The notes beneath the pieces were generated by a model. The model was not told where the DNA came from, did no database searches, and saw only the letters and a list, made by a program, of their open reading frames with translations. This document shows, in pieces, positions 1 to 64,000 of a stretch of DNA of 64,000 nucleotides. The stretch covers positions 868,001 to 932,000 of the forward strand of contig NZ_AP028934.1 of the NCBI RefSeq assembly GCF_036323475.1. Reading direction: 5' to 3'. This DNA comes from Solobacterium moorei. GTDB taxonomy: Bacteria > Bacillota_I > Bacilli_A > Erysipelotrichales > Erysipelotrichaceae. The position numbers and the translations under genes were made by a program. Numbering within the stretch: position 1 is the first letter of the stretch; every line of letters starts with the position of its first letter.

Positions 1-156
1 ACGTTTTGGATCTACTAACGCCAGTTTATACCCTTGTTCCATTGCTGATAAGATTAAAGCGTGAAGTGCTACACTTTTGCCACTTCCTGAACTTCCAGCG
101 ATAAGTAAATGAGTATTAATTTGTAAATTTTGATTATCATTAATTTGTAAAAACAT
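1..156 (-). CDS. FtsK/SpoIIIE-like DNA translocase, N-terminal part only
   Basis: The 52 codons from ATG at 156 run off the window edge. The protein begins almost directly with an ATPase core: AGSSGSGKSVALHAL at about residues 20-34 is a Walker A motif with the SGSGKS signature of FtsK/SpoIIIE/TcpA ATPases, followed by a LALVDPKR strand as in FtsK. Proteins of this family pump double-stranded DNA, and mobile-element versions often accompany replication or transfer genes. An AAGGAA ribosome site lies 8 bases before the start. It is the last visible gene of a leftward operon. The absence of an N-terminal membrane domain is normal for mobile-element homologues. The exact subfamily cannot be told from this fragment. 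Confidence 0.7.
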   Translation of the reverse strand, partial: MFLQINDNQNLQINTHLLIAGSSGSGKSVALHALILSAMEQGYKLALVDPKR

Positions 157-194
157 TGTAATTTATTCCTTCCATAAAAGGCGGTTTAACCGCC

Positions 195-674
195 TTATTC
201 TTCATCTTCCTTCAATGTAAATGTTCCTTTTTCGCCTTCGTCATAGTCGATAACATCGATTTCCGTTTCGTCATACCATTCTGTGCCATCGTATAATTGA
301 ATTTGATGATAATAACCGACTTCATCGAGTATATATTCCATAATCTTTGAATAAGGCGGATTTACTTTTTCAACCGCTTTATCCAGTATTTCACAATATA
401 TTTCGTTTTCGTCTGTATCTTCGTTATGTTCGGCGATTTCTTCGGCTTGCTTTCTTAAAGCTGCAACGTCAATCTTTCCAAAGTCGATACATGCTGTTTG
501 ATATATATCAAATTCCTTCATATATCTATCTTGGTATGTTCTGGTTTCGTTTAATAAGTCCATAACTGCACTTGATCCAAAAGCATAGGCCACTTTATCA
601 AATACTTTAATTTTCTGTGTATCTCTTGCTGTGAATTTAATTCCTTCGATTGTTCTTGTGTTTGTGTTTGTCAT
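195..674 (-). CDS. Hypothetical early phage protein, acidic C-terminus
   Basis: I do not recognise this 159-residue protein. It starts at the ATG at 674 behind an AAAGAGAG ribosome site. The N-terminus is rich in Thr and Asn, the middle (about 60-100) is strongly charged and probably helical, and the C-terminus (about 125-159) is very acidic (IDVIDYDEGEKG). It has no signal peptide or membrane segment. It lies between two other small unknown leftward genes and the FtsK-like gene, so an early, accessory or DNA-handling role is possible but unproven. Confidence 0.6.
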   Translation of the reverse strand: MTNTNTRTIEGIKFTARDTQKIKVFDKVAYAFGSSAVMDLLNETRTYQDRYMKEFDIYQTACIDFGKIDVAALRKQAEEIAEHNEDTDENEIYCEILDKAVEKVNPPYSKIMEYILDEVGYYHQIQLYDGTEWYDETEIDVIDYDEGEKGTFTLKEDEE

Positions 675-693
675 GTTATTTTTTTCTCTCTTT

Positions 694-1026
694 CTATTTC
701 TTGATTACCTTCAATTTCCAATTTGCTTTTATGAATAACTTAACTGTTTCGTTTAGCAATTCGTCTTTTGTATAATTTGATAACTTTTCTCTATCAACTT
801 GAGGACCTGAATAATTGCGAGTAATTAAATAGTAGATTGTTGGATTGTACTTGCCTGATTCGTTACCTTTTGGATCTCTTACATAGGTTTGAATCGAACC
901 GCTTGCATGTTGTTCAATTTGCAACGTTTCTCCCTTTTTATTTTGTTTTGTGCATTTATACCATTTAACTGCTCCGGTTGAATAGTGTAATTCTTCTAAG
1001 TATTGTAAATAATATAATTTTTTCAT
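694..1026 (-). CDS. Hypothetical early phage protein
   Basis: An unrecognised 110-residue basic protein with many Tyr and Lys residues (MKKLYYLQYLEEL at the start, KLFIKANWKLKVIKK at the end). It contains no cysteine pairs, membrane segment or recognised catalytic motif. The start at 1026 follows an AAAGAGAGAG purine tract. It is the second gene of a leftward operon with short intergenic gaps (19 and 26 bases), consistent with co-transcription with its neighbours. Confidence 0.6.
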   Translation of the reverse strand: MKKLYYLQYLEELHYSTGAVKWYKCTKQNKKGETLQIEQHASGSIQTYVRDPKGNESGKYNPTIYYLITRNYSGPQVDREKLSNYTKDELLNETVKLFIKANWKLKVIKK

Positions 1027-1052
1027 GTGTTTATCTCTCTCTTTCTTATCCT

Positions 1053-1286
1053 TTATAAGTTTTCAAATTCTGCTTTATTCAATCCGCAAAATGCTTTGAT
1101 GTGCTTTCCTGTTGTTGCGGTAAAACCAAACCATAATCGTTTTAGTTCTCCGTTCGGACTTCTTGAAATAATCGGTGTGTTGTAACTGTATAATGTTTCT
1201 GTTCCATCGTTCTCGATTCTTACTAATGCTTTGCCATAAAAACTTTTTTGGTTTTGTGTTGGTTTTAATTCGTAAATCTTAGACAT
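1053..1286 (-). CDS. Small hypothetical protein of mobile-element type
   Basis: A 77-residue protein and the first gene of the leftward operon, behind a strong AAAGGAGA ribosome site. The segments SFYGKALVRIENDGTETL, SYNTPI and RLWFGFTATTGKHIKAF look like a compact beta-rich domain. From memory, similar small proteins occur in phages and plasmids of Gram-positive bacteria, but I cannot name a function. It reads away from the control region 1287-1744, so it is probably expressed early. Confidence 0.6.
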   Translation of the reverse strand: MSKIYELKPTQNQKSFYGKALVRIENDGTETLYSYNTPIISRSPNGELKRLWFGFTATTGKHIKAFCGLNKAEFENL

Positions 1287-1326
1287 GTTTCTTTTCTCCT
1301 TTTGCCTTACTGGCTACCTTTTTATT

Positions 1327-1357
1327 ACATATATATAATAACACATATATATAATAA
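1327..1357. repeat. Tandem 15-bp repeat in control region
   Basis: ACATATATATAATAA occurs twice with a period of 16 bases (1327-1341, 1343-1357). It lies 40-70 bases upstream of the first leftward gene, where a leftward promoter would be expected. Either operator copies or promoter -10 elements would fit. Confidence 0.6.
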
Positions 1358-1687
1358 TTAAATACATTTATGTAATTATTTTATAAAATTTATAGAATTT
1401 TTTTATTATTTATATGTAATTATGAAAACTTTTTCATACTGTAATTTTTATGTGCATATAAAAAACAACATGAGATAATCACGTCTAATATATTGCGTTT
1501 GTGGTTTGCTCTGTAAATTGTGATTGTGTTCTAACGTTCAGCGATTGCATGCGTTTGGCGTTCTGATGTCTAACGATAGCGATGGAAGGTGAAGGGTACA
1601 CCCCACCCCCTGCACAGGATCAGTTCAAGGGCGGGTTAACCCCATATCCACCCAAAAAATTTTAAAAATGTTTATTACAAATATGTA

Positions 1688-1715
1688 TTGACAATAAAAA
1701 AAGCACTGCTATTAT
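1688..1715 (+). promoter_or_regulatory. Promoter of the HTH/serine recombinase operon
   Basis: TTGACA at 1688-1693 is a consensus -35 box. TATTAT at 1710-1715 gives a 16-base spacer, or ATTATA at 1711-1716 a 17-base spacer. Transcription would start about 25 bases before the GGGAG ribosome site and ATG at 1745. Confidence 0.65.
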
Positions 1716-1744
1716 ATAAGTGTAATTGCAGGGAGAAATTAAAT

Positions 1745-2014
1745 ATGAAAATGACAGAACAGGAAATGATTATCAAAGGTTTAAATGTTCGTGGTTGGTC
1801 GCAGACTGAATTAGCAAAGAGAATGGGTATGAAGGGACAGACAAATATTGCCAGATACATCTACCAAAGTAAGAACATCGGAGTAAAGAATTTTGTATCA
1901 ATCATGAACGCTATGGGATATGAAGTTATCGTCAAGGATAAGATGGCTAGTGAGAAGAATAGTGAAGAATGGCTTTTAAGTGGGAAGGAAAATGAGAAAG
2001 GAGAAACTTTATGA
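1745..2014 (+). CDS. XRE-type helix-turn-helix protein
   Basis: An 89-residue protein with an HTH of XRE/Cro type at about residues 18-40 (WSQTELAKRMGMKGQTNIARY). I chose the ATG at 1745 because a GGGAG ribosome site lies 9 bases before it and a longer reading would start inside the -35 box. It is the first gene of a five-gene overlapping operon, and its stop overlaps the next start by four bases. The segment MGYEVIVKDK resembles CGYKLIAMPK of the next gene, so the two are probably distant paralogues. Likely a DNA-binding regulator of this operon or of the divergent region; a small-terminase-like role cannot be excluded. Confidence 0.7.
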   Translation: MKMTEQEMIIKGLNVRGWSQTELAKRMGMKGQTNIARYIYQSKNIGVKNFVSIMNAMGYEVIVKDKMASEKNSEEWLLSGKENEKGETL

Positions 2015-2247
2015 ACATTAAAGAAGTATTAAAGGAAATAATGAAAGCAACAGGAATCAAGAAAGCGAACATTGCACATAGTGAGAACATATCCCCACAG
2101 TTAGTCAATTTCAGATTTACTGGTAAAGACATGGTTACTGCTAGTGCCGTACAGATGTTGCGTGGTTGTGGCTATAAGTTGATTGCGATGCCAAAAGGAG
2201 ATCCATTACCAAAGAATGCATACGAAATTAGTGGTGATAAAGAATGA
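2011..2247 (+). CDS. Small XRE-like HTH protein
   Basis: A 78-residue protein starting at ATG 2011, which overlaps the previous stop (ATGA). Residues 14-36 (GIKKANIAHSENISPQLVNF) fit a helix-turn-helix, and the C-terminal half carries the GYKLIAMPKGDPLP segment. It looks like a shorter paralogue of the HTH protein upstream and is translationally coupled to it and to the recombinase downstream. The function is inferred from fold and context: DNA binding, possibly controlling the recombinases or marking their sites. Confidence 0.6.
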   Translation: MNIKEVLKEIMKATGIKKANIAHSENISPQLVNFRFTGKDMVTASAVQMLRGCGYKLIAMPKGDPLPKNAYEISGDKE

Positions 2248-2825
2248 TTTATGGATATGCTCGTGTTAGCACAAAAGGGCAATCAATGTATGGTAATGGT
2301 TTGGAAGCACAGATAGAAGAATTGAACAAACACCATTGCGAAGTGATATTCAAAGATGTGTATAGTGGTGCGAAAAGGGATAGACCAGAGTTACAAAAGT
2401 TGCTTGATACATTACAGAGCGGTGATTATTTGTATGTTTGTAAGTTAGATCGCATTGCAAGAAGTCTCAAGGATGGATTGGAAATTATCGATACCATTGT
2501 CAATAAAGGTTGCAAGTTGAATATCTTAAATATTGGAGAGTTCAGCGACACACCAGCAGGAAGGCTTACGATTAATATTATGTTGGCTATCAGCGAGTTT
2601 GAACGAAAGATAATTCAAGAACGTACACTTGCAGGCAAGGAAATTGCGAAAGAAAACAATCCGAACTATAAAGAAGGCCGCAAACAGATACCTATCAACA
2701 AAGATAAATTCTTAGAATATAAGCAGCTAGTGGATAATAAAAAAATCTCCATGCGAAAAGCATGTAGAGAGTTGGGTATCAGCACACATAAGTATTATGC
2801 AGAAGTAGAAAGGATGGTTATATGA
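2244..2825 (+). CDS. Serine recombinase of the resolvase/invertase type
   Basis: A 193-residue protein with the full small serine recombinase layout. The catalytic Ser lies in YARVSTKGQ near residue 9, the domain continues with SGAKRDRPEL and the DRIARSLKD arginine motif, and EFERKIIQERT forms the long E-helix. The C-terminal HTH is about residues 160-185 (ISMRKACRELGISTHKYYA). Such enzymes cut and rejoin DNA through a Ser-DNA link and act in dimer resolution or inversion. It is too short to be a large serine integrase. It overlaps its neighbours by four bases on both sides. Target sites are not evident in the window. Confidence 0.9.
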   Translation: MIYGYARVSTKGQSMYGNGLEAQIEELNKHHCEVIFKDVYSGAKRDRPELQKLLDTLQSGDYLYVCKLDRIARSLKDGLEIIDTIVNKGCKLNILNIGEFSDTPAGRLTINIMLAISEFERKIIQERTLAGKEIAKENNPNYKEGRKQIPINKDKFLEYKQLVDNKKISMRKACRELGISTHKYYAEVERMVI

Positions 2826-3301
2826 AAAAGGCGATTGCATATTTAAGATTTAGTACAAAAGGACAAATAAACTTTAAAAAATACGAAGATACATCGCAAT
2901 TTATCAGAATTTCAGAGTATGCAAATAAAGAAGGCTATACCATCTTAGATACTATTATCGATACTTGTAGTGGAATGCAAAAAGGCGAAAGAAAATTGGA
3001 TGCATATATCAATGAACACAACAACAATCTCAATGGGGTAACTGTTATTGTTTCTGCATATGATAGAGTTGCTAGAGACAAAGAAATTTTGCATTATTAT
3101 TTAGAGTTATTAAGAAAATATCATATGGAACTTGTATCAACAAATGATATTTTTCCAAAAGAAACAGATTTAGACTTATGCAGTGCTATAAACAGATATT
3201 GTGCGAAAAATAATTGTACTGTAGATGAATTTATTGATGAATTTTCAAAAGGAATGGTACAAACTTCTGATGAAATATATAGAAAGGAAAACTTATGTTA
3301 A
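2822..3301 (+). CDS. Catalytic-domain-only serine recombinase homologue
   Basis: A 159-residue protein whose N-terminus matches the serine recombinase fold: AYLRFSTKGQ carries the nucleophile Ser, YIN and AYDRVARDKEI carry the downstream Arg pair. The canonical C-terminal HTH is absent; the tail (CTVDEFIDEFSKGM) is acidic and helical. It is coupled by a four-base overlap to a complete resolvase-type enzyme. It may be a divergent partner that forms mixed tetramers, a regulator, or a degenerating duplicate. The catalytic residues appear intact, so I do not call it a pseudogene. Confidence 0.7.
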   Translation: MKKAIAYLRFSTKGQINFKKYEDTSQFIRISEYANKEGYTILDTIIDTCSGMQKGERKLDAYINEHNNNLNGVTVIVSAYDRVARDKEILHYYLELLRKYHMELVSTNDIFPKETDLDLCSAINRYCAKNNCTVDEFIDEFSKGMVQTSDEIYRKENLC

Positions 3302-3483
3302 ATTTCCTATGTTTTCTAGTATTTGTAACGTTGTTTGTGTTGTATCGGATTGCTACACATGAACAAAGAATGGCTGATAAGGCCTATATGAGAGAATATA
3401 AGCGACAACGCAAGTTACAAAATAAAGTCGATAAGAAGTATAATAAACGTAAAGATAGAGATATGTATATATTTCTTGACTAA
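3295..3483 (+). CDS. Small membrane protein with basic tail
   Basis: A 62-residue protein with one N-terminal membrane helix (about residues 2-18, LNFLCFLVFVTLFVLYR) and a Lys/Arg-rich cytoplasmic tail. The ATG at 3295 has an AAAGGA ribosome site inside the previous gene. It is the last gene of the recombinase operon, followed by a terminator. The function is unknown. Confidence 0.6.
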   Translation: MLNFLCFLVFVTLFVLYRIATHEQRMADKAYMREYKRQRKLQNKVDKKYNKRKDRDMYIFLD

Positions 3484-3520
3484 TAGATGAACTATATCCA
3501 AAGGGATAATGGTAATTCCG

Positions 3521-3560
3521 AAGGGAATACACAGAAATGTGTAGTTCCCTTTTTTATTTT
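3521..3560 (+). terminator. Terminator after the recombinase operon
   Basis: The stem AAGGGAA-TACACA pairs with TGTGTA-GTTCCCTT around a GAAA loop and is followed by a run of six T. It separates the recombinase operon from the terminase gene that starts at 3575. Confidence 0.75.
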
Positions 3561-3574
3561 ACAAAGGAGACGAC

Positions 3575-5299
3575 ATGGAAATAATGAATAAAACAGACAG
3601 GATGCAAGGGATATTCAGAAATATATTAACTGTTATGGGTGATAGCAACGAATATCAACCATGTGAAGATGGACTTGCGTACCTAATGAAGATGAAAGAT
3701 GAAGGTGTTTCTAAGAATGAGCTGCACGAAAACGTATTGGACTTAATTGCAGTATCTGGAAACGTCATGCGATATGCAGTAAAACAAGAAGATTTTAACC
3801 TTGCAGAGAAATTAAGAGAACTCATTTTCAAGATGTATGTATTCGATGCACAGGATTGGTTTGATAGTTTCATGATTGCACTTGAATACGATAGAAAGCC
3901 TAGAGAGCGGTTTTACATTCCCCGTAAGAAGATACTCAAAGGCCACGTAGAAACCCTACAGAAACTGGCAGATGGAGATATACAGGAACTGTTTTTATCG
4001 CAACCACCCCGCTCGGGTAAGACCACTCTAATAATTTTCTTCATCACATGGCTTATGGGAAAGTTCCCGCAGTTTCCTAACTTGTATGTATCGTATTCAG
4101 CGATATTGACTGGTAAATTTTACGATGGTGTACAGGAAATCTTACAAGATCCACACACATATAATTGGCAAAAGATATTTCCAGATAGAGTGTTACCGAG
4201 CACTAATAACGGATTGTCGAACGCTAAGGATCAGACACTATCTGTAGATACAAAGAGACATTATCCAACACTTACTTGTCGTTCATTGTATGGAACATTG
4301 AATGGTGCATGTGACGTTGAAGGTGGAATCTTAATATCAGATGACTTGTTAAGCGGAATTGAAGAAGCACTTAACCCAGATAGACTTGAAACCGCATGGG
4401 GAAAGGTTGATAACAATATGCTTTCACGTGCAAAGCAGAGCACACGTATTTTGTGGATTGGTACTAGATGGAGCACAAAAGATCCAATCGGTAGAAGAAT
4501 GGAACTTCTAAAGACGAATGAGAAATTTAAGAATCATAAGTGGGCGGATATCAGTATTCCTGCACTCGATGAGAATGACGAAAGCAACTTTGAATATGAT
4601 TATGGAGTTGGTTTTTCTACTGAAACATACCAACAGAAACGTGCTTCCTTCGAGCAGAATGGAGATATTGAATCGTGGCTTGCACAGTATCAGCAACAAC
4701 CTATCGATAGAGAAGGAACAGTATTCAATCCTAACGATATGCAATTCTTCGATGGCACTTTACCAGACTTACCATGTGATTGGGCGTTTACGACAGTTGA
4801 CCCTGCATTTGGTGGTGGTGACTTTGTTGCCGGTCCTTTGTGTAAGGCTTATGGTGATAAGGTTTACGTTGTAGATGTCATTTACACCAATGAAGATAAG
4901 ACGATATCACAACCAATGATAGCAAGAAAAGCACTTGATAATGAAATTACAACGTTACGTGTAGAAGCTAATAAGACATTAGAAAGTTATGTTGAAGGTA
5001 TCGAAGAAGAATTAAACAAATTGAATTATAAATGCAATGTCGAAATGGTTTCTGCACCAACACTTGTTGCAAAGAACATTCGTATTTATGAGAAGAAGTC
5101 AGATATTCTTAATCATTTTGTGTTCTTGGAGAGCGGTAAGCGTTCTAAAGAATATGAACAGTTTATGCAGAATGTGTTTAGTTTCAAAGCCAACGGAAAA
5201 AATAAACATGACGATGCACCAGATAGTTTGTCAATGGCTTCTAATATGTATCAAGAGATTTTAATTCCTACAGTTGAAGTTTTTGATAGACCTTTTTGA
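3575..5299 (+). CDS. terL: Phage terminase large subunit
   Basis: A 574-residue packaging motor. The ATPase half has Walker A in SQPPRSGKTTL (about residue 144) and Walker B in GGILISDDLLSG (about 247). The nuclease half starts near residue 400 with TTVDPAFGGGDF and continues to the conserved KHDDAPDSLSMA near the C-terminus. It cuts concatemeric phage DNA and drives it into the prohead through the portal encoded next. An N-terminal extension of about 110 residues precedes the core. No small-subunit gene lies directly upstream; that partner may be one of the HTH proteins or lie elsewhere. Ribosome site AAAGGAG before ATG 3575. Confidence 0.92.
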   Translation: MEIMNKTDRMQGIFRNILTVMGDSNEYQPCEDGLAYLMKMKDEGVSKNELHENVLDLIAVSGNVMRYAVKQEDFNLAEKLRELIFKMYVFDAQDWFDSFMIALEYDRKPRERFYIPRKKILKGHVETLQKLADGDIQELFLSQPPRSGKTTLIIFFITWLMGKFPQFPNLYVSYSAILTGKFYDGVQEILQDPHTYNWQKIFPDRVLPSTNNGLSNAKDQTLSVDTKRHYPTLTCRSLYGTLNGACDVEGGILISDDLLSGIEEALNPDRLETAWGKVDNNMLSRAKQSTRILWIGTRWSTKDPIGRRMELLKTNEKFKNHKWADISIPALDENDESNFEYDYGVGFSTETYQQKRASFEQNGDIESWLAQYQQQPIDREGTVFNPNDMQFFDGTLPDLPCDWAFTTVDPAFGGGDFVAGPLCKAYGDKVYVVDVIYTNEDKTISQPMIARKALDNEITTLRVEANKTLESYVEGIEEELNKLNYKCNVEMVSAPTLVAKNIRIYEKKSDILNHFVFLESGKRSKEYEQFMQNVFSFKANGKNKHDDAPDSLSMASNMYQEILIPTVEVFDRPF

Positions 5300-5382
5300 T
5301 ATTTTAATTAAAAAGTACAACTATCCTACTTGTTTTTGAAAATAAAAATGATAGTTTGAAATTGATGAAGGGAAATTGATAG

Positions 5383-6765
5383 ATGGCTTATACAGGTAGA
5401 AAGAAAATCTTAGTAAATGCAAGTGAAATAACACAAGACAATATTGTTACATGTTTAAAGAAGGCACTTAACACTCATAAGAAAAATGCACGAGAAGAAA
5501 TCTACTTGTATAACTATTACAAAGGAAAACAACCGATTCTCAATCGCGAAAAGAAAATCAGACCTTCTATCAATAACAAGATTGTTGTAAATAAAGCAAA
5601 TGAAATTGTTTCCTTCAAAACAGGATATTTGCTATATTCACCTATTCAATATGCTTCAAGAACGAATGAACAGTCAGATGAAATCAGCACATTGAATACA
5701 TATATGGATGTGAAAAATAAAGTTACAGTCGATAAAGATGTAGTCGATTGGATGCATATATGTGGTGTTGGTGTAAAGATCCTATTGCAAAGTGATAAGG
5801 ATGATGATATTCCATTCGATTTATATAGTGCTGATCCAAGAGAAAACTTTGTTGTATACAGTTCATCACTAATTGGTGAGCCAGCACTTATGGGTGTGCG
5901 TCACTACGTAGATGTTGATGATACAGGTGTTATCAAAACAGATGTATATGAATGTTATACAAAGGATTTTTATTTCAAAATCAAAGGTGAAAAGATTGTT
6001 GATTTTACTGGAAATGCATTAAAACAAATTCCAATTATTGAATATCCGTTGAATAACGCACGTATTGGAGCGTTTGAAATCGTATTGTCACTGTTAGATG
6101 CAATCAATGTTGTGCAATCCAATAGAATTGATGGTGTTGAACAGTTTGTACAATCATTATTGCTATTCCACAATGTGGATATTGATACAGAGAAGGTCGA
6201 AACGTTAAATGAGATTGGTGCTATTAAGTTCAGAGATATCAATCCAAGCCTACAAGGTGAAATCAAATACCTTGTGTCGCAGCTTGATCAAACGAATACA
6301 CAGACGCTTATCGATGATTTGATTGATTGTGTACTTGCAATCGTTGGTATGCCACCTACAAAAAAGAGTGGGAGTTCTGCTGAAACTGGTATGGCGACCA
6401 TCATGCAAGATGGATGGTATCTTGCGGAAGCTAGAGCCAAGGATACCGAAAACTTGTTCAAGGCCAGTGAAATGAAATTGTTAAAACTTGTATCTTATAT
6501 CTGCAATAACACATCTGATTTGTCATTGGACTATAAGGATATCGATATTAAGTTCACACGTAAGAACTATGAGAATATACAGTCTAAAGTACAGGTACTT
6601 ACATCGATGCTGCAAAATGAAAAGATTGCTCCACGATTAGCGTTTGCTACATCAAACTTGTTTGTGGATAGTGAAGGAGCATGGATTGAATCTCAAGAGT
6701 ATATTCAGCAAATGAAGAATACTGAACAGGAGAAGAAAGTAAATGCAATTCAAACTAACTCCTAG
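5383..6765 (+). CDS. Phage portal protein, SPP1 Gp6-like
   Basis: A 460-residue protein of the SPP1 Gp6-type portal family. It has the NKIVVNKANEIVSFKTGYLL segment (about residues 65-85), conserved YEYPLNNARIG-like motifs (IIEYPLNNARIG), and the late GMPPTKKSGSSAETG segment typical of the family. Twelve or thirteen copies form the ring through which DNA enters the capsid. The order TerL, portal, Gp7-like, scaffold, capsid is that of SPP1-like head modules. Its 3' end overlaps a small gene by 23 bases. Confidence 0.9.
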   Translation: MAYTGRKKILVNASEITQDNIVTCLKKALNTHKKNAREEIYLYNYYKGKQPILNREKKIRPSINNKIVVNKANEIVSFKTGYLLYSPIQYASRTNEQSDEISTLNTYMDVKNKVTVDKDVVDWMHICGVGVKILLQSDKDDDIPFDLYSADPRENFVVYSSSLIGEPALMGVRHYVDVDDTGVIKTDVYECYTKDFYFKIKGEKIVDFTGNALKQIPIIEYPLNNARIGAFEIVLSLLDAINVVQSNRIDGVEQFVQSLLLFHNVDIDTEKVETLNEIGAIKFRDINPSLQGEIKYLVSQLDQTNTQTLIDDLIDCVLAIVGMPPTKKSGSSAETGMATIMQDGWYLAEARAKDTENLFKASEMKLLKLVSYICNNTSDLSLDYKDIDIKFTRKNYENIQSKVQVLTSMLQNEKIAPRLAFATSNLFVDSEGAWIESQEYIQQMKNTEQEKKVNAIQTNS

Positions 6766-6883
6766 ACAGATACAGAGAATTGAGAAGGAACTAAACAAAA
6801 GTAATATCATTGAAGTCAAGGTTGAACGCAACCAAGTTGTACTCATACAGGTATTGCGAAGATTAGTTCCAGATGAAAAATAA
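6743..6883 (+). CDS. 46-residue basic phage protein
   Basis: A short gene overlapping the portal 3' end, with a good AGGAGAAG ribosome site 8 bases before ATG 6743. The product (MQFKLTPRQIQRIEKELN at the start, then alternating charged and hydrophobic residues) looks like a small helix-strand protein. Similar tiny proteins sit behind portal genes in other Gram-positive phages, to my recollection. The function is unknown. Confidence 0.55.
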   Translation: MQFKLTPRQIQRIEKELNKSNIIEVKVERNQVVLIQVLRRLVPDEK

Positions 6884-6929
6884 ATAGATCGTTTCCAAAC
6901 GTGGAAAGGAGAAACCCAAAGGGGTATCA

Positions 6930-7550
6930 ATGTATGCATTCATGCATATTGAGATATCTCTTTTCTTTTTATTTATGCTAACCATTTTAGATTTTGACGA
7001 GATACATGCAAGCACAGAAAGAATCGTAAATGCATATCTTACTTCCAAGACATTGGAACTAAAGAAGAAGCAAGAATACATCGAGTATGAATTGTATTTA
7101 CTTCTAGGAAGTTATTACATCGATGGCTTGTACAGCACAGGACTTACAAAGGATATCGATGTTAGTTCATCCGACATGCAGTCATGTATTTACCAAAACA
7201 TTGCTGGCAAGACATTCAAAGATCGTGTTTATGAATACGTTGCAAATAACGATGTAAAAGCACTCGTTAGATTGCTCGACAGTGAAGCACACAGAATTTA
7301 TGAATCGGCAGCTTATAAGACTGCTACAGACTATCAAAAGGCAACAGGAAAAGAAGTATTTAAGGTATGGAACACACAGGGTGATTTAAAGGTACGTGAT
7401 ACTCACGAATACATTGATTCATTGGTAAAGAAGCTTGATGAACCATTCATTACTTTCGATTTAGATGAAGCACAATACCCTGGCGGATTCAGCAACGCTG
7501 AAAACAACGTGAATTGTAGATGTTGGTTAAGTTATACAACAAGTTCTTAA
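6930..7550 (+). CDS. Phage head morphogenesis protein, SPP1 Gp7-like
   Basis: A 206-residue protein of the Mu F/SPP1 Gp7 family. The diagnostic C-terminal block is present: KVWNTQGDLKVRDTHEYID, then DEAQYPGGFSNAENNVNCRC ending in the NCRCWL Cys pair. The central region (about 90-150) is helical. SPP1 Gp7 binds the portal and affects DNA entry during infection. It is about 100 residues shorter at the N-terminus than SPP1 Gp7, and the N-terminal MHIEISLFFLFMLT stretch is unusually hydrophobic, so a later start is possible. Confidence 0.8.
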   Translation: MYAFMHIEISLFFLFMLTILDFDEIHASTERIVNAYLTSKTLELKKKQEYIEYELYLLLGSYYIDGLYSTGLTKDIDVSSSDMQSCIYQNIAGKTFKDRVYEYVANNDVKALVRLLDSEAHRIYESAAYKTATDYQKATGKEVFKVWNTQGDLKVRDTHEYIDSLVKKLDEPFITFDLDEAQYPGGFSNAENNVNCRCWLSYTTSS

Positions 7551-7681
7551 CGGATAAATGGTCCGAAAAGATATGCGGAAGGGAAGTCGCAATACAAAAT
7601 TCGCACATAAAGGTAGAGAAACCTTAAATCGCAAAAATAGACAGTTAGGGAAAACTATAATCGCAGGAGAAAAAAACAAAT

Positions 7682-8269
7682 ATGAGTTCTTTAAAAGAGT
7701 TACTAGGTAAAGCCTACAAAGAAGGAATGACACTTGAAGAAATTAATACTGCATTAGCAGAAATGACATTCCATACAGACAGTGATTACACAAATCTGAA
7801 AAACAACATTTCAAAACTTACTTCTGAATGTAAAGACTGGAAAACAAAGTATCAAAGCACATTGGATGCTGGTGAACTTGCACGACAACAAGCAGAAGAT
7901 GATAAAAAAACCATGCTTGAAGAGTTAAACACATTAAAGCGTGAAAAGAATATTGCAGATTTGAAATCACAGTATTTGGGGATTGGCTACAGTGAAGAAT
8001 TGGCAAGCGAAACTGCAATTGCAACGTTGGATGGTGACACAGCAAAAGTAATGTCAAACCAAAAGAAGTTTGCTGATGAATTAGTTGCAAATACCAAGAA
8101 GGACTTGATTAAAGACAATCCTAAGCCAAAAGGCACAGGAAATCAGAGTGGCGATGCAATGACAAAGGAAGTGTTCATGAAATTATCCCCACGTGAAAAG
8201 GGTGAATTTATTGCAAACCACAGAGACGAGTATGACGAAATGTACTCAAACAATACAGAAGGAGAATAA
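7682..8269 (+). CDS. Capsid scaffolding protein
   Basis: A 195-residue, highly charged protein dominated by a predicted coiled coil (about residues 35-100: Lys/Glu-rich with AGELARQQAEDDKKTMLEEL-like heptads). It has a disordered Gly/Asn/Lys linker (about 150) and a short helical C-terminus that in related scaffolds binds the capsid protein. It lies immediately upstream of the capsid gene, the classic scaffold position. Ribosome site GCAGGAG before ATG 7682. A 131-base gap with four CGCA repeats separates it from the upstream gene. Confidence 0.85.
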   Translation: MSSLKELLGKAYKEGMTLEEINTALAEMTFHTDSDYTNLKNNISKLTSECKDWKTKYQSTLDAGELARQQAEDDKKTMLEELNTLKREKNIADLKSQYLGIGYSEELASETAIATLDGDTAKVMSNQKKFADELVANTKKDLIKDNPKPKGTGNQSGDAMTKEVFMKLSPREKGEFIANHRDEYDEMYSNNTEGE

Positions 8270-8275
8270 AAGAAA

Positions 8276-9121
8276 ATGGCAAACAAACCTTATGACAATT
8301 TTGTCTTGGCAAATGAAATCAAAGACCAACTTGTATCACATTTAGATCACTCTATGTTCTGCACTGCTGACGATTCCTTAACAGAATCTGCTGGCATGAT
8401 CAAGAAGATTAATCGTTACTACGGACATGTAGGTGACGATGCAAACGCTTCTGGTGCAGAAAAGTTAGCACTTGGTGCAGGTAACACAAAGGTTATCGAA
8501 ATGGGCTTTACACCAGAAGAATACAAAGTGCAAACATTACAGGCTACAGGTAAGTGGCACGATGAAGAAGAAATGACAGATCCAAACGTACCACTTGTTA
8601 TTGCTGGCAAGGTTGGTGCTGACTTATTCAATCAAACAAATGCAGACATTATTGCTGAATTTGCAAAGGCTCAAGCTGCAAACACAGTTGCCTTAAACGG
8701 TACAGATTACTTCGGTGCATTCATTGAAGCACAATCCAAGTTAAAGACTGAATTTACAGAATCAGCAACACCTGGTATCGGAACATTCGCATTAATCAGC
8801 GTAGATGATTATGCAAAGATTCGTAAAGCATTAGGTGACAACTTGAAGTATGTTGAAGCATTCGCACGTGAAGGCTACGTAGGTACAGTTGCTGGAACAC
8901 ATGTATTCGTAGATAAGGCTGTAACTGCAAAGGAAATCTACATTGCAACTAAGAAGGCTGTAACAGTGTTCTACAAGAAGGATGTATCTGCTGAATACTT
9001 CCATGAAGGCAATCGTTCTTCCGAAGATGCTGACAAGCGTATCAATAAGTTGATTGCTCGTACATATTACGTAGCTGCATTAACAGACGCAACAAAGGCA
9101 TCCAAGATTACTCTAGCCTAA
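8276..9121 (+). CDS. Major capsid protein
   Basis: A 281-residue protein of the N4-gp56/SPP1 Gp13-like capsid group. It is rich in Ala, Thr and acidic residues without cysteines apart from one near the N-terminus. Segments such as EMGFTPEEYKVQTLQATGKW and the C-terminal INKLIARTYYVAALTD fit the HK97-fold capsid core. It starts 7 bases after the scaffold stop. No terminator is visible behind it, unlike the capsid gene of prophage 2. Confidence 0.88.
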   Translation: MANKPYDNFVLANEIKDQLVSHLDHSMFCTADDSLTESAGMIKKINRYYGHVGDDANASGAEKLALGAGNTKVIEMGFTPEEYKVQTLQATGKWHDEEEMTDPNVPLVIAGKVGADLFNQTNADIIAEFAKAQAANTVALNGTDYFGAFIEAQSKLKTEFTESATPGIGTFALISVDDYAKIRKALGDNLKYVEAFAREGYVGTVAGTHVFVDKAVTAKEIYIATKKAVTVFYKKDVSAEYFHEGNRSSEDADKRINKLIARTYYVAALTDATKASKITLA

Positions 9122-9147
9122 ATAAGAACTAAAGAAAGAAGGTGCTA

Positions 9148-9483
9148 ATGATGACAGAAGAAACCCTAAAAGCAATGATTAAGACCAACATTGAAAGTTC
9201 ATCGGACATGACGATTTCTGATGATGTCGTTAATACCTTCTTTCAATTATCTAAAAATGCAATCTTGTTAAAACGATTCCCATATTTACAAGACGTAAGC
9301 AAAAAAGAATTACCAAGTTTCTATGACAGCCTATGCGTAAGACTTGCGGTTTATATGTTCAATAAACAAGGTGCGGAAGGTGAGATATCACACACTGAAA
9401 ATGGTGTAAGTATCAAATGGGAAAATGGAGACTTACCGGAAAGCATGATGTCGGAAGTTATACCGATGTCAGAAGCGTGGTGA
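9148..9483 (+). CDS. Head-tail connector protein
   Basis: A 111-residue acidic protein directly behind the capsid gene, in the place of SPP1 Gp15-type connectors that bind the portal. The predicted fold is helical, with LSKNAILLKRFPYLQDVSKK and FYDSLCVRLAVYMFNKQGAEGE; the last resembles the conserved helix of the connector family. I chose ATG 9148 (AAGAAGG ribosome site) over the in-frame GTG six bases earlier. Confidence 0.75.
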   Translation: MMTEETLKAMIKTNIESSSDMTISDDVVNTFFQLSKNAILLKRFPYLQDVSKKELPSFYDSLCVRLAVYMFNKQGAEGEISHTENGVSIKWENGDLPESMMSEVIPMSEAW

Positions 9484-9487
9484 TAAC

Positions 9488-9859
9488 ATGCGTGGACTAA
9501 AGAAAAACATGTACACGTTCTATAGTGCTAAGTATTTAGGACTACAGAAACAAGTGGATGAATGGGAACAACCAACCGGAAGGCACATTCCGAAATATGC
9601 TTTACCCATTAAGCATAGGGGAAATATCAGTCCAAATATTGGTAGTTCTCAATTCTACATGTTTGGAAACTTACTTGAATACAGTAACGTGATTTCTCCA
9701 CTACCAGTCGATACAGATATCGATGAGAACTCTGTTCTATGGATTGGTATTAAACCTAACGCAGAAAATGACAATTACAACTACATTGTCAAACGCATTG
9801 CTAAGTCTAAGAATTTCTTGGCTATAGCGATTGGAAAACGTACAAGCGATGAAGATTGA
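9488..9859 (+). CDS. Head completion (head closure) protein
   Basis: A 123-residue protein between the connector and the gp10-like gene, the usual place of a head-closure or stopper protein. Beta-rich segments (VLWIGIKPNAENDNYNYIVK) fit that family. There are no catalytic motifs. Its last 11 bases overlap the next gene. The assignment rests mostly on gene order. Confidence 0.6.
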   Translation: MRGLKKNMYTFYSAKYLGLQKQVDEWEQPTGRHIPKYALPIKHRGNISPNIGSSQFYMFGNLLEYSNVISPLPVDTDIDENSVLWIGIKPNAENDNYNYIVKRIAKSKNFLAIAIGKRTSDED

Positions 9860-10394
9860 TTTATTTAACCTAGCAGATTTAGATAAAGCGATTGCCATTA
9901 CAGATAACCATAAAGAGAACATGAAGAAACGCATGATCAAGATTATGGAGAAAGTAAGGCAAGAAGCAATATTTGAAGCTAACAGGTTGTATCAATCTGC
10001 AAGTTATGCAGGCTTTAAGGATGTAGTAATCAACGCTACACCAGTACATGTAGAAGATGGCAAATTAACCTTCACATTGCGTGCTATGGGTAGCACAACG
10101 CTATTCATAGAGTTTGGTACAGGTATATATCCAAGTGCCCCCAATGAAGCTTATGGACTTATTACAAACGGTAACATTGAACAACATGGTCAATACGGTA
10201 AGAAACAAGGCTTAAAGCCTAATGGATGGTTTTACAAAGGAGTAGTCGGACAAAACCCACCTTCTGATACAGAAGTATCAACAAAAAAAGAAGGCTTGGT
10301 ACATACATACGGAAACGCAGCTACACCATTCATGTATAGTGCACGGAAGGTAGCAGAAGAAACATTTAATAAGTTGATAAAGGAGTTGAAATAA
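9849..10394 (+). CDS. HK97 gp10-like tail completion protein
   Basis: A 181-residue protein with the signature of the gp10 family: helical N-terminus, then FIEFGTGIYP (about residues 88-97), and a C-terminal PFMYSARKVAEETFNKLIKE helix. These proteins join heads and tails. I chose the ATG at 9849 because it begins MKIDLFNLADL, the conserved start; an in-frame TTG lies 18 bases earlier. It touches the next gene's start at 10394. Confidence 0.75.
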   Translation: MKIDLFNLADLDKAIAITDNHKENMKKRMIKIMEKVRQEAIFEANRLYQSASYAGFKDVVINATPVHVEDGKLTFTLRAMGSTTLFIEFGTGIYPSAPNEAYGLITNGNIEQHGQYGKKQGLKPNGWFYKGVVGQNPPSDTEVSTKKEGLVHTYGNAATPFMYSARKVAEETFNKLIKELK

Positions 10395-10801
10395 TGGTTT
10401 TCATTGAACGATACATCATATCGGAAATTACAAAACAGTTGGAGAAAGATTTTCCAAATAAAAAAATCATTGTTAGCAATGACAATATCAACGCAAAACC
10501 AACGTTCCCAGTTGTAACAGTCGTACAGTCCGATACATTCCAAGCAAGAAATTTTATTGATTCCAGCGGTAAAGAAACTGTATGCGATGTTACCTTCGAT
10601 ATCAACGTTTATTCAAACGATAAACATGATCCAGTCGAAGAATGCATATTACTTCTACAAAGCATATCGAAGTTGATGATATCGAAAAACATGACATGCA
10701 TTACCACAATCAAGATGGAATCGATTAACAACAACTCAATTCACAGATACGTACAGAAGTACATAGGGAGAGTTGCTGGACAATATTTATTTACACGATA
10801 A
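10394..10801 (+). CDS. Tail terminator-like protein
   Basis: A 135-residue protein in the position of the tail terminator (tail-to-head joining) gene between the gp10-like and tail tube genes. The pattern YIISEITKQLEKDFPNKKI, then a strand with VVTVVQSDTFQARNF and DVTFDINVYSND, matches the alpha/beta layout of the family. The stop of the previous gene overlaps the start by one base. Confidence 0.65.
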   Translation: MVFIERYIISEITKQLEKDFPNKKIIVSNDNINAKPTFPVVTVVQSDTFQARNFIDSSGKETVCDVTFDINVYSNDKHDPVEECILLLQSISKLMISKNMTCITTIKMESINNNSIHRYVQKYIGRVAGQYLFTR

Positions 10802-10817
10802 GAAAAGGAGAATACTA

Positions 10818-11285
10818 ATGGCACTTCAAGATTTTAAAGCATTTCTAACTAAGTACACATTCTTGATGAACTCTGCAACAAATAAGCATCAAGATATGAA
10901 AAAGCTAATTGACATTATCAGTTATCCAGATATGGGAAGTGATCCAGAGAAGGTAGAAGTAACAACTCTATCACATGGAATTAAGGCATATATCGATGGC
11001 TTACAGGATGTTAAGTCCTTCTCTTTTGAAGGCTACTACACACCAGAACTTTACACAAAGTTACAAGGTATCGAAACGGCAACAAAGACAAAACATCAGA
11101 TGTTTGCATTGTACATCGGTGGGACAGATGGAGATACACCTACAGGTGATTTAGGCTGCATTTACTGGACTGGTGAATTAACAGTTTATCTTAAAGGTGC
11201 AGGTTCAAATGAAGGACACAAGTTGGCTGTTTCCATTACAGTGGATGACAAACCAGAGTTTTCTGCAACAAAGAAAACAGACTAA
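10818..11285 (+). CDS. Major tail tube protein
   Basis: A 155-residue protein with a beta-sandwich composition, including KAYIDGLQDVKSFSFEGYYT and CIYWTGELTVYLKGAGSNEG. It sits between the tail terminator and the frameshifted tail chaperones. The ATG at 10818 has the ribosome site AAAAGGAG; in-frame codons upstream lie inside the previous gene. It should polymerise as the tail tube around the tape measure. Confidence 0.8.
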   Translation: MALQDFKAFLTKYTFLMNSATNKHQDMKKLIDIISYPDMGSDPEKVEVTTLSHGIKAYIDGLQDVKSFSFEGYYTPELYTKLQGIETATKTKHQMFALYIGGTDGDTPTGDLGCIYWTGELTVYLKGAGSNEGHKLAVSITVDDKPEFSATKKTD

Positions 11286-11333
11286 TTAAGCACTACAAAA
11301 TAACTCAATAAAATCAAATAGGAGAAGAAGAAA

Positions 11334-11663
11334 ATGGCAAAGGACATTAAGGTAACATTCGAGGATCAAACATTCACGCTTACATTCAACAAGCAATCAG
11401 TTAGACAGATGGAAAACGCTGGTTTCAACATCAATGACATCGATACAAAACCTAACACAACAATTGAAATGTTGTTTAGGGGTGCATTCCTTGCACGTCA
11501 TGTTGGTGTAAAGGAATCAGTTGTAAATACTATCTGGAATAACATGACACAGAAGAAAGAGTTATTGCAAGCGTTAATGGAATTGTATCGTGCTCCAAGT
11601 GAAGCTCTATTAGAAGAGCCTAGTGAGAACGATCCAAAAAAATTGACTTGGACTATGGAATAG
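11334..11663 (+). CDS. Tail assembly chaperone, short form (gpG-like)
   Basis: A 109-residue protein (AKDIKVTFEDQTFTLTF at the start) directly behind the tail tube gene and before the tape measure. It is the short product of the paired tail chaperones that coat the tape measure before tube assembly. Near its 3' end lies the slippery heptamer A AAA AAA at 11636-11642. Ribosomes that do not slip stop at the TAG ending at 11663. Ribosomes that slip back one base continue to 12064. Confidence 0.85.
   Translation: MAKDIKVTFEDQTFTLTFNKQSVRQMENAGFNINDIDTKPNTTIEMLFRGAFLARHVGVKESVVNTIWNNMTQKKELLQALMELYRAPSEALLEEPSENDPKKLTWTME
11636..11642 (+). other. Programmed -1 frameshift site (A AAA AAA)
   Basis: In the zero frame the codons read CCA AAA AAA TTG. 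A -1 slip on the A7 run gives ATT GAC TTG GAC and enters the downstream open frame without a stop. Position and phase match the conserved tail chaperone frameshift. Confidence 0.8.
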
Positions 11664-12064
11664 TCCACTTCAAAGACAAGGGAAACTCTAAGAAACAGTT
11701 TACCTATTCCGAACTATTTGAAAGAGAGTGCCCAAGATATATGTCGATGGGTATGACATATAAAGAATTTTGGGAAGGTGATAACGACCTTCCCATATTT
11801 TATAGAAAAAAGCATGAATACGACTTACAACACATGAACGAAATGGCTTATCTGCAAGGTATATATGTAGCAAAGGCTATATCTGCATGTTTCTCTAATG
11901 GAGAATTTCAATATCCGGAGAAACCTGATCTTCTTAATTTATCTATCAACAAAGAGATTATTGCAGAAGAAGAAAGACTACAGGCAGAGCAGTACACAAA
12001 ACAGTTGCGAGAGTACATGCAGATGTTGGGTAACAACAGTTTAAAAGCAAAAGAAAAGAAATAG
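11648..12064 (+). CDS. Tail assembly chaperone, frameshifted C-terminal part (gpT-like)
   Basis: An open frame of 138 codons in the -1 frame relative to the short chaperone. It has no ATG start or ribosome site at its beginning and is best read as the extension produced by the slip at 11642, giving a fusion of about 243 residues. The segment FTYSELFERECPRYMSMGMT and acidic and basic helices (EIIAEEERLQAEQYTKQLRE) resemble T domains that recruit the tape measure. Independent translation from the TTG at 11648 is unlikely. Confidence 0.75.
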   Translation: MDYGIVHFKDKGNSKKQFTYSELFERECPRYMSMGMTYKEFWEGDNDLPIFYRKKHEYDLQHMNEMAYLQGIYVAKAISACFSNGEFQYPEKPDLLNLSINKEIIAEEERLQAEQYTKQLREYMQMLGNNSLKAKEKK

Positions 12065-12082
12065 AACGGAGATACATTCGAT

Positions 12083-14818
12083 ATGGCTGAATATGAAGGA
12101 CTAGAGTTTACGGTCTCGGAAGATATAAGCAAAAGTGTAAAAGACATCAAAAGATTATCGAGTGCATTAAAAGACCTAAAGACTGCACTAGAAGCAGTAA
12201 AAGGAATGGATGTTGGCAAAGAATTTAAAAACTTGGCAGACCAACTATCCGAAATTGAAGGGAAAGATACAAGCACCTTAAAAGAACTTGGAGAAGCCTT
12301 ACGTAATACAGGTGATGGAGTAAGCAAGTTAAATAAAACGATTCAAGCAATGGATGTTAGTAAGTTCAAAGATAACATGCATGGAATCGCAGAGAGTATA
12401 AAAGAATTTGATTTAGACCGCTTATCCAAGTTATCTGAAGCAACATTAGGCTTGCATGGTTTAGGTGCTCTAGGCAACGTAAAACAGGGCACAGGTGCTA
12501 CAGGAAATGCACTCAACAACAATCAGAATGTTAGCACTCCACAATTAGATACAAGCAAAAATGTATCTACAGGAAACGTACTAGATAAATTCACCCAGTC
12601 TCTTAAGAATGGTGCTAGTAAGATTCAAAGTATCTATAAAAGTATCTATAGTGGAATACTAAGTAATGGTAAGAGTTTTGCAGATAAATTCAAAAGGATA
12701 TTCGATTCGCTTAAAAGCGGTAGTGCACTACAAAAGTTCGGTGGTTTCATCAAAGGGATTGCAGGAAATTCATTCGGCAAGTTTGGTGAAGGTGCGTTAT
12801 GGCTAGGTGGTAAGTTAGGTTTCCTTGCAAACCAATTCGCTAGAGTTGCGATGTACAGATTTATCCGTACAGTCATCAAAGAAATAACTCAAGCAATGGT
12901 TACAGGTGTAAACAACGTATATGCATACTCTACTGCTATCGGTGGAAGTTTAGCACCAGCAATGGATAGCATTGCGACATCCGGACTATATGCAAGTAAC
13001 GCATTAGGTGCTATGGCAAGTCCAATTTTGGAATCACTTGCACCAGCAATTGATTTCTTAATTGATAAATTTGTGGCACTTATCAACGTTATCAATCAGT
13101 TCTTTGCGTTCCTTGGTGGACATGCAACATGGACTAAGGCAATCAAGCAACAAACGAAATTTAATAGTGAACTTGGCAAAGGTGGCGGTGCAGCTAAACA
13201 GGCCAAGAAGGAACTAGACCTATACTTAGCAAGTTTCGATGAACTACATGTCATGAATGACCCGAATAAGCACAGTGGTGGTCGTGGTGGCGGTGCAGGT
13301 GGTGGACTTGATCCTTCGAGCATGTTTGAACAAGCGGAGTTTGATGGACCAGTTGCTGATTTTGCAAGTCGTATTAAGGAATTATTTGCAAACAAGGACT
13401 GGAAAGGACTTGGAATCTTTATTGGTGAAAGTATCAATAAAGGTATCAACGCAATCGACTGGAAGGGAATGGGAAGAGCTGTAGGTAAAGGCATTGACGC
13501 AATGTTTACCGTTTCCTACAACCTTATGAAAACTGTTCGATGGGATACTATCGGTAGCAGTGTTGGTGACTTCTTGAACGAAGCAATGTATCAAATCAAT
13601 TGGGATCAAGTTGGCAGAACCATTGCACAAGGTTTCTTGATAATTCCACAAATGATACTTGGACTAATTACCACGTTAGACTGGAGTGCTATTGTTGCGA
13701 ATCTTGCTAGTGCCATCACAGGCTTCTTGAACGAGATTTCAGATGTGCTCGATAGTTACGACTGGAGTGCCATTGGCAACAAGTTAGGAACAGAGTTCGG
13801 AGAAATGATAAAAGAAGTTGATTGGCTTGGACTTGGTGATAGTGCTTTACGCTTATTCTTTACTGCTTTGGAATCTGCAATTGAGTCTGTAGGCAGCGTG
13901 TTTACTGGAGCTGGTGAAGAACTATTCGGTGGCATCTTCAAAGGCATGAAGAAGAAATGGGACGAAGTAAAACAGTGGTTTCAAGACACCTTCGGTTGGA
14001 TTGGTGACTTGATTGCTTCTATCTTTGGTAAGGGAAAGGACACAATCGAAAGTACAACAGGAAATGCTGCTGATATCGGTAAAGGTAATTTCTCTGAATT
14101 AAGAGATGGAATTACTCATAGTTCAAATGAAATCAATAGCACAGTTTCCGACAGATTCCGTAGAGCAAATACAAGTGTCACCAACAACACTGACTTGATG
14201 TCAAATTCTGCTACACGCAATTTTAATGACATGGGAATCGCTACAGAAAGAAACATGTCAAGTATTAGTAATGTAGTTGAAACAAACATGTCTAAGACAT
14301 ATGGACACACTGAAAGAAATTTCACATCAATGAACGCTACTGCAAGTACAAACTTAACTGGTATGAAATATAAGGCAGATACAAGTCTGAATGCGATTGA
14401 AAGTAAGTTCAATTACACAAGACTTACATTCCCAAGCATTTCATTCCCACATATCCCACTGCCACATTTCAGTATTAGTGGTAGTGCTAACCCACTTACT
14501 TGGTTACGAGATGGATTACCAAAGATTAACGTTGAATGGTATGCAAAAGGTGGCTTCCCAGATATGGGAGAAATGTTCGTTGCACGTGAAGCAGGTCCTG
14601 AACTTGTAGGTAATATCGGAAACAAGAATGCAGTTGTAAATAACATGCAGATTATCGAAGGTATTAAGCAAGGTGTATCAGAAGCAATGCGTGGTGTACA
14701 CGGCAGTGGTGATTCACATATCACTATCAATTTGGATGGCAAAGTTGTCTATGACAATGTAGTGCAAAGAAATAATGAACACGTTGCCATGACTGGCGAA
14801 AGCGAGTTTGCATATTAG
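12083..14818 (+). CDS. Tail tape measure protein
   Basis: A 911-residue protein. It has coiled-coil N-terminal helices (residues 1-130), hydrophobic segments near 270-340 (GALASPILESLAPAIDFL), a Gly-rich linker (HSGGRGGGAGGG, about 400), repeated DW.G/DWS modules (about 430-580), and a Thr/Asn/Ser-rich helical stretch (660-760). The C-terminal PHIPLPHFSISGS motif leads into WYAKGG and REAGPELVG. It sets tail length, so the tail should be longer than that of prophage 2 (595 residues). The C-terminal motif is shared with the prophage 2 tape measure. Confidence 0.9.
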   Translation: MAEYEGLEFTVSEDISKSVKDIKRLSSALKDLKTALEAVKGMDVGKEFKNLADQLSEIEGKDTSTLKELGEALRNTGDGVSKLNKTIQAMDVSKFKDNMHGIAESIKEFDLDRLSKLSEATLGLHGLGALGNVKQGTGATGNALNNNQNVSTPQLDTSKNVSTGNVLDKFTQSLKNGASKIQSIYKSIYSGILSNGKSFADKFKRIFDSLKSGSALQKFGGFIKGIAGNSFGKFGEGALWLGGKLGFLANQFARVAMYRFIRTVIKEITQAMVTGVNNVYAYSTAIGGSLAPAMDSIATSGLYASNALGAMASPILESLAPAIDFLIDKFVALINVINQFFAFLGGHATWTKAIKQQTKFNSELGKGGGAAKQAKKELDLYLASFDELHVMNDPNKHSGGRGGGAGGGLDPSSMFEQAEFDGPVADFASRIKELFANKDWKGLGIFIGESINKGINAIDWKGMGRAVGKGIDAMFTVSYNLMKTVRWDTIGSSVGDFLNEAMYQINWDQVGRTIAQGFLIIPQMILGLITTLDWSAIVANLASAITGFLNEISDVLDSYDWSAIGNKLGTEFGEMIKEVDWLGLGDSALRLFFTALESAIESVGSVFTGAGEELFGGIFKGMKKKWDEVKQWFQDTFGWIGDLIASIFGKGKDTIESTTGNAADIGKGNFSELRDGITHSSNEINSTVSDRFRRANTSVTNNTDLMSNSATRNFNDMGIATERNMSSISNVVETNMSKTYGHTERNFTSMNATASTNLTGMKYKADTSLNAIESKFNYTRLTFPSISFPHIPLPHFSISGSANPLTWLRDGLPKINVEWYAKGGFPDMGEMFVAREAGPELVGNIGNKNAVVNNMQIIEGIKQGVSEAMRGVHGSGDSHITINLDGKVVYDNVVQRNNEHVAMTGESEFAY

Positions 14819-14838
14819 GAAAGGAAGGACAAGATAAT

Positions 14839-15261
14839 ATGGCAGAAATATATAGTTCCCCTTGGTTTCAAGGGCATGCTACAGGCATAGTAAGTGTTTC
14901 TACAGATGGACAGACTTGGACTTCCTTGCCTGATCCATCTAGTATTGCATATTCCGTATATGACCTAGACGCAGGTGGAAAAACAGGGCGTGGTTTAGAT
15001 GGTGGTATGAATAGAGATAGAGTTGCAGTCAAAGAGAAGATAAGCATGACATTTAATGCAATGTTTAGAGCGGACTTTGAGCAAGCAATGTCACTCATCA
15101 AAAATGCATTCTTTTATGTGAATTTCTATTCGCCCTATTATGGCGAATGGAGAATTGCTGAAATGTATGTTGGAGATAGAAGTTTTGATTACTATGGAAT
15201 GATGAAAAAAGATAAGAATGACTTGGTGAAAAGTATCAAATTCAACTTTATAGAAAGGTAA
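14839..15261 (+). CDS. Tail-tip protein in the distal tail position
   Basis: A 140-residue beta-rich protein rich in Tyr and Phe (FFYVNFYSPYYGEWRIAEMY). It lies between the tape measure and the large tail-associated protein, where distal tail (Dit) genes normally stand. It is shorter than typical Dit proteins, so it may represent only the ring-forming domain. Its stop abuts the next ATG. Confidence 0.6.
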   Translation: MAEIYSSPWFQGHATGIVSVSTDGQTWTSLPDPSSIAYSVYDLDAGGKTGRGLDGGMNRDRVAVKEKISMTFNAMFRADFEQAMSLIKNAFFYVNFYSPYYGEWRIAEMYVGDRSFDYYGMMKKDKNDLVKSIKFNFIER

Positions 15262-17733
15262 ATGAATATGCTAAGAGTAAATGACAACTACAACACTGCT
15301 ATTTATGAAAGTCGTTCATTTACCTTTTCTGTTTTATTAAATGGTAATGAACAACTTGCAGTAAGACAAATATCAAATATTGAGATTATTGAAATCGGAC
15401 AATCTGATAAATCATTGAAGTTAGGACAGTTATGTAATAACCAACTAACCATGCAGACTTGGATAAAGAACGACCATATCACAAATGGATATATTGAAGT
15501 ATCTTCTAGTTTGAATGGTGATGATTCAATGAAAGTGCCATTAGGCAAATACTATGTAAATGAGTATAAGGACAACCACGACAGTACTTACACAATCACT
15601 GCATACGCACTTCACCCAAGAATGAATGAAGTTGTAAAGAACATCAATTCAAGAGATGTACAGACTATCATTTCTGAAATCGAAAGATACACAGGGATGC
15701 AAGTATTGAATAAAACGATGTTCACTCTTAAAACGATAAATGAGATTGAAGAACACACAACGTATAAGCAGTTGTTGGCTGATATTGCAGGTTATGATGG
15801 ATATAACCTACGTGTAGATCGTACAGGTAATATTGTTCCTTATAAGTACAGTATGGATGTTGTGGATAGTTCTGGAAATCAAGCGGATATTGTGTTTAAA
15901 AATGCACATATGTCACGTAAAGGAAGAACCATCAGTAAACTTGTGACAGAAAAGAAGGTAACAATCGGAAGTGTAAAAGTAAGTGATGGAAAGAATGCAT
16001 ATACATCCGGCACTGGAGAAGGTATCAATTATATCAACCCATACATTACTGCTGAAAGCACAGTGCCTAGTTATATATGTGATATGAACTATGTGCCACT
16101 TACTGTTACAGACGTAGGCAATCCATGTAGAGAAATCGGTGATAGAGTATCGTTTACTGATAACAAAGGCAACACCCTTGAAACATGGATCATGTACCAA
16201 AAAATCAGTATCAATGGTGGTTTATCCATGCAGACTGAAAGTTACACGAATAGCAATAAGTTGGCAGTAACAAAAGAAAGTCCTATTACAAAGGCTATCC
16301 GTGAAGCAAATAGAACCAATCGTAAGTTGATTGAAGAGATGTTTGGCAAAATTGCAGGTGCAAAGGATGGTTATTACAACTTCATTGATGGCGATGGCAA
16401 CATTGTTCCATTCACAAGTGATAAGATAGCAGGTTTCCAGATATCAAACACACCTACTATTACATCTACTACAAAGGGGTGGAGATTCATCCGTGGTGGC
16501 TTGTATCATAGTTCAGATGGTTTTAAAACACATGATGACTTCATGTTGAATGAAGATGGTGAAATCAATGTAAACCTAATTAAATTAGGTAACAAGACAT
16601 TGACAGAAACCATTTCGGATTTAACAGAAGAATCTAAGGGCAGTATCAAAGGTACAAAGCAATATTATTTACAAACAGTATCTGCTGATAAACCTTCAAA
16701 AGACAATAATGGATGGTCCACTGTAAAGCCTTCTACGATTGTCGGACAACACATGTGGTACATGCTTGCAGATGTTGCTAACAATGGTACTGAAATCAAG
16801 CATGAGCCGTTTGAATTGACAGGAATTAAGGGTGATACAGGTAGGGGAATCGTAGGTAGTCCTACACTCACATACCAGGCTAGTAACAGTTCGACCACAG
16901 TGCCTACAGGTGAATGGTTAAATGATATCCCTTTAGTAAATGAAGGTTATACCCTATGGACTAAAGCAACGTGGAAATATAGCGATGGTACATCATCAGA
17001 AGTGTATTCTCCATCGATTGCAGGTAAGACTGGTAAGGGCATTAAATCAGTTGAAACAGAGTACTATTTATCTACTTCAAAGACCGAAGTGACGGGTGGT
17101 GAATGGAAGAACGTACAGCCTTCTAAAACTGCTGATACTTGGATATGGACACGATTAAAGACCACATTCACAGATGATAGTGTGGGTTATTCTGAACCAC
17201 CTATTAAAGATGATTTACTGAATAGCCTTGCGGATATATCTATTAGTAATAAATCAACTATCGAACAGTTGAATGGCAGTATCACTCATCTTGTTAATCA
17301 AACAACAGAAAATAAAAGTGGTGTAGATACTATCAAGACAGAACTAAAAACGCTACAACAACAAACTGTAGACGGCTTTAGTAGAACGGTACAACGTACA
17401 GAGTTCGATAAGACGGTAAATGTTATCACTGATAAATTGGATGAACACGGTTTCCATATTGGTAGTGATAAAGAAGATACAGTTACTACCATCGATACAA
17501 ATGGTGTAAACGTGAAGAAGTCTGACGGCACATTGTTAGCAAAGTTTGACAAGGTAGATAGTATGCTTGCATATTTGCGAGTGCTTGAACACTTAAGTGC
17601 AGGTGCACATCGAGTAGAAGCAAAGGAAACAGAAGCTGAAATAACACAGTTTGTAAACGGAACTATCAAAACTGCAAATGTCAAAGCAACAATTATAAAC
17701 TGGATTGGAGATATAAATAATGGTAATGCTTAG
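15262..17733 (+). CDS. Tail-associated baseplate/receptor protein with three Trp-rich repeats
   Basis: An 823-residue protein. Residues 1-350 resemble the Tal/gp27-like hub: beta domains, then a HTTYKQLLADIAGYDGYN helix. Residues about 470-650 contain three similar modules with the pattern YYLQTVSA / YQASNSSTTVP / YYLSTSKTEVTGG, each followed by W, a Pro motif and an aromatic strand (MWYML, LWTKATW, IWTRL). Short Gly-X-Gly linkers (KGDTGRGI, AGKTGKGI) join them, like collagen-type spacers. The C-terminus is coiled coil. The repeats are probably host-surface-binding or spacer modules. It overlaps the next gene by 14 bases. Confidence 0.75.
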   Translation: MNMLRVNDNYNTAIYESRSFTFSVLLNGNEQLAVRQISNIEIIEIGQSDKSLKLGQLCNNQLTMQTWIKNDHITNGYIEVSSSLNGDDSMKVPLGKYYVNEYKDNHDSTYTITAYALHPRMNEVVKNINSRDVQTIISEIERYTGMQVLNKTMFTLKTINEIEEHTTYKQLLADIAGYDGYNLRVDRTGNIVPYKYSMDVVDSSGNQADIVFKNAHMSRKGRTISKLVTEKKVTIGSVKVSDGKNAYTSGTGEGINYINPYITAESTVPSYICDMNYVPLTVTDVGNPCREIGDRVSFTDNKGNTLETWIMYQKISINGGLSMQTESYTNSNKLAVTKESPITKAIREANRTNRKLIEEMFGKIAGAKDGYYNFIDGDGNIVPFTSDKIAGFQISNTPTITSTTKGWRFIRGGLYHSSDGFKTHDDFMLNEDGEINVNLIKLGNKTLTETISDLTEESKGSIKGTKQYYLQTVSADKPSKDNNGWSTVKPSTIVGQHMWYMLADVANNGTEIKHEPFELTGIKGDTGRGIVGSPTLTYQASNSSTTVPTGEWLNDIPLVNEGYTLWTKATWKYSDGTSSEVYSPSIAGKTGKGIKSVETEYYLSTSKTEVTGGEWKNVQPSKTADTWIWTRLKTTFTDDSVGYSEPPIKDDLLNSLADISISNKSTIEQLNGSITHLVNQTTENKSGVDTIKTELKTLQQQTVDGFSRTVQRTEFDKTVNVITDKLDEHGFHIGSDKEDTVTTIDTNGVNVKKSDGTLLAKFDKVDSMLAYLRVLEHLSAGAHRVEAKETEAEITQFVNGTIKTANVKATIINWIGDINNGNA

Positions 17734-19447
17734 TAATAATTGGCAAGTAATCACAGAAGCAACACGAACACCAGGTGCTGCCGAAGTTATTTATGAACTT
17801 CAAGCAAGAATAAATTCACAGTATCACAGCATTGAATTAAACCGTGATTATGTTGAAGTTAAAGTTACATATTCATTCAATAAAGGCTATATCTATTCCG
17901 GAACTTGGAACTTTACAGCAACAGGTTGCGAAGAGGTAAGTGGCGGTGGAAGATTAGATGGAAGCGGCACGTTGATAAGTGGTGGCTTTTGGGCTTACCA
18001 CGATAATAACGGAAACTATTCAACAAGTATCAATGCAAATCTAAGTTTTTATTTTAGCGATGCGGATGCATCTTTAGAAAAAAACATTGAACTACCTAAT
18101 ATACCACGTGCAAGTACGCCATCTTGGAAGAATGGAAAGAACCATGTGAAACTCGATGGCACAGATACGCTTACATTAGTGTTAGATAAAAAGGTTGCGG
18201 CCTATCGACATTCACTTGTTTGGGTAGTTGGTAGCAGTGGATATAAATGGCTTAATACAAATGATATTGATACGGAATACGTATTTAAACCTACAGAAGA
18301 GATGATCAAGTACGCTACTAATACAAAATCTGTATATGGCTATCTTGGAGTCGGAACGTATTCTAGCAGTGATCCGAACGCCACAATGATTGGAGCAATG
18401 AATATAGCCTTTTTCATTGATTTACCAGAAGAAAAGTATGCACCGGTAATCAATACTACAAGCGTAAAGGAAGTTGGTAATACTAACATTCCGGAAGATA
18501 AAGTGTTTAGGTATTTATCTAAGAAAAAGCTTACCATGCAAGCAGATGTAAGGGGATATGCAACAGTCAAAAGTGTATATGCTTTGCACAATGGACAACA
18601 GTTCCCTTTAAGCCTTGCTGACGGTACATATAGCACGAAAGTAGAAGGTATGACGAATGGTGACATACAATTTGTCATTGAAGATAGCCGTGGATTTAAA
18701 ACAATACAAGAATGGCATGGAACATATGTTCCTTACTTCTATCCAACCATTACAGAATTTACCGCAGAGCGTGATAATCCAACAGTAAATGATGGTTATG
18801 CTAACGCAAAAGGAACGTTCTATAATGGCGAAAATAACACATTGACTATTACTGTAAAAGATGATGCTGGACACAGTGTAAATGCTACAAGCCAGTTGTC
18901 GGGTAATGAATTTAAAGTCAAGCAACGTATCAATGGTTATTCCTATGATAAGAATTACAATCTTACTCTAAAGGTCACGGACAGTTATGGCCAATCTACT
19001 GAAAAAGCATATATCTTATCGGGCAATCTGTGGTCTATGATCTTGGGGAAACTCACAACAAGCGTACACATGCTATGGGTCAGAAAAAACGGAAACAATC
19101 CATGTGGAATTTATAACGAGGGCGACATAGCTGTACTGGGAACAACATATGCAAAAGGTGGCTTAGCTATTGGCGGAAATGATACATTTATTGTAAGAGA
19201 ATTTTCAGCTGATACACGCCCACTACCTGGACAACAGGCTGCGTATATAAATGTTCCGTATTCTATACCGGCAGGATATAAATTGTTGTGTTTCTATGAT
19301 GCACATACGGTTACATGGTGCATAACAACAATAAAAAATGTATCTGCCAATGGGGTTATGACACACATTTTCAACTGGTCCACACCAAGCGATATAACAC
19401 CAGCAAGTAAAGTTATTGTTAGCGGATTGTTTGTTAAATCTGCATAG
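17720..19447 (+). CDS. Tail fibre protein, DUF859-like
   Basis: A 575-residue beta-rich protein resembling the siphovirus DUF859 group of minor structural proteins. The N-terminus has SNNWQVITEATRT and Gly/Ser-rich strands (SGGGRLDGSGTLISGGF); the middle has PTITEFTAERDNPTVNDGYA. Residues about 470-575 are a C-terminal head domain starting KGGLAIGGNDTFIV and ending GLFVKSA. The same opening and closing motifs occur at the C-terminus of the 253-residue tail protein in prophage 2, so this last domain has been exchanged between phages. Confidence 0.75.
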   Translation: MVMLSNNWQVITEATRTPGAAEVIYELQARINSQYHSIELNRDYVEVKVTYSFNKGYIYSGTWNFTATGCEEVSGGGRLDGSGTLISGGFWAYHDNNGNYSTSINANLSFYFSDADASLEKNIELPNIPRASTPSWKNGKNHVKLDGTDTLTLVLDKKVAAYRHSLVWVVGSSGYKWLNTNDIDTEYVFKPTEEMIKYATNTKSVYGYLGVGTYSSSDPNATMIGAMNIAFFIDLPEEKYAPVINTTSVKEVGNTNIPEDKVFRYLSKKKLTMQADVRGYATVKSVYALHNGQQFPLSLADGTYSTKVEGMTNGDIQFVIEDSRGFKTIQEWHGTYVPYFYPTITEFTAERDNPTVNDGYANAKGTFYNGENNTLTITVKDDAGHSVNATSQLSGNEFKVKQRINGYSYDKNYNLTLKVTDSYGQSTEKAYILSGNLWSMILGKLTTSVHMLWVRKNGNNPCGIYNEGDIAVLGTTYAKGGLAIGGNDTFIVREFSADTRPLPGQQAAYINVPYSIPAGYKLLCFYDAHTVTWCITTIKNVSANGVMTHIFNWSTPSDITPASKVIVSGLFVKSA

Positions 19448-19458
19448 AAAGGGAAATA

Positions 19459-20106
19459 ATGTATATAGATGGTTTAAAATTCACGGAAATCCCAAGTGGT
19501 AACAAAAGTGTTGTCACATTTCAGCGCAAAATATTTGAAAACATAAAGCCACTAATTGATAGTTTTGAAGTGGGTGTTATACATGAGATTAGTTTTGATG
19601 ATGAAAACGTCACACATAAAATGTACACAGATCCAATGACGTTTTCCAAAAACAATGAAGGATATACAATCTCATTCATCTTATCTGATGTTCCGCAGAA
19701 AGATCTTGATGCAAAAGCATATAACGAAACAAAGCCTTTAATCAACCAGTATTTGCAAATTGCTGATATTGCTACAGTTTATAAATACATTAAGTATCTT
19801 GATAAGTGGGTTATTGGTTTAAAATGTCAAAAGGACATGCGAATTGCATACAATAACGTTGTATATGTTTCGTTAAGCGAATACATAGCAGAAGATGGTA
19901 AAACGCCTGATAAAGCATTAGGGTTATATGTTATCGCTAAGAATGACGGAAGCGGAAACCCTAAACCACAATATCCAAACTGGATAAAAGGTAAGGAATA
20001 CAATGCAGGTGATATTGTTATACACAAAGGCATTTTATGGGAATGCACTTGGAATAATAATGCAAGAGAGCCATCTGAATTAGCACTTGGATGGAAGAGA
20101 AAATAA
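19459..20106 (+). CDS. Tail protein with two CBM5/12-like carbohydrate-binding repeats
   Basis: A 215-residue protein. Residues 1-110 form an N-terminal domain (FTEIPSGNKSVVTFQRKIFE, LIDSFEVGVIHEISFDD). This is followed by two chitin-binding-like modules, YLDKWVIGLKCQKDMRIAYN (about 115) and YPNWIKGKEYNAGDIVIHKG (about 175), each with the Trp-Gly-Asp-aromatic pattern of CBM5/12. It is homologous over its length to 48470-49099 in prophage 2. It probably binds cell-surface glycans and is the last tail gene before the lysis cassette. Confidence 0.75.
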   Translation: MYIDGLKFTEIPSGNKSVVTFQRKIFENIKPLIDSFEVGVIHEISFDDENVTHKMYTDPMTFSKNNEGYTISFILSDVPQKDLDAKAYNETKPLINQYLQIADIATVYKYIKYLDKWVIGLKCQKDMRIAYNNVVYVSLSEYIAEDGKTPDKALGLYVIAKNDGSGNPKPQYPNWIKGKEYNAGDIVIHKGILWECTWNNNAREPSELALGWKRK

Positions 20107-20114
20107 CGTCATAA

Positions 20115-20142
20115 TTGAATTTTCATAAAAATGAATTATAGT
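20115..20142 (+). promoter_or_regulatory. Candidate lysis-cassette promoter
   Basis: TTGAAT (20115-20120) and TATAGT (20137-20142) with a 16-base spacer lie just after the last tail gene. A terminator-like hairpin stands between this promoter and the endolysin gene, so its output may be attenuated. Confidence 0.35.
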
Positions 20143-20173
20143 AAAAGTGACAACAAAATAAAGCAAAGATAGC

Positions 20174-20215
20174 AAAGGCTATTTCCCAAAAAAACAAGGG
20201 AGATAGCCTTTTATT
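20174..20215 (+). terminator. Terminator before the lysis cassette
   Basis: The arms AAAGGCTATTTCCC and GGGAGATAGCCTTTT pair with minor mismatches around an A-rich loop and run into a T tract. A hairpin at the same place precedes the lysis cassette of prophage 2. Confidence 0.7.
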
Positions 20216-20236
20216 ACGTTTAAAGGAGAAATGAAG

Positions 20237-21220
20237 ATGACATTAAAAGGTATTGATATTGCTAGTTGGCAAAGCAATTTAAACTTACACAACATTGACT
20301 ATGATTTTGTGGTTGTAAAAGCAACGGAAGGTACAGGATATATTAATCCATGTTGTGATATGCATGTGCAGCAAGCAATTGAAATGGGTAAATTATTTGG
20401 AGTTTATCATTACGCAAATGGTTTAGATCCTATTGCTGAAAGTAACTTCTTCTTGCAGAACATTCAAGGGTATATCCGTAAAGGAATTTTAGTACTTGAT
20501 TTTGAATCAGGCGATAATGCAGCTTGGAACGCAAACCCTAATGGATGGGTAAAAGCATGGTGTGATAACGTTTATAACCAAACAGGTGTAAGACCATTAG
20601 TATATATCCAAGCAAGTGCTTTAGATAAAGTGGTTGGTATTGGTGATTATGGTTTATGGGTAGCACAATATGCATCATATGAGCCTACATATTATCAAGA
20701 TACACCATGGAATGAAGGTGCTTACGATTGTGCAATGAGACAGTATGCAGGTAGTAATGGTCATGTTTATGGATATGACGGTGGTGTTGATTTAGACAAG
20801 TTCTATGGAGATCCAGAAGCATGGATGAAATATGCTAATCCAAGCGGTGAATATGTTGCACCGCAACCACAAGTACAGACATACGAACAACCATCTGTAC
20901 AGACTGATGGTACAACATACATCGTACAATCTGGTGATACATTAAGTGGAATTGCAAACATGTATGGTACGACTTACCAGCACCTAGCTGCAATTAATAA
21001 TATTGCTGATCCAAACAAAATTTACCCAGGACAAGAAATTCGTATTGATGGAACTGCACCTATTAACACTACAAGTGAAGAATATTACACAATTCAAAGC
21101 GGAGATACATTATCTGGTATTGCAGCAAAATTCGGAACTACATATCAATATTTAGCAGAAATTAACGGTATTGTTGATCCAAATAAGATTTATGCTGGCA
21201 CAACTATCAGAACCAGATAG
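20237..21220 (+). CDS. Endolysin: GH25 lysozyme with two LysM domains
   Basis: A 327-residue protein. The GH25 muramidase domain covers about residues 1-200 (GIDIASWQSN with the catalytic Asp, then ILVLDFESGDNAAW with the Asp/Glu pair, and DYGLWVAQY). A linker rich in Gln/Pro follows, then two LysM repeats (about 228-272 and 285-327; YIVQSGDTLSGIANMYGTTY and YTIQSGDTLSGIAAKFGTTY). It cuts the glycan strands of peptidoglycan at lysis and lacks a signal peptide, so it needs the holin. I chose ATG 20237, eight bases after AAAGGAGA; ATG 20231 would be too close. It is homologous to the prophage 2 endolysin. Confidence 0.93.
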   Translation: MTLKGIDIASWQSNLNLHNIDYDFVVVKATEGTGYINPCCDMHVQQAIEMGKLFGVYHYANGLDPIAESNFFLQNIQGYIRKGILVLDFESGDNAAWNANPNGWVKAWCDNVYNQTGVRPLVYIQASALDKVVGIGDYGLWVAQYASYEPTYYQDTPWNEGAYDCAMRQYAGSNGHVYGYDGGVDLDKFYGDPEAWMKYANPSGEYVAPQPQVQTYEQPSVQTDGTTYIVQSGDTLSGIANMYGTTYQHLAAINNIADPNKIYPGQEIRIDGTAPINTTSEEYYTIQSGDTLSGIAAKFGTTYQYLAEINGIVDPNKIYAGTTIRTR

Positions 21221-21235
21221 AAAGGGCACTACATT

Positions 21236-21538
21236 ATGAATAACGGTATTGATCCAGTAACAATACAACTTATAATCGGTGCTATTAGTGTAATCATATC
21301 CGCAATCGTTGTAGCAATCACTGTAGGCAAAGGAAGCGAATCACAAGCAAAAGAAACTGGAAAGATACTTGCGAGTATCGACAGTATGAAGGAAGTGCTT
21401 GCCGATTTAAAATCAACAACCAAGGATGTCACCGCAAGAGTTACATCCTTGGAATCAAAAGTAGCAACAGAAGAAGCAACGCTAGTTTTGATTACATCAA
21501 GACTAGAACAATTAGAAAAAAAGAAAGAAGGTAATTAA
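21236..21538 (+). CDS. XhlA-like membrane/coiled-coil lysis accessory protein
   Basis: A 100-residue protein with one N-terminal membrane helix (about residues 7-29, IQLIIGAISVIISAIVVAI) and a long coiled-coil tail (KVATEEATLVLITSRLEQLE). Layout and place between endolysin and holin match the haemolysin XhlA-type accessory proteins of Gram-positive phages. It is homologous to 50415-50717 in prophage 2. The topology is opposite to a typical XhlA, whose membrane helix is C-terminal, so the family name is tentative. Confidence 0.6.
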   Translation: MNNGIDPVTIQLIIGAISVIISAIVVAITVGKGSESQAKETGKILASIDSMKEVLADLKSTTKDVTARVTSLESKVATEEATLVLITSRLEQLEKKKEGN

Positions 21539-21541
21539 GTC

Positions 21542-21781
21542 ATGAAAACAAAAGAATATTGGCAACGTTGGTTTGCATCAGCAATTATCAGAGCAATTAA
21601 AACAGCAGCACAAACAGCGGTATCACTCATCGGTACTGGGGCAGTTGGCTTTACAGATCTGAACTGGATGCAGATTTTATCAATCGCTGGTGTGACAGCG
21701 GTAGCTTCCATTCTTACTTCACTTGGTGGTTTGCCAGAAGTAAAAGTCGAAGAAAATACTACCGAAGAAGATTTAAAATAA
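21542..21781 (+). CDS. Phage holin, r1t-type
   Basis: A 79-residue protein with the features of r1t-type holins: an N-terminal basic Trp-containing helix (YWQRWFASAIIRAIKTAAQT), two membrane segments (about 20-40 and 48-66), the conserved LGGLPEVKVE near the end, and an acidic tail. It forms the membrane lesion that releases the endolysin. The next gene lies in the same frame directly behind its TAA stop. Confidence 0.88.
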   Translation: MKTKEYWQRWFASAIIRAIKTAAQTAVSLIGTGAVGFTDLNWMQILSIAGVTAVASILTSLGGLPEVKVEENTTEEDLK

Positions 21782-21814
21782 ATTGCTTTTCCTAAATTCC
21801 TCCTAACCCTTATC

Positions 21815-22423
21815 GTGATTGGTATTGCGGTAGGGGGAATTTTATTTTATATTGTAAACATGGAAAATAAAGATGATATTAAACTAAAGGTAAGAAACTA
21901 TATAAATGTTGCATGTGATTTACTTGATATTCCCACTCCATATATCCATTACAACATACCGAAATATATGAAGGAACAAGGGAAGGAAATTGCAACAACG
22001 ATAAAAAAAGGAAACCATTATCATATTTACTTGAATATTGATTATGAAAATAAGTCTATATTATATAACGCTTGTTTACATGAATGCAGACATGTTTATC
22101 AATATATCGTTTGTGATAGTCCAATGGCTTACATGATAGAGCCGAAAGAATTGGTAGATGCATGGAGAAATAATTTAAAATGCTATATTGGAAATCAAAT
22201 TGAAAATTATGAATTACAACCACTTGAATTAGATGCGTATGCTTTTGGTGATTATGTGTATAATACAATGTATGATAAAGAAATGATAGTGCGTAAAGAC
22301 TTTGTACGCAGAGCATTATTAAAAAGAATGATGGAATTATCAGACATCTATACAGAAGAAGAAATATTATCTATTGCAGGTGATTATTTTAATATAGAAC
22401 AAAAAAGACCGCTATATAGTTAG
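21815..22423 (+). CDS. Membrane-anchored zincin-like metallopeptidase
   Basis: A 202-residue protein with an N-terminal membrane helix (VIGIAVGGILFYIVNM), a charged linker, and a metallopeptidase signature HECRH (HExxH, about residue 89) in CLHECRHVYQY. Downstream ELDAYAFGDY may supply the third zinc ligand, as in ImmA/IrrE-like and related gluzincins. It is the last gene before the phage end, with no counterpart in prophage 2. The start is uncertain: GTG 21815 has no clear ribosome site, and the frame is open back to the holin TAA at 21779-21781. It may be a lysogenic-conversion or peptidoglycan-related gene. Confidence 0.65.
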   Translation: MIGIAVGGILFYIVNMENKDDIKLKVRNYINVACDLLDIPTPYIHYNIPKYMKEQGKEIATTIKKGNHYHIYLNIDYENKSILYNACLHECRHVYQYIVCDSPMAYMIEPKELVDAWRNNLKCYIGNQIENYELQPLELDAYAFGDYVYNTMYDKEMIVRKDFVRRALLKRMMELSDIYTEEEILSIAGDYFNIEQKRPLYS

Positions 22424-22432
22424 CGGTTTTAT
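22401..22432. terminator. Bidirectional terminator at the right end of prophage 1
   Basis: ACCGCT (22408-22413) pairs with AGCGGT (22422-22427), with A6 before and T4 after. It can stop late phage transcripts reading right and tRNA transcripts reading left. It overlaps the stop codon of the zincin gene. Confidence 0.75.
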
Positions 22433-22503
22433 TGTATATAAACTCTTCTTAAACATACGTTGTTTATGATTAGTATTTCAGAGTTCGATTTTGAGTATGT
22501 AGG

Positions 22504-22574
22504 CAGGGGTAGAGAGAATCGAACTCCCATCAGCGGTTTTGGAGACCGATGTACTACCATTGTACGATACCCCT
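22504..22574 (-). tRNA. tRNA-Trp (CCA)
   Basis: A cloverleaf on the minus strand. The acceptor AGGGGTA pairs with TACCCCT, the anticodon loop CTCCAAA has anticodon CCA, and the T arm is GGGAGTTCGATTCTC. The 3' CCA is not encoded. Its 3' end faces prophage 1, 80 bases from the last phage gene, which makes it the probable integration target. Confidence 0.95.
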
Positions 22575-22585
22575 AAAATAAAAAG

Positions 22586-22659
22586 TGACGCGTACGGGAT
22601 TCGAACCCGTGAATGCCGCCGTGAAAGGGCGGTGTGTTAAGCCACTTCACCAACGCGCC
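22586..22659 (-). tRNA. tRNA-Glu (TTC)
   Basis: A minus-strand cloverleaf with acceptor GGCGCGT pairing with ACGCGTC and anticodon loop CTTTCAC (anticodon TTC). It lies 11 bases upstream of tRNA-Trp in the same transcript. CCA is not encoded. Confidence 0.96.
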
Positions 22660-22671
22660 AAGTGCTTGTAT

Positions 22672-22700
22672 AATATAGCATGCCTAGAAATTGTTTGCAA
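22672..22700 (-). promoter_or_regulatory. Promoter of the tRNA-Glu/tRNA-Trp operon
   Basis: On the minus strand TTGCAA (22700-22695) and TATATT (22677-22672) are separated by 17 bases and lie about 12 bases before the tRNA-Glu 5' end. Confidence 0.65.
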
Positions 22701-22863
22701 TCATTTTATTCAAAAAAATCAAAAAAATTTGCTCGGATAGAAATAAGTGCTTATTTTAGTGCATATCTAACGTAATTTTATTTATTTAATATAGTGGTCT
22801 GATATAATTACATCAACAGAACGACTGATTATTATCGTTATAATATGTAGAAGGAGAGGTTTT

Positions 22864-23646
22864 ATGATTGATTATAGTGAGGGTAGTGGAAAACAGTATC
22901 ATACTGGTGTTGGGAAAGGTGATGTTGGAAGATACGTATTCTTACCAGGAGATCCAAAGCGTTGTGCCAAAATTGCAAAGTATTTCGATGATGCCGAACT
23001 CGTAGCGGACTCACGTGAATATGTAACTTATACAGGCTGGTTAAATGGTGTAAAGGTATCTGTTACTTCAACAGGTATTGGTGGACCTAGTGCTTCTATT
23101 GCGATGGAAGAGTTAACTGCAGTTGGCGCAGATACATTTATCCGTGTAGGTACATGCGGTGGCATGGATTTAAGTGTTAAAAGTGGTGATCTAATTATCG
23201 CAACCGGCGCAATCCGTATGGAAGGAACTTCAAAGGAATATTCTCCTATTGAATATCCAGCTGTTCCAGACTTAGATATTGTAAATGCTTTGGTAGAAGG
23301 TGCTCGTCGTGTTGAACATCCATATCATACAGGTGTTGTTGAGTGTAAGGATGCTTTCTATGGACAGCATCGTCCAGAAACGCTTCCAAATGGACCAGAT
23401 TTAATTCGTAAGTGGGATGCTTGGCTCAAGATGGGTGCAAAGGCTTCTGAAATGGAATCTGCAGCTCTATTTATCGTAGCTAGTTATTTACACGTTCGCT
23501 GTGGCACTGTACTTCTTACAGTCGCAAACCAAGAACGTCAAAGAGCAGGTTTACCAAACCCACAAGTCCACGATACAGACCTAGCAATCAAGGCAGCGAT
23601 TGAAGCGGTCAAGTACTTGATTGAACAGGATGGTAGTGCTGACTAA
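22864..23646 (+). CDS. udp: Uridine phosphorylase
   Basis: A 260-residue nucleoside phosphorylase of the PNP/UDP family. LPGDPKRC near residue 28 binds phosphate, [16 protein letters not shown] is the conserved Gly-rich segment, RVGTCGGMD carries the phosphate-binding Arg, and [10 protein letters not shown] holds the Glu-Met-Glu that binds the ribose. It converts uridine and phosphate to uracil and ribose-1-phosphate in pyrimidine salvage. The ribosome site AGAAGGAG lies before ATG 22864, and a TATAAT box at 22803-22808 is the likely -10. It is a host gene on the right side of prophage 1. Confidence 0.92.
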
Positions 23647-23670
23647 AAAACTCATTCATAAAGAATGAGT
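23645..23670 (-). terminator. Terminator between udp and mutY
   Basis: ACTCATTC and GAATGAGT form a perfect 8-bp stem with a five-base loop. Reading leftward it is followed by six T, so it mainly terminates mutY; it also separates the convergent genes. Confidence 0.8.
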
Positions 23671-24731
23671 TAGTCTCTAAGAGAATACCAATCAGTATAT
23701 TTTCTAAATGCAGAAGGGATTGCAAGTGATTGCAGTTCCTTTTTATTTGCGAGGTAGTAATGTTCATCTAATGTATGTTGGATTTCTGCTACCTTGATTT
23801 CATATGCACGCATGTGCCACTCAAGATGCGTAAAGATATGTTTTGCTTCAGGTAGGGTTGTAATCTTAAGGGGAGTAAACCCTAATGATTCAACATGACT
23901 AATCATTTCTGATTTTGTTAGATGTGCATCCACTCCAGGGAACTCATATAAACCTGCTAGAAGTCCTTTGTGAGGTCGCTTATGAACTAAAAAGGATTGA
24001 TCATCACGAATAATAAAGAGAGTACGCGCTAATATCTTTCTATCTTTTAAGGAAGAGCGATATGGGATGCTATCTGCCATCTGATTTTGATATGCGTAAC
24101 AGTTTTTATTGAGCGGACATTTTTTGCATTGGGGAGCACCGTTTGGTACACAGATAGTTTCACCAAGTTCCATGATACCTTGATTAAATGAGGCATAGTT
24201 AGGATTTAACTGTTTAGGACTGTAGAAATCATTGAGTTTTTCTTCGATCATTTCTTTTACCTTTGGTAAACGAATATCCTCTGTGATTCCGTAATATCTT
24301 GTTAGTACGCGTAGTACATTTCCATCAATTGCTGGTGCTGGAAGATTATATGCAATCGAAGCAATAGCACCGGCTGTATATGGACCGATACCTGGGAGTA
24401 TCTTTAGTAGTTCGAAGTCTTTCGGCAACTTACCATCATAATATTCCATCAAAAATATGGCACACTTTTTTAGATTTCTTGCACGACTATAATATCCAAG
24501 ACCTTCCCAAAGTCTCATCAGACGATCGTCATCGCAGTTAGCTAAGCTAGCTATATCAGGTAACTCATTTTTGAATGCAATATACTTTGGCTTAACAGCT
24601 TCAATACGTGTTTGTTGCAGCATAATCTCGCTTAACCAAACATCATAAGGATTGCCTGTATCACGCCAAGGCATACTGCGTTTGTTTTGGTCATACCATT
24701 GTGTTAACTTCTTGATATCTGTATTTTTCAT
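23670..24731 (-). CDS. mutY: A/G-specific adenine glycosylase
   Basis: A 353-residue base-excision repair enzyme that removes adenine mispaired with 8-oxoguanine. It has the MLQQTRIEAVKPKY segment with the catalytic Glu region, the helix-hairpin-helix LKILPGIGPYTAGAIAS (about 115) and the catalytic Asp in APAIDGNVLRV. The iron-sulfur cysteines follow in CVPNGAPQCKKCPLNKNC (about 195-212), and the C-terminal half is the NUDIX-like 8-oxoG recognition domain (HKRPHKGLLAGLYEFPG). The gene reads leftward from a symmetrical promoter shared with tRNA-Gly. There is no clear ribosome site, and the 5' leader would be short. Confidence 0.94.
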   Translation of the reverse strand: MKNTDIKKLTQWYDQNKRSMPWRDTGNPYDVWLSEIMLQQTRIEAVKPKYIAFKNELPDIASLANCDDDRLMRLWEGLGYYSRARNLKKCAIFLMEYYDGKLPKDFELLKILPGIGPYTAGAIASIAYNLPAPAIDGNVLRVLTRYYGITEDIRLPKVKEMIEEKLNDFYSPKQLNPNYASFNQGIMELGETICVPNGAPQCKKCPLNKNCYAYQNQMADSIPYRSSLKDRKILARTLFIIRDDQSFLVHKRPHKGLLAGLYEFPGVDAHLTKSEMISHVESLGFTPLKITTLPEAKHIFTHLEWHMRAYEIKVAEIQHTLDEHYYLANKKELQSLAIPSAFRKYTDWYSLRD

Positions 24732-24750
24732 CTGATTTATTTTAACAGAT

Positions 24751-24780
24751 ATTGTATGGGTTAGTCATTTTAGATACAAT
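24751..24780. promoter_or_regulatory. Symmetrical bidirectional promoter mutY / tRNA-Gly
   Basis: ATTGTAT (24751-24757) and ATACAAT (24774-24780) are perfect inverted repeats. Read rightward they give TTGTAT-17-TACAAT; read leftward they give the same pair of boxes for mutY. A TATAAT at 24780-24785 offers a second rightward -10. Confidence 0.55.
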
Positions 24781-24792
24781 ATAATCAAATAT

Positions 24793-24866
24793 GCGAGCAT
24801 AATTTAATGGTAGAATGCAACCTTCCCAAGGTTGATGTGCGGGTTCGATTCCCGTTGCTCGCTCCA
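24793..24866 (+). tRNA. tRNA-Gly (CCC)
   Basis: Cloverleaf with acceptor GCGAGCA pairing with TGCTCGC, and anticodon stem CAACC/GGTTG around the loop TTCCCAA (anticodon CCC). An encoded CCA follows at 24864-24866. Its 3' end is the integration site of prophage 2; the last two bases of CCA come from the phage side of the junction. Confidence 0.95.
24849..24864 (+). repeat. attL core, 16 bp
   Basis: TTCCCGTTGCTCGCTC covers the 3' half of the T arm and acceptor of tRNA-Gly and is repeated exactly at 51123-51138. Integration keeps the tRNA gene intact. Confidence 0.9.
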
Positions 24867-24871
24867 TATAG

Positions 24872-24900
24872 AAAAGACCCGCATAAATAGCGGGTTTTCT
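24872..24900. terminator. Bidirectional terminator at attL
   Basis: ACCCGC (24877-24882) pairs with GCGGGT (24890-24895), with A-rich sequence before and TTTTCTT after. It lies on the phage side of attL and can end tRNA-Gly transcripts and leftward integrase transcripts. Confidence 0.8.
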
Positions 24901-24908
24901 TATGTAAT

Positions 24909-24941
24909 GGTCAACTTTTGGTCAACTTTTGGTCAACTTTT
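24909..24941 (+). repeat. Integrase arm-type sites, left: three tandem GGTCAACTTTT
   Basis: Three perfect, contiguous 11-bp copies lie just behind the integrase stop codon, 45 bp from attL. The same motif occurs twice near attR (51011-51033) in the same orientation. This matches arm-type binding sites of the integrase N-terminal domain. Confidence 0.75.
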
Positions 24942-24950
24942 ACTCAATTT

Positions 24951-25985
24951 TTATGTTTTTATAGCATTAATTTTATCTATCAGTTCTTTATTTGTATCAC
25001 TTAGTAGATGCGTATATGTTTTTAAAGTTGTCTCAATATCTGCGTGACCTAATCGTTTTGACACCGCAACGATATTTACACCGTTATTGATTAAGATAGT
25101 AGCATGACTATGCCGAAGATCATGCAAACGTATATTTTTTACGCCTGATGCTTTAATTGCTTTTTTAAATTGCGTCTGTATTTGTGTAATTGACAGTCCG
25201 TGATTACCGCCAAATAAGTAACCATTGCCATTTAATAATGGTTGGATATCTTCTATCAATTTATCATCCAACTGAACAACTCTTGTTGCCTTTGTTTTGG
25301 TCGGTTTTAAGCCGTTTTTGTGGTGTTTTTGGCTTGCGTGGATATTTATCCATCCATCTTTAAAATCGCTCTTCTGTAACGCTATAGCCTCACCACGACG
25401 GCAACCAGTCCAAAATAAGAACTTGAAGAACAATTTATAAATTGGAATATCGACATATTTAATGAATTTGTTAAATTCATTTACAGTCCATATATCCATT
25501 TCTTTCATGATTTCTTCATCTGTTTTTTTGAAAGAGTGCAGAATTGAGGAAATATCATTTATATCATATATCATTGAGGCATATCTAAATACAGATTTAA
25601 CATAAGAAATAGTATGATTCTTAGTTGATGTTGAATACTCTGATTTTGAAAGCATATTGTACCAGTTGGCTAATTCTTTTTTGGTTATCTTTTTGATTGG
25701 AACATTCAAATATTCAGCAAAGCGTTTATTAAAACTTTCCCAGTGTTTTTCTATCATTGTTTTTGATGATTGATGATAACTTTCCCATTGATGTGCCATT
25801 TCTCTAAAAGTCAATTCTCCGGAAGTGTCTTGCGCCAATCGCTGTGCATCTGCTTCAGCATTTAAGGCATCTCTTTTCGTTTCAAAGCCACGTTTCTTTT
25901 TCCATGATATTTTTCCCGTAATTGGATTTTTTACTTTAAAAACGTAATACCAAAGCCCAGTAGGTTTATCTTTTGCGACGGACAT
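24951..25985 (-). CDS. int: Tyrosine-type phage integrase
   Basis: A 344-residue integrase. The N-terminal arm-binding domain (about 1-60, WYYVFKVKNPITGKISWKKK) is followed by a SAM-like core-binding domain (60-160) and the catalytic domain. The catalytic set is complete: Arg in TGCRRGEAIAL, Lys in the KTKATRVVQL hairpin, HDLRHSHAT, LGHADIETT, and Tyr in LKTYTHLL. It recombines attP with tRNA-Gly attB. It is the last gene of a leftward lysogeny operon, 28 bases behind the channel gene, with ribosome site AAGAAGG. The arm repeats lie directly behind its stop. Confidence 0.95.
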   Translation of the reverse strand: MSVAKDKPTGLWYYVFKVKNPITGKISWKKKRGFETKRDALNAEADAQRLAQDTSGELTFREMAHQWESYHQSSKTMIEKHWESFNKRFAEYLNVPIKKITKKELANWYNMLSKSEYSTSTKNHTISYVKSVFRYASMIYDINDISSILHSFKKTDEEIMKEMDIWTVNEFNKFIKYVDIPIYKLFFKFLFWTGCRRGEAIALQKSDFKDGWINIHASQKHHKNGLKPTKTKATRVVQLDDKLIEDIQPLLNGNGYLFGGNHGLSITQIQTQFKKAIKASGVKNIRLHDLRHSHATILINNGVNIVAVSKRLGHADIETTLKTYTHLLSDTNKELIDKINAIKT

Positions 25986-26013
25986 ATCTAACCTTCTTTC
26001 TTTGTTTATATAT

Positions 26014-26775
26014 TTATTCGTTATTTTTAGAATTCACACTTTTCATATATCCGGCGGTGATGATGCCTGCTGGCAATGCCACAATAGCAATGCCGAATAT
26101 AGATGAAACCATTGCGACCGCTCGTCCGATAGTCGTTGTTGGATAAATATCACCATATCCGACTGTTGTAAGACTAACGATTGCCCAGTATATTGCGTCA
26201 AAGAATGATTTGAACGAATCTGGTTCAACGTTAAATATTATCAAAGCAGAAATGAATACGTATGCTGCTGATAATGTGCCGACTGCCATGAGCGGCTCTT
26301 TTGATTGCTTAAACACATCAATAATAACTGATAATGATTTTGAATATTTTGCAGCACGCGCAACTTTGAAAACCTTTAATGCCCGTACCATTTTGAATGT
26401 TCTCATCATTCTGAATATTTTAAGTAATTTAAATGAATCATTGAGTGATGTCAAAGATGGAATGATTGACAGCAGATCCATGATAGCCATTGGTGTAAAT
26501 GGGTATTTTATAAAAGAAAGTAGTGAATGTGATTTATCTCTAATATCTGCGGTAATCCATCGTAAAAGATAGTCGATTATGAAAATAACTACGGTAATTT
26601 TATCAATAAATATTAAAATATGAGTATCGTTTTTGAATAAAAGCGGAACTATACTAACAAAAATTACGATCATCATAAATAAATCGTATGCGTCGAAATC
26701 CGGAATATTATCACCGGTTGTATCTACGACATCAACTAATTCAAAAAGTCTTTGCCGCCATTTTGAATAATTCAT
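26014..26775 (-). CDS. Voltage-gated K+ channel encoded in the lysogeny operon
   Basis: A 253-residue six-helix channel of the Kv/KvAP type without a cytoplasmic RCK domain. Helices S1-S3 lie at about 28-110. S4 is the Arg/Lys-rich LKIFRMMRTFKMVRALKVFK with basic residues every third position. S5 is about 160-180, the pore loop has the K+ selectivity filter TTVGYGD, and S6 is SIFGIAIVALPAGIITAGY. It starts 2 bases behind the repressor stop with ribosome site AAGGAAG, so it should be expressed in lysogens. The function in the phage is unknown; superinfection exclusion or another conversion effect on membrane potential is an inference. Confidence 0.9.
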   Translation of the reverse strand: MNYSKWRQRLFELVDVVDTTGDNIPDFDAYDLFMMIVIFVSIVPLLFKNDTHILIFIDKITVVIFIIDYLLRWITADIRDKSHSLLSFIKYPFTPMAIMDLLSIIPSLTSLNDSFKLLKIFRMMRTFKMVRALKVFKVARAAKYSKSLSVIIDVFKQSKEPLMAVGTLSAAYVFISALIIFNVEPDSFKSFFDAIYWAIVSLTTVGYGDIYPTTTIGRAVAMVSSIFGIAIVALPAGIITAGYMKSVNSKNNE

Positions 26776-26777
26776 AA

Positions 26778-27464
26778 TTAATACTTCCTTCTTGATTCGA
26801 CGACTTTACCAATGATTGTTACCGGTTTATCTTTTATGTCTGCAAAACTAAAAAACATTGGTGCGTATTCTGGATTGAGTGAATGGAGAATGATTCCATC
26901 ATTGCGTTTAAATAGTTTCTTACAGCACGCTTCGTCACCGTTTACTTTCGCGATGACAATATCACCGTTATTTGCATCACTTTGGCTTCTGACGATAACG
27001 ATATCATTTTCATTAAATTCTGGTTGCATTGAATCACCTTTGATGCGTAACGCCAAGAACAATCCTGACTTTGCTAATTTAGGATCAATTTCTTCCCATT
27101 CATCCGGATCATCATAATTTATATCTTCAATCGCCAAATTAGGGATGCCGGCACGGCTGAATCCACGTATAGGAATAAGGGATCCTTTTTTTATTTTCTC
27201 TTCCCAATCCTGACCAAAATAAGACATAGCCATAGAAGCATTTTCATCGGTTGAATAAGATGGTGATTTATCGTCGGAATATCCTTGCAACCACAAAATA
27301 TTCACAGAGAAATAATCAGCTATTTTCTTTAATTTTTCATACTTTGGGGATGATTTTCCGCGTTTCCAATCACTGAATGTCGAAGGCGGAATTCCAGTTG
27401 CTTTTGCAACATCAGAACTTTTTACAGAAAACATTTGAAGCAATTCTAAATATCTATCATACAT
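26778..27464 (-). CDS. CI/LexA-like phage repressor with S24 peptidase domain
   Basis: A 228-residue repressor. The XRE HTH lies at about residues 12-55 (SSDVAKATGIPPSTFSDWKR) and the linker holds SRAGIPN, whose Ala-Gly is a likely self-cleavage site. The LexA-like S24 domain carries the Ser in GDSMQPEF and the Lys in VIAKVNGDE. It should bind the operators at 27477-27652 and be inactivated on RecA activation. I prefer ATG 27464 (purine tract 9 bases before) over the GTG at 27476. Its HTH closely resembles that of the Cro-like protein at 27669. Confidence 0.9.
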   Translation of the reverse strand: MYDRYLELLQMFSVKSSDVAKATGIPPSTFSDWKRGKSSPKYEKLKKIADYFSVNILWLQGYSDDKSPSYSTDENASMAMSYFGQDWEEKIKKGSLIPIRGFSRAGIPNLAIEDINYDDPDEWEEIDPKLAKSGLFLALRIKGDSMQPEFNENDIVIVRSQSDANNGDIVIAKVNGDEACCKKLFKRNDGIILHSLNPEYAPMFFSFADIKDKPVTIIGKVVESRRKY

Positions 27465-27508
27465 ATATGTTCTCACTTTCTAAAATTTAGAAAACCGAAA
27501 AATATGCG

Positions 27509-27537
27509 TTGACAATTTAGAAATCCCAATTTATAGT
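27509..27537 (+). promoter_or_regulatory. Rightward early promoter (PR-like)
   Basis: TTGACA (27509-27514), a 17-base spacer and TATAGT (27532-27537). An operator-like TTTAGAAATCCC lies in the spacer. Confidence 0.7.
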
Positions 27538-27601
27538 AATTATGTAGTTAGGAAATCTAAATAAAACGCCAGTTAAACTATGTAATATCTTTCGCAAATT
27601 T

Positions 27602-27631
27602 ATTATATATAGGATTTCCTAATTACGTCAA
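27602..27631 (-). promoter_or_regulatory. Leftward promoter candidate for the repressor operon
   Basis: On the minus strand TTGACG (27631-27626), an 18-base spacer and TATAAT (27607-27602), with an operator-like site in the spacer. It faces the rightward promoter. A weaker back-to-back alternative, TTGGGA-17-CATATT, lies near 27500-27530. Confidence 0.55.
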
Positions 27632-27668
27632 TAAATAATAAGAAATTCCTAAAAAAGGGGGTGAAGAG

Positions 27669-27878
27669 GTGCAACCAGATTATGAAAAATTTGAACAATT
27701 GCTGAAACAACGAAATATTTCGGTTTCAACGATTTCTGCTGAAACAGGAATCCCGGGCAGTACATTCAGCGATTGGAAAAAAGGAAAAAGCTATCCTAAA
27801 GTGCCGAAGTTCTATAAGATAGCAAATTATTTCGGGGTTTCAATGGAAGCGCTGTTAAGTGATTCTATGGAAGTTTAA
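27669..27878 (+). CDS. Cro-like XRE repressor
   Basis: A 69-residue single-domain HTH protein. ISAETGIPGSTFSDWKKGKS is nearly the same recognition region as GIPPSTFSDWKRGKSSPK of the divergent repressor, so both should read the same operators. The GTG start at 27669 follows a strong GGGGGTGA ribosome site. It is the first rightward gene of prophage 2, in the classic Cro position. Confidence 0.85.
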   Translation: MQPDYEKFEQLLKQRNISVSTISAETGIPGSTFSDWKKGKSYPKVPKFYKIANYFGVSMEALLSDSMEV

Positions 27879-27893
27879 AGGAAGGGATGAAAA

Positions 27894-28172
27894 ATGCGAT
27901 TACACAGCAACGCTGAACTTGTCAGAATGCCTTATCTAAAGAAAACGGATGTCGGAAGATTGTCCGGTTATACGAGAAAAGACTTAGATACATTGTTTAA
28001 TAAGGCACAGGAAATTGACAAACAAGAATTAGGCATCAATTACATTTTTTCTTACAAAGTAAGAACGAAAACCGTTGCAAAATTAATTGGATACACGCTG
28101 AAAGAATTATTGAATATGTACCCGGAACAAAAGAAAAACGCTCCGTCCGTCGAAAGTAAGAGCGCTCAATAG
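27894..28172 (+). CDS. Small early protein with an internal duplication
   Basis: A 92-residue protein with two similar halves: TDVGRLSGYTRKDLDTLF (about residues 19-36) and TKTVAKLIGYTLKELLNMY (about 59-77). Each looks like a short helix-turn-helix or excisionase-like helical unit. The function is unknown; the position after cro would fit an excisionase, antirepressor or early regulator. Ribosome site GGAAGGGATG before the ATG. Confidence 0.6.
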   Translation: MRLHSNAELVRMPYLKKTDVGRLSGYTRKDLDTLFNKAQEIDKQELGINYIFSYKVRTKTVAKLIGYTLKELLNMYPEQKKNAPSVESKSAQ

Positions 28173-28224
28173 TGGCTGATTAAAGCCACTCTCATTATAT
28201 CAAATAGAAAGTTGAGAGTAAAAC

Positions 28225-28335
28225 ATGAAATTAAAAAAGAACTTAATTAATACGCTTGAAGAAATAGCATTACTTGCAATGTTTATATGCATTTTTGTAA
28301 AAGCGTTTTTATTCTTGGTGGGTATCGACCTATGA
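28225..28335 (+). CDS. 36-residue membrane peptide
   Basis: ATG 28225 to TGA 28335. A basic start (MKLKKNLINTLEEI) precedes one hydrophobic helix (ALLAMFICIFVKAFLFLVG). The stop overlaps the next start as ATGA, which supports real translation. The function is unknown. Confidence 0.45.
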   Translation: MKLKKNLINTLEEIALLAMFICIFVKAFLFLVGIDL

Positions 28336-28511
28336 ATGAGTTAATCAGAAATAAGCTTCGCAGATTAAAGGGACTGCCAACCGAAAAAATTAGTACAGAA
28401 GGAGTTGTTATCCTGAATGATGAGCAAGCAGAAGCTGCATTTCAATTCGAATTATCGAGGCTGGAGCAATTCAAACGCAAAGTTAATGAAATGAGTGATC
28501 AATGTGATTAA
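28332..28511 (+). CDS. Small helical early protein
   Basis: A 59-residue charged protein (IRNKLRRLKGLPTEKIS, then EQAEAAFQFELSRLEQFKRK), probably two helices. ATG 28332 is coupled to the membrane peptide upstream. Longer in-frame versions would overlap that peptide and lack a ribosome site. The function is unknown. Confidence 0.5.
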   Translation: MNELIRNKLRRLKGLPTEKISTEGVVILNDEQAEAAFQFELSRLEQFKRKVNEMSDQCD

Positions 28512-28716
28512 GCAACGCTTTGATTGCCAGCAATGCACTAGATGGAATGAAGAAACACAATGTTGCCCACCAATTAAAGCAGGGTACAGGGTGTTTGAAG
28601 TTAAGAATGAATGCTTACAATGCAAGTTTTATCAAACAAAAAAACAATTAGAACAGTTGAAACTGTTGATAGGAGAAAAAGAATATGAAGAAACAAGTGA
28701 CACTAGAAGAATATGA
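28495..28716 (+). CDS. Cysteine-rich zinc-finger-like early protein
   Basis: A 73-residue protein with three Cys groups, DCQQCTRW, TQCCPP and ECLQCKFY, a pattern expected for a small zinc-binding domain. The start is GTG 28495 or GTG 28504, overlapping the preceding gene; its 3' end overlaps the next gene by 32 bases. The function is unknown. Confidence 0.5.
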   Translation: MINVIKQRFDCQQCTRWNEETQCCPPIKAGYRVFEVKNECLQCKFYQTKKQLEQLKLLIGEKEYEETSDTRRI

Positions 28717-28867
28717 AAATCAATCTGCAAGAGATGCCATTGTCGAACGTACAGCTTCTCAGATATACAGAATTTTAGAAAAAAAGGAGCTTACATATCG
28801 GGAAGTATTACGTTCGCTTGCAGGGGCGAGAACACTAGCTGCAACCAATGCAAAACTAAATAAATAG
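28685..28867 (+). CDS. Small early protein
   Basis: A 60-residue helical protein (KKQVTLEEYENQSARDAIVE, then YREVLRSLAGARTLAA). ATG 28685 has the ribosome site TAGGAG. The last 33 bases form the left arm of a long inverted repeat whose right arm lies behind the gene. The function is unknown. Confidence 0.5.
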   Translation: MKKQVTLEEYENQSARDAIVERTASQIYRILEKKELTYREVLRSLAGARTLAATNAKLNK

Positions 28868-28913
28868 AAAGGCGATAACTGGTCTAACGCTTACGCATTG
28901 GTTGCACTAGACC
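28835..28913 (+). promoter_or_regulatory. Long inverted repeat with competing hairpin before the replication gene
   Basis: CTAG-c-TGCAACCAATGC (28835-28851) pairs with GCATTGGTTGCACTAG (28895-28910): 16 base pairs with one bulged base, enclosing 43 bases. A second hairpin GGTCTA (28881-28886) / TAGACC (28908-28913) uses part of the same right arm, so the two cannot form together. It could be an RNA switch, a protein-binding site or part of a replication origin. Confidence 0.6.
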
Positions 28914-28977
28914 GCTTTAAAAGAAAGGATATGTCACAGAAAATACAAACTAATTGTAAGTGTGGCAAAGGACATAT

Positions 28978-29829
28978 ATGAAACAAGGTTTTATTAAGAT
29001 AGACCGCCAGATATTGGAATGGCGCTATCACGATTGCTACTATGCATTCACGATATGGATGCATGTATTGCTTTTAGCAAATTGGACCGATGGTTACTTT
29101 AAAGGGCGAAAAGTAAAGAGAGGTGAATTGATAACGTCAATCAATAATCTGATGCTCGTAACCGGCATTAAATCAGATAACACAATCCGCAAGTGGCTAA
29201 AAATATTTGAAAATGAAAAGATGATTACATTAAAATCTACAAACAAATATACGCACATAAGCATAGTAAATTACGACAAATTTCAAGATGTTGGCGAAAC
29301 CCTTGCGGAACTAAATGCGCAACAAACTGCGGAACAAGGTGCGTATCAAACTGCGGAACAAAGTGCGGACAATATAAGAATAATAAGAAATATAAGAAGT
29401 AAAGAAGATATAAATACTACTTGTCCGGAGCAAACTTCGTTCGCATCTGAACAGGCAACCGGATTACCACCTTTAATTCTGAAAGATGGTTCTCGGTTTC
29501 ACATTTCAGAAAATCATCTAAACGAATTCGTGGATGCTTATCCAGGCGTGGACGTACGCGATCAGATTATGAAGATGAGCCAGTGGCTTAAAACTAATCC
29601 AACGAAGCGGAAGACGAAGAATGGAATCATGCGATTTATCAATTCTTGGATTGCACGTTCAGAACGAGAAACGATTAACGCTTCACAATCATCAACAAAA
29701 ATATCAATGCCGGAATATATCCGACAACAAGAAGCAGGAACTCTACCAGAAGGCACACCAGCTTCAAAGGAACTTATTGAAAGAATGCAGAAGCTGCAGA
29801 AGGAAGGATTAGAACATGTCGGAGATTAA
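28978..29829 (+). CDS. Phage replication protein (replisome organiser-like)
   Basis: A 283-residue protein. The N-terminal winged-helix-like region (about 1-100: MKQGFIKIDRQILEW, FTIWMHVLLLANW, RKVKRGELITSINNL) is typical of phage replication initiation or replisome-organiser proteins. A low-complexity Gln/Ala linker with AEQGAYQTAEQSAD follows, then a DnaD/DUF-like C-terminal domain (VDVRDQIMKMSQWLKTNPTK). I chose ATG 28978 (AAAGGA ribosome site) rather than the upstream in-frame GTG. It probably loads host replication proteins at the phage origin. No helicase or primase gene is visible, so host enzymes are needed. Confidence 0.75.
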   Translation: MKQGFIKIDRQILEWRYHDCYYAFTIWMHVLLLANWTDGYFKGRKVKRGELITSINNLMLVTGIKSDNTIRKWLKIFENEKMITLKSTNKYTHISIVNYDKFQDVGETLAELNAQQTAEQGAYQTAEQSADNIRIIRNIRSKEDINTTCPEQTSFASEQATGLPPLILKDGSRFHISENHLNEFVDAYPGVDVRDQIMKMSQWLKTNPTKRKTKNGIMRFINSWIARSERETINASQSSTKISMPEYIRQQEAGTLPEGTPASKELIERMQKLQKEGLEHVGD

Positions 29830-30226
29830 ACAAAGAGCATTGGAAAAGATGAATGAAGAGATGAATCAAAAACATTCACGGTCAATAGATCCTATTCACA
29901 ATTGGCTTTGTGAACAGGAAGACGATGATTTATTCGAGAAGATATGCCAGGATGGCAAAACAATTAAAGCAGCGCTTGAATACTGCGCTAATAATGCATA
30001 TAAGAGCAAAGAAAACAATTGTGCAATGATTGCTGACTCGGTTGTGTTTGGTTGGGTTGTAGATTACTTCAATTCAGACCTTAAAGAAGTCAAATCAAGT
30101 GTTACAGCATCGGTGACTACAAGCAATGACAAGAAACCTGTAGCAAAGAAACAATCGCCTAAAATCGATGTTAAAACGAATCATAAGAAGGCATATTTTG
30201 AAAGGATTAATCTTTTTGAATTATGA
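29816..30226 (+). CDS. PcfK-like protein
   Basis: A 136-residue protein resembling PcfK of the conjugative plasmid pCF10: an acidic LCEQEDDDLFEKICQDGKTI segment, KAALEYCANNAYK and a conserved NCAMIADSVVFGWVVDYF core (about 65-85), followed by a basic Lys-rich tail. It is coupled to a PcfJ-like gene, the same gene pair as in plasmids and other phages. The molecular role is unknown. Confidence 0.75.
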   Translation: MSEIKQRALEKMNEEMNQKHSRSIDPIHNWLCEQEDDDLFEKICQDGKTIKAALEYCANNAYKSKENNCAMIADSVVFGWVVDYFNSDLKEVKSSVTASVTTSNDKKPVAKKQSPKIDVKTNHKKAYFERINLFEL

Positions 30227-31575
30227 GAGATGCAGATTACTATGTCAAAAGACGCTTGAAAGCTCCGAAAGCATTCTTTGATTGGTGCTACTCACAAATT
30301 CCGACAATTATTTTTTCAAATAAAGACAAAGTAATTTCATCAAATCGAAAAGGATGTAAAGTTATACGAAAAAGATTGAATAAGAATACGCGGACAGATT
30401 TCTATGATTGCTATAAATGTTTTGCAATCACTCTATGTACGCCAAAACGCATAGAAATACAATCCTATGGTTTTTATTCAAGATACAATCGAGGAATTCA
30501 GGATATTAAATGTGAGCTAGTAAATTTCGAGTTATTCGAAAACGATGAACATATTCAGTGTAGCCAAAATTATTTTCTGAATGATGTCTATCAATTTGGA
30601 TTATGCCGACAGTTCTCAATGGGTGGTCCATATTCAGGAGTGATCATGTATGAGAATGATTTCGATGAGATGCTAAAGCAAAAATCGGAACTAAAATACA
30701 TTGAATGGAAAAAACCTATAAGCATTTATGAAATTAGGCGATTTTATAAATATCGTCGTGAAATAGAATTCTTGCAAAAGATTAAGGCACGACGGATTGC
30801 ATATGAACTGATGTATATGTCTGAACAATGCGATATGAGAATCATGAATGAAAAATGGTTGCGAAAACATAAACACGAAATCAAAAATTCAGATTTTGGA
30901 TTCGAAAAGGTAATTCTAGATGAAAAAATCAGAGAAAGAAACGGAAAAGCGATTGCTGGAATTGAGAAGTATATTTCTCATGTGAATTTTGACAGGATTC
31001 CATCCTGTGTTGGAATTATACACTTTCAAAATTGGGCTATTAAAAATCAGATAGATTTCAGATACTATATCGACTATCTGAAACTAATGGAACAATGCAA
31101 TGTACCAATTAACGATACAAATGCATGTCCTAGAAACCTTAGACAAGCACATGATCATCTTGTGGAACTCAACAATGCTCTTGAACGTGAACGAGAAGCA
31201 AAAGCTAAACGAAACCGTGATAGAGAATTAAAAAATAAATTTGATGAACTCATTAAAACGAGAAATTACATGGAAATGGAGATTAATGGTCTTAAGTTCA
31301 TCTTGCCTAAAAGAGCGAGTGACATTGTTAAAGAAGGTTCCGTATTACATCACTGTGTAAGTACATATGTTGATAGACATGCTTCTGGAAAAACAACAAT
31401 AGTATTTATCAGAAATTCAGAAGATCCAAATAAACCTTTATATACAATGGAATTTTGCAAAAAAGAAATCGTACAGATTCGTGCAAAGTACAATCAAGAA
31501 CCACCAGAAGGTGTATTTGAAGCAGCAGAAATCTGGAAAAAGAAAGTAGTGACAAGAGGAAGAAAGAATGCTTAA
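30223..31575 (+). CDS. PcfJ-like protein
   Basis: A 450-residue protein with the C-terminal PcfJ domain: LPKRASDIVKEGSVLHHCV, STYVDRHASGKTTIVFIR and PLYTMEFCKKEIVQIRAKYN. The N-terminal half is basic and aromatic without a named domain. It has an ATGA overlap with the PcfK-like gene. PcfJ-type proteins are common in conjugative elements and phages; HHC and the downstream Arg/Tyr residues are conserved, suggesting an enzyme of unknown activity. Confidence 0.75.
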   Translation: MRDADYYVKRRLKAPKAFFDWCYSQIPTIIFSNKDKVISSNRKGCKVIRKRLNKNTRTDFYDCYKCFAITLCTPKRIEIQSYGFYSRYNRGIQDIKCELVNFELFENDEHIQCSQNYFLNDVYQFGLCRQFSMGGPYSGVIMYENDFDEMLKQKSELKYIEWKKPISIYEIRRFYKYRREIEFLQKIKARRIAYELMYMSEQCDMRIMNEKWLRKHKHEIKNSDFGFEKVILDEKIRERNGKAIAGIEKYISHVNFDRIPSCVGIIHFQNWAIKNQIDFRYYIDYLKLMEQCNVPINDTNACPRNLRQAHDHLVELNNALEREREAKAKRNRDRELKNKFDELIKTRNYMEMEINGLKFILPKRASDIVKEGSVLHHCVSTYVDRHASGKTTIVFIRNSEDPNKPLYTMEFCKKEIVQIRAKYNQEPPEGVFEAAEIWKKKVVTRGRKNA

Positions 31576-31987
31576 TAAAGAAAAATATAATTTGCGACAA
31601 ATGGATATTTCTACAAAAACAAAAGATGGAAAGATACTATTCTTTAATTTAAAGATCAGAGGAAAAACAATTCATCAGCAAATCTATCCATGCGGCGTGT
31701 TTGCATGTGACGCGATGAGAGAAATGATTGGGTGGTTAGAAGAAGAATATGTTCCTGAAATTCTAACCGAAAAAGAAAAGGCTTATCTATCAGCAGTTAT
31801 CAAGCCATTTAGAAAAGATGTTGAATGTATTGAGAAAGTTGAAAGTTATTATGGTGAAAATGAATTCATACATATAACGATGAAAAAAGATTATGACTAT
31901 TGCGAACTTCCGGCCTTTGAAAAAGGCACAATGTATAAAGGAATGGAAGTGAATAAGGCATACACCTTAGAGGAGTTGGGGTTATGA
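31568..31987 (+). CDS. Hypothetical early phage protein
   Basis: A 139-residue protein overlapping the PcfJ-like gene by 8 bases. Its N-terminal half reads as strands and a helix (FNLKIRGKTIHQQIYPCGVF) and its C-terminus ends in ELPAFEKGTMYKGMEVNKAY, similar in style to small proteins near phage recombination genes. No motif gives a function. Confidence 0.5.
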   Translation: MLNKEKYNLRQMDISTKTKDGKILFFNLKIRGKTIHQQIYPCGVFACDAMREMIGWLEEEYVPEILTEKEKAYLSAVIKPFRKDVECIEKVESYYGENEFIHITMKKDYDYCELPAFEKGTMYKGMEVNKAYTLEELGL

Positions 31988-32295
31988 AGATCTATATCGT
32001 ACATGAAAATGGCGGTGAATACGAAGATGAATGGGATACCATCTTGGGAGCATTTACCACTTTAGAAAAGGCACAAGAATTAAGGGATAGAAAGAAAAAA
32101 GAGGATGATGAATACTCTGAAAAAGAAGAACTTGCACTCAGGGTACTAAATGAAGAGATAACGCTTGAACAATCAGGGCTAAGTGAAGAAGAATATGAAA
32201 TCTATCTTGAAGGGGATTTTGATGACTACGTGAATTACTACATTACTCAAATTACTTTAGACAAAGAGAGCAGAGAAGAAGGGGTAAAAGAATGA
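31984..32295 (+). CDS. Acidic hypothetical protein
   Basis: A 103-residue, strongly acidic protein. The first 35 residues (MKIYIVHENGGEYEDEWDTI, then FTTLEKAQELRDRKKKE) resemble small phage proteins that read as 'VY...G.EYED.W..I....S.E.A'. The rest is Glu-rich helix. Starts and stops overlap both neighbours by four bases. A DNA-mimic role would fit the charge but is speculative. Confidence 0.5.
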   Translation: MKIYIVHENGGEYEDEWDTILGAFTTLEKAQELRDRKKKEDDEYSEKEELALRVLNEEITLEQSGLSEEEYEIYLEGDFDDYVNYYITQITLDKESREEGVKE

Positions 32296-32456
32296 ATATA
32301 TGGTCAATAGTAGTTGTTGCGTTATATACGCTTAGTTTAGGCATGGATTTAGCGAAACATGGGCAGCAAAGAACAGGTAAATATAATTTTTGGGCGAGTT
32401 TGCTCGCTTTTGGAATAATCATGTTCTGCCTTTATATGGGAGGATTTTTCAAATGA
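32292..32456 (+). CDS. 54-residue membrane protein
   Basis: ATG 32292 to TGA 32456, with four-base overlaps on both sides. There are two predicted membrane helices (WSIVVVALYTLSLGMDL and FWASLLAFGIIMFCLYMGGF) separated by a basic KHGQQRTGKYN loop. The function is unknown; it resembles small phage inner-membrane proteins. Confidence 0.55.
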   Translation: MNIWSIVVVALYTLSLGMDLAKHGQQRTGKYNFWASLLAFGIIMFCLYMGGFFK

Positions 32457-32716
32457 ATAAATATCAAGACAGTTTAGATAATTTTGTAAAAGCGTTAAGC
32501 CATTTTACAAATTTTAAAAGTATACATGATTGGAAATCAAACTTACAGGAATTGGTGGATAAGGCGACACCTAAAAAGCCAAAAAACTGGAAAGCAGAAA
32601 GACGGCTAAATGGTGCAGTTGAATTCAATTGTCCAGTTTGCAACAGATTATACACTGAACGTGTTAATTTTTGTGCGAGTTGCGGACAGGCGATAGATTG
32701 GGGTACGTATAAATAA
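32453..32716 (+). CDS. Zinc-ribbon early protein
   Basis: An 87-residue protein with a helical N-terminus and a C-terminal zinc ribbon: CPVCNRLYTERVNFCASCGQ (two CxxC pairs). ATG 32453 overlaps the upstream TGA, and its TAA overlaps the next ATG by one base. Many phages encode such single-ribbon proteins beside methylase genes. The function is unknown. Confidence 0.6.
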   Translation: MNKYQDSLDNFVKALSHFTNFKSIHDWKSNLQELVDKATPKKPKNWKAERRLNGAVEFNCPVCNRLYTERVNFCASCGQAIDWGTYK

Positions 32717-33504
32717 TGAGCGTTGTAATCAAATATCCTGGAGCAAAAAATAGAATTGCAAATTGGATATGCAGCTTCATCCCATCGCATGAAGTTTATC
32801 TTGAGCCATTCTTTGGCGGCGGCGCGATATTCTTCAATAAGAAACAAAAAGCGCATATCGAAACAATAAACGATTTGAATAGAGATGTATTCAATTTTTT
32901 CAAAACACTGCGTGATAATCCAGATAGATTGATTAAATCAATTGAACTCACAGCATATAGCAGAGATGAATATGAATATGCATGGAGCAATCCTGAAGGA
33001 ATAGACAATGTTGAAAGGGCGAGAAGATTCGCGATTAAGTGTTACATGTCAATTGGTGCTGGAAACAGATATAAAAATGGTTTTAGAAGTGGCCAATGCG
33101 GAACATCTCCAAACCCTGCGAAAAGTTGGAACGAGTATCCGGATATTTTACAAGCTGCCTTTGAACGCTTAAAAGGTGTACAAATAGAAAATCTTGACGC
33201 GTTGGAATTGATAAGAAGATATGATACATCGGATGTGTTTATCTATTTAGATCCGCCTTATCTGCTTAGTACGCGAAAAGGCAACATGTATCATCACGAA
33301 ATGACAGACGAGCAACATGTTCAACTGTTAAAAGAAATCAAAAACCATCCTGCAAAAATTATGATTTCAGGATACGAAAATGATATGTACAATTCAGTCC
33401 TGAAAAATTGGCATAAAGAAACCAAAAATACACTTGCAGAATCGTCAAATAAACGAACAGAGGTTCTGTGGATGAATTATTTGCCAGAAAATAAATTGTT
33501 TTAA
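32716..33504 (+). CDS. DNA adenine N6-methyltransferase, D12 (Dam) class
   Basis: A 262-residue methylase. Motif X is KYPGAKNRI at the N-terminus, the AdoMet-binding motif I is EPFFGGGAIFF (about residue 30), the specificity region lies at 70-150, and the catalytic motif IV is DPPY (about 177). No restriction enzyme gene is nearby, so it is an orphan methylase, likely for protection from host restriction or for timing of replication and packaging. The target is probably GATC-like by family, but I cannot confirm it. Confidence 0.92.
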   Translation: MSVVIKYPGAKNRIANWICSFIPSHEVYLEPFFGGGAIFFNKKQKAHIETINDLNRDVFNFFKTLRDNPDRLIKSIELTAYSRDEYEYAWSNPEGIDNVERARRFAIKCYMSIGAGNRYKNGFRSGQCGTSPNPAKSWNEYPDILQAAFERLKGVQIENLDALELIRRYDTSDVFIYLDPPYLLSTRKGNMYHHEMTDEQHVQLLKEIKNHPAKIMISGYENDMYNSVLKNWHKETKNTLAESSNKRTEVLWMNYLPENKLF

Positions 33505-33526
33505 AAATTATAGATTGGAGCGAGAA

Positions 33527-33784
33527 ATGATTAGTTCATTAACGTTTGAAGAAATTCAAATTGGCGAATGGTATTGGGATGAAATAGACAAGATTTATTT
33601 CAAATGCATTGATAAACGTGAGTACGAAAAAACATGTCAACCCAACTTATTTAATCAAGAAACTTCTGAAAAAATACAAAAGGTTGTACGTGTATATCCC
33701 AAAAATGCAAAATATGGTGAATATATAATGTTTAGTCCAAAAAGATTTTATAAGCACAAAGAAGATGCTGATAGATTGGAGTGA
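33527..33784 (+). CDS. Hypothetical early protein
   Basis: An 85-residue protein (SLTFEEIQIGEWYWDEIDKI, then IMFSPKRFYKHKEDADRLE). I chose ATG 33527 with GGAG at 33517-33520 over an upstream TTG. The compact aromatic N-terminus suggests a small beta domain. The function is unknown. Confidence 0.5.
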   Translation: MISSLTFEEIQIGEWYWDEIDKIYFKCIDKREYEKTCQPNLFNQETSEKIQKVVRVYPKNAKYGEYIMFSPKRFYKHKEDADRLE

Positions 33785-33787
33785 AGA

Positions 33788-34054
33788 ATGATGAAATCAA
33801 CTGATATAGAAAAAGTAGAAACGATATTAACAAAAATAGAATGTTTAAAAAAAGAAACTGCAACTCTTAATCGTTCAAAAGAAGAAGGAATAGATGATGC
33901 TCGCGTAAGAATTAATTACATTAATTTTGAAATTGATGGAAATTTATCTATAAAAGTACGCAATGTGATTTTAGATGAATTTAACTCTGAAATGAATGGA
34001 TATATAGAAGAGTTAAAGCAACTTGGAGTTGAGTACGTAGATGAGACAGCTTAG
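33788..34054 (+). CDS. Hypothetical coiled-coil early protein
   Basis: An 88-residue helical protein (KVETILTKIECLKKETATLN, then FNSEMNGYIEELKQLG). Its last bases overlap the start of the tyrosine recombinase gene, so the two are translationally coupled. The function is unknown; it could be a partner of the recombinase. Confidence 0.5.
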   Translation: MMKSTDIEKVETILTKIECLKKETATLNRSKEEGIDDARVRINYINFEIDGNLSIKVRNVILDEFNSEMNGYIEELKQLGVEYVDETA

Positions 34055-34712
34055 ACGTTTGCAACGTACGAAAGGCTATCTTCGGAAGACACCAGATAAA
34101 CACGGTAGAGAAATTGTAAAGCCATTCATTAAGAGTGATTTCGATGAAATGGTTAGATGCTGCATAAATCATCGAGATAAATATGATCCGTCGTCTTGGA
34201 AGTATCGTATGTGGTATCGGAACTATATTCTATTGATTTTAGGGGTCAACACAGGAAATCGCATTGAGACGTTAATAGAATTAACTCCTAGAGACATCGC
34301 TGGCGGTGAATATACGTGTGTAGAAATGAAAACGGGTAAATCTCAGCAATTTAAAATGAATAAGAAAGTATATTCAATTGTAAAGAAATATATTGAGAGA
34401 TATGAAATACAACTGCTTGAGTACATCTTTGAATCAAGACAGGGCTTAAAAGGGTATCCAATCACGCGACAACAGGCATGGAGAATTATAAAGCGGTTAG
34501 CGGATGAAGCTGGAATAAAATATCCTGTAGCTTGCCATAGTCTTAGGAAATCATATGGACGATGGTATTGGGATGAAACACATGATCTATTAACAACGCA
34601 GAAGCTGCTAATGCATGAAAGCGCTGCAGAGACTATGCTCTACATCATGTTAGAGCCATCTGATATACAGGATGTTAGAGAGTCTATTAATTATACCGAA
34701 AAATGGGGATAG
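34041..34712 (+). CDS. Second tyrosine recombinase, internal to prophage 2
   Basis: A 223-residue enzyme with all catalytic residues visible: Arg in GNRIETLIEL (about residue 79), Lys in the EMKTGKSQQF hairpin, HSLRKSYG (about 170), LLMHESAAET (about 193) and Tyr in MLYIMLEP. A short N-terminal core-binding domain precedes them; no arm-binding domain is present. It is not the element's integrase, which is at 24951-25985. A likely core site (11-bp arms, 7-bp spacer) lies 47 bases behind its stop. Possible jobs are dimer resolution, site-specific inversion or control of late genes. Confidence 0.8.
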   Translation: MRQLRRLQRTKGYLRKTPDKHGREIVKPFIKSDFDEMVRCCINHRDKYDPSSWKYRMWYRNYILLILGVNTGNRIETLIELTPRDIAGGEYTCVEMKTGKSQQFKMNKKVYSIVKKYIERYEIQLLEYIFESRQGLKGYPITRQQAWRIIKRLADEAGIKYPVACHSLRKSYGRWYWDETHDLLTTQKLLMHESAAETMLYIMLEPSDIQDVRESINYTEKWG

Positions 34713-34756
34713 ATAAAAACATTCTTGCATGTTCTAAAAATAATACAAATTTATGA

Positions 34757-34887
34757 GTGAGTGTAACATTCGATTTATGTAACACTCAAAAACAGATAAA
34801 AACAAGATAAGCCAGTATTGAAAAGCATTATTAAGAAAATAAAGCTTTGAAATAAGCGTTACATAGTTACGATTCTGTTACACTCAC
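34757..34887. repeat. GAGTGTAAC inverted repeats behind the internal recombinase
   Basis: GAGTGTAACAT (34759-34769), a 7-base spacer and ATGTAACACTC (34777-34787) form an 11-7-11 inverted pair with one mismatch. A third copy, TGTTACACTCAC (34876-34887), is a perfect 12-bp inverted match to 34757-34768. The 11-7-11 layout is that of a tyrosine recombinase core site. Confidence 0.6.
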
Positions 34888-34912
34888 AGACGAATAGAAA
34901 AAGGAGATAAAA

Positions 34913-35158
34913 ATGTATTCAATTCAAACACAAAATAAAGACACAATTTATTACAATCCAAACATTAAGAAGCTTTATGTTATCGATAAAAAAATAGACA
35001 ATAAGCTTCAATATGAAGTACGTGCAACAATAGACAATGATGATCGCTTGTTGGGAAGATATTCAGACAAAGCGGTAGCACAAGAGGTTATGGACGATTT
35101 AATCAGCAATAGCTTTTGGGGAGATACAGTTATGTTATGTATGCCGGAGGATAAATGA
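34913..35158 (+). CDS. Hypothetical phage protein
   Basis: An 81-residue protein (YSIQTQNKDTIYYNPNIKKL, then SDKAVAQEVMDDLISNSFWG), probably a small alpha-beta fold. Ribosome site AAAGGAG before ATG 34913. It follows a 200-base gap that contains the repeat cluster. The function is unknown. Confidence 0.5.
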   Translation: MYSIQTQNKDTIYYNPNIKKLYVIDKKIDNKLQYEVRATIDNDDRLLGRYSDKAVAQEVMDDLISNSFWGDTVMLCMPEDK

Positions 35159-35253
35159 TGATGGTTGCTATTATATCCTTCACATGTGGAGTGTTCTTCG
35201 GAGTATTCATTATGGTAGCGACGAGAATTGCAGGTGTAGATGATAATGACTAA
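35155..35253 (+). CDS. 32-residue membrane peptide
   Basis: ATG 35155 (overlapping the previous TGA) to TAA 35253. It has one hydrophobic helix (VAIISFTCGVFFGVFIMVAT) and an acidic end. Overlaps on both sides support translation. Small single-helix proteins at this place are common in phages of this type. Confidence 0.45.
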   Translation: MMMVAIISFTCGVFFGVFIMVATRIAGVDDND

Positions 35254-35443
35254 GAAAGAGGAAATCGAACTCGCGCTACTTAGAAGAAAAAGAAATGAGC
35301 TAGAAAAGGAAATCGCAAGAGTTAAGGAAGCGCATCGCAGACATGAGTTTGCGGAAGTTAATACATTTCAACTCTTTGTTCTGGAAGATCGTTTGCGTTG
35401 GGTAGAAAAAAAGATAGCTAGAAGGGTGAAGCATGGTAAATGA
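35240..35443 (+). CDS. Small coiled-coil protein
   Basis: A 67-residue highly charged helical protein (EIELALLRRKRNELEKEIAR, VLEDRLRWVEKKIARRVKHG). It starts at ATG 35240 or ATG 35246 and overlaps both neighbours. The function is unknown. Confidence 0.5.
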   Translation: MIMTKKEEIELALLRRKRNELEKEIARVKEAHRRHEFAEVNTFQLFVLEDRLRWVEKKIARRVKHGK

Positions 35444-35855
35444 TGATAAACTGAAATATATTGATGGCAAGTTAAAAGGAATAAAGTATTCTGCAAATAG
35501 AGTTGTTGATATTTGGGATAGATTACAGGAGATTGCTATTGAGTTAAATGGTTCGGTTAGATCGCCATCAATTCGTTCTGAAGAAGAAGCAAAGTATCAA
35601 AGAGGGACATGTATTTATAAAAGCAATATCGCCGAGTTGATTAACGAAGAAGAAGTGCTATTACTGCAATACAATATGTATGAAACAGAGCTGAATGATA
35701 TACAAAGATTCTTACGAAAACTATCTGTTAATGAAATAGAACTGTTGTACGAGAGATATGAATGCGGAAGGTCGTTTGAAACGATAGGATATATACTTGG
35801 ATATGACAATGCATATATTCAGAGACAATTGAAAAAAATTTTATTGAAATATTAA
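35433..35855 (+). CDS. Late transcription regulator, DUF1492/sigma-like
   Basis: A 140-residue helical protein with a C-terminal sigma region 4-like HTH: LSVNEIELLYERYECGRSFE followed by TIGYILGYDNAYIQRQLKK. The arrangement and position, last gene before HNH and terminase, fit the DUF1492/ArpU-like regulators of late gene expression. A perfect 18-bp palindrome starts two bases behind its stop, a possible binding site. Confidence 0.75.
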   Translation: MVNDDKLKYIDGKLKGIKYSANRVVDIWDRLQEIAIELNGSVRSPSIRSEEEAKYQRGTCIYKSNIAELINEEEVLLLQYNMYETELNDIQRFLRKLSVNEIELLYERYECGRSFETIGYILGYDNAYIQRQLKKILLKY

Positions 35856-35856
35856 A

Positions 35857-35874
35857 TTGTCATAATTATGACAA
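35857..35874. promoter_or_regulatory. Perfect 18-bp palindrome at the early/late junction
   Basis: TTGTCATAATTATGACAA is fully self-complementary. It lies directly behind the sigma-like regulator gene and before a -10-like TTACTAT, the place expected for a late-promoter activator site. Confidence 0.6.
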
Positions 35875-35907
35875 GAAAAATATGTTACTATGCGCGTAGG
35901 TGGAAAA

Positions 35908-35937
35908 GGGCACACGTTATTGAGATGTGTGCTTTTT
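35908..35937 (+). terminator. Terminator at the early/late junction
   Basis: GCACAC (35910-35915) pairs with GTGTGC (35927-35932) and is followed by TTTTT. It lies between the regulator gene and the HNH gene. A TTGACA at 35969 lies behind it, but no good -10 follows. Confidence 0.65.
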
Positions 35938-36046
35938 GTGTGGGAAGGCACCAACTGGAATATGTAACTTGACATGAAGTTTTCATTATTAATCCTCCTT
36001 TCAATATAAAATTGATGTCTTCCCTTTCGCCTGCACCGGAGGTTAT

Positions 36047-36349
36047 ATGGCGAGAGAATTTAGCAAAGCGTTTTATAAATCATCCGCATGGATTAAATGT
36101 CGTAAGGCTTTTCTTTCGATACATCCATACTGCAATAGATGTGAACAAGCTGGAAAGATAACTCCAGCTGAACATGTTCATCATAAGATATGGCTAACAC
36201 CAAAGAATATTAATGATCCATACATCACGTTGAACTGGGATAACCTAGAAGCACTATGTCATGATTGTCATACTAAAGAGCATTTAGGCAAGTCACAAGT
36301 TGAAGAAGGATTGTACTTTGATTCATACGGAAATTTAAAGCGCCGATAG
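36047..36349 (+). CDS. HNH endonuclease
   Basis: A 100-residue HNH nuclease: two Cys pairs (CNRC and CHDC), the catalytic HVHHKIWL and NWDNLEALC, and DCHTKEH. Phage HNH proteins beside the terminase genes assist DNA packaging in HK97-type phages. CGGAGG ribosome site before ATG 36047. A 120-base gap with a hairpin separates it from the small terminase, a likely cos region. Confidence 0.9.
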   Translation: MAREFSKAFYKSSAWIKCRKAFLSIHPYCNRCEQAGKITPAEHVHHKIWLTPKNINDPYITLNWDNLEALCHDCHTKEHLGKSQVEEGLYFDSYGNLKRR

Positions 36350-36380
36350 AGGGGGCATAGTAGCAAATAATACGCAAACT

Positions 36381-36407
36381 AAGAGGACCGATGAGCAGTC
36401 CTTTTTA
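36381..36407 (+). terminator. Hairpin between HNH and small terminase genes
   Basis: AGGAC (36384-36388) and GTCCT (36398-36402) followed by TTTTT. It may be a weak terminator, or part of the packaging site. Confidence 0.4.
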
Positions 36408-36469
36408 AACCTGAAACTGAAAAGCGGCTGATGGGTGTAGTCTAAAAGCCGTGTAGAAAGGAAAAAGAT

Positions 36470-36841
36470 ATGGCAAGAAAGAAGAAGGTAGACAAAGAAG
36501 CTCTTATTTTAGAAGAGTTTAAGAGACTTACGGTTATTTTCCAAGATATACCAAATGAGAAGAGAGAACTATGTACTAATCTGATGCAAAATGCAGCTTT
36601 TATGGTCATATCTCTACGTGAATTACAAGATGATTTGCGTGTTAATGGATGGATTGAAGAGTATCAGAATGGTGAAAACCAGTCTGGAAGAAAACCTTCT
36701 AGTGCATCACAGGTATATAACAAATTAATTTCAAACTACAATAACATCATCAAACAGCTTGTTGGGTTGTTGCCTGATGACAAACAAGAAAGTGTTAAGG
36801 CAACTGTAGATCCAATGATGGAGTTCTTTAATACTAAATGA
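36470..36841 (+). CDS. terS: Terminase small subunit, P27 family
   Basis: A 123-residue helical protein: Lys-rich start, then ELCTNLMQNAAFMVISLREL, a Gly-poor loop with YQNGENQSGRKPSSASQVYN, and NNIIKQLVGLLPDD. This order fits the P27-type small terminases. It recognises the phage DNA end for the large subunit encoded next, with which it overlaps by four bases. AAAGG ribosome site before ATG 36470. Confidence 0.85.
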   Translation: MARKKKVDKEALILEEFKRLTVIFQDIPNEKRELCTNLMQNAAFMVISLRELQDDLRVNGWIEEYQNGENQSGRKPSSASQVYNKLISNYNNIIKQLVGLLPDDKQESVKATVDPMMEFFNTK

Positions 36842-38508
36842 TTGAGTACGATCATACTAACTACATTCTTAAATACTGGAATGAAATCAAAAACAAAAAG
36901 ATTGTAGTCAGTAAGAAGATTGAAAAGGTTTATCAGGGGCTGGCTAATGATGTTAAAAGCAAAAGAAGTAAATATAAGTTTGATATAGATAGGGCATCAA
37001 GACCTATTTTTTTTATTGAATCATTCTGCAAGCAGTCAAAAGGTGCAATTGGTGAACCGATTAAACTACGACTATTTCAGAAGGCGGCTATACAAGCTAT
37101 TTTTGGATTTGTTGATAAGAATGGAGTACGCCGATTCAATGAAGTGCTATGGATTATGGGGCGTAAAAACGGTAAATCTGTTCTACTATCAGCAATATCT
37201 CTATACATGATGATAGGAGACCACGAAGGTGGTGCAGAAATAGATTGTGTTGCAAGTAAGAAAGACCAGGCAAAGATTGTATTTAATGAATCTAGAAATA
37301 TGGTCAGACAATCTCCGTATTTATCAAAGTATATCGCTAAGCGAAAGAGTGATATGTATTCTGATTTTAATTTCGGAGTATTCCAGCCACTATCAAGTGA
37401 CTCAAATACATTAGATGGATTGAATGTACATTGTGGTATTATCGATGAATTACATTCAATTAAGGACCGTAATATCTACGATGTAGTTAAACAGGGTATG
37501 TCTGCTAGAAAGCAACCGATTTTGTTTACAATAACTACATCAGGATTTAACAGAGAAGGTATTTATGACGATCTTTATGAATATGCTGATAAGGTCATTA
37601 ATAAAGACACTAATGATGAACGTTTTTTGCCACTCATTTATGAACTTGATAGTACCAAAGAATGGGATGATGAAAAGATGTGGCCAAAGGCTAATCCAGG
37701 ATTAGGAATGATTAAAGCAAAATCATTTCTGCGTGAAATGGTAAGCAGAGCAAAAGTGGATTCTAAGATAAAAGCAACTGTACTTACTAAAGACTTTAAT
37801 CTAAAGAATGTAACATCAGAGACTTGGCTATCTTGGGAACAACTTGATTGCGAGGATACGTTCTCAATAGATGATGTTGCTAATACATATGCGATTGGTG
37901 GATGCGATTTATCTGCTACTACTGACCTTACTGCAGCTACACTCTTAATTCGTAAAAAAGATGATGAGAAAATCTATGTTTTACAGCATTATTTTTTACC
38001 ACAAGCACGAATTGACTACTTAGAAAAGACATCTTCAAAAGAAGCACCATATCAAGTTTGGGCGGACAGAGGATTACTTACTATATGTAACGGAAATATG
38101 GTCAACTATAGCGATGTTACGCAATGGTACAAAGATATGCGTGATAAGTATGGAATTGATTTGTGGAAGATGGGATATGATAGAGCATTAGCTGGATATT
38201 GGGCTGATGAAATGGCTGGAGAATTTGGACAGTCTGTAATGGAAAAGGTTGCACAGGGCCCATTTACTTGGACTGCACCGATGAAGGAACTTGGTGCAAG
38301 ACTGGCAAATAAAGAGATTAACTATGACAACAATCCAATGCTGAAATGGTGTTTATCAAACACTGGAATCAAAGCGCAGGGTAGTATTGAATCAATTCAG
38401 CCTGTAAAGATACAACAGAATAGGCGTATTGATGGTATGGTTAGTTTGTTAAATGCATATGTAATATATGTAAAGTATCGTGATGATTACTTGAATTTAG
38501 TTGGATAG
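36838..38508 (+). CDS. terL: Terminase large subunit, HK97/P27-associated
   Basis: A 556-residue packaging motor. The ATPase has a Walker A-like MGRKNGKSVLLSAIS (about residue 105), a Walker B-like GIIDELHS (about 201) and the TTSGF coupling motif. The nuclease half begins GGCDLSATTDLTA (about 360) and continues with Asp residues near RRIDGMVSLLNA. It is unrelated in detail to the TerL of prophage 1 (different Walker A context). ATGA overlap with terS. Confidence 0.93.
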   Translation: MIEYDHTNYILKYWNEIKNKKIVVSKKIEKVYQGLANDVKSKRSKYKFDIDRASRPIFFIESFCKQSKGAIGEPIKLRLFQKAAIQAIFGFVDKNGVRRFNEVLWIMGRKNGKSVLLSAISLYMMIGDHEGGAEIDCVASKKDQAKIVFNESRNMVRQSPYLSKYIAKRKSDMYSDFNFGVFQPLSSDSNTLDGLNVHCGIIDELHSIKDRNIYDVVKQGMSARKQPILFTITTSGFNREGIYDDLYEYADKVINKDTNDERFLPLIYELDSTKEWDDEKMWPKANPGLGMIKAKSFLREMVSRAKVDSKIKATVLTKDFNLKNVTSETWLSWEQLDCEDTFSIDDVANTYAIGGCDLSATTDLTAATLLIRKKDDEKIYVLQHYFLPQARIDYLEKTSSKEAPYQVWADRGLLTICNGNMVNYSDVTQWYKDMRDKYGIDLWKMGYDRALAGYWADEMAGEFGQSVMEKVAQGPFTWTAPMKELGARLANKEINYDNNPMLKWCLSNTGIKAQGSIESIQPVKIQQNRRIDGMVSLLNAYVIYVKYRDDYLNLVG

Positions 38509-38516
38509 GAGAAGAG

Positions 38517-39716
38517 ATGGGATTATTTGATATTTTTAAACGGTCTAGATCCACATATAATAGCGATTTTAAACCATATGACATCAACACGTGGAGTTAT
38601 CGCTCGTTTGACGGTCAAACATTAAATATTGACTTAGTACGTGCATCTGTGGATGCACTGGCCAGAAACATTGCTAAAATGTCATTGCGAGCTGTTATTG
38701 CAAATAAGGATGGCACTACTACAGTTGATTATGTTTCTGACATTGCAAAGGTTTTAAAGCATCCAAATCCATACATGACAATGTATGATTTTTTATATAA
38801 AACAAGTGCGATGTACTTCCTGAACAATAATGCATTTATTTATCCTGAATATGATGAAAAAGGATATCTAATAGCACTACATCCAATTAACTACAAGACA
38901 TTTAAACTATATGAATTGAACGAAAAGTTATATGCTTCATTCCAGTTGAGTTATACGCGTACGTATACTGTGCGATATGACCGTATCATCCATCTTAGAA
39001 ATCACTTTATTAGAGATGATTTAATGGGTGATGCGAATGCGGCCCTTTATACAGCATGTGAGTTACTTGATGCTCAAAACCAAGGAATCATAAATGGAAT
39101 AAAAAATAGTGCTATTATTCGCGGAATTTTAAAGACAGTAAATGTTATTAAAGAAGATGATCTTACAAAGGCAAAGGAGAGATTTATAAAAGATAATCTT
39201 TCTGCACAGAATAATGGTGGTGTAATTGCTGTAGATGGAAAGTTTGACTATCAGAATATTGAGTCGAAACCATACATTGTTGATTCTGCAACAATGGAAC
39301 AAGCGAAGAATAAGATTTTTACATACTTTGGAGTAAATGAAGAATTCCTACAAAACAAATTTACATCAGACCAGTATGAAGCTGTGTATGAAGGAAGATT
39401 AGAACCGTTTGCAATTCTTCTAACAGACTCTTTAACGTATGCGCTGTATACAGAAAGAGAACGAGGCTTTGGCAATGAAATAGAAGTCAATATGTCTAGA
39501 TTGAAATACCAACCAACTGCGACAATAGTAAATGTTATTAGCGCAACGAAAGAACTTGGATTATTTACAAGAGACGACTACAGAAGCATGCTTGGATATA
39601 CTCCATTAGGACATGAACGTGGTGGTGATGAAATCATGATTGCAGTAAATAACTACGTAAAGGAATCTGATATTAAGGCGGAGGAAGATGAAGGAAATGG
39701 AAATGATTCAAAATAA
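38517..39716 (+). CDS. Phage portal protein, HK97 family
   Basis: A 399-residue HK97-type portal: start SFDGQTLNIDLVRASVDALA, then VLKHPNPYMTMYDFLYKTSA (about 85), FLNNNAFIYPEYDEKGYL, and the conserved stem region FGVNEEFLQNKFTSDQYEAV (about 275). It follows TerL by 8 bases; its end overlaps the protease gene by 29 bases. Confidence 0.93.
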   Translation: MGLFDIFKRSRSTYNSDFKPYDINTWSYRSFDGQTLNIDLVRASVDALARNIAKMSLRAVIANKDGTTTVDYVSDIAKVLKHPNPYMTMYDFLYKTSAMYFLNNNAFIYPEYDEKGYLIALHPINYKTFKLYELNEKLYASFQLSYTRTYTVRYDRIIHLRNHFIRDDLMGDANAALYTACELLDAQNQGIINGIKNSAIIRGILKTVNVIKEDDLTKAKERFIKDNLSAQNNGGVIAVDGKFDYQNIESKPYIVDSATMEQAKNKIFTYFGVNEEFLQNKFTSDQYEAVYEGRLEPFAILLTDSLTYALYTERERGFGNEIEVNMSRLKYQPTATIVNVISATKELGLFTRDDYRSMLGYTPLGHERGGDEIMIAVNNYVKESDIKAEEDEGNGNDSK

Positions 39717-40344
39717 AAAAGAAAATCGCTCATTCTTTTGCGACGTTGTAACGCGAAGCGATGAGCAACACGGAAACGTTATTGAGGGCGTACCGATTGT
39801 ATTCGATAAAGAAACGGACTTTGGATTCTGTAAAGAGGTAATCGATAGTGGTGCATTAAATCAAACGGACTTAAAGGATGTCCGTTTTTTAATTAACCAC
39901 GATACAGACCAGTTGCCATTGGCGCGCAGTAGAAACAATAACGCAAATTCAACGATGCAATTATCTGTGCAAGAAGATGGATTGCATGTTCGCGTTGATT
40001 TAGATACAGAAAATAATTCAAGAGCAAGAGAATTATATTCAGCTGTTAATCGTCAAGATTGTAGTGGCATGTCCTTTATGTTCACTGTTGACGGAGAGAG
40101 ATGGGAAGGACTGGATACAGAGAAACCGGTCAGACATATTACAAGTATTTCAAAGGTATTTGAAGTATCAGCAGTTACATTCCCTGCGTATGATCAGACT
40201 TCTATTAATGCTAGATCACTGGATAGTGTGAAAGCGTCACTGGATAGTGAAAGAGAAAAAATGCAAGCCAATCATATGGAAGAAATGCGCAATGCATTAA
40301 AAGCTAGAGCAGAGCGCCTAGCTAGAAAGGATTCTGATGAGTAA
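39688..40344 (+). CDS. Prohead maturation protease, HK97 family
   Basis: A 218-residue S78-type protease. FLINHDTDQLPLARS carries the catalytic His (about residue 68), QDCSGMSFMF the Ser (about 129), and FEVSAVTFPAYDQT the conserved follow-on strand. It processes the capsid N-terminal delta domain. Possible starts are ATG 39688 and ATG 39697; I keep 39688 because of the GGAGGAAG ribosome site. Overlaps the capsid gene by eight bases. Confidence 0.92.
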   Translation: MKEMEMIQNKKENRSFFCDVVTRSDEQHGNVIEGVPIVFDKETDFGFCKEVIDSGALNQTDLKDVRFLINHDTDQLPLARSRNNNANSTMQLSVQEDGLHVRVDLDTENNSRARELYSAVNRQDCSGMSFMFTVDGERWEGLDTEKPVRHITSISKVFEVSAVTFPAYDQTSINARSLDSVKASLDSEREKMQANHMEEMRNALKARAERLARKDSDE

Positions 40345-41452
40345 GGAATTACGTGAGTGTATTGAAGATTTAAATAAATTACAGCAGCGAGCAACATTGA
40401 TTTCTAAAGAAGCTGAAACAGCAGATGAAAAACGTTGCACGGAGTTAAACACAGAACTTGACTCTATCGAGGAAAGAAAAAAAGAACTGTTGCTAAAGAA
40501 ACAAGAGCTAGAAGAAAAAGACAAAGAAGAAAGAGCAGCAGCCGAAAAAATTGAAAATGGAAAAGGTACGGAAGTAAAACTTCCGACGGAGGAGAGAAAG
40601 ATGGAAAAGAATATTACAAGAGACATGGTTGAATATCGTGACGCGTTCTATGCGTTCTTGAAGGGTGAAGCAACACCAGAACAACGCGCAGCATTAATTA
40701 CAACAGACAATGGTGTTGCATTGCCAAAACAGTTAGATGATAAGATTTGGGATAATATCCACACAGCACATCCAATCTTGGCAGACATTGATATTAAGAA
40801 TACAGGCGTTATTCTAGAAGTAACAAAGCATACAGCAATTACTGCAGGAAAGGCTAAGAAGGTAACAGAAGGTACTGCAAATGATAATGAAGCAAATACA
40901 TTCGTTAAGGTTGTATTAAACGGTAACGATTACTCTAAGAGTGTTGAATTATCTTATGCAGAGGCAAAGATGACGCAGGGTGCTTTAGAAGATTATTTAG
41001 CTACAGAAATTGCTGCAGATTTAGGTGAAGCATTGGCGACTGATGTATTTGCACAAATTAAGGCTGACTGTGTTGCGAATAAAGTTGTAGCAGCTACACT
41101 TGATTATGCATCATATATTTCTGCATTTGGAAAGGTATCAGCTGGTAGCAATCTAGTTGTATATGCATCACGTGGAACTAAGTTCGGCTCTGTATTATCT
41201 CTAGTGGATAAGAACGGACAACCTGTATTCCGTGATGGTGTAACATTTGGTTCAGAAGTTAAGGAAGATTCTGCAGCTGGTAATGAAATCTTCATCTTAG
41301 ATCCAAAGATGTTCGTTTTAAACGTTGTGCAACCTGTTATGATCGAAACAGATAAGGATATTAAGGCGCACAAGATTATCTACTCTGGATATACACGTGC
41401 ACAGGGTACAATGCGTAATGCAGGTGCAGGCGCATTTATTGCTAAGGCTTAA
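40337..41452 (+). CDS. Major capsid protein, HK97 family
   Basis: A 371-residue HK97-fold capsid protein. Residues 1-85 are a charged coiled-coil delta domain (KRCTELNTELDSIEERKKEL) that acts as internal scaffold and should be removed by the protease. The core starts near 95 with TRDMVEYRDAFYAFLKGEAT, then ITTDNGVALPKQLDDKIWD, and ends in GTMRNAGAGAFIAKA. A strong terminator follows directly. Confidence 0.94.
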   Translation: MSKELRECIEDLNKLQQRATLISKEAETADEKRCTELNTELDSIEERKKELLLKKQELEEKDKEERAAAEKIENGKGTEVKLPTEERKMEKNITRDMVEYRDAFYAFLKGEATPEQRAALITTDNGVALPKQLDDKIWDNIHTAHPILADIDIKNTGVILEVTKHTAITAGKAKKVTEGTANDNEANTFVKVVLNGNDYSKSVELSYAEAKMTQGALEDYLATEIAADLGEALATDVFAQIKADCVANKVVAATLDYASYISAFGKVSAGSNLVVYASRGTKFGSVLSLVDKNGQPVFRDGVTFGSEVKEDSAAGNEIFILDPKMFVLNVVQPVMIETDKDIKAHKIIYSGYTRAQGTMRNAGAGAFIAKA

Positions 41453-41462
41453 TTTTGGATTT

Positions 41463-41493
41463 AAAAGGAGAAGTGAAATATCTTCTCCTTTTT
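41463..41493 (+). terminator. Terminator directly behind the capsid gene
   Basis: AAAAGGAGAAG (41463-41473) and CTTCTCCTTTT (41482-41492) form a perfect 11-bp stem with an eight-base loop and T-rich tail. It probably reduces expression of the downstream connector genes relative to capsid. Confidence 0.8.
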
Positions 41494-41518
41494 CTATTTC
41501 TGTTGGTGGGAGGTAATT

Positions 41519-41794
41519 ATGAATGATACGGAGTTAAAACAATATGTTAAAACGAATCTGCGTATTACTACAGATGCGTATGATGGTGATGAAATTAATC
41601 ATCTAATCGAAGCCGCAAAGGAAGATATTGCCGAAGCAACCGGAATAGATTTCAATATTAATAATCAGAATGAATGTAAGCTAGTTGTTTTATATGTTCG
41701 TGGCATGTTCGGCAACGGAGATGAAAAATCGTGGAATCTATACCAGGAACGATTAAAGGTTGCTGGATTTAGAAAGAAGAAGAGCGATGAGTAA
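41519..41794 (+). CDS. Head-tail connector protein, gp6-like
   Basis: A 91-residue helical protein typical of the HK97 gp6/DNA-packaging connector group: LKQYVKTNLRITTDAYDGDE, LIEAAKEDIAEATGI and CKLVVLYVRGMFGNGDE. It forms the ring below the portal. GGGAGG ribosome site before ATG 41519. Overlaps the next gene by eight bases. Confidence 0.85.
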   Translation: MNDTELKQYVKTNLRITTDAYDGDEINHLIEAAKEDIAEATGIDFNINNQNECKLVVLYVRGMFGNGDEKSWNLYQERLKVAGFRKKKSDE

Positions 41795-42092
41795 GTCTGA
41801 TGTAATTACACTTGTTTCTAAATTATCAGAAAAGAATGATAAGGGTGTATTTGAAACCGTAGAAAGCCATAGGGATGTTTTCTGCTCTGTATCGAGTACA
41901 AGTTCTACAGAGTGGTTCAGCGGTAGAAGGATGGGGTTGAATCCGCAGAAACAATTTATTGTTTTTGTTGGTGATTATAGAGGCGAAGAAATCTGTATAT
42001 ATCATGGCCAGAGACTAACTATCTATCGTACATATGAACGTGATGATGATCATATAGAACTGTATACAGAAAAACGCAAAGGAAATGAGTAA
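41787..42092 (+). CDS. Head closure protein
   Basis: A 101-residue beta-rich protein (FCSVSSTSSTEWFSGRRMGL, VFVGDYRGEEICIYHGQRLT) with the layout of phage head-tail adaptor/stopper proteins. ATG 41787 lies within the end of the connector gene; an in-frame earlier start would lie well inside it. Coupled to the next gene by overlap. Confidence 0.8.
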   Translation: MSKSDVITLVSKLSEKNDKGVFETVESHRDVFCSVSSTSSTEWFSGRRMGLNPQKQFIVFVGDYRGEEICIYHGQRLTIYRTYERDDDHIELYTEKRKGNE

Positions 42093-42471
42093 GCAAACAA
42101 TATTACCAGATGATTTATCATCTACAATAAATGACTTACTTACTGAATATGGTGATGAAGCGAGCCAAGCAATTGGAGAAATTATTCCAGATGTGGCAAA
42201 AGAAGCCACTAAAAGATTGAAATCTGCTAATAGTTACAATCGTAGAACAGGTAGATATAACAAAGGTTGGTCAACTTTTAAAGAAGCAAAACGAACACAA
42301 GTTAAAGCAATCGTGCACAACAAGACAGATTATCAATTAACACACTTACTTGAATTTGGTCATGCGAAAGCAAATGGTGGAAGAACTAAAGCGTTCCAAC
42401 ATATTGCTATTGTAAATGACTGGACTCAAGAAGAACTGGTGGAAAGAATAAAGGAGAGAATAGGGAAATGA
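42085..42471 (+). CDS. HK97 gp10-like tail completion protein
   Basis: A 128-residue basic protein of the gp10 family: KRLKSANSYNRRTGRYNKGW, then YQLTHLLEFGHAKANGGRT (the conserved LEFGH) and a C-terminal helix. It joins heads to tails. It overlaps both neighbours by four to eight bases. Confidence 0.87.
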   Translation: MSKQTILPDDLSSTINDLLTEYGDEASQAIGEIIPDVAKEATKRLKSANSYNRRTGRYNKGWSTFKEAKRTQVKAIVHNKTDYQLTHLLEFGHAKANGGRTKAFQHIAIVNDWTQEELVERIKERIGK

Positions 42472-42803
42472 GATTTGATGAAATTGCTTCCATGCTAAAT
42501 GGAATCTTAGGAACTAATAAGTGTGCATATTATCAGTGGCCCGAAGAAAAAGCACCAAATCTTCCGTATATTCTTTTCTATTATCCATCTAGTAATGATG
42601 AGTGCGCAGATAACACAAATTATGCAAGCATTACAAACTTAAATATCGAACTATACACTAATACAAAAGATTTTGATACAGAGAGGAAAGTTGAAAATGT
42701 ATTAAAAGCTAACGGATTGGTGTATGAAAAATCAGAACAATACATCAATCAAGAAAATATGTATGAAGTACTATATGAAAGTGAGGTAGTTATTGATGGG
42801 TAA
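42468..42803 (+). CDS. Tail terminator-like protein
   Basis: A 111-residue protein between gp10-like and tail tube genes. The pattern YYQWPEEKAPNLPYILFYYP and NLNIELYTNTKDFDTERKVE matches phage minor tail/terminator proteins. It overlaps the next ATG by eight bases. Confidence 0.78.
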   Translation: MRFDEIASMLNGILGTNKCAYYQWPEEKAPNLPYILFYYPSSNDECADNTNYASITNLNIELYTNTKDFDTERKVENVLKANGLVYEKSEQYINQENMYEVLYESEVVIDG

Positions 42804-43359
42804 GATTAAATATGGTATCAGCAACGTACACTATGCGGTTGCTACAGATGATGGCACAGGCCGCCTGACATATGGCGATGTTAAGAAATTGCCAGGTGCT
42901 GTATCATTAAGCATGGATGCAGAGGGTGATACAATCGAAGAATTTGCAGATAATGTAAGCTGGTATAACGACATTGTAAATAATGGATATGCTGGCACGC
43001 TTGAATTAGAGTCATTGCCAGAGGAATTCGAATCCGAAGTTTTTGGCAGAAAGAAAGGCACAAAAGGTGGCATTCTTGAAACGGACAAAGACCAAACGAA
43101 GGAAGTTGCACTACTATGGCAATTCGAAATCGGCGGTGATAGCACAGTTAATGGCAAGCGTGGACTTTTATACCGTGTTAAATTCTCTCGTAATGGAGAA
43201 AGTGGAGAAACTAAGGAAAAGACGATTAAACCAAATCATGTACAGTTAAAATTCTCTGCACCACCTCGTATTAACGACGGATATGTTAAATTTTCTGCAA
43301 AAACAGACGATGAAGTATATACAAAGTGGTTTGAACAAGTAACAGAAATCACAGGATAA
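42796..43359 (+). CDS. Major tail tube protein
   Basis: A 187-residue beta-rich protein: KIKYGISNVHYAVATDDGTG, LPGAVSLSMDAEGDTIEEFA, GYAGTLELESLPEEFE and KFSAKTDDEVYTKWFE. This is the signature of the phi13/TP901-type major tail proteins of Gram-positive siphophages. I chose ATG 42796 over the TTG at 42793. A strong terminator follows. Confidence 0.9.
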   Translation: MGKIKYGISNVHYAVATDDGTGRLTYGDVKKLPGAVSLSMDAEGDTIEEFADNVSWYNDIVNNGYAGTLELESLPEEFESEVFGRKKGTKGGILETDKDQTKEVALLWQFEIGGDSTVNGKRGLLYRVKFSRNGESGETKEKTIKPNHVQLKFSAPPRINDGYVKFSAKTDDEVYTKWFEQVTEITG

Positions 43360-43368
43360 TGCATGAAC

Positions 43369-43405
43369 AAAAACCAATCATTTGATTAAGAATGATTGGT
43401 TTTAA
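43369..43405 (+). terminator. Terminator directly behind the tail tube gene
   Basis: AAACCAATCATT (43371-43382) and AATGATTGGTTT (43391-43402) form a perfect 12-bp stem with an eight-base loop and a T-rich tail. It would lower expression of the chaperones and tape measure relative to the tube protein. Confidence 0.85.
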
Positions 43406-43434
43406 TTTGTGTATTAATTGCAAAAGGAGAAACT

Positions 43435-43767
43435 ATGGAAAAGGTTATTGAAATTAGTGGAAAAGAAACAAAGTTTAAAGCATCTGCAACAACTACAATT
43501 CGATACAGAAAGAAATTTGGACACGATCTTATTCAAGATTTAAATAAGATTAGTGGTGCAAAAGAACAGACAATGACTGCAGATGTATTAGAAATCTTTG
43601 CAAATTTTGCATATATCATGGCAAAACAAGCAGATAAATCAATTCCTGATGATGTTTGGGAATGGTTGGACAGTTATGAAGTTTTCCCATATGAATCAGT
43701 CTATCCACAGATTATGGAATTATGGGCTAAATCATTAGGAACTACTGTCGAAATAAAAAAAGCGTAA
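43435..43767 (+). CDS. Tail assembly chaperone, short form (gpG-like)
   Basis: A 110-residue protein (EKVIEISGKETKFKASATTT at the start, then FGHDLIQDLNKI and DVWEWLDSYEVFPYESVYPQ) of the Gram-positive tail chaperone family. ATG 43435 follows AAAGGAG. The gene ends ATA AAA AAA GCG TAA, which contains the slippery heptamer. Unslipped ribosomes make this form. Confidence 0.88.
   Translation: MEKVIEISGKETKFKASATTTIRYRKKFGHDLIQDLNKISGAKEQTMTADVLEIFANFAYIMAKQADKSIPDDVWEWLDSYEVFPYESVYPQIMELWAKSLGTTVEIKKA
43755..43761 (+). other. Programmed -1 frameshift site (A AAA AAA)
   Basis: The zero frame reads ATA AAA AAA GCG TAA. A -1 slip yields AGC GTA AGC CAT and continues in an open frame to TAG at 43947-43949. 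The same heptamer is used in prophage 1. Confidence 0.82.
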
Positions 43768-43949
43768 GCCATACAAACAGACCGATAAGCACAGCGGTAT
43801 TCATGCTACGTTGCAAAGAATTAGGGTTATCTATGGATGAATTAGATGAACTTGATGCAGGAATGATTTACGACATGCTGGCAGAGAAGATTAACGATGA
43901 TTATGAATGGGATGTAATGGCATCCGAGAGTGATATAGAAAAATTCTAG
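43761..43949 (+). CDS. Tail assembly chaperone, frameshifted C-terminal part
   Basis: Sixty-two codons in the -1 frame without a start codon at the beginning: SVSHTNRPISTAVFMLRCKE, then LDELDAGMIYDMLAEKIND and a C-terminal acidic end. The MIYDMLAEK segment is typical of the T-part in Gram-positive phages. With the short form it gives a fusion of about 171 residues that should bind the tape measure. Independent translation is unlikely. Confidence 0.78.
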   Translation, partial: SVSHTNRPISTAVFMLRCKELGLSMDELDELDAGMIYDMLAEKINDDYEWDVMASESDIEKF

Positions 43950-43962
43950 GAAGGTGGTTAGT

Positions 43963-45750
43963 ATGGCTGACAAAATTAGAGGAATAACGATTGAAATAGG
44001 TGGTAATACAACTAAACTATCACAATCATTAAAACAAGCAAATTCGACGATAGCTGATACACAAAAGCAGTTGAAGGATGTCAATAAATTACTAAAACTA
44101 GATCCAGGGAATATTACATTATTAAATCAAAAACATGAGTTACTAGGGAAATCAATTAGCTCTGCTAATACTAAACTTGAAGAAGAAAAGAAACTCTATG
44201 CACAGTTAAAAGCAGAGGGTGATACAGGGAAGAATAGAGAGCAGATGCAAGCTCTTGAACGTGATATCATTTCAACTACGGAAGAGCTTAAAAACCTTAA
44301 TAAACAGTACGGTAATGCCTTAACGCCAGCTTTACAGTCTGTATCAAATGCAACTGGTAAGATGTCTGAACAAACAAAAGGTCTATCTACAGCAGCAGCG
44401 GCAGGCGCAGCTGGGCTAATTGGAATGACGATTGCTGCAGGTAAGACTGCAGATGATATTAATACAATTGCAAAGCAGACAGGTTTCAGCACTGAAGAAC
44501 TTCAAAAAATGAAGTATGCAAGCGATCTGATTGATGTAAGTATGGAAACAATGTCAGGTTCAATCAAGAAACTTACATCAAACATGGCAAATGGCAATGA
44601 AGCTTTTGATAAATTGGGTGTGTCTGTAACTAATCAAGATGGAACGATGCGTAATGCTACTGATGTTTGGTTTGATGTAATTGATGCATTATCAAAAGTC
44701 GAGAATGGCACAGAAAGAGATGCTCTTTCGATGCAACTTTTTGGTAAATCAGCAATGGATATGGCTGGTGTAATTGATGATGGCGGAGCATCTCTGAAGC
44801 AATTAGGTGATGAAGCACAAGCGGCTGGATTGATACTATCTCAAGATGCATTAGATTCTGCTAATCAATTTAACGATGGATTAGACACATTAAAAGCGAA
44901 GGCACAACAATCATTCTTAAAAGTTGGTGCTACACTAGCAGAAAAGTTATTGCCTAAACTAGAAAAACTTGTAGAAACTGTTTCAGGAATTATAGAGTGG
45001 TTTGCGAATCTCGATGGAGGTACGCAAACTTTTATTTTAACAATGCTTGCACTGGTTGCTGCAATTTCTCCTATACTTGGCATAGTTAGCACTCTTACAG
45101 GGCTTGCCGCGGCGCTAAATGTTGCAATGCTTCCGATGATTGCAACAATTGGAGGTATTATATTGGCGGTTGCGGCTGTTGTAGCAATAGGGATAGCACT
45201 ATATAAGAATTGGGATACGATCAAAGAAAAAGCTGGTGAAGTGTGGACCGCAATATGCGATTTTGCTGTAAATGCTTGGAATGGTCTGGTTGCTACATGG
45301 AATGGTATTGGTGATTTCTTCGGAGGAATCTGGGATGGCATAAAGAAAAAAGCATCTTCACTATGGGAAGGTGTTACTTCAATTTTCACGAATGCAATCG
45401 ATACTATTAAAGGATTATTTAGTTTTGAGTTTAAGTGGCCGCATATTCCACTGCCGCATTTTAGTATTAGTGGCTCTATTAATCCTCTAGATTGGCTAAA
45501 AGATGGTATGCCAAGTATAGGTGTAGATTGGTATGCTAAGGCAATGAATCAACCATACACGTTTACAGAGCCAACAATCATTGGTGTAGGTGAAGCAGGA
45601 TCTGAAACAGTAGTTGGCACAGAATGGTTAAAGAAACATACTAATGGAAACATTACGATTAATGTATATGCTTCTCCTGGCATGGATGAAGATACTCTTG
45701 TTAAAAAGATGATTAGACAAATTAATCTAGAACTTGGGAGGGCGATTTAG
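43963..45750 (+). CDS. Tail tape measure protein
   Basis: A 595-residue protein. The N-terminal coiled coil (MADKIRGITIEIGGNTTKLS, then Gln/Lys-rich helices) is typical. The central FSTEELQKMKYASDLIDVSM and DVWFDVIDALSKVENG regions are phage-minor-tail motifs, and hydrophobic segments lie around 360-410. The C-terminal PHIPLPHFSISGS block is followed by DWYAKAMNQPY and GEAGSETVVG. I chose ATG 43963 (GGAAGGTGG ribosome site) over GTG 43954. It is short, so the tail should be much shorter than that of prophage 1. Confidence 0.92.
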   Translation: MADKIRGITIEIGGNTTKLSQSLKQANSTIADTQKQLKDVNKLLKLDPGNITLLNQKHELLGKSISSANTKLEEEKKLYAQLKAEGDTGKNREQMQALERDIISTTEELKNLNKQYGNALTPALQSVSNATGKMSEQTKGLSTAAAAGAAGLIGMTIAAGKTADDINTIAKQTGFSTEELQKMKYASDLIDVSMETMSGSIKKLTSNMANGNEAFDKLGVSVTNQDGTMRNATDVWFDVIDALSKVENGTERDALSMQLFGKSAMDMAGVIDDGGASLKQLGDEAQAAGLILSQDALDSANQFNDGLDTLKAKAQQSFLKVGATLAEKLLPKLEKLVETVSGIIEWFANLDGGTQTFILTMLALVAAISPILGIVSTLTGLAAALNVAMLPMIATIGGIILAVAAVVAIGIALYKNWDTIKEKAGEVWTAICDFAVNAWNGLVATWNGIGDFFGGIWDGIKKKASSLWEGVTSIFTNAIDTIKGLFSFEFKWPHIPLPHFSISGSINPLDWLKDGMPSIGVDWYAKAMNQPYTFTEPTIIGVGEAGSETVVGTEWLKKHTNGNITINVYASPGMDEDTLVKKMIRQINLELGRAI

Positions 45751-46622
45751 TGACAATTAGAAGATTTAAAATCCATTTATCATCCGCCACTTTCAATTTG
45801 ACGGATGGACTTGATCACACTTACTTTTTTGAATCTCCTTCTGGGCTTGGTCTTAATACAGATTATGCATATGAGAAATTAGGAAACGCATATGTACGCG
45901 TTGGAGATACTATTCCTCAACGTTCTATTTCTGGCATTTTGATAGTAAGAGGTAATAATAGGCAAGCTGTATACGAAAACTATCAAGCGTTTGTAAATGC
46001 TTTATCAAAAGATAATAATGCTTGTAAGTTGGAATATTCATTGCCTAATGGAAGCGTGTATATGATGGACGCTGATATTGTTCAGATAGAAAAATCTGAA
46101 ATAGAGCATAATGATAGGGCTTTGAAATGTACTATGTCAATCATTGCAAAATCAAAGTGGTATGATGAGGAATATCACTATATCGATGGAAGAAATGATA
46201 TTGATGTCGGAAAGGTTTATGGATTTGATTACGGATATTCATACACCGAAAGTTTGATTGGTACATTTAATATTCAAAATCTTTCATCGAATAACGTGCC
46301 TACTATTCTTACTATATTTGGACCGTGTTTGAATCCTAGATGGACTATTATCTGTAATGAACAGGAAGTTCTACATGGCCAATGTAATATTAAATTAGCT
46401 ACTGAAGATGAGTTGATTATTAATTCAATAGATGGTCAAACGGAGATTACTCACGTTGTTGGCCAAACATCAGAAAAAAAGAAAGCATATCAATATTGTA
46501 ACTTTGATATGCAAAACTTTATCAAATTACCATTGGGAGAGTGCAAACTGCTGGTGACTAATGAATCAGGAGATATGGTTAAGAGTGCTGTTGTAATTCG
46601 GAGGGAATTTAATGCAGTATAA
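45750..46622 (+). CDS. Distal tail (Dit) protein
   Basis: A 290-residue protein with the Dit N-terminal ring domain (TIRRFKIHLSSATFNLTDGL, VGDTIPQRSISGILIV, YENYQAFVNALSKDN) and a galectin-like C-terminal half (from about 165: TFNIQNLSSNNVPTILTIFG). It forms the hub ring between tube and tip. The GTG start overlaps the tape measure stop and follows GGGAGGG. Confidence 0.88.
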   Translation: MTIRRFKIHLSSATFNLTDGLDHTYFFESPSGLGLNTDYAYEKLGNAYVRVGDTIPQRSISGILIVRGNNRQAVYENYQAFVNALSKDNNACKLEYSLPNGSVYMMDADIVQIEKSEIEHNDRALKCTMSIIAKSKWYDEEYHYIDGRNDIDVGKVYGFDYGYSYTESLIGTFNIQNLSSNNVPTILTIFGPCLNPRWTIICNEQEVLHGQCNIKLATEDELIINSIDGQTEITHVVGQTSEKKKAYQYCNFDMQNFIKLPLGECKLLVTNESGDMVKSAVVIRREFNAV

Positions 46623-47700
46623 CGTTATATATTTTACTCAAACAGTTGAATATATTGGTCGTTCAGAAGCGTTTTATTGCGTGCCTGCAGTCGACTATAT
46701 CTCTATGGTGAAAACATTAATTAAAATACCAAAGGTTGAATTTAAACTTGAAAAAGGGATGCTGGTACGAGTAAATGATGATTCTGGAGTTATATACGAA
46801 GGTGTTATATCCGATATATCTTTTGGCAAAGAAGATTCTCTTGAATTGTCATGCCTTCCGTTGGATAGCCTTTTAGATGTAAACGTATATACATTGTCCC
46901 TTAATGATACTAATAGATATCTTTTCAACTGGATCAAGAGTGCAATGCAAATGATAAGCGTGGATGGTAAATCACCACGCTTTTATTTCGGCAATGATAA
47001 GGGTGTTGATGCATTTAATGAGATTCAAGCACATTTAGGAGAGGAACGTATTACAAATATAAGAGATGTGCTTGTGTCATTACTTAGAAACAAAGGATAT
47101 AGGGTTGATTTATCAATAGACTGGGCAAATGCTTGGATTAAGTGTATTGGTGCCCAAAATGACAATTCTAAAGCATATAAGTTTGATTTATCATTAAATG
47201 ATTTGATTGACTACAATATTAATTCCGGTTCTAGTGAGTTAAGTCCAAATGTGTGCGTATGCATTGATAAGATAAAAGCTGAACAAAACCAATTAGTACA
47301 GAAAAAATACTATTTTATTCCAACTGCAGATGGCATGTCCGGAACAATTGAGAATACGTCAGATGGAATAATTTCTCCCATCGTAACTGCAGTTCAAACA
47401 ATAGAATATAAAGTTGAAAATGGTGAGAGTTTTGAGCAAAAGGCTTTATCAACTGCAACCGAAACATTGTATAAGAATTTGTATGATGAGGAAACGACGA
47501 TCAAGTTCTATACAAAATCAAAAGTGTTAGAGCCTTTTGAAATTGGTAAATTGTATCAGATATTCAATAATGGAACATCACATTTTTCTATCTGCACAGG
47601 ATATGAAAATGAGGGTGATAATATCCAGGTAGTTAAATTTGGATATGCTAGAAAATCACTAACAAGCATCATTAGAAGTATTAGGAGGGATAATCAATGA
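46612..47700 (+). CDS. Tail-tip (Tal-like) protein
   Basis: A 362-residue protein in the Tal position, downstream of Dit. N-terminal beta domains (MQYNVIYFTQTVEYIGRSEA, then VRVNDDSGVIYEGVISDISF) and FEQKALSTATETLYKN in the C-terminal part match the siphovirus Gp18/ORF44-like hub. No endopeptidase motif is visible, so it is the short structural version. Overlaps Dit by 11 bases. Confidence 0.78.
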   Translation: MQYNVIYFTQTVEYIGRSEAFYCVPAVDYISMVKTLIKIPKVEFKLEKGMLVRVNDDSGVIYEGVISDISFGKEDSLELSCLPLDSLLDVNVYTLSLNDTNRYLFNWIKSAMQMISVDGKSPRFYFGNDKGVDAFNEIQAHLGEERITNIRDVLVSLLRNKGYRVDLSIDWANAWIKCIGAQNDNSKAYKFDLSLNDLIDYNINSGSSELSPNVCVCIDKIKAEQNQLVQKKYYFIPTADGMSGTIENTSDGIISPIVTAVQTIEYKVENGESFEQKALSTATETLYKNLYDEETTIKFYTKSKVLEPFEIGKLYQIFNNGTSHFSICTGYENEGDNIQVVKFGYARKSLTSIIRSIRRDNQ

Positions 47701-48458
47701 GCAAAGTAATTAGAGCCACAGGAACAAACGTAACTGCATCTGACGATGCATACATAATCAGCAAATTAATCGATGATGGTTTATTTTCTATACCAAACAT
47801 TTCAATAAGTGGGAATAAACTGCATATCACTTCTTTCAGAGGTGTTGTGGCCGGCAGAGATTTTCAGGTGGATGAGCAAGATGTAAATGCGACAATGGGT
47901 GCAGGTAGAAACGCTACACAATTTAAAATATATGTAGATATTAATTTAGGGAATTCTGATAAGATTCGCATTATTACATCACAAACAATACCGTCTGGTG
48001 CAAGTAATACAGATATTTTAGGTGGTACTCATTTTTACTTAGAATTAGGAACATATACAGCAACAAATATTTCCATTGCTAATGTGACGGTTACAGCTAA
48101 AAACTCAAAGAATATTGTCACAAAAGATAATTTAGAAGTACCAGGAAAAATTACTGCAAAGGGTGGCTTAGCGATTGGAGGTAATGATACCTTCATTGTT
48201 AAAAGATTTAACGGATCTGGTTCTAGAACAACATTCAATGCAACGGTGAATGATAGGGAAGACGTTAGAATTAATATTACTACTCCTCCTGGGTATAAAT
48301 TAGTAGCTCTATTGCAACCGTACACTGACTACAGATGCATTGTATCGCTGTACAACTTCACGAATAACGTTGCGTACTGCACTATCTACAATCCTAATGG
48401 TTGGTCTGGTGTTCCTATTGGTGCAGGTGTAGATGTGCTTTTTGTTAAGTCGGTTTAG
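47697..48458 (+). CDS. Tail fibre/receptor-binding protein
   Basis: A 253-residue beta-rich protein. Residues 1-140 (KVIRATGTNVTASDDAYIIS, then FRGVVAGRDFQVDEQDVNAT) form a baseplate-attachment domain. The C-terminal head begins KGGLAIGGNDTFIV (about 155) and ends DVLFVKSV, sharing the opening and closing motifs of the much longer fibre 17720-19447 in prophage 1. It is probably the host-binding tip of prophage 2. Confidence 0.72.
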   Translation: MSKVIRATGTNVTASDDAYIISKLIDDGLFSIPNISISGNKLHITSFRGVVAGRDFQVDEQDVNATMGAGRNATQFKIYVDINLGNSDKIRIITSQTIPSGASNTDILGGTHFYLELGTYTATNISIANVTVTAKNSKNIVTKDNLEVPGKITAKGGLAIGGNDTFIVKRFNGSGSRTTFNATVNDREDVRINITTPPGYKLVALLQPYTDYRCIVSLYNFTNNVAYCTIYNPNGWSGVPIGAGVDVLFVKSV

Positions 48459-48469
48459 GAGGATGACTA

Positions 48470-49099
48470 ATGTTAATTGACAACAAGAAATTTACAGAGA
48501 TACCAAGTAACAACAAAAGTGTTGTTACTTTCAATAGAACAGTTTTTGAGAATTTAAAAATTCTAATTGACTCATTCGAAGTTGGTGTAATCCACGATAT
48601 TGCATTCGATGATGGACCTACTGCAAAAATGTACACAGAGCCGCTTACTTTTTCTAAGTCTGGCACAGGATATACACTTTCGTTTATCTTGACGGATGTT
48701 CCAGAAAAAGATATTGAAGCAAATAACTTTAAGGAAGTTAGACCTTTAGTTAATGATATTCTTCAGACTGCGGATGTTGAAACAGTCAGAAAGTATATTG
48801 CATTCTTAGATGACTGGATTCCAAATTCAAAATACAAAAAGAACCAGCGTATCGCATTCAATGGAGTGCCTTATTCAGTTGTCTCTGACCATACATCAAA
48901 AGATGGTCAAACCCCTGATAAAACACCTTTGCTTTATGATGATTTAACGAAGGAACGAGAAGCAAAACCGTGGGATGAAAAGAAAACCTACAACAAAGGT
49001 GATTTAGCAATCGCTAGAGGAATTGTATTTGTCTCAAAGATTGACAACAATAAGGGCAATGAGCCAGGCTTTGGTAATGCCTGGGATTACAAGAAATAA
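48470..49099 (+). CDS. Tail protein with CBM5/12-like repeats
   Basis: A 209-residue homologue of 19459-20106: FTEIPSNNKSVVTFNRTVFE, LIDSFEVGVIHDIAFDD, then two carbohydrate-binding-like modules, FLDDWIPNSKYKKNQRIAFN and EKKTYNKGDLAIARGIVFVS. It probably binds cell-wall glycans. Last tail gene before the lysis cassette, as in prophage 1. Confidence 0.75.
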   Translation: MLIDNKKFTEIPSNNKSVVTFNRTVFENLKILIDSFEVGVIHDIAFDDGPTAKMYTEPLTFSKSGTGYTLSFILTDVPEKDIEANNFKEVRPLVNDILQTADVETVRKYIAFLDDWIPNSKYKKNQRIAFNGVPYSVVSDHTSKDGQTPDKTPLLYDDLTKEREAKPWDEKKTYNKGDLAIARGIVFVSKIDNNKGNEPGFGNAWDYKK

Positions 49100-49109
49100 A
49101 TTTGCTATT

Positions 49110-49135
49110 AAGGCGACCAATGCGGCCGCCTTTTT
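49110..49135 (+). terminator. Terminator before the lysis cassette
   Basis: AAGGCG-ACC pairs with GG-CCGCCTT and is followed by TTTTT. A hairpin stands at the same place in prophage 1. Confidence 0.65.
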
Positions 49136-49157
49136 AGATAGAAAAGAGGAAAATAAA

Positions 49158-49415
49158 ATGATTGAAAAAGCAAAAGAATTAGCATCAAAGGCAATGTCAG
49201 AAGTAAATAGTGTTGAGGTTAAACCTGAAGATTGTTTCGTTGTTTGGTTTTGCAAGACTCTTCAGAACTGGAAAGCACTAGTCAGTACTAATGCTTTAAA
49301 GTCTGCAAATGGGCAAGCAGATTATTGCGAGGTAACTCATAATGGCGACAAGAACGAAACATATGTTGATGTATATTGCAAAGCAAAGAACATTTGCTAT
49401 GCAGATGAAAAATAG
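49158..49415 (+). CDS. DUF6275-like phage protein
   Basis: An 85-residue protein containing the conserved DCFVVWFCKTLQNWKALVST and EVTHNGDKNETYVDVY segments that I associate with the DUF6275 family of phage proteins. AGAGGAAA ribosome site before ATG 49158. It lies between the tail module and endolysin. The function is unknown. Confidence 0.7.
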   Translation: MIEKAKELASKAMSEVNSVEVKPEDCFVVWFCKTLQNWKALVSTNALKSANGQADYCEVTHNGDKNETYVDVYCKAKNICYADEK

Positions 49416-49431
49416 GAAGGAGAATAAACAA

Positions 49432-50403
49432 ATGGGAAGAATTTATAACGTTCCAGATGTTAGCGAACATCAACCAGATTTTGACTTCACACCTTATGCT
49501 GGCGGATATGCAATTCTGCGTGCTGGTGTAGCAAGCCGTGAAGATTATTCATTCAGACGACATGTTTCAGAGTGCCAACGTTTAGGCATCACAATAGGTG
49601 TTTACTTCTATTCCTATGCACTAAACACTGCACAGGCAATCGAAGAAGCACAACGCTTCTTATCCATCATTGCTGGCGTGGATATTGGGCTTGGTGTATG
49701 GCTAGACATGGAAGATGCTGACCACTACAAAGTAAATAGCGGGGTTGCTATCACGCATGACAATATTGCACCTATGTCCAAAGCATTCTGTGATGTTGTT
49801 GCTTCTGCTGGATATTACACAGGCATTTATACATCGCTATCTTGGCTTGGATACCTTGCACCTGAATGTGATCCATACGATAAGTGGGTAGCGGCTTGGG
49901 GTAACAACGATGGAAGCCATACAGTTGACACTTCCGCATACGGAACTATTCAGCAGTACACTTCTAACTATGGAACATTAGACGAAAATGTTATCTTTGT
50001 TGATCCATCAATCTATCGTACTGGTGCAACAGCAGATAGACCGGATAACTATGCTCCGGCACCATCTGTTATTGCTCCTGAAGCACCGGACGTATATATC
50101 GTACAATCTGGTGATACACTGTCCGGAATTGCGGCGAGATACGGTACGACTTGGCAGGAACTTGCGGCAATCAATCGTTTAAATGATCCTAATATGATTT
50201 TCCCAGGACAACAGATTGTAATTAGAGGTTCTGCTAATGCAAGTAATTTCGGCGGTGGTGAAGAGTATTACACGATCCAACCAGGCGACAATCTATCATC
50301 AATTGCGGCGAGATACGGTACAACGTGGCAGTGGTTAGCGGAGGTGAATGGTATTAGTGAACCTAATCTGATTTATCCTGGCAACACAATTCGTGTCAGA
50401 TAG
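49432..50403 (+). CDS. Endolysin: GH25 lysozyme with two LysM domains
   Basis: A 323-residue muramidase. The GH25 domain covers residues 1-200 (YNVPDVSEHQPDFDF, then LGVWLDMEDADHY with the acidic pair, and WVAAWGNNDG). A Pro/Ala linker follows, then two LysM repeats (about 222-265 and 279-323; YIVQSGDTLSGIAARYGTTW, YTIQPGDNLSSIAARYGTTW). It has no signal peptide. I chose ATG 49432 after GAAGGAGA. It is homologous to the prophage 1 endolysin, with the LysM parts more similar than the catalytic part. Confidence 0.93.
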   Translation: MGRIYNVPDVSEHQPDFDFTPYAGGYAILRAGVASREDYSFRRHVSECQRLGITIGVYFYSYALNTAQAIEEAQRFLSIIAGVDIGLGVWLDMEDADHYKVNSGVAITHDNIAPMSKAFCDVVASAGYYTGIYTSLSWLGYLAPECDPYDKWVAAWGNNDGSHTVDTSAYGTIQQYTSNYGTLDENVIFVDPSIYRTGATADRPDNYAPAPSVIAPEAPDVYIVQSGDTLSGIAARYGTTWQELAAINRLNDPNMIFPGQQIVIRGSANASNFGGGEEYYTIQPGDNLSSIAARYGTTWQWLAEVNGISEPNLIYPGNTIRVR

Positions 50404-50414
50404 GCGGTGGCTTC

Positions 50415-50717
50415 ATGCAAGAAGGAATCAATCCTGTATACATTAGTCTTCTGATTTCGCTCGTTGGGCTCGTAGCAACAATATGGAGCGTAAACGCATC
50501 AATCCATAAAGGTAGTAAAGATCAGGCAGCCGAGCTTGGAAAAATGAATGCAAACATTGCCTTTGTGAAAGAGGGGATAACAGATTTAAAAGCAACTACC
50601 AGAGACGTGAGCAATCGTGTCATGTCTCTGGAAAATCGTTTAGCACAGACAGAAACATCGGTAACATTTCTAAGCGATAGAATTAGACAAATTGAAGAAA
50701 GAAGGGATAATAAATGA
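50415..50717 (+). CDS. XhlA-like membrane/coiled-coil lysis accessory protein
   Basis: A 100-residue protein with one N-terminal membrane helix (VYISLLISLVGLVATIWSV) and a coiled-coil tail (RVMSLENRLAQTETSVTFLS). It is homologous to 21236-21538. It overlaps the holin gene by four bases. The role is inferred from position between endolysin and holin. Confidence 0.6.
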   Translation: MQEGINPVYISLLISLVGLVATIWSVNASIHKGSKDQAAELGKMNANIAFVKEGITDLKATTRDVSNRVMSLENRLAQTETSVTFLSDRIRQIEERRDNK

Positions 50718-50947
50718 AAGACAAACAATATTGGGTAAAATGGGGAAAGGCAGCATGCAGACGTGCTCTGAAAACAGCAGCACAGACATTTGTCGCAACG
50801 ATTGGAACAACAGCAACAATCGGAGCGGTTGATTGGAAACTAGTATGTTCTACATCTGCGCTAGCTGCAATTTTATCAATTGGTACTTCTCTAGCTGGTC
50901 TACCAGAAGTAGAACCTAACGATGCTACTGAAGAAGATTTGAAGTAA
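50714..50947 (+). CDS. Phage holin, r1t-type
   Basis: A 77-residue holin homologous to that of prophage 1: YWVKWGKAACRRALKTAAQT, two membrane segments and SLAGLPEVEPNDATEEDLK at the end. It makes the membrane hole for endolysin release. A terminator follows and ends the late operon. Confidence 0.88.
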   Translation: MKDKQYWVKWGKAACRRALKTAAQTFVATIGTTATIGAVDWKLVCSTSALAAILSIGTSLAGLPEVEPNDATEEDLK

Positions 50948-50953
50948 TTTGAA

Positions 50954-50986
50954 AGCCTACTCTCATTGCGAGGGTAGGCTATTTTT
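50954..50986 (+). terminator. Terminator of the late operon of prophage 2
   Basis: AGCCTACTCTC and GAGGGTAGGCT pair (one G-T) around ATTGC and are followed by ATTTTTAT. Confidence 0.85.
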
Positions 50987-51010
50987 ATATGCTTGCATGC
51001 GTAATTTTGT

Positions 51011-51033
51011 GGTCAACTTTTTGGTCAACTTTT
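51011..51033 (+). repeat. Integrase arm-type sites, right: two GGTCAACTTTT
   Basis: GGTCAACTTTT occurs at 51011-51021 and 51023-51033, in the same orientation as the three left copies. It lies 90 bp before attR. Confidence 0.75.
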
Positions 51034-51122
51034 TTAAAAAAACGTGGTATGTCGATGCACGAATATGCAGTAAAATAGCAGTATTAACATAGCCTGTCGC
51101 ATCAAAAAACATCCTCAATCTT

Positions 51123-51138
51123 TTCCCGTTGCTCGCTC
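51123..51138 (+). repeat. attR core, 16 bp
   Basis: TTCCCGTTGCTCGCTC, identical to 24849-24864. The original host tRNA-Gly would continue here as TTAAAATG, without an encoded CCA. Confidence 0.9.
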
Positions 51139-51243
51139 TTAAAATGAAAGTGTTGAAGAAGCGTATTGCTTTAACGTGTATTATAGATAACTTGCATCAT
51201 TTTCCTTTATCTTTGGGAAAGTTTATAAAAGGACATATATTTT

Positions 51244-51393
51244 ATGAAACTACGTGAGTTATTTAAGAAACGTGTAGAAGTGATTGCTTGCAACGATTTA
51301 ACAATTTTCGGTGATGTCATAGGTTACTATCCTGCTATGGATACTGAGTCTGGTGAAGATGAAATTGATATTTTTCTAATGGGAGAAATCTAA
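51244..51393 (+). CDS. 49-residue hypothetical host protein
   Basis: ATG 51244 to TAA 51393 (MKLRELFKKRVEVIACNDLT, then SGEDEIDIFLMGEI at the end): a basic start and an acidic end. AAAGGA lies 10 bases before the start. It stands alone in the 490-base gap between attR and the helicase gene; the rest of that gap holds only the terminator at 51567-51602 and no other convincing signal. It may be a real small protein or chance. Confidence 0.4.
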   Translation: MKLRELFKKRVEVIACNDLTIFGDVIGYYPAMDTESGEDEIDIFLMGEI

Positions 51394-51566
51394 TTCTTCT
51401 TTTAAAAGAAAGTGATATTAGGGTCATTGAGAAATTATTGCCAGAATGAATTTTATGGTATTTGTTTTGATTTTTACCATGGAATACTATTGTAAAACTG
51501 TGTTATGGTTGCGTTAATAAGGAATATACAGTAATATCTATGAGTCTTTTATAGAAAACTGATTAT

Positions 51567-51602
51567 ACTGGTCGGGAATACAAAAGCTCGATCAGTTTTT
51601 CT
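51567..51602 (+). terminator. Terminator or attenuator before the DEAD-box helicase gene
   Basis: ACTGGTCG (51567-51574) pairs with CGATCAGT (51589-51596, one G-U) and is followed by TTTTTC. An alternative left arm AAACTGAT (51556-51563) competes for the same right arm, so attenuation in the helicase leader is possible. Confidence 0.5.
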
Positions 51603-51631
51603 TTGATGAGATTAAAAAGCAGAGGAAATTT

Positions 51632-53011
51632 ATGAATTTTACAGATTTAGAACTTAAGGAGCCGATACTGAGTGCCGTCAATAAGGCAAAGTATGAAACA
51701 CCATCACCAATCCAAGAAAAAGCAATCCCTGTTATGTTGGAAGGCAAGGACATCGTTGCCTGTGCTCAAACTGGTACAGGTAAGACAGCCGCTTTCGCAT
51801 TACCAATTTTAAATAAGCTTGAATATAAGAAGAAACATCAGATTCGTGCTTTAGTATTAACACCTACACGTGAGTTAGCTGTACAAATCTTCGAAAACTT
51901 TAAAAAGTTTGGAAGATATTTGAAGTTACGTGCTTGTTGTGTATATGGTGGTGCACCATCTAGCCCACAAAGAAAAGCACTCCGTAGTGGTTGTGATATT
52001 TTGATTGCGACTCCAGGTCGTTTAAACGACTTTATGGTTCAGGGTGAGATTGTCTTGAGTGATATTGAAGTATTTGTACTTGATGAAGCAGATCGTATGT
52101 TGGATATGGGATTTATTGGGGATGTACGTACAATCGCCAGCCGTATTCCAGAAGCTCGTCAAACTGTTATGTTCTCTGCAACAATGCCAAAAGAAATCAA
52201 AGAATTGGCAAATGAACTATTACATGATCCAGTGGATATTCGTGTGGCTCCACCAGCAAGCCCAGCTGAAACAATTACACAGTATCTTGTATACTGTGAA
52301 AAAGCAGATAAGAAGCGTGTACTAAAGGATATGCTTGTAAGTCCTGAAGTTACAAAGGCCATTGTATTTACAAGAACAAAGATTGGTGCCGATCGTTTAA
52401 CTAAGAAGTTAATAGAAGATGATATCAAAGTTCTTACAATCCATGGTGATAAAACACAGGGCCAACGTCAGAATGCCTTGCAGCGATTTAGAACAAATCA
52501 AGTAGACGTGTTGGTTGCGACAGATGTTGCGGCACGTGGTATCGATATTTCAGGTATTTCACATGTATTCAACTATGATTTACCAGAGGAAGATGAATCT
52601 TATATCCACCGTATTGGTAGAGCTGGAAGAGCTGGGAAAGAGGGTATTTCTATTTCTCTATGTTGTCATGAAGAACTAGGCTTGCTTGTGTCAATTGAAA
52701 AGATGTTAAAGAAAGAGATTCCGTTAATCAGGACAGAATACTCTACCGAATTAAAACGTAAAAAAGCAAGTGATGATAAATCAAATCAACGACCATCATT
52801 TAAGAAGAAGTTAGATTCTCGAAGTGGTAGTGATAAGAGTAAGAAGCGTGATAAAAACAAGCGTGATAACAAAAAGAAATGTGATGATGGTGCATCGAAT
52901 AAATCGATACATAAATCTACAAAGCCAAATAAGTCACGTAAGCCTACTGATAGAAAGCCACGTCATCAAACAAAGAGTTACAAGCCAAGAAGAAAGAATC
53001 GTGATCGATAA
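51632..53011 (+). CDS. DEAD-box ATP-dependent RNA helicase
   Basis: A 459-residue RNA helicase. In order: Q motif (YETPSPIQEKAIPV), AQTGTGKTAAFALP, PTRELAVQI, TPGRL, VLDEADRML, FSATMP, IVFTRTK, VLVATDVAARGIDISG, and HRIGRAGRAGKEG. From about residue 375 a Lys/Arg/Asp/Ser-rich disordered tail (KKRDKNKRDNKKK) gives extra RNA binding, as in CshA/DeaD-like proteins. Likely jobs are ribosome assembly, mRNA turnover and cold adaptation. Ribosome site AGAGGAAA before ATG 51632. Confidence 0.93.
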   Translation: MNFTDLELKEPILSAVNKAKYETPSPIQEKAIPVMLEGKDIVACAQTGTGKTAAFALPILNKLEYKKKHQIRALVLTPTRELAVQIFENFKKFGRYLKLRACCVYGGAPSSPQRKALRSGCDILIATPGRLNDFMVQGEIVLSDIEVFVLDEADRMLDMGFIGDVRTIASRIPEARQTVMFSATMPKEIKELANELLHDPVDIRVAPPASPAETITQYLVYCEKADKKRVLKDMLVSPEVTKAIVFTRTKIGADRLTKKLIEDDIKVLTIHGDKTQGQRQNALQRFRTNQVDVLVATDVAARGIDISGISHVFNYDLPEEDESYIHRIGRAGRAGKEGISISLCCHEELGLLVSIEKMLKKEIPLIRTEYSTELKRKKASDDKSNQRPSFKKKLDSRSGSDKSKKRDKNKRDNKKKCDDGASNKSIHKSTKPNKSRKPTDRKPRHQTKSYKPRRKNRDR

Positions 53012-53016
53012 AGAAA

Positions 53017-53042
53017 ATGCAGACTCATATCTGCGTTTTTTA
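53017..53042. terminator. Bidirectional terminator between convergent genes
   Basis: AATGCAGA and TCTGCGTT pair around CTCATA and are followed by T6 rightward; leftward reading also gives a T-rich tail. It ends the helicase gene and the dehydrogenase gene. Confidence 0.75.
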
Positions 53043-53045
53043 CGG

Positions 53046-54599
53046 CTATTGATTTAAATGTGCAATATAGTTTTCTGCTTGTTTGATACCATCTACTGCA
53101 CTAGAGACGATACCGCCAGCATATCCGGCACCTTCACCGCATGGATATAACCCTTGAATTGTTGAACTGCTACCATCATCGTTACGAAGTATTTTGATTG
53201 GAGAAGAGGAACGTGTTTCCAGTCCTATCATAATACCTTGATCAATCCAACCATGAATTCTTTTGTCGAATTGTTTCATGCCTTCTTCCATCGCAATATT
53301 TACTTCGTCTGAGAAGAATGCATGCATGTCTTTCATGATTGTGCTACGTGGATAAGAAGTTTGAATGACAAGTTTATCGGAAGGGGTATGTTTCAAATAG
53401 TCTTTGATATTCTGTGCTGGTGCCGCAAAGCCTTCATAATAACCTAGTTGTTCTAATTTCTTCTGAAACTGAAAACCATCAAGAGGATGTCCTTGATCAA
53501 AGTCCCTACGTGGTATTTGTACAAGGATAGCACTATTGGCATTCTTACCTGCACGCATGCTATAGGACATTCCATTTACTGCAAGACTGTTTTGTTCGGT
53601 AGATGCAGGGATGACAATACCACCTGGACACATACAGAATGAGTATACACCGCGATTGACAGATGTCTTAACGGTTAGTTGGTAGGATGATGCTTTGAGC
53701 GTAGGGTGACCATAGTGTTTACCGTAAGTGCTTTGATCGATGAGCCCCTGTGGATGCTCAACACGTACACCAATCGCAAAATCTTTTTGTGTAATTTCAA
53801 CACCTTGTGCAAGGAGTGTTTCGTACGTATCACTAGCGCTATGACCAGTACATAATATTACGCTATCAGTTGAAAAGTCTTGCTTATTTGTATGAATACC
53901 AACAATTTGATTATCGTTTAAATATAGACTTTCTAGTTTGGTATCAAAGTGTATTTCACCACCAAAACGAATAATCTTTTCGCGTATCTTTTTTACAATT
54001 GTCTGTAGTACATCGGTACCTAGGTGAGGACGCTGTTGGTATTGAATGGCAGGGTTGGCACCAGCTTCTACAAATTCTTCATATACTTTAGAAACCCGCA
54101 CATTCTTCATACGTGTCGTTAGTTTTCCATCTGAGAAGGTTCCGGCACCGCCTTCACCAAACTGTACGTTTGATGATTCTAAGAGTTTTCCCTTAGTGAA
54201 AAATGCATTGATATCTTTGGCACGTTGTTCAACTGCTTGACCACGTTCAATAATGATTGGATTAAGTCCAACTTCTGCTAAGATAAGACCAGCATACATT
54301 CCACTTGGTCCAAATCCTACGATGATAGGTCTTTGCTTAGAAGACTTTGTAGCAGTTGGAAGAACATATACTTCTTTCGTTTCTTTTTTCACATCGCGGT
54401 TCTTGAGATATTTATCTTCGTTTTTAATAGACGCATACACACTATAGGAATAGTGAAGATCATCACCTCTAGCATCAATAGATTCACGGTCGATTTCAAA
54501 GGATTGAATATCATTAATAGAACAGCGTAATTTCTTAGCAATGTGATGAATGGAAAAAGTCTCTCCAACTTCACAACGTATCTGGTTTATTTTTAGCAT
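53046..54599 (-). CDS. FAD-dependent dehydrogenase (uncharacterised NAD(FAD)-utilising type)
   Basis: A 517-residue flavoprotein. An N-terminal domain (1-80) is followed by the dinucleotide fold VGFGPSGMYAGLILAE (about 95), an IIIERGQAVEQRAKDI strand, NVQFGEGGAGTFSDGKLTTR, a second half with CMCPGGIVIPAST, and the C-terminal GLYPCGEGAGYAGGIVSSAV that closes the FAD site. This layout is that of the widespread predicted dehydrogenases named COG2509. The substrate is unknown. It converges with the helicase gene and diverges from the rluA-like gene. Confidence 0.88.
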   Translation of the reverse strand: MLKINQIRCEVGETFSIHHIAKKLRCSINDIQSFEIDRESIDARGDDLHYSYSVYASIKNEDKYLKNRDVKKETKEVYVLPTATKSSKQRPIIVGFGPSGMYAGLILAEVGLNPIIIERGQAVEQRAKDINAFFTKGKLLESSNVQFGEGGAGTFSDGKLTTRMKNVRVSKVYEEFVEAGANPAIQYQQRPHLGTDVLQTIVKKIREKIIRFGGEIHFDTKLESLYLNDNQIVGIHTNKQDFSTDSVILCTGHSASDTYETLLAQGVEITQKDFAIGVRVEHPQGLIDQSTYGKHYGHPTLKASSYQLTVKTSVNRGVYSFCMCPGGIVIPASTEQNSLAVNGMSYSMRAGKNANSAILVQIPRRDFDQGHPLDGFQFQKKLEQLGYYEGFAAPAQNIKDYLKHTPSDKLVIQTSYPRSTIMKDMHAFFSDEVNIAMEEGMKQFDKRIHGWIDQGIMIGLETRSSSPIKILRNDDGSSSTIQGLYPCGEGAGYAGGIVSSAVDGIKQAENYIAHLNQ

Positions 54600-54641
54600 A
54601 ATGTACCTCTTAATAATGATTATACAATAGCATCCTCTCTT

Positions 54642-54669
54642 TTGATTAGAGATTGATTTGCGTTATAAT
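54642..54669 (+). promoter_or_regulatory. Promoter giving a probably leaderless rluA-like mRNA
   Basis: TTGATT (54642-54647), 16-base spacer and consensus TATAAT (54664-54669). The expected start of transcription, about 7 bases behind the -10, coincides with the ATG at 54676. No ribosome site precedes that ATG. Confidence 0.6.
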
Positions 54670-54675
54670 TTGAAC

Positions 54676-55557
54676 ATGAAAATCGCAAAACAAAAGAAAA
54701 TAAAATCGAGTGAAGATGGTCTTCTTGTAAAGAATATATTATCCAAACATATGGGCTTTTCAAGACGTGAAATCAGTAGATTCCATGTATCTGGTTCAAT
54801 ATATCTCAATGATGAAAAGTGTAGACTGACACAAGAGGTGCATACAAACGATATAGTAACGGTACGTACAGAGGAACCTATCTTAGAATTAAAACCTATA
54901 ATCCTTTATGAAGATACTGATATTGTTGTGGTAAATAAACCGGCAGGAATTCCAAGTCATGCAAGTGCAGAACACTTTGATGATGATATGGGTTCTATTT
55001 TGAAACGTTATTATCAAGACGATACTTTTACAGTTAGAACTGTGGGACGTTTAGATAAAGGTGTTTCGGGAATTGTAGTATATGCGAAAACAAAACAGAT
55101 GGCCGCACTTTTAGCTTCAGCTCGTGAGGAACAATTATTACATAAAGAATACTTGGCAATCGTAAAAGGGAAGTTCGAAGAAAAGCGGGGTAAGTTAATC
55201 TACACTCTTGGAAAAGAGAAGGGCATACGTGGGAGAAGTGTTACTGCAGATGGTCAAAAATGTATTACTAATTATGAAGTGATTACGGAAGGTAATTTCT
55301 TTTCGCTTATAAAAGTTCATATTGAAACTGGAAGACTGCATCAGATTCGTGCAGGAATGGCTTACTTTAAACATCCTTTGATTGGTGATCATCTCTATGG
55401 TGGTAGTATGCATGCGATGAAACGACCTGCGCTGCATTGTTGGAAGGTGGAGTTTATCCATCCAAAGACAAAGAAACAGATTTCGATAGAATGTGAATTA
55501 CCAACTGACATGCAAAAGGTAGTCGATAAACTTCAGGAAACAATTACGACAGCGTAA
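54676..55557 (+). CDS. RluA-family pseudouridine synthase
   Basis: A 293-residue enzyme that converts uridine to pseudouridine in rRNA or tRNA. The S4 RNA-binding domain is residues 15-75 (SKHMGFSRREISRFHVSGSI). The catalytic core has VVVNKPAGIPSHAS, then TVGRLDKGVSGIVVYAK with the catalytic Asp, HKEYLAIVKG, and ETGRLHQIRAGMAYFKHPLI. RluD-like by domain layout, but the exact target uridine cannot be told. ATG 54676 is preferred to the upstream TTG, which would lie inside the promoter. Confidence 0.9.
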   Translation: MKIAKQKKIKSSEDGLLVKNILSKHMGFSRREISRFHVSGSIYLNDEKCRLTQEVHTNDIVTVRTEEPILELKPIILYEDTDIVVVNKPAGIPSHASAEHFDDDMGSILKRYYQDDTFTVRTVGRLDKGVSGIVVYAKTKQMAALLASAREEQLLHKEYLAIVKGKFEEKRGKLIYTLGKEKGIRGRSVTADGQKCITNYEVITEGNFFSLIKVHIETGRLHQIRAGMAYFKHPLIGDHLYGGSMHAMKRPALHCWKVEFIHPKTKKQISIECELPTDMQKVVDKLQETITTA

Positions 55558-55560
55558 GAT

Positions 55561-55589
55561 TTGTAATCAAAAAAATTTAGGCATAGAAT
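55561..55589 (+). promoter_or_regulatory. Promoter of the M20 peptidase gene
   Basis: TTGTAA (55561-55566), a 17-base spacer and TAGAAT (55584-55589), about 30 bases before the AAAGGAG ribosome site and ATG 55621. Confidence 0.5.
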
Positions 55590-55620
55590 CAATTATAGAA
55601 GTACGCAAAGGAGTATCTGT

Positions 55621-56727
55621 ATGAAACAGGAAAATCTTGATAAGATTATTGCGTTTCGTCATGTGTTACATGAACATCCCGAATTGTCTAATCACGAAGT
55701 GCATACAAGAAAATTAATCAAAGAATTCATCGCACAAAATATGTCCAAGTATCTTGTACTTGATGAAGGGGATTGGTTGTATTGCATGAAGCCATATCAA
55801 GCTACAAAGAAGACAATTGTATTGCGCGCGGACCATGATGCGATTATGAATTCTTCAAATACACCATTTCATGGCTGTGGTCATGATGGACATACTGCAA
55901 TTTTGTTGGGCGTAATGTTAGAGGAAGAGGATAGAGAAAGTGAGTATAATGCCATCTATCTTTTCCAACCAGCTGAAGAAAATGGTAGTGGTGCAGCTAT
56001 CTGCAAACCATTATTTGAAAAGTATCATGTAGATAGCATTTTTGGTTTGCATAATATGCCTAATTTAAGAAAGAATGTGATTTACTATCGACCAGAGACA
56101 GTCATGTGTGCTTCGGTAGGCTATCGTATTTCTTTAACGGGAGTACAAAGCCATGCCTCAGAACCTGAGAAAGGATGCAATCCAGTCTATGTCTTATCTG
56201 CATTTGCTAAATCTATAGAACCTCTAGCAAAGCAGACTGGTTTTAAACCCTTTACATTTGAGAACTATCACTTCAATTCACTTGCGATGATTACGATTAT
56301 CCATATGAATGTGGGTAGTTTGAATTTTGGCATCTCACCAGCAAATGGCGAAATTTGTTTGACTTTGCGTGCTGCTAAAGAAAATGAACTAGCGGTATTA
56401 GAAGGGTATATTCGCTCTTACTTTGAAGGATTAAAAGAAAAGTTTGAGGTAAGTATTGAAGTATTTGATCGCTTTGACGAAAATTACGCAGATCCTGCAC
56501 TAGTAGAAGAAACGGTTGATACGCTAAAGTCTAGTGGATTAGAGGTAGAAGCGCTAATGGAACCAATTCGTGCCAGTGAAGATTTTGGATATTATAAGAG
56601 ATTTGCACCATGTATGTTCGTCTTTGTTGGAATGGGAACTTGTCCTTCTTTACATCATGATTCCTATATATTTGATGATAAAATTATTCCTACCGCAGTG
56701 CGTATGTTTGGAACAATCATTCGATAG
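55621..56727 (+). CDS. M20-family amidohydrolase/peptidase
   Basis: A 368-residue metallohydrolase of the M20D aminoacylase/amidohydrolase group. RHVLHEHPELSNHE near the start, LRADHDAIM, HGCGHDGHTAILLG (metal ligands), FQPAEENGSGA with the catalytic Glu, LHNMPNL, and a late RASEDFGYY are all present. The dimerisation domain is about 160-280. It cleaves an amide bond of an amino-acid conjugate; the substrate is unknown. It stands alone between a promoter and a terminator. Confidence 0.88.
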   Translation: MKQENLDKIIAFRHVLHEHPELSNHEVHTRKLIKEFIAQNMSKYLVLDEGDWLYCMKPYQATKKTIVLRADHDAIMNSSNTPFHGCGHDGHTAILLGVMLEEEDRESEYNAIYLFQPAEENGSGAAICKPLFEKYHVDSIFGLHNMPNLRKNVIYYRPETVMCASVGYRISLTGVQSHASEPEKGCNPVYVLSAFAKSIEPLAKQTGFKPFTFENYHFNSLAMITIIHMNVGSLNFGISPANGEICLTLRAAKENELAVLEGYIRSYFEGLKEKFEVSIEVFDRFDENYADPALVEETVDTLKSSGLEVEALMEPIRASEDFGYYKRFAPCMFVFVGMGTCPSLHHDSYIFDDKIIPTAVRMFGTIIR

Positions 56728-56757
56728 TGCTTGCATGTATTTCACAAGCACTATTTT
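56726..56757 (+). terminator. Terminator of the M20 peptidase gene
   Basis: AGTGCTTG (56726-56733) pairs perfectly with CAAGCACT (56745-56752), followed by ATTTTTC. The stem begins at the stop codon. Confidence 0.8.
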
Positions 56758-56792
56758 TCATTGACTTTACAATACTTTTTTGTGAAAAAGGG

Positions 56793-56821
56793 TTGTTTTT
56801 TCTATGGGAATGGAATACTAT
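56793..56821 (+). promoter_or_regulatory. Promoter of tRNA-Arg
   Basis: TTGTTT (56793-56798), a 17-base spacer and TACTAT (56816-56821) end 26 bases before the tRNA. Confidence 0.5.
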
Positions 56822-56847
56822 TAAAAAGCAAGGTGATAACACCGAAT

Positions 56848-56924
56848 GCGCCGATAGCTCAACTGGATAGAGCATTTGACTACGAATCAAAAGGTTGCGG
56901 GTTCGACTCCTGCTCGGCGCGCCA
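56848..56924 (+). tRNA. tRNA-Arg (ACG)
   Basis: Cloverleaf with acceptor GCGCCGA pairing with TCGGCGC, anticodon stem TTTGA/TCAAA around CTACGAA (anticodon ACG, read as inosine-CG), and encoded CCA at 56922-56924. It lies directly before argS. Confidence 0.96.
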
Positions 56925-56934
56925 TTTAAAAAAG

Positions 56935-56957
56935 CCCGCTACAAGCGGTTTTTTTAT
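56935..56957 (+). terminator. Terminator of tRNA-Arg
   Basis: CCGCT and AGCGG around ACA, followed by T7. argS starts 40 bases downstream, so it needs readthrough or a promoter that I cannot define. Confidence 0.7.
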
Positions 56958-56995
56958 TAGGATATTTATGCTATCAAATGAGGGAGGACAAAAAG

Positions 56996-58651
56996 ATGAG
57001 TGATTTTGAAAGCAAAATTAGTTCAGCTGTCCGTGAGGCAGTGAAGCAAGTGTACGATATTGATGCAGATGATTCAATATTGATTGTTGAGACCCCACGT
57101 GATCCAAAGATGGGAGATTATTCAACTAGTGTAGCTATGCGCCTTTCCCGAACATTGCATAAGAGTCCATTAGATATTGCAGGACCTATCGTTGAAAAGT
57201 TAAAGGAAATCTACACAGAAGCTTCTTCTATCGAAGTTGTAAAGCCAGGTTTCATCAACTTCCGTTTAAAGAAGGATGCTTTAGCTGAAGTGATTAATAC
57301 TGTTATCAACGCAGGTGATGATTATGGCAAGAATAACACTGGTGCAGGTGTGAATGTATTGGTTGAGTGGGTATCCGCTAACCCTACAGGTGACTTACAC
57401 TGTGGACATGCTCGTAACGCTGCTTGGGGTGACTGTATCTCACGTCTTTACGAAGCAAGTGGTTATAACAACTACAGAGAGTTCTATGTTAACGATGCTG
57501 GTAACCAGATTGTGATGTTAGGAGAATCCTTAATTTCTCGTTACTTTGATCACTTTGGAAAAGAATATCCACTTCCAGAAGATGGATATCATGCACAAGA
57601 TATTATTGATATCGCAAATCAGATTGCGGAAAAAGATGGTGACAAGTGGTTAAACGCTGATCCCGCAGAACGTCTTGAATACTTCAAGAAGACAGGTGTT
57701 GAGTTAGAATTAAAGAAGATTGAGAATGACTTAAAGATATATCGTTGTGATTTCCAAAACTTCCAGCATGAAACATTCTTCTACGAAAACAATCGTAAGC
57801 GTATCAATGATTGCTTAACAAAGATGGCCGATATGGGTCTGACATATGAAAAAGATGGTGCTCTATGGTTTAAGAGTACTGAATATGGCGATGACAAGGA
57901 CCGTGTATTACGTAAGAGCGATGGAACATTGTCTTATTTAACACCAGATATCGCTAACCACATCTATAAGATTGAAAGAGGCTATGATCACTTAATCAAC
58001 TTATGGGGTGCTGACCACCATTCCTATGTAACACGTATGCAGTCTGCTTTAACAGCATTAGGTTATCCAGATGCCCTTATGGTAGATATCATCCAGATGG
58101 TACGTATGGTTGAAGATGGCAAGGAAGTGAAGATGTCCAAACGTACAGGTAACGCAATTACGATTCGTGAGTTATGCGAAGACGTAGGCGTTGACGCTGC
58201 TCGTTGGTTCTTCGTTTCTAAGGACGTTGCAACTCACATGGATTTTGATATGAAGTTAGCCCGTTCTAAAGATAACAACAACCCTGTATTCTATGCACAG
58301 TATGCATATTCTCGTATGCATTCCATTATGAACAATCCTAAGATTCCTGCCTTCACACAGGTAGCTACTTATGATCGTCTAAGTGATGAGAAGGAATTAC
58401 AGTTGATGAAGCTCATTAGTGAATTCCCAATTGAAGTTGCAAATGCAGCAGCAAGCAGAAAGCCAAACAAGATTACTGAATATATCATTTCTCTTGTTAA
58501 GGTTTACCATAGCTACTACAACAGTTCACGTGTAAATAACCCAGAAGATCCTGAGTTAACAAACCAACGTTTAGGCTTAGTGAAGGCTACAATGATTACA
58601 TTGAAGAACGCTCTTAACCTTGTTGGTGTAGAAGCACCTGAATCAATGTAA
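56996..58651 (+). CDS. argS: Arginyl-tRNA synthetase
   Basis: A 551-residue class I synthetase. The N-terminal additional domain (1-110) is specific to ArgRS; the HIGH-like motif is GDLHCGHARNAAWGD (about 130); EFYVNDAGNQI follows; the KMSKS-like motif is KMSKRTGN (about 380); the DALR anticodon domain is at the end (YSRMHSIMNN). It charges tRNA-Arg, one of which is encoded just upstream. ATG 56996 follows GGGAGGA; an in-frame ATG at 56978 lies before the ribosome site and is rejected. Confidence 0.96.
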   Translation: MSDFESKISSAVREAVKQVYDIDADDSILIVETPRDPKMGDYSTSVAMRLSRTLHKSPLDIAGPIVEKLKEIYTEASSIEVVKPGFINFRLKKDALAEVINTVINAGDDYGKNNTGAGVNVLVEWVSANPTGDLHCGHARNAAWGDCISRLYEASGYNNYREFYVNDAGNQIVMLGESLISRYFDHFGKEYPLPEDGYHAQDIIDIANQIAEKDGDKWLNADPAERLEYFKKTGVELELKKIENDLKIYRCDFQNFQHETFFYENNRKRINDCLTKMADMGLTYEKDGALWFKSTEYGDDKDRVLRKSDGTLSYLTPDIANHIYKIERGYDHLINLWGADHHSYVTRMQSALTALGYPDALMVDIIQMVRMVEDGKEVKMSKRTGNAITIRELCEDVGVDAARWFFVSKDVATHMDFDMKLARSKDNNNPVFYAQYAYSRMHSIMNNPKIPAFTQVATYDRLSDEKELQLMKLISEFPIEVANAAASRKPNKITEYIISLVKVYHSYYNSSRVNNPEDPELTNQRLGLVKATMITLKNALNLVGVEAPESM

Positions 58652-58673
58652 TTGAAAAACAAGAACGATATAT

Positions 58674-58710
58674 GGAGTCCCTGTAGTGATGATATAGGGG
58701 CTCTTTCTTG
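58674..58710 (+). terminator. Terminator behind argS
   Basis: GAGTCCCT (58675-58682) pairs with AGGGGCTC (58696-58703, one G-U), followed by TTTCTTG. Confidence 0.7.
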
Positions 58711-58809
58711 TGAATTATAGGTATTTTTCAATAAGAAGAACAAGATGATGTTTACAAAAAAATACAAAATTTTAGGCAATATGTTTCCAATTATAGAAAA
58801 AAAAACGAT

Positions 58810-58862
58810 TATAATAATAATATAGATTTGAAACCGGTTACATATCATGCGCGCGATATGTA
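58810..58862 (+). promoter_or_regulatory. arcA control region with a consensus cre box
   Basis: A -10 box TATAAT lies at 58810-58815; the -35 is not clear. TGAAACCGGTTACA at 58829-58842 matches every fixed position of the CcpA cre consensus (TGWAANCGNTNWCA). It overlaps the expected transcript start region. An inverted repeat TACATATC (58839-58846) / GATATGTA (58855-58862) follows and may form a leader hairpin or a regulator site. Confidence 0.7.
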
Positions 58863-58894
58863 GCCTCAATGAAAAGACAATAGGAGGAAAGCAA

Positions 58895-60124
58895 ATGTCT
58901 AACATTCATGTAACGAGTGAAATCAAAACACTCAAAAAGGTTTTATTACACAGGCCAGGAGAAGAATTATTAAATCTTACACCTGATACATTAGGAGAAT
59001 TATTATTTGATGATATTCCTGATCTTTATGAAGCACAGGTTGAACACGATCGTTTCGCTAAGATTTTACGTGACAATGGTGTAGAAGTTGTTTATCTAGA
59101 AGATTTAATGGCTGAAACACTAGATGCTCATCCAGAAATTAAGGAACAGTTCCTTGATCAATGGTTAGTTGAATCAGGTGTTCATACTCCTGAATATCAC
59201 AAGATTATTAAGGACTACTTAGCTAAGCTTACAAATACTAAGGAATTAGTTCTAAAGACGATGGCTGGTATCACATTCAGAGAACTCGGTGAAATCCACA
59301 CAAATTTCTTGGTTGACCGCCTTGAAACTAACTCACACTTATTAGTAAATCCAATGCCAAACCTATACTTTACACGCGACCCATTCGCTTCTGTAGGTAA
59401 TGGTGCAGTTATTAACAGAATGTATTCTGTAACAAGAAATCGCGAAACAATCTATGCAGATTACATCTTCAGATTCCATCCAGAATATGCTGGAAATGTT
59501 CCAGACTTATATGGACGTAATAACCATTTCCATATCGAAGGTGGAGACGTATTAAACGTTAATGAAAAACTCTTATTCATCGGTATTTCACAGAGAACAC
59601 AGGCTGAAGCTATTCAGGAGTTAGCTATGAAGATGTTCTATGAAAACGAAGGAAATAAGATTGAGACAATTTTAGCTTTCAATATTCCTAATTCACGTGC
59701 ATTCATGCACTTAGATACAGTATTTACACAAATTGATACTGATGCATTTACAATTCATCCAGGTATCATGGGAACATTACAGGTATTTGCTGTTACAGCA
59801 GATCGTGCAAATCATGATGTTCATATCGAAGAACATACAGGTAAGTTAGAAGATATTCTTGCTAAGTTCATGGGCTTAGATAAGGTTCGTTTATTCCCTT
59901 GCGGAGCTGGAGACCCATTAGCGGCTGAACGTGAACAATGGAATGATGGCTCTAATACACTAACAATTGCACCAGGTAAGATCATCGTTTACAAGCGTAA
60001 CTATGTTACAAACCAATATCTAAAGGATAATGGATTTGAAGTATTAGAATTAGATGCATCCAACTTATGCGTAGGACGTGGTGGACCAAGATGTATGTCC
60101 ATGCCATTAGTTCGTGAAGACTAA
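58895..60124 (+). CDS. arcA: Arginine deiminase
   Basis: A 409-residue enzyme that hydrolyses arginine to citrulline and ammonia, the first step of the ADI pathway. [15 protein letters not shown] at the start, [10 protein letters not shown] (about 165), [10 protein letters not shown] (about 218), [19 protein letters not shown], and the catalytic Cys in [12 protein letters not shown] at the C-terminus are all present. Ribosome site TAGGAGG before ATG 58895. First gene of arcABCD; a cre box in its leader predicts repression when preferred sugars are present. Confidence 0.96.
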
Positions 60125-60174
60125 GTTTAAAATTGAATAACCATAAAAATAGAAAAATAAGAAAAGGAGCTATT

Positions 60175-61167
60175 ATGGGCGTTAATGTTAGAGGAAGAAG
60201 TTTTTTGACACTATTAGATTTTACATCAGATGAAATCAGATATTTCTTAGAATTATCTGCTGAATTCAAGAGATTAAAGGCTAATGGTGTCGACCACAGT
60301 TATTTAAAGGGCAAGCAAGTTGTTCTCTTGTTCGAAAAGACATCTACAAGAACACGTTGTGCATTCGAAGTTGGTGCACGTGACTTAGGTATGGGTGTTA
60401 CATTCCTAGATTCTGGATCATCACAGATGGGTAAGAAGGAATCATTAGAGGATACAGCCAAGGTATTAGGTCGTATGTACGACGGTATCGAATACCGTGG
60501 ATTCAAGCAGGAAGTAGTTGAAGATCTTGCTAAGTATTCTGGCGTTCCTGTATGGAATGGTTTAACAGATTTATATCACCCAACACAGATGTTGGCTGAT
60601 ATCTTAACAGTTAAGGAAGAATTTGGTGATGTTAGAGGCCGTAAGTTAACATTCTTCGGTGACGCTCGTAATAATGTTGCTAACTCATTGATGATTGTTT
60701 GTGCTAAGTTAGGTATGCACTTCTGCGCATGCGGACCTAAGGAGTTAATGCCTTCAGATGAACTTGTTGCTAAGTGCAGAGAAGTAGCTAGCAAGACGGG
60801 TGCTGAAATTGAATTAACTGATGATATCAAGATCGGTGCTAAGGATGCTGATGTTCTTTACACAGACATCTGGGTATCAATGGGCGAACCAGAAGAACTA
60901 TGGGAGAAGAGAATCAAGCTCTTACGTCCTTACCAGGTTAATAAGGAATTGATGGCTATGGCTAAGCCAACTGCTATCTTCCTACACTGCTTACCATCAT
61001 TCCATGATCGTAACACAACAGTTGGTGAGAACATCTATCAGAAGTTTGGCTTAGAAGCTATGGAAGTTACAGATGATGTATTCTTAGGCACACAAGCTAG
61101 ACAATTTGATGAGGCAGAGAACCGCATGCATACAATTAAGGCTGTTATGTATGCTACTCTGAAGTAA
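60175..61167 (+). CDS. arcB: Ornithine carbamoyltransferase, catabolic
   Basis: A 330-residue transcarbamylase. The carbamoyl-phosphate loop [18 protein letters not shown] (about 54), HPTQMLADI (about 139) and [10 protein letters not shown] (about 270) are intact. In this operon it runs toward ornithine and carbamoyl phosphate from citrulline. AAAAGGAG ribosome site before ATG 60175; in-frame codons upstream lack one. It ends 4 bases before arcC. Confidence 0.95.
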
Positions 61168-61171
61168 TCAC

Positions 61172-62110
61172 ATGGCAAAGCGTATAGTAGTAGCTCTTGG
61201 AGGTAATGCCTTAGGCAATACCCCTGAAGAGCAGCTTGAATTAGTTCGTCATACTGCTAAGACTATCGTTGACTTAGCACAGGACGGCTATGAAGTAATC
61301 GTTGGCCACGGTAATGGACCACAGGTTGGAATGATTAACCTGGCTATGGAATTCTCATGCACAAAGGGTGGCAATACTCCATATATGCCATTCCCAGAAT
61401 GTGGTGCGATGTCCCAAGGCTATATTGGTTATCATTTACAACAAGCTATTCAGCAGGAATTAAAGGCTCGTGGCATTGACAAGGAATGTGCAGCTGTTGT
61501 TACACAGGTAGTTGTTGATGCAAATGATCCAGGATTTGCGAAACCTACAAAACCAGTAGGAAGCTTCTATACGAAGGAAGAAGCAGATAAGATTGCTGCT
61601 GAAAAGGGCTTTACATTTGTAGAAGATGCAGGGCGTGGATATCGTCGTGTTGTACCTTCACCAATTCCACAACGTATCGTTGAACTAAAGGTTGTTGAAC
61701 AACTTGTTAAGGCTGGCGACATCGTTATCACAGTTGGTGGCGGAGGAATCCCTGTAGTTGAAACAGAGCAAGGATTAAAGGGCGTTGCAGCTGTTATCGA
61801 TAAGGACCGTTCTAGTGCATTACTAGCACAGTCCATTGGCGCAGATATGTTGATTATCCTAACTGCAGTCGACAGAGTATGCATTAACTATAACAAGCCT
61901 GATCAAAAGGAACTTCCAACAATGACGTTGGAAGAAGCAGAGAAGTATATTGAAGAGAAGCAATTTGCTCCTGGAAGTATGCTTCCAAAGGTTCAATCAT
62001 GCATGGAATTCGTTAAGAATAACACACATGGTGGAACAGCTTTAATTACATCATTGCAAAAAGCAAAAGTTGCTTTACAAGGTGAAACAGGCACCATTAT
62101 TACTAAATAA
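61172..62110 (+). CDS. arcC: Carbamate kinase
   Basis: A 312-residue kinase that transfers phosphate from carbamoyl phosphate to ADP, giving ATP, CO2 and ammonia. VVALGGNALGN at the N-terminus, VGHGNGPQVGM (about 49), VGGGGIPVVE (about 190), DKDRSSALLAQSI and the C-terminal GGTALITS are family motifs. There is no clear ribosome site; only four bases separate it from arcB, so it is probably translationally coupled. Confidence 0.96.
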   Translation: MAKRIVVALGGNALGNTPEEQLELVRHTAKTIVDLAQDGYEVIVGHGNGPQVGMINLAMEFSCTKGGNTPYMPFPECGAMSQGYIGYHLQQAIQQELKARGIDKECAAVVTQVVVDANDPGFAKPTKPVGSFYTKEEADKIAAEKGFTFVEDAGRGYRRVVPSPIPQRIVELKVVEQLVKAGDIVITVGGGGIPVVETEQGLKGVAAVIDKDRSSALLAQSIGADMLIILTAVDRVCINYNKPDQKELPTMTLEEAEKYIEEKQFAPGSMLPKVQSCMEFVKNNTHGGTALITSLQKAKVALQGETGTIITK

Positions 62111-62127
62111 TTAGAAGGGGGGATAGT

Positions 62128-63639
62128 ATGTCTGTGAAAGCCAAAAAACGCTCACTAACAGCGTTTACAATTTTATTTATTATTTTAGCAGTACTTTGTT
62201 TGATTTCAGTATTCTTAAATGGACAACCAATTAGCGATAGCTTAATCAGTGGTTTAAACCCTGAGAAGTATGGCGAATTAGTTGACATGGTTGCTAACGG
62301 CGAAACCGTTACGGTTGTCGGTGCAAAGTTCAGTGATTTCTTCATGGCATTCCCAAGAGGATTTGTGGATGCTGCTGACTTGATTGTATTTATTATGGCT
62401 ATCGGTGGATTCATCGGTGTTGTAATGAAGACTGGTGCTCTTGAAGCTGGTGTTTATCACTTAGTTAAGAAGATGCACGGCAAGGAAGAAGTTCTGATCG
62501 TTATCTTGATGATCTTATTCTCTATCGGTGGCTCCACATACGGAATGGCTGAAGAGACAATCGGTTTCTACGCTTTGATTACTACAGCATTGGTAGCAGC
62601 TGGCTTCGATACAATGGTAGCAGTTGCAACTGTATTGCTCGGTGCAGGATGTGGTGTATTAGGTTCAACAATTAACCCATTTGCTACTGGCGCAGCTATG
62701 GCTGCATTGCAGAGTGTTAACGTTCCTTATGACAACACATTAGTTATGATTCTTGGCTTTGCATTGTGGTTTACCTCACTTGCAATCGCTATTTTCTTCG
62801 TATTAGGTTACGCTAAGAAGGTTAAGGCTGATAAAGGCTCAACAATTCTTTCTCTACAAGAGCAGGAAGATATGCGTGAACACTTTACAAAGGAAGATGG
62901 CAACAAGTTAGAATTTACAGGCAAGCACAAGGCTGTATTAATTGTATTTGCAATCTCATTTGCAGTTATGATTGCTTCATTGATTTCTTACATCGACATC
63001 AACTTTGCTGGTGATGAAGAAGCTTACTTAGCAGTACTTGGATGGACTTCATTCTTAACAGGTGAACCTTTAGGTCTATGGTACTTCTCTGAGTTGGCTG
63101 CTTGGTTTACATTCTCAAGTATTCTTATCGCTATCATGGCTAGAATGTCTGAAAGAGAATTCATCGATACATTCTTAGACGGTGCGAAGGATCTATTATC
63201 AGTGGCAATCGTAATCGCAGTTGCTCGTGGTATCACAGTCGTTATGAAGACAACTCATATGGACTTCTGGATTTTGGACAAGGCAGCAGGTATGTTGATG
63301 GGTGTTCCGGGATTCGTATTCGCTCCTCTATCATATGTAATTTACTTAGTATTGAGTTTCTTAGTTCCTTCAACATCAGGGCTTGCTGGATTCTCAATGC
63401 CAGTAATGGGTGGTTTAGCAAATACATTAGGCTTCAACGCTTCAATTATGATCAATATCTTCTGTGCTGGTTGCGGATTAATCAACCTCTTCACACCAAC
63501 ATCTGGTGTAGTAATGGGTGGTCTAGGTGCAGCTAAGGTTGAACTAAAGACATATATGAAGTGGGGTATGAAATTATTTGTAGCGATTGGTATTGCAAAT
63601 ATCGTTGTTCTATCATTAGCAATGATGATAATCAAATAA
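62128..63639 (+). CDS. arcD: Arginine/ornithine antiporter, DcuC/YfcC superfamily
   Basis: A 503-residue membrane protein with about 12 hydrophobic segments. The sequence (VIFIMAIGGFIGVVMKTGAL, FSIGGSTYGMAEETIGFY, GAGCGVLGSTINPFATG and FLVPSTSGLAGFSMPVMGGL) belongs to the DcuC/YfcC superfamily rather than the amino-acid-polyamine type. Streptococcal ArcD proteins are of this kind. It should exchange external arginine for internal ornithine. Substrate by context; an AAGGGGGGAT ribosome site precedes the ATG. Confidence 0.88.
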   Translation: MSVKAKKRSLTAFTILFIILAVLCLISVFLNGQPISDSLISGLNPEKYGELVDMVANGETVTVVGAKFSDFFMAFPRGFVDAADLIVFIMAIGGFIGVVMKTGALEAGVYHLVKKMHGKEEVLIVILMILFSIGGSTYGMAEETIGFYALITTALVAAGFDTMVAVATVLLGAGCGVLGSTINPFATGAAMAALQSVNVPYDNTLVMILGFALWFTSLAIAIFFVLGYAKKVKADKGSTILSLQEQEDMREHFTKEDGNKLEFTGKHKAVLIVFAISFAVMIASLISYIDINFAGDEEAYLAVLGWTSFLTGEPLGLWYFSELAAWFTFSSILIAIMARMSEREFIDTFLDGAKDLLSVAIVIAVARGITVVMKTTHMDFWILDKAAGMLMGVPGFVFAPLSYVIYLVLSFLVPSTSGLAGFSMPVMGGLANTLGFNASIMINIFCAGCGLINLFTPTSGVVMGGLGAAKVELKTYMKWGMKLFVAIGIANIVVLSLAMMIIK

Positions 63640-63664
63640 TCAAAACTAAAATATGTTTGAATAG

Positions 63665-63705
63665 AGTTCCGGCTGTGTGAGAGCACGGTCGGAACTTTCC
63701 GCTTT
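63665..63705 (+). terminator. Terminator of the arc operon
   Basis: AGTTCCG (63665-63671) pairs with CGGAACT (63690-63696) with inner pairing GTG/CAC, followed by a T/C-rich tail ending TTTT. Confidence 0.75.
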
Positions 63706-63748
63706 TATACAAATATGCTATGATATGTACAACAGAGGTACAAAATTT

Positions 63749-64000
63749 ATGACAAAGACAGCAACTATCCAAGATAGCTGGACGTCGGAAACTAATCCTA
63801 TTTCTTTTTGCTCGTTTGACTATGAAGCAATTGAGAAGCCAACCAAAGCTTTAATGCATCAGGCTGCCCGTTTTATGTACTTTAATAAAGGCGTCGGTAA
63901 GATTAAAGTAGATGGCGTGGAGTATGATATAAAACCACATACACTATGCGCAATTACACCTTGGAAGATTACAGATATCATTGATGTAAGAGATACCTTA
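63749..64000 (+). CDS. AraC-like regulator, N-terminal cupin part only
   Basis: 84 codons run off the window. The visible part has the form of an AraC-type sensor domain: ARFMYFNKGVGKIKVDGVEY then DIKPHTLCAITPWKITDI, a cupin strand pattern with the 'Pgtl..i.P' step. The DNA-binding domain would follow beyond the window. It stands behind the arc terminator with a weak AGAGGT ribosome site. Regulation of the arc operon is possible but not shown. Confidence 0.6.
   Translation, partial: MTKTATIQDSWTSETNPISFCSFDYEAIEKPTKALMHQAARFMYFNKGVGKIKVDGVEYDIKPHTLCAITPWKITDIIDVRDTL

Follow-up and report, generated by a model that had tools for sequence, protein, structure and literature searches.

A Kv-type potassium channel gene recurs as lysogeny cargo between repressor and integrase of temperate phages and may act against superinfection

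The superinfection-exclusion gene ltp of Streptococcus phage TP-J34, flanked by a CI/metalloproteinase pair on one side and int on the other, is transcribed from the prophage and encodes a product that blocks DNA injection (PMC3952083). Lambda RexB and its mycobacteriophage and Gordonia phage analogues have been described as ion channels that depolarize infected cells (PMC7542560), and a depolarization of the host linked to the chlorovirus channel Kcv stops a second infection (PMC7019647). As regards Kv-type channels, a 2018 survey counts that of Lactobacillus phage PLE2 (YP_009282368.1) among the viral K+ channels and describes it as identical to a host-group protein (PMC6163359); a word search of this survey returned no mention of lysogeny or prophage, and the same kind of search in the paper on PLE2 and membrane vesicles turned up nothing on the channel, on the repressor, or on transcription of the prophage. 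In the literature searched, we found no report of a recurrent placement of Kv channels in lysogeny modules and no match to the exact phrase "phage-encoded potassium channel."

The gene considered here belongs to a stretch of 64,000 nucleotides of Solobacterium moorei DNA (hereafter the window; Table 1) and can be set beside each of these systems. As with Ltp, a proven case of superinfection exclusion, the product is predicted to be membrane-associated and its gene occupies the position between repressor and integrase, but Ltp is a lipoprotein and not a channel. The role that we propose below, that of a membrane channel expressed in lysogeny, resembles the RexAB type, which differs by a membrane component of 4 TM and by the requirement for a cytoplasmic partner of the RexA type. 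Chlorovirus Kcv is likewise a viral K+ channel, but a pore-only one of 82-94 aa, located in the internal virion membrane of lytic algal viruses. The PLE2 gene shares both the Kv type and the position, between CI/metalloprotease and integrase; since its product is only about 31% identical to the window channel over 78%, it represents a distant subfamily. The initial annotation had set the channel apart from known superinfection-exclusion proteins, and this distinction stands only in part: lambda RexB is described as a depolarizing ion channel (PMC7542560), albeit not one of the Kv type.

Table 1. Features of the prophage that carries the channel gene (window coordinates)
Feature	Position	Strand	Remarks
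tRNA-Gly (ccc)	24793..24866	+	probable integration target
Putative att core, left	24849..24864	+	16 bp, within the 3' part of tRNA-Gly
Terminator-like hairpin	24877..24895	-	past the integrase; hairpin count not above chance
Copies of the 11-bp direct repeat GGTCAACTTTT	24908..24941	+	similar sequence at 51010-51033
Tyrosine integrase	24951..25985	-	Phage_integrase, Arm-DNA-bind_4; downstream of the channel
Kv-type K+ channel gene	26014..26775	-	ATG start, 253 aa, S1-S6, S4 sensor, TTVGYGD filter
CI-like repressor	26778..27476	-	HTH and S24 peptidase domain; upstream of the channel
Sigma-70-like promoter	27602..27631	-	upstream of the repressor; 11/12 consensus matches; total of such sites not above chance
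Divergent Cro-like HTH gene	27669..27878	+	begins the rightward lytic operon
Large terminase (TerL)	36838..38508	+	hallmark; indicates more than a prophage fragment
Portal protein	38517..39716	+	
Major capsid protein	40337..41452	+	
Putative att core, right	51123..51138	+	16 bp, identical to the left core

The two 16-bp repeats are probably the att sites bounding a prophage of about 26 kb (about 24849-51138) inserted in tRNA-Gly, and the GGTCAACTTTT repeats near each of its ends are probable arm sites of the integrase. An apparent second prophage occupies window positions 1-22400 as its left neighbor; its tail/lysin end lies in its right part and it finishes near tRNA-Trp and tRNA-Glu. In the lysogeny module, 2 bp separate the repressor stop (26778-26780) from the channel ATG (26775), in agreement with the initial annotation, which had placed the gene between repressor and integrase at precisely this distance, and 28 bp separate the channel from the integrase gene. 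As these gaps are so short, no partner gene fits beside the channel, and no gene of the RexA type was found between repressor and integrase. The likely Shine-Dalgarno sequence of the channel gene (AAGGAAG) falls within the final repressor codons, and the expression of both genes is therefore probably coupled. The repressor-channel-integrase operon rests mainly on this layout because the counts of promoter and terminator patterns are not above chance; on the channel strand, no terminator-like hairpin is listed between the three genes, a pattern whose count is itself not above chance. Judging from the gene layout, the channel is likely expressed in the lysogen.

The channel protein exceeds the Pfam cut-offs of both Ion_trans (8.9e-28) and Ion_trans_2 (1.5e-16), matches an entry to which PHROG attaches no function (phrog_7872, 3.2e-39) and, in a phmmer search against PDB, retrieves KCNQ2 (1.1e-21) as well as Kv2.1, Kv1.2, and KvAP. 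An AF2 model computed from an alignment of 32 window and locus sequences reaches a mean pLDDT of 82.7, and its helices agree with S1-S6 and a pore helix. VIA-align superposes this model on Kv4.2 over 225 residues (Z 15.0, rmsd 5.0 A), and chains of Kv4, Kv1.3, KCNQ, and Shaker make up the top structural matches (Z 12-15), which denote a fold class and nothing finer because the rmsd amounts to 5-9 A. In common with KvAP, Kv1-Kv4, and KCNQ (PF00520), the protein possesses six transmembrane helices and a pore loop, Arg/Lys triplets in S4 with their counter-charges in S2 (F-x-x-D-x-x-x-R; F65/D68/R72) and S3 (Asp; D100), and a TVGYGD filter of the T-x-G-Y/F-G-D form (T203-T204-V-G-Y-G-D209), and all these S2, S3, and filter residues are kept across its relatives. 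A lysine or an arginine stands at each third position of S4 from K116 to K146, making 11 consecutive basic residues where relatives have 7 to 11; since the helix is interrupted around residue 135 in the model, the last of them may be located in the S4-S5 linker.

Unlike the Kv and KCNQ channels, the window protein has only 253 aa, is devoid of T1, CaM-binding, RCK, and CNBD regions, has a run of 11 basic triplets, and is encoded in a prophage beside a repressor. According to Pfam and to the AF2 model, neither RCK/CNBD nor any other cytoplasmic domain follows S6, as the chain stops just past this helix. The initial annotation's description of a full six-helix channel with an S4 sensor and a TTVGYGD filter, and with no cytoplasmic regulatory domain, is thus borne out by Pfam, the PDB matches, the model, and the residues themselves. 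From its sequence, the product is predicted to be a Kv/KvAP-type channel that assembles as a tetramer, opens in response to voltage, and conducts K+ selectively.

The initial annotation had suggested looking for homologous channels at the same place in other prophages, and such channels are indeed found there. Relatives were collected from IMG/VR, GTDB contigs, and phage records, and a locus was scored by a same-strand repressor upstream and a recombinase downstream, each within 2.5 kb, using HMMs of the window's proteins and of one serine recombinase. In the close family, the full order occurs in 24 of the 37 relatives from viral collections (one of the 37, Dulem virus 33, comes from phage records); among the others, some lose just one side to a contig end and the remainder are found at other places or in host flanks. 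With the window itself and three genome-collection loci included, the full order reaches 28 loci, a number that includes near-duplicates such as L109/L112, L105/L108, and L111/L115. Among the 34 relatives with a same-strand repressor upstream, 15 have a channel gene that overlaps the repressor or begins no more than 30 bp from it. A more distant subfamily, with about 30% identity and retrieved with phages PLE2 and JNU_P5, both of which show the repressor-channel-integrase order, and with an Enterococcus phage contig, exhibits the same arrangement in about 31 loci of Enterococcus/Lactobacillus-type prophages, including L. casei PLE2: a repressor, often a metalloprotease-like gene, the channel, and an integrase, with tyrosine recombinases or, in three loci, serine recombinases. 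The slot preference, 24 of 31 against a chance of 15% per phage gene, corresponds to a p of about 1e-14, given that both the 15% rate and the 31 assessable loci are assumed and that the loci are partly non-independent. When the window integrase or repressor was used as query, the IMG/VR protein searches returned only the window's own record. An Ion_trans gene of the haloarchaeal Halorubrum virus Humcor1 (L007), 27% identical, is situated outside a repressor-integrase slot.

In these prophages, the channel gene hence recurs between repressor and integrase on their strand, and we regard both the identity of the channel and its status as recurrent lysogeny cargo as nearly certain. As many phages couple the channel genetically to their repressor, it might be thought to serve the phage's own cycle, by sensing or setting the membrane potential to steer induction or by guarding the lysogen from premature collapse; we consider this improbable, for the channel is missing from the related elements examined and a position in the repressor operon predicts lysogenic and not lytic expression.

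The evolutionary history of the channels argues further for their usefulness. Most of the relatives on genome contigs reside in chromosomal neighborhoods. For 58 channels (33 from phages and 25 others), selected after a first tree of 76 by removing distant or ambiguous loci, the maximum-likelihood tree requires 15 changes between phage and chromosome labels, at least nine of which are forced by well-supported branches; the first tree requires 19, at least seven of them forced, and in both cases the changes are counted without a direction of exchange. A monophyly of the phage channels is rejected (AU p 8.4e-6, lnL difference 337), which excludes a single phage lineage. The idea that the chromosomal loci are overlooked prophages was also rejected, since their neighborhoods, judged by eye, are of the housekeeping kind with no repressor or integrase match nearby. 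According to this tree, Clostridia chromosomes and unrelated temperate phages have traded such channels many times, often by separate captures, and such a repeated exchange into one slot argues for a use of the channel and against an accident. The dN/dS between phage copies mostly ranges from 0.05 to 0.2, with several pairs at saturated dS and with uninformative pairs of very few changes; the phage copies are therefore under purifying selection and kept functional.

The window channel itself is nested within a group (100/99) of chromosomal copies of its genus and is sister (98/85) to one of them, 71% identical. This grouping with the host genus would suit a functionless hitchhiker derived from the chance capture of a host gene; we hold this explanation to be very improbable, because the dN/dS values largely contradict it, the same slot has been entered repeatedly, and the sensor and filter residues are intact. 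The initial annotation had itself named the lack of a conserved link to prophages, as in a recent chance capture, as grounds against its reading. To judge by its sister, the window gene does seem to derive from the host genus, but the association with prophages recurs in the 28 and about 31 loci given above; recurrence, several exchanges, and purifying selection contradict recent chance capture as the whole account. With the same spot occupied again and again, often through separate captures, the channel is probably useful to the dormant phage or to its host.

Used as a query, the window integrase retrieved two relatives encoded elsewhere in the host genome, 68% and 57% identical, each preceded by an AbiD/Abi_2 gene (Pfam 1.9e-26 and 4.2e-33; PADLOC AbiD 1.6e-26 and 3.8e-43); PADLOC defense models gave no match to the channel. 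In the first element, a repressor-like region, split into two ORFs in our reading, lies on one side of the AbiD gene and the integrase on the other; the second (L271) has no recognizable repressor and a transposase-like gene nearby. This AbiD prophage with the repressor-like region (L270, G000:C1:1914500-1921500) and window positions 24951-28172 share near-identical flanking protein sequence, at the N-terminus of the integrase and in an early protein of 80 aa, which suggests that lysogeny cargo has been exchanged between the two prophages. In other relatives of the integrase, the slot contains NYN-domain or PemK-domain proteins, toxin-domain genes thus being found there as well as abortive-infection ones, or membrane proteins or nothing recognizable, so that proteins with no known defense role are carried there too. 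The AbiD-type genes in the equivalent slot are our main sequence-based reason to favor an anti-phage role. A gene of the DUF4236 family (PF14020) lies within 109 bp of the channel in all eight loci of the first set that have one (L114, L023, L154, L018, L024, L109, L112, and L146, phages and chromosomes included), a count that is partly circular since five of the eight seeded the model; as a channel partner, DUF4236 was rejected, a channel being present within about 1.5 kb in 0 of 26 DUF4236 loci of the host order, and it is retained as a lead.

The main rival to an anti-phage role is lysogenic conversion, in which the channel would set the membrane potential or the K+ balance of the host, with consequences for stress, depolarizing bacteriocins, or biofilm signaling, and the phage would gain only through a fitter host. 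Close homologues of the channel are stand-alone chromosomal genes in housekeeping neighborhoods; the protein is therefore not specific to phages and may take part in ordinary K+ physiology. The S4 charge runs and the filter are common to phage and chromosomal copies, and no second Ion_trans gene was found in the 2.6 Mb host genome, so the prophage could supply a function that the host lacks. By itself, however, host physiology explains neither the preference for one slot nor the AbiD genes found before the integrase in related elements, and we deem it unlikely, although less so than the other alternatives considered.

We thus favor, with a probability of roughly 50%, a lysogeny cargo whose K+ conductance, triggered by voltage, keeps out superinfecting phages or aborts their infection, the anti-phage step being a hypothesis. 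The prophage would bear the channel as part of an operon ending in the integrase and would produce it together with the repressor; the channel would stay mostly closed at the resting potential, and the depolarization of the membrane by an incoming phage would move S4 and open it. The ensuing efflux of K+ would shift the potential or drain the cell of K+, whereby DNA entry is stopped or the infection aborted, and the resident prophage would survive superinfection. Depending on external K+, a K+ conductance alone might hyperpolarize instead of depolarizing the membrane. It is conceivable, although we advance it tentatively, that temperate phages have recruited host Kv channels many times as a single-gene immunity combining voltage sensor and effector.

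The role of Kv-type channels in bacteria is a long-standing question, and their repeated recruitment by phages into an immunity-type slot suggests a concrete selective advantage. If the proposed role is true, one protein would act as both the sensor (voltage) and the effector (K+ efflux) of a defense that needs neither nucleotide signal nor partner, and bacterial electrical signaling would be tied to phage immunity.

Follow-up and report, generated by a model that had tools for sequence, protein, structure and literature searches.

We identified a gene for a small tyrosine recombinase followed by two paired inverted-arm sites, S1 and S2, in a prophage of Solobacterium moorei. The prophage lies in the 64,000-nucleotide stretch of DNA analyzed here, referred to as the window. 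The gene and the two sites probably form a self-contained Xer-like resolution module with one crossover site and one accessory site. Judged from sequence, this assignment is based on the catalytic residues, the paired sites, their co-variation between phages, their near-fixed spacing, and their restriction to the element within its own genome. The initial annotation had proposed a self-contained second recombination module at this position, and the paired, co-varying sites support that proposal. Among the roles it had listed, dimer resolution is the most likely, and neither an invertible segment nor promoter control gained support.

The recombinase

The recombinase gene (34041-34712, + strand) encodes a protein of 223 amino acids that was characterized from the open reading frame list, Pfam and PHROG profiles, alignments and an AlphaFold model. 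In profile searches the product matches PF00589 (Phage_integrase, 8.6e-23) and phrog_216 ('integrase', 7.7e-39). The catalytic motif of tyrosine recombinases is R-K-H-R-H/W-Y, and the protein carries all of these residues. The six positions (R74, K97, H166, R169, H192 and Y201) show no variation among the recombinase relatives in a 19-row alignment; in a separate 10-row alignment, tyrosine replaces H166 in two distant relatives, L011 and L021. The complete catalytic residues and the PF00589 match bear out the original description of the gene as an intact tyrosine recombinase.

Simple tyrosine recombinases, Xer included, consist of a core-binding and a catalytic domain, as stated in an excerpt of PMC8138268. 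Neither the profile alignment nor the structure model of the 34041-34712 protein contains a core-binding domain. The AlphaFold model (mean pLDDT 85.2) folds over residues 31–215, with residues 1–22 below a pLDDT of 50, and against the 292-residue Xer protein 4a8e the recombinase profile covers residues 117–276 only, which correspond to the catalytic half. Because the fold begins at residue 31 and the profile aligns to the Xer catalytic half only, the protein is predicted to possess the full catalytic set and to lack the core-binding domain. The top fold matches of the model are XerH and XerA, then the integron integrase 2a3v, and other tyrosine recombinases are also matched. The best NCBIfam Xer model has an E-value of 2.1e-19, yet its score is 70 bits compared with a cut-off of 329.6. 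These phage recombinases range in size from 180 to 223 amino acids.

Two sites behind the gene

S1 (34759-34787) reads GAGTGTAACAT-TCGATTT-ATGTAACACTC, with a left arm at 34759-34769, a spacer at 34770-34776 and a right arm at 34777-34787. The arms are complementary at 10 of 11 positions, which confirms the 11-7-11 repeat reported behind the recombinase. S2 (34854-34885) consists of a left arm (34854-34863), a 12-nt centre and a right arm (34876-34885). The initial annotation had recorded three arms, the last as a third copy at 34876-34887. All three are real, and TGTTACACTCAC (34876-34887) is indeed complementary to GTGAGTGTAACA (34757-34768) at 12 of 12 positions. However, this copy does not stand alone but is the right arm of S2, whose match to the left arm of S1 runs on to 34887, and the fourth arm at 34854-34863 had been overlooked.

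The sites are separated by 66 bp (34788-34853), with a centre-to-centre distance of 96.5 bp, and the intervening stretch has the same orientation in the window, L004, L005 and L002. The spacers of S1 and S2 are unlike each other. The centre of S2 bears what we take to be a resemblance to B. subtilis dif, and a motif akin to it is present in other loci of the window clade. When the region behind the gene was compared across related loci, as had been suggested, the layout was found to be kept in L002, L004, L005 and other relatives. S1 is preserved in these three loci, with an altered right arm in L002 and L005.

A lone inverted-arm site is not rare in the window. There are three sites like S1 with a 7-bp gap in the 64 kb, and 24 with gaps of 5–9 (20 shuffles gave a mean of 5.5 and a maximum of 10); when the 200-bp intergenic stretch was shuffled 2000 times, one such site arose in 36 cases. 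The pair is another matter: it is not due to chance, because the window locus (L001) has a pair score of 34 compared with at most 28 in 50 shuffles, and because the layout is kept in relatives.

The same scoring was applied to 63 recombinase clusters formed at 90% identity, after nine of 72 had been dropped (eight with long Xer-like proteins and one from a Thermus phage). The pair scored above all 50 shuffles in 22 clusters, where approximately one is expected by chance, and was reached by no more than two of the 50 in 32 clusters, where approximately four are expected. In three of these 32 (L007, L101 and L109) the top-scoring pair is no recognizable site. In a control on the 300 bp that precede the genes, the score never exceeded 28 (62 tested). 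The remaining 31 clusters have no significant pair in the 265 bp directly downstream (for example L024, L025, L027, L036, L038 and L051-L053), and in five of them (L058, L061, L089, L094 and L099) the S2 centre motif persists. In L179, L253 and L260 the S2 motif lies one gene further on.

Co-variation and spacing

For comparisons between phages, S2 was located by its centre motif or a right-hand landmark, and a partner was sought some 40–130 bp upstream. We scored the S1 and S2 of the same phage against S1 and S2 swapped between phages, restricting the swaps to pairs whose S2 arms were alike at no more than 14 of 20 letters. In a Streptococcus/Bacillus-like set, own pairs read as inverted copies matched at 15.33 of 20 positions (n = 21) compared with 12.33 for swapped pairs (n = 320; rank-sum p 6e-11). 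The corresponding values for the window clade, whose arms were curated by hand, were 15.2 (n = 9) and 12.3 (n = 62; p 0.003); the swapped pairs are not independent of one another, so both p values are rough. Read as direct copies, own pairs scored 14.2 versus 12.3 for swapped pairs in the Streptococcus/Bacillus-like set and 15.0 versus 12.3 in the window clade. The initial annotation had reasoned that the repeats should be neither absent beside homologous recombinase genes nor free to vary. The first expectation fails for the 31 clusters above. The second holds where the sites are present: the arms differ between phages, but by their sequences the S1 and S2 of one phage vary as a matched set, not freely.

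The inverted reading of S1 against S2 is the better one in the Streptococcus/Bacillus-like set, and the symmetry of the window-clade arms does not allow the two readings to be told apart. Because the direct reading also beats the swaps, and because the L026 pair fits it better than the inverted reading, no single orientation of S1 and S2 is required.

Among the matches listed, 76 unique motif sites have a recombinase upstream. An S1 partner scoring at least 15 of 20 was found for 63 of these 76, and for none when the upstream letters were shuffled; at a threshold of 14 the counts were 69 and one, and the other seven sites score below 14. We also examined 30 stretches picked by hand, of which 29 contain both sites, with a distance of 84 bp in 28 of them and of 83 bp in L160; no S1 was found in L164 at the tolerance used. 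Both sites were mostly visible in these stretches beforehand, and the motif-first count of 76 sites is the fairer one.

The spacing of the sites is nearly fixed inside each clade. It is 84.0 bp in 58 of 61 sites with TTACACA arms (sites selected for a score of at least 15) and 84–85.5 bp in 81 of 103 sites (selected in the same way from 140 unique sites). In 14 hand-curated pairs the spacing is 96.5–99.0 bp (nine, the window clade), 108–111.5 bp (four) and 102.5 bp (one), and the central gap is 9–12 in S1 and 12–13 in S2, with centre sequences that are unlike.

Distribution

A second locus in the same genome (L002, G000:C1:1908429-1909097) carries a recombinase gene 89% identical to that in the window and equal paired sites. 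The two modules lie on one chromosome, and mutual recombination between them is possible in principle. Good matches to the site occur in this genome only beside the two recombinase copies; four other matches have E-values of 0.46–0.85. Counting the S. moorei genome itself each time, the recombinase has a match at 1e-25 in 19 of 315 genomes of the order and in eight of 392 genomes of the phylum. At 1e-10 it has a match in 15 of 100 related genomes, seven of which match only through an ordinary Xer-type protein of approximately 300 amino acids.

The recombinase matches 157 phage records, 119 of them from Streptococcus. The two-site layout is common to relatives in other phages, in a satellite and, by eye, in a circular phage that carries ParA. 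With other arms, it recurs directly behind the genes of L008, L009, L010 and L021, whose proteins are 36–54% identical to that in the window. The arms are TTTTAACA/TGTTAAAA in L008 and L021, GCAAC/GTTGC in L009 as well as L034 and L045, and TTTGACA/TGTCAAA in L010. A site-first scan with the motif ACANAATATAAGATATG, which does not reach the window clade, returned at least 120 stretches of viral contigs. Among the matches listed, a recombinase lies upstream in 91 of 120, and several of the remaining matches fall inside genes by eye. We infer that the host of the largest motif set is Bacillus-like. The motif occurs once in 395 whole genomes, approximately 200 bp behind a recombinase.

The ParA-carrying phage, phiCD08011, is a circular record in which this enzyme is the sole annotated recombinase, and matching arms are seen by eye downstream of it. 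In the Streptococcus satellite phage Javan552 (L148) the recombinase (9502-10044) is the last annotated gene and is followed by the sites; its S2 resembles that of phages L066 and L067. Two plasmids deviate from the pattern. No pair is seen by eye in the 330 bp downstream of the recombinase of the pLS20-like plasmid L150, and in plasmid pNTHE02 (L151) one dif-like inverted site is seen by eye, ahead of a related recombinase (upstream of 3199). An annotated iscB gene lies downstream of the recombinase in pNTHE02.

Extra DNA at S1 and variable DNA behind S2

More than 250 bp separates the gene from S2 in 32 of 91 loci among the matches listed. In 16 of these 32, the S1-side end of the extra DNA resembles a repeat that we take to be the Tn4430 terminal repeat (12 clear cases and four that are near-identical to one another and marginal). 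A matching left end is present in 13 of the 16; the shuffled control for such ends covers left ends only. No transposase was found near the matches of the repeat in the annotated neighbourhoods that were opened or among the open reading frames of one unannotated stretch. Such ends call to mind transposons that target resolution sites.

Cargo genes are found between the recombinase and S1 in L158, L170, L171, L175, L187, L218 and L227, five of which (L158, L170, L187, L218 and L227) have the Tn4430-like right end. The cargo includes an abhydrolase (L218), an M6-peptidase-like protein (L171) and, by eye, a cold-shock protein (L170 and L187) and a nucleoside hydrolase (L175). In L203, a stretch without a recombinase, a PF00144 protein lies upstream of S1. 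The cargo genes before S1 prompted us to consider integron-like cassette capture, which we rejected given the single site pair per stretch and the Tn4430-like ends. Because half of the loci with extra DNA resemble the Tn4430 terminal repeat at the S1-side end, the cargo instead looks like transposon-type insertions. Another lead, the bcr repeat elements, was also dropped, with nothing pertinent among the matches listed.

In the largest set (among L068-L274), conservation is high from approximately 97 bp before the S2 core through the right arm, with many columns above 0.9, and then falls to 0.31–0.61. The 67 unique sites of this set (80 rows) are followed directly by 36 types of DNA. The region behind S2 resembles a hypervariable gene slot with varied first open reading frames. 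Three of ten first genes scanned match defence candidates (PDC-S31, a TIR-type effector and a DrmA model), and another gene behind S2 matches the AbiGi Pfam model. We considered placing the crossover at S2 from these mosaic junctions and rejected the argument, as selection for an intact site together with ordinary recombination explains the drop equally well. The drop behind the right arm of S2 is used here only to mark the end of the functional unit.

Prophage context

The prophage has its own, separate integrase (24951-25985, − strand), as originally annotated, with PF00589 and an arm-binding domain. The adjoining tRNA-Gly (24793-24866) had been thought to provide the att core. This is unconfirmed, because no second copy of its last 14 or more nucleotides occurs within the window. 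A D12-class adenine methyltransferase (32716-33504) lies two short open reading frames before the recombinase gene. Downstream on the + strand are an open reading frame resembling a transcriptional regulator (35433-35855; phrog_36, 1.5e-6, with weak matches to Sigma70_r4 and HTH_38 below the Pfam cut-offs), an HNH-like open reading frame labelled by eye (36047-36349), a weak small-terminase-like open reading frame (36470-36841) and the large terminase (36838-38508; open reading frame list and profile search). Elsewhere in the window, a direct repeat at 50104-50381 has a length of 104 nt, 71% identity and a start-to-start distance of 174 bp.

Terminase genes occur within a few genes after the recombinase in the window, in seven of the ten phage regions first opened, and in L152 and L154; of the ten, only a satellite, a Thermus phage and Javan565 deviate. 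In the Streptococcus regions L058, L062, L063 and L066 an annotated transcriptional regulator precedes the recombinase, and a regulator lies downstream of it in the window and L154. Promoter-like matches are fewer in 34713-34912 than in shuffles of this region: there is none on the + strand and one on the − strand (34767-34740).

Proposed role and alternatives

We propose that the small recombinase binds four half-sites making up two dif-like sites, S1 and S2. Crossover would take place at one of them, more likely S2 because its centre is more conserved. The other would be an accessory site, assisting assembly of the complex only if two copies of the module share one molecule. The predicted outcome is the reduction of dimers or multimers of the circular DNA, from phage or plasmid prophage, to monomers. 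A simple exchange of S1 with S2 is improbable because their spacers differ and because none of the 67 loops in one set of unique sites is inverted. With exchange between S1 and S2, other targets and promoter control set aside, a composite site acting as two copies in one molecule points to a resolution system. The circular phage phiCD08011 and the satellite Javan552 back this reading, as does the published belief, in the excerpted text of PMC8026635, that plasmid prophages use their Xer-type recombinases for dimer resolution. Against it, the phage in the window also carries a separate integrase and a presumed cos-like gene order, for which monomer circles would bring no obvious benefit; the clusters that have no significant pair downstream and the deviating plasmids L150 and L151 also count against it.

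It is unlikely that the S1-S2 hairpin instead serves as a folded single-strand site of the integron attC or CTXphi attP type, exchanging modules between phages or satellites. The better fit of the inverted reading in the Streptococcus/Bacillus-like set and the many types of DNA just downstream of S2 would agree with such a site, as would the single-stranded folding z-scores (−5.0 for the window, −5.8 for L004 and −2.1 to −4.2 for six others, with the L026 and L126 stretches incomplete) and the distance of 90 nt between CTXphi attP1 and attP2 (PMC5357621, in excerpt). However, matching change is expected anyway if one protein binds both sites, sequence changes in L002 leave a weaker inner stem (7 of 10), L026 fits the direct reading better, the S1-S2 hairpin is not the best fold for L026 or L098, and the 30 hand-picked stretches contain no cassette arrays and one site pair each where both sites were found. 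A role like that of P1 Cre-lox, in which circles form from terminally redundant DNA or are joined into dimers fit for packaging, close to the packaging genes, would suit the proximity of the terminase genes and is quite unlikely. An HNH-terminase gene order suggests cos ends, two sites are not needed for such a role, and Javan552 carries the module without an annotated terminase.

We consider it very unlikely that the protein is mainly a DNA-binding regulator or part of an architectural complex. Paired operators at near-fixed spacing would also fit a looping repressor, but none of the 19 aligned sequences has lost a catalytic residue, which is unexpected for a pure regulator. That the recombinase sits on a temperate phage is compatible with a second system for integration at a chromosomal target. 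This is highly improbable, as a separate integrase is present and the genome contains no matching site elsewhere. The least probable alternative, scarcely to be credited, is one envisaged in the initial annotation, namely a segment between S1 and S2 that inverts or is deleted, or a promoter switch there. The sites can be inverted repeats approximately 100 bp apart, and the seven motif sites without a good S1 are possibly deletion products or decay. Invertible elements of the fimS type have identical sites in inverse orientation and are seen in both orientations. Here, the spacers and loops described above and the equal orientation in the window, L004 and L005 argue against inversion. The varying position relative to the regulator and the lack of a + strand promoter-like match in 34713-34912 speak against control between early and late genes.

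Relation to known systems

The putative resolution module shares its catalytic domain fold and the dif-like centre of S2 with Xer/dif (XerCD; CodV/RipX). Unlike Xer/dif, it has one recombinase gene, without a core-binding domain, and paired sites, and it is not chromosomal housekeeping. In XerS/difSL of streptococci and lactococci a single Xer-type recombinase is likewise genetically coupled to a dif-like site of its own (PMC5357621, in excerpt). However, XerS is a chromosomal protein of 356 amino acids with one 31-bp site, whereas the enzymes described here have 180–223 amino acids and only the catalytic domain, are phage-borne and are associated with two sites. The res and TnpI/IRS systems are core-plus-accessory resolution systems, and in Tn4430 the tyrosine recombinase TnpI serves as resolvase on a core site with accessory binding motifs. 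Such systems have several sites for enzyme binding, set at a constant distance, and resolve directly repeated copies in a directional manner; here there are paired candidate sites at near-fixed spacing. In contrast to Tn4430, there is no transposon, and the accessory element would be a second inverted-arm site.

Cre of phage P1 includes a core-binding domain and acts on a single loxP site. P1 Cre/loxP and the Xer-type enzymes of plasmid prophages are phage-borne and believed to resolve dimers, as proposed here. For the plasmid-prophage enzymes this belief is stated in an excerpt of PMC8026635, which names no sites for them. The CTXphi attP(+) and integron attC sites are inverted and paired as here, with the two approximately 90 nt apart in CTXphi according to an excerpt of PMC5357621. 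The elements described here differ from both in being double-stranded DNA phages with their own recombinase, and the orientation of their sites is not clearly conserved. Integron attC sites are inverted paired sites that occur in cassette arrays, each cassette ending in a site. No such arrays were seen here; 29 of the 30 hand-picked stretches, those in which both sites were found, have one pair. In searches of full-text literature, from which subscription journals are mostly absent, we recognized no description of the paired sites among the matches listed.

A broader role for the two-site locus of phages, satellites and plasmid-type prophages served by catalytic-domain-only recombinases is fairly unlikely: it might also provide a crossover for swapping the genes downstream of S2, perhaps with the sites as folded single strands. 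The resolution module itself would account for the retention of a second recombinase by an integrated phage. It also provides a candidate target site for genes whose sole annotation in phage records is 'integrase' or 'site-specific recombinase', and its role is testable with a cassette of approximately 130 bp. The natural variants, with arms that differ in matched sets, may be useful for learning how so small an enzyme reads its site.
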